From NCBI GenBank assembly GCA_002338255.1, contig DDHX01000059.1:23543-35170 (forward strand): DNA of 11,628 nt, read 5' to 3'. Position numbers and translations under genes: made by a program. The notes under the pieces are model-generated. The model searched no databases, had not been told where the DNA came from, and saw only the letters and a program-made list of their open reading frames with translations. This DNA is from Ruminococcaceae bacterium UBA1865. Lineage in GTDB: Bacteria > Bacillota > Clostridia > Oscillospirales > Acutalibacteraceae. This document shows positions 1 through 11,628 of the stretch, piece by piece. Numbering within the stretch: position 1 is the first letter of the stretch; each line of letters starts with the position of its first letter.

Positions 1-158
1 GGAACAAGAACAAATTTTAACGGACGTTTTTTCTTTTTTCTGTAATCCCGACTTCCTTCTCCCGTTGGATTTTTCAACAGTCGCAATGTTTTTTGTTGAA
101 AATCATCGGACGCCTTAATTGTATTTAACTCGGAGATATATTTTTCTTTATTCATCAT
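1..158 (-). CDS. Probable anti-sigma factor, N-terminal part (runs off the window)
   Basis: The first 52 codons of a gene lie on the minus strand and leave the window at base 1. The start is ATG at 158, with a second in-frame ATG at 155. An AGGAGG ribosome binding site (164-169) sits 5 and 8 bases upstream of them, so either can be used. The gene overlaps the end of the upstream sigma-factor gene by 11 bases, the usual arrangement for a translationally coupled sigma/anti-sigma pair. The visible protein is hydrophilic and ends in a very basic stretch (RDYRKKKKRPLKFVLV). That looks like the cytoplasmic face of a membrane segment about to begin. The anti-sigma role is inferred from position and this topology; no domain can be named from so short a piece. 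Confidence 0.7.
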   Translation of the reverse strand, partial: MMNKEKYISELNTIKASDDFQQKTLRLLKNPTGEGSRDYRKKKKRPLKFVLV

Positions 159-633
159 CAAAACCTCCTGTCAGAGATTCCTTCAGCAGCTTTCGCGCTC
201 GGTGCAGCCAGGAAGAAACCGTGTTTTCCTTCTTCTGTAAAATATTTGCAATTTGGGCAATCGTCATGTCCTCGTAATAATGCAGATAAATTACATTTCT
301 AAATTTGACAGGCAGACGCAGCACCGCGTCCAAAACCTCGGTGTTTTCATCGTGCATAGGAATATTCTCATTTAGTGCCGCCCTTTTTTTGAACCACGAG
401 GATTTCAGAAAATCCTTGCACAAATTGACGGTAACGCGGATAATCCACGCCTTTTCATGCGTGGGGTTTTCAAAGTCAGGGTGGGTTGTAATCAGCTTGA
501 GAAAAACCTCCTGCGCAATGTCCTCCGCGTCCGCCATACTTTTCAGGTTTTGAAACGCAATACGGATTACCATGTCCGAATATTTGAGTAAAACCGTTTG
601 AATTTGACCATCGACGTCGATTGATGTATTCAC
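148..633 (-). CDS. ECF-type RNA polymerase sigma factor (first pair)
   Basis: A sigma-70 family protein of extracytoplasmic-function size (161 residues from the chosen start). Region 2 covers roughly residues 15-75, with the typical acidic block ADAEDIAQEVFLKL. Region 4 covers roughly 98-150, ending in a helix-turn-helix with ENTVSSWLHRARKLLKE. It should direct RNA polymerase to a small set of promoters in response to an envelope or environmental signal. The start chosen is GTG at 633: an AAGGGGG site lies about 8 bases upstream of it, whereas the in-frame ATG at 654 has no ribosome binding site. The gene overlaps the next gene on the same strand, a probable anti-sigma factor. It differs clearly in sequence from the sigma factor at 7659, so the two are not recent duplicates. 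No promoter could be assigned with confidence. Confidence 0.9.
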   Translation of the reverse strand: MNTSIDVDGQIQTVLLKYSDMVIRIAFQNLKSMADAEDIAQEVFLKLITTHPDFENPTHEKAWIIRVTVNLCKDFLKSSWFKKRAALNENIPMHDENTEVLDAVLRLPVKFRNVIYLHYYEDMTIAQIANILQKKENTVSSWLHRARKLLKESLTGGFDDE

Positions 634-823
634 TCTTTCTGCCCCCTTCCGCATAGAATACGATTCAAAAACAGCTCCGCTTGCAGCAAAGATAAAACCG
701 GTAAAAATATTTCATTCTTTTGGTATTATATTTCGATTACAGTATATTCTTTTTTGTTCTGATTTTCAATTAAAATAAATGATTCCATGCAACATTCGTC
801 TATAAATTTGGGAAAGATAATCC

Positions 824-852
824 TTGCCAATATCATCTGATAGAGATAGAAT
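824..852 (+). promoter_or_regulatory. Sigma-A promoter of the gal operon
   Basis: TTGCCA at 824-829 and TAGAAT at 847-852 are separated by exactly 17 bases. Each hexamer matches the consensus at five of six positions. The site lies 50 bases before the galK start, leaving a short leader. The remaining sequence back to the sigma-factor gene (634-823) is AT-rich. I see no other gene and no convincing operator in it. Confidence 0.65.
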
Positions 853-901
853 GAAATCAGTAATATAGATGGAAATTTTATCATATAGGGAGGGAATCTG
901 C

Positions 902-2188
902 ATGTTGTCGGCAAAAGTAAAAGATCTGATTGAACAGGGAAAGTACGACGAAAATCTGTCCTATCTTTATGTGTGTGACTTTCAAAAGGTCGCTCAGTAC
1001 CGTAAGAGATTGATTCGGGCAGTGGAAAGCTTTGAAAAACTGTTCGGTGCTGGTCGAGATATCAACCTGTTCAGCGCGCCGGGGCGTACCGAAGTGGGCG
1101 GCAATCACACCGACCATCAGCGCGGCCGCGTGCTTGCGGCGAGCGTGAATCTGGATGTCATCGCCGTTGTCGCGGTCAATGAAGGTAACCATATTCAAGT
1201 CAAGTCCGAAGGGTACCCCATGGACGCGCTCAACGCGGCTGATTTGGACGTGAACAAAAAGGAATACAACACCTCAATTGCGCTGATTCGTGGTATTGTC
1301 GCTCAATTTAACGGGCTTGGTTACAAAATCGGCGGCTTTGACGCGTACACAACATCAAATGTACTCAGCGGCTCCGGGCTTTCCTCCTCAGCAGCTTTTG
1401 AAGTACTGATCGGAACAATTGTCAATGACTTGTACTGCGGCGGCAAGGAAAGCGCACTGAAGATTGCACAAATCGGCCAGTACGCTGAAAATGTCTATTT
1501 CGGCAAGCCCTGCGGGCTGATGGATCAGGCTGCAAGCTCGGTCGGCGGTTTCATTACCATTGATTTTAAAGACCGCGCGCTTCCAAAGGTACAGCAAATT
1601 CACTTTGACCTTGCAACATACGGCTATGCGCTGTGCATTATCGACACCAAAGGCAGCCACAGCGACTTAACGCCGGACTACGCGGCAATTCCGGCGGAAA
1701 TGAAAGCCGTTGCGGCTTTCTTCGGCAAAGAGGTTCTTTCCGAAATAGATGAAACCGAATTTTTCACCAGCCTTGCAAGGGTACGTGAAAAAGCGGGCGA
1801 CCGCGCAGTTCTGCGCGCGATTCACTTCTTTGCTGAAAACGAAAGAGTGCTGAAAGAAGTTTCCGCCTTAAAATCCAATGACTTTGATGAATTCAAACGG
1901 CTCATTATTGAAAGCGGGTACTCCTCCTTTATGTATCTGCAAGATGTGTTTTCTCCGTCCCATGTGCAGGAGCAGGGCGTTTCTTTGACGCTCGCGCTGT
2001 GCCAAAAATTTCTTGGCGGCGAGGGCGGTGCCTACCGTGTGCACGGCGGTGGTTTTGCCGGAACGGTGCAGTCCTTTGTTCCGGTTGACTTTCTTGATGA
2101 ATTTACGGCGAAAATGGAAGCCGTATTAGGCGAGGGAAGCTGCCACACACTGTCTGTCCGCCCGGTCGGCGGCACAAAGATCGTGTGA
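902..2188 (+). CDS. galK: Galactokinase
   Basis: A GHMP-family kinase that phosphorylates alpha-D-galactose to galactose-1-phosphate with ATP, the first dedicated step of the Leloir pathway in the cytoplasm. The galactokinase signature is at residues 61-72 (GRTEVGGNHTDH). The GHMP glycine/serine ATP loop is at 155-166 (LSGSGLSSSAAF). CGLMDQ at 204-209 carries the expected catalytic Asp208, and a third GHMP motif HGGGFAG is at 381-387. Its 428 residues are somewhat longer than the roughly 390 of classical GalK. The start at 902 is preferred because AGGGAGGG lies just before it; an in-frame ATG at 869 has no such site. The signature departs from the usual GEHTDY: Glu and Tyr are replaced by Asn and His. 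The gene is followed after 54 bases by galT and galE, which supports galactose as the substrate. Confidence 0.9.
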   Translation: MLSAKVKDLIEQGKYDENLSYLYVCDFQKVAQYRKRLIRAVESFEKLFGAGRDINLFSAPGRTEVGGNHTDHQRGRVLAASVNLDVIAVVAVNEGNHIQVKSEGYPMDALNAADLDVNKKEYNTSIALIRGIVAQFNGLGYKIGGFDAYTTSNVLSGSGLSSSAAFEVLIGTIVNDLYCGGKESALKIAQIGQYAENVYFGKPCGLMDQAASSVGGFITIDFKDRALPKVQQIHFDLATYGYALCIIDTKGSHSDLTPDYAAIPAEMKAVAAFFGKEVLSEIDETEFFTSLARVREKAGDRAVLRAIHFFAENERVLKEVSALKSNDFDEFKRLIIESGYSSFMYLQDVFSPSHVQEQGVSLTLALCQKFLGGEGGAYRVHGGGFAGTVQSFVPVDFLDEFTAKMEAVLGEGSCHTLSVRPVGGTKIV

Positions 2189-2242
2189 AGAACCAACTTC
2201 GCAAAGCAATAAAACTTTTTGTATTTCTTGGAGGACTTAAAA

Positions 2243-3214
2243 ATGGCTGAACTAAGATGGCATCCTTTGATAAAGGATTGGATTATGATTGCTTCAAACC
2301 GGCAGGGACGTCCGCAAATGCCCAAGGATTACTGCCCGTTCTGCCCTCAGTTCGGCAATGTTCCGGACTACGACGTACTGAAGTACGACAATGACTTTCC
2401 GGCGCTTTCGCAAAACCCGCCCGAACCGGACGACGTTGCGACGGACTTCTTCAAGGTGAAACCGAGCTACGGCAAGTGCGAAGTAATTCTGTACTCCCCC
2501 GGACACACCGTGACCATGCCTGAACTTTCCGATACCCACATGAAGAAGCTTGTGGATTTATGGTGCGAACGTTTTGACGCGATGCGTTCGGATGAAAAAA
2601 TAAAATATGTGTTCCCGTTTGAAAACCGCGGCGATGTTGTGGGCGTGACCATGCCCCACCCGCACGGGCAAATTTACGGCTATTCGTTCCTGCCGAAAAA
2701 GCTGGAACTTGAAACCGACGCTGCAAAAGAGTATTATAGTGAGAAGAACGAGTGCCTGTTCTGTGATATGCTCAAAAACGAGCTGAAAGAAAACAAGCGC
2801 ATCATCTTCAAAAATGAACATTTTACCGTATTCCTTCCGTTCTATTGCGAATACCCCTACGGCGTGTACATTATCGCGAACCGCCATACGGAATATATGA
2901 CGAATTTTACCGACGGCGAAAAAATGTCGCTCGGTCTGACGATTCGGGACACCGTCGGGATGCTCGACAGCTTGTTTGATTATCGGTTCCCCTACATGAT
3001 GTGCATGCACAACGCTCCGGTCAACATGGGTGATTATTCAAAGGATTTTCATTTCCATATTGAATTCTTCCCACCGATGAGGAGCGCCGACAAGCAAAAG
3101 TTCAACGCTTCCAGTGAAACAGGCGCTTGGGCCAACTGCAATCCGACCTGCCCTGAGGAAACCGCAGAGGAACTTCGCGGGGCATACAAACGTTATAAGG
3201 AGAAACAAATATGA
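2243..3214 (+). CDS. galT: Galactose-1-phosphate uridylyltransferase
   Basis: Exchanges UMP between UDP-glucose and galactose-1-phosphate, giving UDP-galactose and glucose-1-phosphate, through a uridylyl-histidine intermediate. The class I active-site motif HPHGQ is at residues 139-143; by family knowledge the second histidine (141) is the nucleophile. Two CxxC pairs are visible: CPFC at 31-34, the expected zinc site, and CLFC near residue 174. The protein has 323 residues, a little short of the roughly 348 of the E. coli enzyme, but both halves of the fold are represented. The start is ATG at 2243, behind GGAGG at 2230-2234. An in-frame TTG at 2219 lies upstream of that ribosome binding site and is unlikely to be used. 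The stop overlaps the galE start as ATGA, so galE is translationally coupled. Confidence 0.95.
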   Translation: MAELRWHPLIKDWIMIASNRQGRPQMPKDYCPFCPQFGNVPDYDVLKYDNDFPALSQNPPEPDDVATDFFKVKPSYGKCEVILYSPGHTVTMPELSDTHMKKLVDLWCERFDAMRSDEKIKYVFPFENRGDVVGVTMPHPHGQIYGYSFLPKKLELETDAAKEYYSEKNECLFCDMLKNELKENKRIIFKNEHFTVFLPFYCEYPYGVYIIANRHTEYMTNFTDGEKMSLGLTIRDTVGMLDSLFDYRFPYMMCMHNAPVNMGDYSKDFHFHIEFFPPMRSADKQKFNASSETGAWANCNPTCPEETAEELRGAYKRYKEKQI

Positions 3215-4206
3215 AAGTATTAGTTACCGGCGGCGCGGGCTATATCGGCTCCCACACCTGCATAGAGCTTTTAAACAACGGCATGGAAGTCATTGTAATG
3301 GATAATTACTGCAACTCGTCCCCCGACGCACTGCGCGCAGTCGAAAAACTTACCAATAAGACTTTCCCGATTTACGAATGTGATATGCTCGATTATGACG
3401 GATTTGAGAAGATTTTTAAAGAAAACAAAATTGACGCGGTCATCCATTTCGCGGGATTAAAGGCAGTCGGCGAGTCCGTCAGCAAACCGCTGGAATATTA
3501 CCATAACAACCTGACCGGCACCATCAATCTGTTAAGACTGATGAAGAAATATGAAGTTTATCAGCTGGTATTCAGTTCCTCCGCGACCGTTTACGGAATG
3601 AACAATACGGCTCCCTTTAACGAGGATATGCCTCTTTCCACGACCAATCCGTACGGCACAACCAAGCTGATGATTGAGAATATTTTACAGGACGTTTGCT
3701 TTGCCGACAAAAACTGGAAGGTTGCGCTGCTGCGCTACTTCAACCCGATCGGCGCACACGAAAGCGGACTGATCGGCGAAAACCCGAACGGAATTCCGAA
3801 CAACCTGATGCCTTATATTATGAAGGTTGCGGTGGGCGAGCTCCAGTGCCTCAGCGTTTACGGCGACGACTATCCGACACCGGACGGAACCGGTGTGCGC
3901 GATTACATCCATGTTTGCGACCTTGCCACCGGCCACCTGAAAGCGCTTGAAAAGCTCCCCCATATTGCGGGCGCACAGGCTTATAACCTCGGCACCGGCA
4001 AAGGCAGCAGCGTACTCGACGTGGTACACGCGTTTGAAAAGGCGAGCGGCAAAACCGTAAAGTACAAACTTGCTCCGCGCAGAGCCGGCGACATCGCTGA
4101 ATGCTACGCCGATGTGTCAAAGGCGAAAAAAGAACTCGGCTGGGAAGCCAAGTACAGCCTTGACGACATGTGCAGGGACAACTGGAATTTTATAAAAAAC
4201 AAGTAA
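3211..4206 (+). CDS. galE: UDP-glucose 4-epimerase
   Basis: An extended short-chain dehydrogenase that interconverts UDP-galactose and UDP-glucose using tightly bound NAD. It regenerates the donor for GalT and supplies UDP-galactose for envelope sugars. The Rossmann motif GGAGYIGSH is at residues 7-15. The catalytic serine lies in SSSATVYG (122-129), and the Tyr-x-x-x-Lys pair is Y148/K152 in NPYGTTK. The length of 331 residues matches the family. AAGGAG at 3197-3202 precedes the start, and the ATGA overlap with galT marks a tight operon. The final codons (NFIKNK, stop) and the terminator that follows reappear about 2.4 kb downstream at 6634-6705. Confidence 0.96.
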   Translation: MKVLVTGGAGYIGSHTCIELLNNGMEVIVMDNYCNSSPDALRAVEKLTNKTFPIYECDMLDYDGFEKIFKENKIDAVIHFAGLKAVGESVSKPLEYYHNNLTGTINLLRLMKKYEVYQLVFSSSATVYGMNNTAPFNEDMPLSTTNPYGTTKLMIENILQDVCFADKNWKVALLRYFNPIGAHESGLIGENPNGIPNNLMPYIMKVAVGELQCLSVYGDDYPTPDGTGVRDYIHVCDLATGHLKALEKLPHIAGAQAYNLGTGKGSSVLDVVHAFEKASGKTVKYKLAPRRAGDIAECYADVSKAKKELGWEAKYSLDDMCRDNWNFIKNK

Positions 4207-4227
4207 TCCTGATAAAACCTATAAATT

Positions 4228-4262
4228 AAGCGGCATTAGCGAAAAGCGAATGCCGCTTTTTT
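4228..4262 (+). terminator. Intrinsic terminator of the gal operon
   Basis: The arms AAGCGGCATT (4228-4237) and AATGCCGCTT (4249-4258) pair perfectly over 10 bp around an 11-base loop. The run continues to six T residues at 4257-4262. It lies 21 bases after the galE stop and is a textbook rho-independent terminator. A diverged copy is at 6667-6715. Confidence 0.92.
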
Positions 4263-4418
4263 GCATCTATTTATAAAAGCACTTAATTTATTTGATTACA
4301 AATTCGTTATCATAATTGACAAACATCCTAAAACGGCATAAGGTTTAAATGTAATAAAGGAATATTTATTTAGAATTATATCAGTTGTTGCTTTATTGAA
4401 AAAAATATTTTTAAAATC

Positions 4419-4446
4419 TGTAACAAAACGAAGGGCTTAATCGTTA
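4419..4446 (+). promoter_or_regulatory. ECF-sigma promoter of the secreted-protein gene
   Basis: TGTAAC at 4419-4424 is followed after 17 bases by CGTTA at 4442-4446. This fits the TGAAAC/TGTAAC-N16/17-CGT pattern of ECF promoters in Firmicutes. A 30-base block including it (4418-4447) is 29/30 identical to 7850-7879 inside the sigma gene at 7659. It also resembles the promoter at 8960 across the spacer. Transcription would start near 4453, giving a leader of roughly 170 bases. The assignment is by pattern, not by measured start. Confidence 0.6.
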
Positions 4447-4529
4447 TATTAGCAGAAGGAATAATTTGGATTTCATACGCGCGCGTTGAACTATAAAAAA
4501 ACAAAGGAAAGGGGTGAATCAAATGAGTT

Positions 4530-4557
4530 TGTAACGGGGTGAAAAATTCCTCTTCTA
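4530..4557 (+). promoter_or_regulatory. Possible second ECF-type promoter, closer to the gene
   Basis: TGTAAC (4530-4535) is followed after exactly 16 bases by CTTCTA (4552-4557), one base from the CGTCTA seen at 8982. A start near 4564 would give a leader of about 57 bases and bypass the three-codon frame. This is weak evidence, because the -10 core G is missing. Confidence 0.25.
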
Positions 4558-4620
4558 AATCACCATGAGTTTTTGTTCGACTATAAACAATGGATTTAAA
4601 ATGAAGTAGAATTTAAAACT

Positions 4621-5265
4621 ATGAAAAAGAATCTGAAAAAAATTGTTAGCTTGGTTTTGGTACTGGCAATGACTTTGGCTATTTCTGTTCCGGCGTTTGC
4701 GGCAACTGCCGGTGAAGTCAATGCTATCTCAGTAGTCAAGAGTCAAAATAGCTCTAAAAATTCTATCGCTTATCAACAAAGGTTAAAAGAATTAGAAATA
4801 GTGAAAGAAAACTTGAAAGGTACTCCCGGGTTTAATGCCAAAATTAATGAAGAGAACACGATTGAGATTTATACTGACCAAGTGGACCAAATAAATAAGC
4901 AAGCGACTTTGTCTGGGAGTGGCCTTGTATATGGGCCATGGTTTGGCGGATATGATAGTGTCTATCAAATGTCTCCTTCAGAAACTGCAAAACTCGGGGT
5001 TGTAATGTCCAGTGCAATAATTCCATTTCTGAGCTCTTATGCTATTGCAGTTGCAGTTGCGGAGTCACTCACAAATACAATTGGGAATACACTTGTAGTA
5101 ACTCCTGGTCAATGGGTTAAAGTAGACAGAAGAAAAAGTTATAGAGAAGTAAAATATTCTGATGGTGAATTTGCATATTTTCAGACAAGAATAGGCGCTT
5201 CTGTTACAAGATCAGACACATATCTGGGTTCTGGTGAAACTATAATTTCTGGAGGAATGTGGTGA
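4621..5265 (+). CDS. Secreted protein of unknown function
   Basis: I do not recognise this 214-residue protein. It begins with a clear Sec signal peptide: KKNLKK, a hydrophobic core, and AFA at 25-27 before the likely cleavage. The mature part starts with a polar, helix-prone segment (about 38-66). Then come a Gly/Tyr/Trp patch (GLVYGPWFGGYDSVY, 101-115), a hydrophobic Ala/Ser/Ile-rich stretch (125-148) able to enter a membrane, and a basic, aromatic C-terminal region ending in GGMW. There is no cysteine and no lipobox. The ATG at 4621 is the only start, because an in-frame stop lies at 4597-4599, and its ribosome binding site is poor. It sits behind an ECF-type promoter and is followed by small membrane proteins. 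A 57-nt remnant of a related gene lies at 6567-6623, so it belonged to a family with at least two local members. A bacteriocin-like or envelope-stress role is a guess from architecture only. Confidence 0.8.
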   Translation: MKKNLKKIVSLVLVLAMTLAISVPAFAATAGEVNAISVVKSQNSSKNSIAYQQRLKELEIVKENLKGTPGFNAKINEENTIEIYTDQVDQINKQATLSGSGLVYGPWFGGYDSVYQMSPSETAKLGVVMSSAIIPFLSSYAIAVAVAESLTNTIGNTLVVTPGQWVKVDRRKSYREVKYSDGEFAYFQTRIGASVTRSDTYLGSGETIISGGMW

Positions 5266-5278
5266 TTGAAAAAAAGAT

Positions 5279-5440
5279 ATGAATGACTTTATAATTCAGT
5301 GCATTATTGCTATACTTGGTATTGTTACGGCATATTTGCCAAATGATATGTACATTTTCAAGATAGTTGGCATAATAATGTTTAATATTTTGGTATGGAG
5401 AAAACAAATACAGAAATTAGTATCCAGACGCAATAAATGA
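5279..5440 (+). CDS. Small two-helix membrane protein (53 residues)
   Basis: A short frame starting MNDFIIQCIIAILG, 13 bases after the stop of the secreted-protein gene. It has two hydrophobic stretches (about 5-21 and 24-40) separated by a PND turn, then a basic tail ending RRNK. It contains no cysteine-rich or catalytic motif. The only start in frame is ATG at 5279. The nearest good ribosome binding site (GGAGGA, 5251-5256) is about 22 bases away and inside the upstream gene, so translation may depend on coupling. The hydrophobic pattern and the position support a real gene, perhaps an accessory or protective partner of the secreted protein. That role is inference. Confidence 0.5.
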   Translation: MNDFIIQCIIAILGIVTAYLPNDMYIFKIVGIIMFNILVWRKQIQKLVSRRNK

Positions 5441-5469
5441 TTTCACCTATAACTTACCATCTATACAGC

Positions 5470-5495
5470 AAGCCGGCAGCACACACTGCCGGCTT
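5470..5495 (+). terminator. GC-rich stem-loop after the secreted-protein unit
   Basis: AAGCCGGCAG (5470-5479) pairs perfectly with CTGCCGGCTT (5486-5495) around a six-base loop. No strong T-run follows, so termination would be partial. The preceding CTATACAGC and the GGCAG...ACTGCC core recur in the larger hairpin at 9473-9512, suggesting a terminator family used repeatedly in this genome. Confidence 0.55.
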
Positions 5496-5517
5496 ATGTC
5501 TATAAAACTTAATATCT

Positions 5518-5543
5518 TGAAATGGTGTCCATCAAATCCAAGT
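5518..5543 (+). repeat. Direct repeat before the first paralogous membrane gene (copy 1)
   Basis: A 26-base block beginning TGAAATGGTGTCC is repeated at 6053-6078 with only two mismatches. Each copy lies about 50 bases before a start codon of one of two paralogous membrane genes, so the duplicated unit includes upstream DNA as well as coding sequence. In one reading frame both copies give EMVS(I/A)KSK followed by a stop, which could be the tail of a lost gene copy. Confidence 0.8.
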
Positions 5544-5570
5544 AGAGCATTTCCAAAAAGGAGATTTCAT

Positions 5571-6023
5571 ATGCAGAAAAAAGAGATAATAGCATTTTCG
5601 ATTTTTGGCTTTTTGCTTTCGCTTGCAAGCTTTATTAAAAATTTTATCATTATTAAAATGTTCGCTTTAGGAGGGCCCGACGGCCCGATCTCAAAAGAGA
5701 TAGGTAACCAAATTGAAAGTATGAATAAATATCAAATGATAGCGGAACGCGCATCTTATGGTATATTTATCTTTTTATTACTGTATATCGGGTGGAAGGT
5801 CGCATATGGATTTCTTAAACTGCGGTACATTATACCGATTACATTGATTATTCTGCTGGTTCCGGCTCTTATTGAATTTGCTTTTCAACCTGGGGATAGA
5901 AGTGCGTGGCTTTATTTAGGCAGAGACATAGTTCGCACCGCCGTTTGGATTGGAATTATGAAAATTTATAATATGGCATCGAAAAAAATGCAATTAAAAG
6001 ACGAAAAGAAGACGTTAGAATGA
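5571..6023 (+). CDS. Four-helix membrane protein, paralogue 1
   Basis: I do not recognise the family. The 150-residue protein has four likely membrane segments, at about 6-27, 61-80, 86-108 and 114-134. No signal for secretion is seen beyond the first helix. Motifs shared with the next gene are the N-terminus KKEIIAFSIFGFLL, LLYIGWK followed by YG and LRYI, FAFQP, and AVWI...KIYN near the end. The start at 5571 follows AAAAGGAG at 5556-5563 and gives an N-terminus aligned with its paralogue. A longer in-frame start at 5496 would add 25 residues overlapping the stem-loop and is rejected. No conserved catalytic pattern is visible. Its place behind a secreted-protein gene allows an immunity or export-accessory role, which is only an inference. 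Confidence 0.8.
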   Translation: MQKKEIIAFSIFGFLLSLASFIKNFIIIKMFALGGPDGPISKEIGNQIESMNKYQMIAERASYGIFIFLLLYIGWKVAYGFLKLRYIIPITLIILLVPALIEFAFQPGDRSAWLYLGRDIVRTAVWIGIMKIYNMASKKMQLKDEKKTLE

Positions 6024-6052
6024 AAAAAGTTTGTTGCTTATGGGTTGTATCC

Positions 6053-6078
6053 TGAAATGGTGTCCGCCAAATCCAAGT
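6053..6078 (+). repeat. Direct repeat before the second paralogous membrane gene (copy 2)
   Basis: The partner of 5518-5543 (24/26 identical), placed 49 bases before the start of the second paralogue. From the stop of paralogue 1 (6021-6023), the same frame stays open for 18 codons through this block to a second stop. The block may therefore derive from a lost longer C-terminus. Confidence 0.8.
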
Positions 6079-6101
6079 GAAACATTAAAAGGAGAATCTA
6101 T

Positions 6102-6566
6102 ATGCGTAAAAAAGAAATCATAGCATTTTCAATCTTTGGCTTTTTGCTTGCTCTAATACGACTTATTCAAAATTTACTCAAGACTAAGTCACTTGCAATC
6201 GGGCAACCATTTATCAACAAAAGCATTCCAAATAATATATATGAGCAAATGCAGGTTTTAAACAATTACTATAGCATAGCAATAATTACATGGAATATAT
6301 TAGCGATTTTTTTCCTGCTTTACATCGGATGGAAAATTGTATATGGACTCCTTGATTTGCGTTATATCGTGATTGGCACCCTTTGTATTTTCATTGTTTC
6401 GACATTGGTTGGATTTGCGTTTCAACCAAAAGATTGGACAATATGGCTGAGTCTTCTCCGTAACTTGATTTATTCCGCTGTTTGGATTATAATCACAAAA
6501 ATTTATAATCTTGCATGGAAAAGATATATTCGCCCCAATAACAAAGGGATTTCGACGAACCATTGA
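6102..6566 (+). CDS. Four-helix membrane protein, paralogue 2
   Basis: A 154-residue paralogue of the preceding gene, with the same order of four hydrophobic segments and the shared motifs KKEIIAFSIFGFLL, LLYIGWK, LRYI, FAFQP and KIYN. The N-terminal 16 residues differ at a single position, while the loop at about residues 30-60 has diverged strongly. The pair therefore looks like an older duplication with the external loop under less constraint or under diversifying pressure. AAAAGGAG at 6088-6095 supports the start. The tail (YIRPNNKGISTNH) differs from paralogue 1. The gene's stop is followed without a gap by the remnant of a secreted-protein gene, and its 3' end may have been shaped by that rearrangement. 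Function is unknown. Confidence 0.8.
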   Translation: MRKKEIIAFSIFGFLLALIRLIQNLLKTKSLAIGQPFINKSIPNNIYEQMQVLNNYYSIAIITWNILAIFFLLYIGWKIVYGLLDLRYIVIGTLCIFIVSTLVGFAFQPKDWTIWLSLLRNLIYSAVWIIITKIYNLAWKRYIRPNNKGISTNH

Positions 6567-6623
6567 TTAGCATATTATCAGGCAGGCATAAGAGCTTCTA
6601 TTACACGGGCAAAAACATATCTG
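6567..6623 (+). pseudogene. Remnant of a second secreted-protein gene (3' part)
   Basis: These 19 codons align without gaps to 5170-5226 (residues 184-202 of the secreted protein), with 44 of 57 bases identical. The remnant reads LAYYQAGIRASITRAKTYL where the intact gene reads FAYFQTRIGASVTRSDTYL. Changes are mostly conservative, which points to a once-functional diverged paralogue rather than a recent copy. It lacks any start and signal peptide. It begins directly after the stop of the upstream membrane gene and is joined at about 6624-6633 to a galE-tail remnant. Confidence 0.8.
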
Positions 6624-6633
6624 GTCAAACCTG

Positions 6634-6705
6634 AACTTTATAAAAAATAAGTAATCCTGATAAACTCAATCAATTTAGCGGCATTAGTGAAAAGCTAATG
6701 CCGCT
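6634..6705 (+). repeat. Second copy of the galE 3' end and terminator
   Basis: These 72 bases match 4186-4257 at 63 positions with no gaps, a displacement of exactly 2448 bp. The galE frame still reads NFIKNK then stop, with changes at synonymous third positions (AAT to AAC, AAC to AAT). The spacer and hairpin follow as in the original. Upstream of it the similarity fades within a few codons into the secreted-protein remnant. It is a relic of a related galE end rather than a gene. Confidence 0.88.
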
Positions 6706-6715
6706 AAATTGATTG
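6667..6715 (+). terminator. Perfect 21-bp hairpin, possible bidirectional terminator
   Basis: The arms 6667-6687 and 6695-6715 are perfect reverse complements over 21 bases around a seven-base loop. The inner part is the gal-operon terminator stem (AGCGGCATTAG/CTAATGCCGCT). Here the T-run has become part of a longer AT-rich stem. The hairpin lies between converging transcription units and could end both, though no strong T-run remains on either side. Confidence 0.7.
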
Positions 6716-6729
6716 TAATATGATAGAAT

Positions 6730-7122
6730 TTACTCTAAATCATTGATTCTCATTTTAGTAAGCTCTTTCTCGCGCTTTATCTTTTTGCGTTCAGCAAAAA
6801 ACACTACAAATAAAACTACGGTTAAGACATTGAAAAACACCAATATCAGAATGCTTGTTGGAAGATTGATACTTGTGACCACTGTGCTTTTTGAAATTAG
6901 TAATCCGTTATTATATTTCTCAAAAACTCGTGGCCCCAAAGTAGATCTATACATTGTCGATATTATTTGAACATCAATAATGATCGTGTTGAACAAGATA
7001 AGTAAAGGCAATATTAATCCTAACAATATGTGCTTTTTTGTAAGAAGTTTTTGTAAAAATACAATCCCTATAAACACTACCAAAGATATAATGCAATATA
7101 AAATATAAAATGGAACGCTCAT
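6730..7122 (-). CDS. Three-helix membrane protein next to a DUF2089-type regulator
   Basis: I do not recognise this 130-residue protein. It shows hydrophobic segments at about 5-24, 31-55 and 87-110, separated by a loop (56-86) that is probably outside the cell. It ends in a strongly charged cytoplasmic tail (ERKKIKREKELTKMRINDLE). The start lies one base after the stop of the upstream regulator gene, with GAGGAG before it. The two genes are therefore translated together, and a sensing or output role linked to that regulator is likely. No catalytic motif is visible. The gene converges on the 21-bp hairpin at 6667-6715. Confidence 0.75.
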   Translation of the reverse strand: MSVPFYILYCIISLVVFIGIVFLQKLLTKKHILLGLILPLLILFNTIIIDVQIISTMYRSTLGPRVFEKYNNGLLISKSTVVTSINLPTSILILVFFNVLTVVLFVVFFAERKKIKREKELTKMRINDLE

Positions 7123-7123
7123 A

Positions 7124-7423
7124 TTAGCACTCCTCTTTCAGTTTTTTGTACTCAGAAATTAAGATTTTCGCCGTATCTACATCAAATTTATCATTAGTGG
7201 CCAATCGTTTTATTAGTGAAATATATGGTTCATTTGCTGAATTTTCATTAATACCGATTTTTTGAATTAACCGGTCAAGTTTAAGTCGAACTGTAGGATA
7301 AGTTACACCATAATTATTTGCAATTTCTTTTAACGAACCTGATGCTAAAACAAACTTCTTTATGAACAAAACGTCTTCATCTTCTAAATTTAGCATCCAC
7401 TCAGGGATAACTTCAATTGGCAT
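7124..7423 (-). CDS. Short DUF2089-type transcriptional regulator
   Basis: A 99-residue protein resembling the C-terminal part of DUF2089 proteins. It has the typical opening PEWMLNLEDEDVLFIKKFVL, then ASGSLKEIANNYGVTYPTVR (about 28-47), a helix-turn-helix-like segment followed by a helix with LDRLIQKI. Many DUF2089 proteins carry an N-terminal zinc ribbon; none is present, so this is the short form. The rest (60-99) is helical and charged. The start follows AAGGGTGG. It is the first gene of a two-gene unit with the membrane protein. Two matched dyads in its own promoter make autoregulation plausible. The DNA-binding role follows from the motif; the regulated signal is unknown. Confidence 0.8.
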   Translation of the reverse strand: MPIEVIPEWMLNLEDEDVLFIKKFVLASGSLKEIANNYGVTYPTVRLKLDRLIQKIGINENSANEPYISLIKRLATNDKFDVDTAKILISEYKKLKEEC

Positions 7424-7442
7424 TCGTTAACCACCCTTCTTG

Positions 7443-7479
7443 TTTAACTATATTAAACATACCATTTAACATAATTAAA
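7443..7479. promoter_or_regulatory. Two tandem dyads, candidate operators
   Basis: TTTAA-N5-TTAAA occurs at 7443-7457 and again at 7465-7479. The centres are 22 bp apart, about two helical turns, and the inner bases are similar (CTATA, CATAA). One overlaps the -10 box and start point of the minus-strand promoter; the other fills the spacer between -35 and -10. This placement suits a repressor, probably the product of the adjacent regulator gene. The AT-rich background lowers the certainty. Confidence 0.45.
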
Positions 7480-7484
7480 GTCAA
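7456..7484 (-). promoter_or_regulatory. Sigma-A promoter of the DUF2089/membrane-protein unit
   Basis: On the minus strand TTGACT (7484-7479) is followed after 17 bases by TATGTT (7461-7456), with a TG extension just before the -10 box. A start near 7449 leaves about 25 bases to the gene. Confidence 0.65.
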
Positions 7485-7603
7485 ACCATTTTTAAATATT
7501 AATCCATTGGTTCTGTTACAAATTATGGCGGGCATGAGTACTTTTAAAGATCTCCTGACCGCCATTGTATTTCAAAGTATATTTCTTTTAAGATATTCTT
7601 GTA

Positions 7604-7632
7604 ATGACAATTTATAATTGCAATGCTATAAT
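7604..7632 (+). promoter_or_regulatory. Sigma-A promoter of the second sigma/anti-sigma operon
   Basis: ATGACA (7604-7609), a 17-base spacer and a perfect TATAAT (7627-7632) with a TGC extension just upstream. A start near 7639 leaves a leader of about 20 bases containing AGAAGGAGA before the gene. Confidence 0.75.
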
Positions 7633-7658
7633 GAAAATAAAAAAGAAGGAGAAATCGA

Positions 7659-8213
7659 ATGCTGATTTGCATACAAGCCATCCAGAATGATGCTGACCAC
7701 ACCATGGTGGAAGAGCTTTATCACCAACATTACAGTACCATGCTGTACATCGCTCAGGGCATTTTAAAAGACCGATATCGAGCGGAAGATGCCGTTTCTC
7801 AGGCTTTTATTAAAATAATTGATAATCTTCAAAAATTTTCTTTTGAAAACTGTAACAAAACGAAGGGTTTAATCGTTATCATTGTAAGAAATATTTGTTA
7901 CGACATTTTGAAAGCTGATAAGAGGCATAACCTGGTCGAACTGGATGAAGCCGAGAGTGTTTCGCAATCTTCAGAGGACGCGCCGTTGGAACATCTTCTG
8001 TCGGAAGAGAACAGCAAGGCTTTGATTGCCCTTTTATCTAACTTGAATGAAAAGTCCGGAAGCGTTTTGAAATTGAAATATTTATACGGCTATTCCGATG
8101 GTGAAATAGCAAAGATGCTTGATATTACACCTGAAAACGTTCGGGTACGGTTTTACCGCGCAAAAAAAGTTCTCATGGAAGAGATCAAGAAACGGGGGAG
8201 CGAAAATGAATAA
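7659..8213 (+). CDS. ECF-type RNA polymerase sigma factor (second pair)
   Basis: A 184-residue sigma-70 family protein. Region 2 is at about 17-88, with AEDAVSQAFIKI and the following NKTKGLIVIIVRNICYDILK. Region 4 is at about 120-175, with YSDGEIAKMLDITPENVRVR forming the helix-turn-helix. AGAAGGAGA supports the start at 7659. The stop overlaps the next gene by eight bases, and the next product is a membrane-anchored protein of anti-sigma architecture, so activity is probably held in check at the membrane until a signal arrives. It is the likely user of the TGTAAC...CGT promoters at 4419 and 8960, by proximity only. The codons for NKTKGLIVI contain a near-exact copy of the 4419 promoter block. 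Confidence 0.93.
   Translation: MLICIQAIQNDADHTMVEELYHQHYSTMLYIAQGILKDRYRAEDAVSQAFIKIIDNLQKFSFENCNKTKGLIVIIVRNICYDILKADKRHNLVELDEAESVSQSSEDAPLEHLLSEENSKALIALLSNLNEKSGSVLKLKYLYGYSDGEIAKMLDITPENVRVRFYRAKKVLMEEIKKRGSENE
7851..7878 (+). promoter_or_regulatory. ECF-promoter-like sequence inside the sigma gene
   Basis: TGTAAC-N17-CGTTA lies within a 30-base stretch (7850-7879) that differs from 4418-4447 at one base. It also encodes a conserved part of region 2, so it may be coding sequence that resembles a promoter or an internal start for the anti-sigma gene. The coincidence itself is firm; the function is not. Confidence 0.25.
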
Positions 8214-8946
8214 ATCTGAACTTTATGACAGAGTGTTTGAAACCTTTCTGCAAGCGGCTGTCGAAGAAAACTTTCAAGGGGAGTTAAATGCTTTGCCCCC
8301 GGAAAAAGTTTTAAGGAAAGAATACGCTCCCTCGCCGGAGCAAAAGCAAAGAATTCAAAAAGCAATACGAAAAGCGTATTATAAATCGCTGCGTCACAAA
8401 GCTGCGAATATCGCCAAAAAGGTCGCTGTTATTGTTGCCATCATCGTTCCAATATCATTGGGAAGCCTATTGAGCGTGGAAGCTTCCAGAAACGCCATCT
8501 TCAACACCGTTTTGGACTGGAAGTCCGACCATGTAAACGTTCACTTTCAGGAAGACAGTTCCAGTCAAATACACAAGTCCAAGCAGGGTGCGGAAGAAGT
8601 GAGCTTGTATCAGCCGCAATATCTTCCCGATGGATTTGCCAAAAGTGAAGCTGTTAAATTTGGCCCGACTCTGCAAACAAAATACCTGAACAAAGAAGAC
8701 GTGTCCATTGTTTTTGACCAAACTCCATTATCAAAAGAAGGAACAATTGCCCTTGATACGGAGCATTCAACGTTCAGTGAAATAACGATAAACGGGCAAA
8801 AGGCCTCCTTATTTGCGGCAAATACACCGGAAGATAATACTTTTATACTGTGGCAGGACAAAAAAACAAGCTTCATGCTCCGCTCGACAGTCGACCAAAA
8901 AGAATTGATAAAAATGGCCGAAAATATAAAAGCAGAAAGCAATTAA
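8206..8946 (+). CDS. Membrane-anchored anti-sigma factor, DUF4367-like
   Basis: A 246-residue protein with a charged cytoplasmic N-terminus (1-70) and one membrane helix at about 73-92 (VAVIVAIIVPISLGSLLSV). The extracellular domain contains YQPQYLPDGF at about 137-146 and a C-terminal part ending in a sequence typical of DUF4367 proteins (FILWQDKKTSFML, then ELIKMAENI). This is the known design of Clostridia anti-sigma factors. The start at 8206 follows GGGGGAG and overlaps the sigma gene by eight bases; a longer in-frame start at 8119 lies deep inside the sigma gene and is rejected. It probably binds the sigma factor inside and receives an envelope signal outside. The domain assignment is by memory of the pattern. 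Confidence 0.85.
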   Translation: MNKSELYDRVFETFLQAAVEENFQGELNALPPEKVLRKEYAPSPEQKQRIQKAIRKAYYKSLRHKAANIAKKVAVIVAIIVPISLGSLLSVEASRNAIFNTVLDWKSDHVNVHFQEDSSSQIHKSKQGAEEVSLYQPQYLPDGFAKSEAVKFGPTLQTKYLNKEDVSIVFDQTPLSKEGTIALDTEHSTFSEITINGQKASLFAANTPEDNTFILWQDKKTSFMLRSTVDQKELIKMAENIKAESN

Positions 8947-8959
8947 AATTCTATAAAAT

Positions 8960-8985
8960 TGTAACAAACAGATGGACTAATCGTC
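8960..8985 (+). promoter_or_regulatory. ECF-sigma promoter of the 138-residue membrane protein
   Basis: TGTAAC (8960-8965), 16 bases, then CGTC (8982-8985) continuing TATATAAT. This is the classical ECF arrangement. It starts 14 bases after the anti-sigma gene and about 80 bases before the next gene. The spacer resembles the one at 4419 (GG.CTAAT before CGT), suggesting the same sigma factor reads both. Confidence 0.65.
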
Positions 8986-9041
8986 TATATAATAGTTTAG
9001 CTTTGGTGCCACCATTTTAGTGCAGAATTGGAGTAATTTAC

Positions 9042-9458
9042 ATGATGAACTTTCTTGAAAAAATTCGTAATAAGCTGGTTCACTTTTTATTTCCCTTCGT
9101 AGAGGGCTTTTATCCGTTCATATCCTTGGTGTTGATTGTGGCTACCTGGTCTATTCCTGAAGCCTACGGGCAAATCAGAATCGTTTTATTTTGGCTCTGG
9201 TTTGTAAATAGTGAAATTAACTGGGCAGGCATTATAGAACGCGACTATCTTCCCATACAACCCGGAAACAGCTTATTCTATCACATTTACCGGTTTATCA
9301 ATCAGGCTTTCTTCCTCTTTCTGCTCATTTTCCTAATCACCATGCTAATTCCGGGACTGCTGTGGCTTAAGAGTGGCTTTGGCGTTGTGTTCGTCATAGC
9401 CATCATTCTTCGCGCTATCGGAGATCGAAAGTACCGCCCAAAAAAACCAGAAGAATAA
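9042..9458 (+). CDS. Small integral membrane protein, likely ECF-regulon member
   Basis: A 138-residue protein with hydrophobic stretches at about 23-37, 44-58, 87-107 and 112-125, an amphipathic N-terminus and a basic C-terminal tail (RKYRPKKPEE). I do not recognise the family. The polar loop at 59-85 (ERDYLPIQPGNSLFYH) is probably exposed. A GGAG at 9030-9033 supports the ATG at 9042; a second ATG directly follows and could be used instead. Its own ECF-type promoter and its position right after the sigma/anti-sigma pair suggest that it carries out part of the envelope response that pair controls. It is not detectably similar to the two paralogous membrane proteins at 5571 and 6102. Confidence 0.8.
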   Translation: MMNFLEKIRNKLVHFLFPFVEGFYPFISLVLIVATWSIPEAYGQIRIVLFWLWFVNSEINWAGIIERDYLPIQPGNSLFYHIYRFINQAFFLFLLIFLITMLIPGLLWLKSGFGVVFVIAIILRAIGDRKYRPKKPEE

Positions 9459-9472
9459 TTGCTTGTTTATCT

Positions 9473-9512
9473 ATACAGCGGGGCGGCAGTGTGTACTGCC
9501 CCCCCGCTGTAT
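9473..9512. terminator. Bidirectional hairpin terminator between converging genes
   Basis: The arms 9473-9490 and 9495-9512 pair over 18 bases with one mismatch around a GTGT loop. The stem is very GC-rich (GCGGGGCGGCAGT). It lies between a plus-strand gene ending at 9458 and a minus-strand operon ending at 9528. It shares CTATACAGC and the GGCAG/ACTGCC core with the hairpin at 5470. Confidence 0.8.
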
Positions 9513-9527
9513 TATTATACGGAATCG

Positions 9528-10580
9528 TTATCCCCTCAGGCTTTGAAGAATTTCCTCAGCGTTTGCTTTCGTAACGGCGCGGTAAGGGACGCGAACATAG
9601 TGGCTACTCTCCAAATTCACTACGTCGGCGGGGTCTTTTCCGGAGGCAACACAATAGGATAACTCAAACATTGCCTTGGCCTGCCCTTGTGCATCGTTAA
9701 ACACCGTACCAAACATTCCGCCATCCTCAATGGCATTGATGCCATTTTCCGTTGCGTCGATACCCACCACAACGGGCTTGACCTTCAGTTTGCTTTCCTT
9801 CAGCGTGTCAATCGCGCCAAGCGCCATGTCGTCGTTATTACTGAAAACCACTTCAATCCGGTCGCCCAACTTTGTAATCCACTGCGCCATTTTCGCCGAA
9901 CCCTGCGCGCGCTGCCAATTGGCCGTGTCGTTTGCCAGCTTTTCCACTTGGATTCCCGCGTTTGTGACAGCCTTAATCGAATACTCCGTTCTTAGCAGCG
10001 CGTCCTGATGCCCCTGCTCGCCCTCAAGCATCACATACTGAATTTTTCCGTCTCCGTTTTTATCAATCTGCTTACGGTCCTTCTTGAAAGCATTGGCAAT
10101 GATTTCACCCTGCAGGCGACCGGACTCGGCTGCGTCCGCCCCGACATAATAAGCACGGTTCCACATTCGTAAATCCTCCTCAACCGGTTCACGGTTAAAA
10201 AAGACAACCGGAATATTGGCCGCTTTTACCTTATCCACAATCACTGCGGCGGCAGTGCGGTCAACCATGTTGACGCAAATTACATTGTAATTCTGTGAAA
10301 TAAAGCTGTCCACCTGATCATTTTGCAGTGCCTGACTCGACTGCCCATCTACAATATTAATCACAATTTTTTTGCCGGTCTCTGTTTCCTTTTCCTTGGA
10401 AACCTTTTCAAGGTATGCACAAAGGCTGGTAACAAAGGTGTCGTCCTTGCGGTAGACTGTCACGCCGATTTTGACTGTCTCGACTTTTGCGCTGCTGTTG
10501 TTGGAGTCGCACGCACAAAGAGAAGAAAAGAACAGGGCCGCGGCCAGAACGATTGCCATGGATTTCATAAAGCTTTTCAT
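9528..10580 (-). CDS. mglB: Galactose/glucose-binding lipoprotein, MglB-like
   Basis: A periplasmic-binding-protein-fold lipoprotein that captures D-galactose or D-glucose outside the cell, for an ABC importer and/or a sensor. A signal peptide runs to a lipobox (LCAC) with Cys24 as the lipid site. The calcium loop typical of the family is at 173-181 (DKNGDGKIQ), and GEQGHQDALLRTE (188-200) supplies His and Asp expected at the sugar site. FFNREP (128-132), the Trp in NDTANWQRAQ, SNNDDMALGA and GIDAT match other ligand contacts known from E. coli MglB. Its 350 residues fit the family. GGAGG precedes the start, and the upstream gene ends 12 bases before. No mglA or mglC follows: a terminator lies directly downstream, so transport partners must be elsewhere, or the protein works with a sensor. 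Confidence 0.88.
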   Translation of the reverse strand: MKSFMKSMAIVLAAALFFSSLCACDSNNSSAKVETVKIGVTVYRKDDTFVTSLCAYLEKVSKEKETETGKKIVINIVDGQSSQALQNDQVDSFISQNYNVICVNMVDRTAAAVIVDKVKAANIPVVFFNREPVEEDLRMWNRAYYVGADAAESGRLQGEIIANAFKKDRKQIDKNGDGKIQYVMLEGEQGHQDALLRTEYSIKAVTNAGIQVEKLANDTANWQRAQGSAKMAQWITKLGDRIEVVFSNNDDMALGAIDTLKESKLKVKPVVVGIDATENGINAIEDGGMFGTVFNDAQGQAKAMFELSYCVASGKDPADVVNLESSHYVRVPYRAVTKANAEEILQSLRG

Positions 10581-10592
10581 TTCAATCCTCCA

Positions 10593-11567
10593 TCATCTTA
10601 CAAATGGGAAGAGCAAACGCTGATTGTCGGAATTATACATGTTCTCGTGGTCTACAATTGCAAAATTAATATTTGTATTCGCCGTGTCATAATTCTTATT
10701 GATATGATTGATTGCTGTTTTTATACTGAGATACCCCAAGTTATACTCGTTCTCCACACCGATAGAATTGATAAGCCGGTCGTCAAGCAACGAAACGACT
10801 GTGTTGGTTCTTCCAATCCCGTAAATCCGTATCTGTTTGCTGCCCGTTTTCAGTAAGTCCCGCTCCGCTTTGGCGGCAGCCTCCAGTGTTGCGCCATCCA
10901 ACGCAATCAGCGTGTCGGCACTGCTGCTTTGGAGCAAGCCTTTGGCGGTGTCGTAAGCATCCTGCGGGTCATCGGGAATATTCCAGTATTCAATCTGACT
11001 TTTAGCTGCATTCAGCTGACGCGTCACACCCAGATATCGCTGATTGATATTGCTGCAATCCATGCTGTTTTGCAGAATTGCGATACGGTTATCCGAAATT
11101 CCATTATTGATTACCGCCTTGGCGAGTGCGCCGCCAAGCTGAAGATTGTCACAGGAAATGTATGGCAAATCCTTCATGCCGTCAACCGTTGACTGCATGG
11201 TAATGACCGGGACGCTTTTCTGGGCTTTTTCAATCGGCTGCTTTAAATCTTTGGAATTGACCGGCGCAATGACAATTGCTTTTGCCCCGTTTTTAATTTC
11301 CCGTTGCAAAAGTGAAATTTGTTCCTGAACATCGTTGTCGCGAGCCAGTGTAATAAAGCTGACCTCTGCATTCAAATCCCGCGCCGCCTGATCAATTCCC
11401 TGTTTAATTGTAGTACTGCTTTCCGCACTTTTACTGCGGTAGATGACCGATATTTCGTAAGGGTCGCTGTTCTTTTTTCCAAATATACGATCTTTGTTTA
11501 AAAGGGCGAAAGACACCGCAAATGCAAGCAAAATCAAAATAAATACCATGATTTTTTTCTTTGTCAT
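10593..11567 (-). CDS. Membrane-anchored periplasmic-binding-fold protein, likely sugar sensor subunit
   Basis: A 324-residue protein with one N-terminal membrane helix (about 6-23) and no lipobox, so it stays anchored by that helix. The rest has the fold pattern of LacI/ribose-binding-type domains: ISVIYRSKSAESSTTIKQGI at the start, then QISLLQREIKNGAKAIVIAP, VPVITMQSTV, and LIALDGATLEAAAKAERDLL. Known relatives of this design are extracellular sensors that work with a LytS/YesM-type kinase, such as XylFII in clostridia. The start overlaps the stop of the upstream gene as ATGA, behind AAAGGAGGT. MglB follows after 12 bases. A role in sensing the sugar that MglB binds is inferred from this layout. 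Confidence 0.8.
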   Translation of the reverse strand: MTKKKIMVFILILLAFAVSFALLNKDRIFGKKNSDPYEISVIYRSKSAESSTTIKQGIDQAARDLNAEVSFITLARDNDVQEQISLLQREIKNGAKAIVIAPVNSKDLKQPIEKAQKSVPVITMQSTVDGMKDLPYISCDNLQLGGALAKAVINNGISDNRIAILQNSMDCSNINQRYLGVTRQLNAAKSQIEYWNIPDDPQDAYDTAKGLLQSSSADTLIALDGATLEAAAKAERDLLKTGSKQIRIYGIGRTNTVVSLLDDRLINSIGVENEYNLGYLSIKTAINHINKNYDTANTNINFAIVDHENMYNSDNQRLLFPFVR

Positions 11568-11628
11568 TTTGCGGCACCTCCTTTGCTCACATCCAACTCC
11601 TCCAAGGTCTTCACCGGCAGGTGAATTG
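11564..11628 (-). CDS. C-terminal end of an upstream gene, possibly a histidine kinase
   Basis: Twenty complete codons and a stop enter from the right edge in the same operon. The visible end begins IHLPVKTLEELD. The IHLPV part is what one expects at the last strand of a histidine kinase ATPase domain (families often end in TIHLP or similar). The gene order, kinase then anchored binding protein then MglB, would make sense for an extracellular sugar-sensing system. With only 20 residues this is a hint, and another substrate-binding protein is possible. The stop overlaps the next start by four bases. Confidence 0.5.
   Translation of the reverse strand, partial: IHLPVKTLEELDVSKGGAAK

Follow-up and report, generated by a model that had tools for sequence, protein, structure and literature searches.

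A repeated galE tail and a candidate sigma-factor island between galE and a convergent mglB-type gene in a Ruminococcaceae bacterium

The window analyzed here is a stretch of 11,628 nucleotides from Ruminococcaceae bacterium UBA1865 (contig DDHX01000059.1, positions 23,543 to 35,170, forward strand). It contains galE (3211..4206, + strand), a convergent mglB-type (sugar-transport) gene and, between the two, an accessory insertion of 5321 bp (4207..9527). The + strand downstream of galE encodes an exported protein of 214 aa from an uncharacterized family (4621..5265; signal peptide recognized by eye), the small membrane protein sm53 (5279..5440), the membrane protein M1 (5571..6023, 94% identical to P0031) and its paralog M2 (6102..6566), for which homologs were found. 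The M1 and M2 DNA is 77% identical over 101 nt (5556-5656 vs 6087-6187). These are followed on the - strand by a 130-aa membrane ORF (6730..7122), with matches in 2 of the 398 genomes sampled from the family, and a DUF2089-type helix-turn-helix (HTH) protein (7124..7423; PF09862, E 5.5e-17). The + strand then encodes an ECF sigma factor (7659..8213; PF08281, PF04542 and TIGR02937), a putative anti-sigma factor with a DUF4367 domain (8206..8946; PF14285, E 9e-18 for ORF 8119-8946), which follows the sigma gene in relatives as well, and the membrane protein mem138 (9042..9458). Scans of the window with Rfam and for tRNA returned nothing.

The galE tail occurs twice. Copy 1 (4180..4257, + strand) opens with the last eight codons and stop of galE (4180-4206), at the true end of the ORF, and continues through a spacer into a terminator hairpin followed by a T-run (fold of 4215-4270, -19.1 kcal/mol, z -4.4). 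Copy 2 (6628..6705, + strand) is identical to it at 67 of 78 positions (BLASTN E = 1.65e-19). A sequence-only reading had described a shorter, ungapped match of 63/72 between 4186-4257 and 6634-6705, displaced by 2448 bp, and self-comparison of the window reproduces it exactly; the runner-up site in the window reaches 34/72, and the top score in 500 dinucleotide-preserving shuffles is 41/72. The longer extent comes from a repeat search of the window. The same reading held that the tails differ only synonymously and that the second came from a related galE under selection. The first statement is correct for the six codons in the 72-bp match and fails in the two galE codons that the extension adds upstream, which include a two-base non-synonymous difference (TGG/CTG). 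The synonymous pattern amounts to just two third-base T/C differences, with a calculated chance of about 1 in 9 if neutral, so that the argument for selection is weak and is contradicted by the adjoining TGG/CTG.

The insertion site was compared in 11 congeneric genomes, all from species other than that of the window, whose galE proteins are 86-92% identical to that of the window. Both flanks are visible in eight of these, and in all eight the accessory genes of the window are absent from the site. In six, galE and the convergent mglB-type gene lie 43-487 bp apart with no recognized gene between them, while in the remaining two the intervening genes are unrelated. Because the congeners have a short gap or other genes here, the full 5.3 kb is accessory, and the 2.45 kb enclosed by the tails is only a part of it. 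This bears out the proposals that the genes between the tails are accessory and AT-rich (GC 0.31-0.37 in 500-bp windows from 4251 to 6750, vs 0.45-0.53 in galKTE) and that relatives might show an empty site at the galE 3' flank. The idea that the tails bracket the inserted cassette has to be given up, since accessory DNA continues for 2.8 kb past copy 2, up to the mglB-type gene, and tail 2 splits genes whose homologs are grouped in relatives. The mglB-type gene has at its 3' end a hairpin (9473..9512) that resembles, by eye, the ACAGCG...CGCTGT hairpins of relatives, and possibly descends from the hairpin common to galE and mglB at their short site. Variable intergenic insertion sites are known between conserved convergent genes, and the galE-mglB site is like them in that congeners differ there, with a short gap or different genes; among the galE loci compared, a repeated galE tail is seen in the window alone.

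Homologs of the exported protein, sm53, the ECF sigma factor, the anti-sigma factor and mem138 are grouped in sigma islands at other loci of relatives. In L173, L199 and L200 an sm53 homolog shortly precedes the sigma gene (directly so in the latter two); mem138 homologs occur in islands L174, L199 and L200, and L176 has one next to an exported-protein gene. In the window, sm53 and the sigma gene are parted by a 2.2-kb stretch comprising M1, M2, a relic of an exported-protein gene, tail 2, the membrane ORF and the HTH gene. M-type homologs are found in G012 and G013 at a locus without a sigma gene, and one in L181 lies ∼2 kb from sigma, while the HTH/membrane-ORF pair is absent from the sigma islands examined. 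Searches of 89 other galE loci with nine accessory proteins at E 1e-4 gave no match except for one to the ECF sigma factor (L072); at E 1e-3, weak sigma matches appear in L001, L131 and L132, whose galK genes have a different ECF-type gene nearby. Since the genes flanking it on both sides have homologs together in relatives' sigma islands, the second galE tail looks internal to the accessory block. The islands on which this collinearity argument depends are highly variable in gene content.

Directly before copy 2 lies the 3' remnant of an exported-protein gene, truncated on its 5' side (6566..6627, 62 bp, + strand). Positions 6566-6624 of this relic share 78% identity over 59 nt with 5169-5227, close to where the exported-protein gene at 4621..5265 ends. 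Relatives also carry truncated exported-gene tails, in sigma islands L174 and L175 and at another locus, L203. The order at copy 2, exported-gene tail followed by galE tail, is the opposite of that at copy 1. The T-run TTTTTT 3' of copy 1 is absent from copy 2. There, AAATTGATTG extends the hairpin to a perfect inverted repeat of 21 bp with a 7-nt loop (6667..6715; + strand fold, -34.2 kcal/mol, z -10.3), directly followed on neither strand by a T-run of four or more. The repeat described earlier as a copied galE tail with spacer and hairpin is real, but with TTTTTT gone its second hairpin, judged from the sequence, does not duplicate a functional terminator. Taken together, these features make copy 2 best seen as what remains of a junction formed by duplication or crossover.

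We consider it somewhat probable that a sigma island lies between galE and the mglB-type gene and that an internal rearrangement left the relic galE tail. An accessory island encoding the exported protein, a small membrane protein, the ECF sigma factor, the anti-sigma factor and a membrane protein would have arrived between the two convergent genes. Within it, a rearrangement would have placed a copied galE tail and terminator directly behind the 3' end of a further exported-protein gene, either through tandem duplication of a segment beginning at the galE tail or through recombination of junction-bearing DNA with the galE tail. The copy, having no job, would then have degenerated, with the neighboring gene decaying to ∼60 bp, the T-run being lost and the hairpin turning into a perfect palindrome. 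We infer this order of events, and with it the type of recombination. The order at copy 2, reversed relative to copy 1, is what a tandem-duplication or circle junction would be expected to show. The sequence after tail 1 has no second copy after tail 2, so that tandem duplication alone would not suffice and additional deletions are required. Tandem duplication followed by deletion, suggested in the sequence-only reading, stays among the live explanations, with the reversed order for it and the further deletions against it. No intermediate was seen among the 11 congeners of other species.

Template switching or break repair could instead have copied a short galE-tail patch into the island with no larger duplication. 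The two patches are short (∼60 and 78 bp) and abut, and the copy 2 hairpin is a perfect palindrome, a type of change that template switching is able to produce (PMC7202029). Such a patch would, on present data, look the same as a decayed longer duplication, and we regard this route as improbable.

A second insertion, to which we give a lesser but appreciable chance, would start from a sigma part already beside galE. A circle or linear piece of DNA with a galE tail of its own, donated by an unsampled close relative, would have integrated via the galE tail (Campbell-type), so that the tails flank the cargo at 4258-6627. The geometry of tail, cargo, tail and old flank then needs no extra deletions, and the tail divergence resembles that between close species. 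Tail 1 and tail 2 score 56 against each other, above 65 of the 66 galE-tail pairs from the window and the 11 congeners. The sole higher-scoring pair (L132/L134) comes from galE genes that are 95.7% identical, and the window galE DNA is at most 83.3% identical to any of the congeners, so that the separation of the two tails is, by this sequence measure, recent relative to divergence within the genus, which favors the internal-rearrangement reading as well. A donor galE for tail 2 was looked for, as had been proposed, and none was found among the 11 congeneric tails: in local alignment score, nine of them are nearer to tail 1 than to tail 2, L137 is tied, and L133 is marginally nearer to tail 2 (17 vs 15). 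The bracketed exported-protein gene and sm53 also have homologs that sit with sigma genes in relatives' islands, which speaks against a separate arrival.

Many islands integrate at tRNA genes and some protein genes, carrying a replacement gene tail, and genomic islands at gene 3' ends with a reconstituted tail are known. The present locus is like these in that a gene tail and terminator are directly repeated on either side of accessory genes, and an element bringing a replacement tail might have integrated site-specifically at the galE 3' end. Its repeats, unlike those of such islands, differ at ∼14% of positions and lack a long core of identity, and they do not delimit the accessory DNA, which extends past the second tail. 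No integrase or transposase was recognized among the 10 ORFs scanned; the HTH protein matches the ISL3 transposase family far below cut-off (E 0.027, 13.6 bits, cut-off 180). Phages gave no match and plasmids matched only the DUF2089/HTH region, in two records. Viral contigs searched for the stretch shared by the tails, the hairpin and the exported family gave nothing confirmed, and viral galE matches were distant (≤42%). The site shows no sign of reuse: a search of 87 further galE loci, 79 of them with 2 kb or more of downstream sequence, which excluded self-matches within 3 bp and considered up to four matches per locus, found no comparable second tail and no sign of an integration hotspot at galE ends. 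Most of the matches listed are the terminator's own inverted half or AT-rich and of low identity, and nine loci with weak secondary matches gave 37-43/72 on rechecking, vs 63/72 in the window. We therefore consider site-specific integration very unlikely. The copied galE tail has the look of common genomic scarring. The locus illustrates that an insertion need not end where a repeated gene tail does: set against the congeners, its boundaries shift and the second tail would be an internal scar.

The sigma factor, with sigma-70 regions 2 and 4, adjoins the DUF4367 gene for the candidate anti-sigma factor, as in ECF sigma/anti-sigma regulons, and by sequence pattern a common TGTAAC-type motif precedes the putative targets. 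Promoter-like motifs are found on the + strand upstream of mem138 (8960..8990, one mismatch to the consensus) and, by eye, upstream of the exported-protein gene (4419..4449). The latter failed the strict patterns and fits only with a one-base gap, its -10 part being one base shorter than that of relatives. The strict motif occurs nine times in three of the 11 genomes and, unlike in other ECF regulons, is confined there to within 5.4 kb of the sigma gene. The reversed pattern gave no occurrence, nor did the strict motif in 1.37 Mb of galE loci. L199 and L200 carry a variant; no match was obtained in sigma loci L177-L181 and L201. The island would thus offer a testable case of a sigma factor apparently serving only its own neighborhood of secreted proteins. 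A literature term search matched no paper on an ECF sigma factor with DUF4367 in clostridia.

The exported protein, present in six contigs according to the protein database, has 18 homologs over most of its length and five further leader-anchored matches. It has no Pfam match, NCBIfam matches only far below cut-off, and no confident fold match (best Foldseek E 0.05, TM 0.14); a PDB search gave no usable match (one sequence match at E 0.7), and no Pfam family matched more than one of 19 family members. The proteins P0020 to P0024 agree at 26-28 of the first 28 residues, beyond which BLASTP gave no match better than E 0.19, so that a constant leader precedes different bodies. Polymorphic toxin loci, which can carry displaced 'orphan' tails (PMC3967940), are similar in their common N-terminal leader, differing bodies, truncated tails and small adjoining membrane genes. 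The exported proteins, unlike those of such loci, match no known toxin family, none scoring above cut-off among the proteins scanned; a toxin/immunity role here would be putative. Tentatively, the insert may belong to a family of self-contained sigma islands, in which an ECF sigma factor and DUF4367 anti-sigma factor, through an island-confined motif, would drive a changing set of secreted proteins. In these, promoter and signal peptide would stay nearly constant while the bodies behind them are exchanged, each protein having small membrane partners, and the galE tail would be a scar of this rapid turnover.

The stretch 4396-4447 resembles sigma coding sequence (7828-7879, 85% identity over 52 nt) but is probably not a sigma-gene fragment, as comparison with relatives suggests instead that the exported-protein gene has its promoter region there.

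The final codons of galE (3211-4206), with the terminator that follows, recur 2448 bp downstream, and the sequence-only reading had taken the two copies as brackets of an accessory segment (4186-6705). The 72-nt repeat is found as described, ungapped and identical at 63 of 72 positions; its runner-up placement reaches 34/72, and the best match over 500 dinucleotide-preserving shuffles is 41/72. The repeat is longer than first stated, 4180-4257 matching 6628-6705 at 67 of 78 positions, with copy 1 beginning within the final eight codons of galE. This extension adds two codons, one pair being TGG versus CTG, and the coding part then differs by two third-base changes and one codon with two non-synonymous changes. 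The TGG/CTG pair weakens the proposal that copy 2 had been under selection as part of a related galE. Both the repeat and the insertion are real; the boundaries first drawn are wrong.

A galE search leads to UBA2656 (92% protein identity) and its genus, of which 11 genomes were compared. Both galE and the convergent mglB-type gene are visible in eight congeners, and in six of these the gap between their stop codons is short, 43-487 bp (L001 50, L129 56, L131 43, L132 487, L134 241, L135 142 bp), the gaps of L132 and L134 containing nothing beyond short ORFs; the same gap in the window measures 5321 bp (4207-9527). The other two hold unrelated genes, named by eye: an HTH gene, a transporter and a zinc-ribbon protein in L130 (4180 bp, 4908-9087), and one zinc-ribbon protein in L133 (2053 bp, 5073-7125), so the site tolerates insertions. 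In three of the 11, galE is followed by no mglB-type gene before the contig ends (downstream DNA: L002 1118, L136 255, L137 55 bp). Since the gap is short or differently filled in these eight congeners, the entire 5.3 kb insert is accessory; the accessory nature of the genes between the tails is thereby borne out, while the tails lose their role as boundaries. No comparable second galE tail is present at 87 other galE loci (79 with at least 2 kb downstream); nine of them give weak secondary matches (37-43/72 ungapped, where the window reaches 63), and seven of these loci have matches with an AT content of 70-76%. The mglB-type gene and a second sugar-binding-protein gene, in tandem on the minus strand (9528-11567), adjoin galE in eight of the 11 congeners.

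The insert encodes, in this order, an exported protein (4621-5265), the small membrane protein sm53 and two paralogous membrane proteins, M1 and M2. Two genes on the opposite strand come next, a membrane ORF and one for an HTH protein of DUF2089 type, and then an ECF sigma factor, a DUF4367 putative anti-sigma factor and the membrane protein mem138 (all 'membrane' assignments by eye). Sigma and anti-sigma homologues occur together at ten loci of relatives, within the genus (L173, L174, L175, L199, L200, L201) and outside it (L177, L178, L180, L181); L179 has sigma with a partial anti-sigma. Homologues of the exported protein, sm53 or mem138 adjoin the pair in L173, L174, L175, L199 and L200, and the exported-protein match in L178 is confined to the leader. 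Anti-sigma matches in the genus (six of 11 genomes at E < 1e-60, two further ones weak) all lie on a different contig from galE or more than 280 kb away. In L199 and L200, sm53 is immediately upstream of sigma, but in the window M1, M2, a gene relic, tail 2 and two minus-strand genes separate them, and tail 2 is therefore read as internal to the insert. The islands of L173, L174, L175, L199 and L200 encode many small secreted or membrane proteins, and those of L173, L175 and L199 share a large gene (a permease by eye) on one flank. Upstream of galK, a further ORF (148-654) looks by eye like another ECF-type sigma factor; the DNA around it aligns in L001, L129, L131, L132 and L134.

Copy 2 lies directly 3' of a 5'-truncated relic of a second exported-protein gene, as 6566-6624 shows 78% identity with a stretch close to the 3' end of the first one (5169-5227); by position, the galE reading frame at copy 2 differs from that of the relic. 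At copy 1 the galE tail precedes the exported gene, and at copy 2 an exported-gene tail precedes the galE tail, the order expected where a tandem duplication or a circle has its junction. The tail repeat is most likely scar tissue left by gene turnover inside an accessory sigma island beside galE. It is ordinary in itself, and the sigma island is the part of greater, if moderate, interest.

Local alignment of tail 1 with tail 2 scores 56. Among 66 tail pairs (window and 11 congeners) only L132/L134 scores higher (67, galE 95.7% identical); the other 95.7%-identical galE pair scores 33, and eight pairs at 86.8-90.3% score 22-42. With the window galE DNA at most 83.3% identical to the congeners, this score indicates that the tails probably separated more recently than the window's lineage split from every sampled species, by duplication or from an unsampled close relative. 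The 11 congeneric tails yield no donor: nine of them lie closer to tail 1 than to tail 2, L137 is a tie, and L133 is closer to tail 2 (17 vs 15).

The fold of copy 1 (-19.1 kcal/mol, z -4.4) is that of a terminator, with a T-run. Copy 2 lacks the T-run, and the bases 3' of its hairpin mirror those 5', so that a perfect inverted repeat of 21 bp results (-34.2 kcal/mol, z -10.3). Template switching is described as able to perfect quasi-palindromes (PMC7202029), and it may have perfected this hairpin. The copy 2 hairpin lies between convergent genes, and we do not regard it as an intrinsic terminator. An automated terminator scan reports neither hairpin; the copy 1 loop, by its counting, exceeds its limit.

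Over its first 28 residues the window exported protein agrees with database proteins P0020 to P0024 at 26-28 positions (P0020 28/28), and BLASTP without these residues gives nothing better than E 0.19. P0025 is 90% identical to M2 and P0031 94% to M1; the longest contig is 7489 bases in the records of P0020, P0025 and P0031 alike, which suggests that the three may be co-located on it. M-type genes also adjoin P0020-like proteins in L181 (38% identity) and L203 (37%), the latter also with a 57-residue tail of a P0020-like protein (51%). This pattern suggests that bodies have been exchanged behind a constant leader. The window protein has no Pfam match, and its structure model (mean pLDDT 71) gives no confident match. 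P0030 (89 aa, contigs up to 40003 bases) shares 99% identity with M2 over 45% of its length and then diverges, so that a close strain seems to have a truncated M2.

A candidate sigma promoter motif (TGTAACAAA, 12-13 bases, TCGTYTATAT) lies 5' of the exported genes of L173 and L175 and of the window mem138. Across 11 genomes, the strict pattern TGTAACAAA-N13-TCGTTTAT has nine sites, three each in G001, G005 and G013 and every one within 5.4 kb of the sigma gene; it is absent from the remaining eight genomes, and the reversed-pattern control has no match in the 11. The variant TCGTTAATGT occurs in the islands of G008 (four sites) and G012 (two sites). The motif is present in two to four copies per island in L173, L174, L175, L199 and L200, and that of the window exported gene is one base shorter and fails two pattern searches. 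The sigma loci L177-L181 and L201 show no match to the motif at up to two mismatches. The putative promoter thus accompanies sigma in some genomes of the genus and is not a family-wide feature. A segment of the sigma coding region around CNKTKGLIVI (7828-7879) is 85% identical over 52 nt to the exported-gene promoter region (4396-4447), and a similar pattern lies within the sigma gene of L173, L174, L175 and L180, perhaps reflecting either an internal promoter or a chance resemblance of a conserved coding motif.
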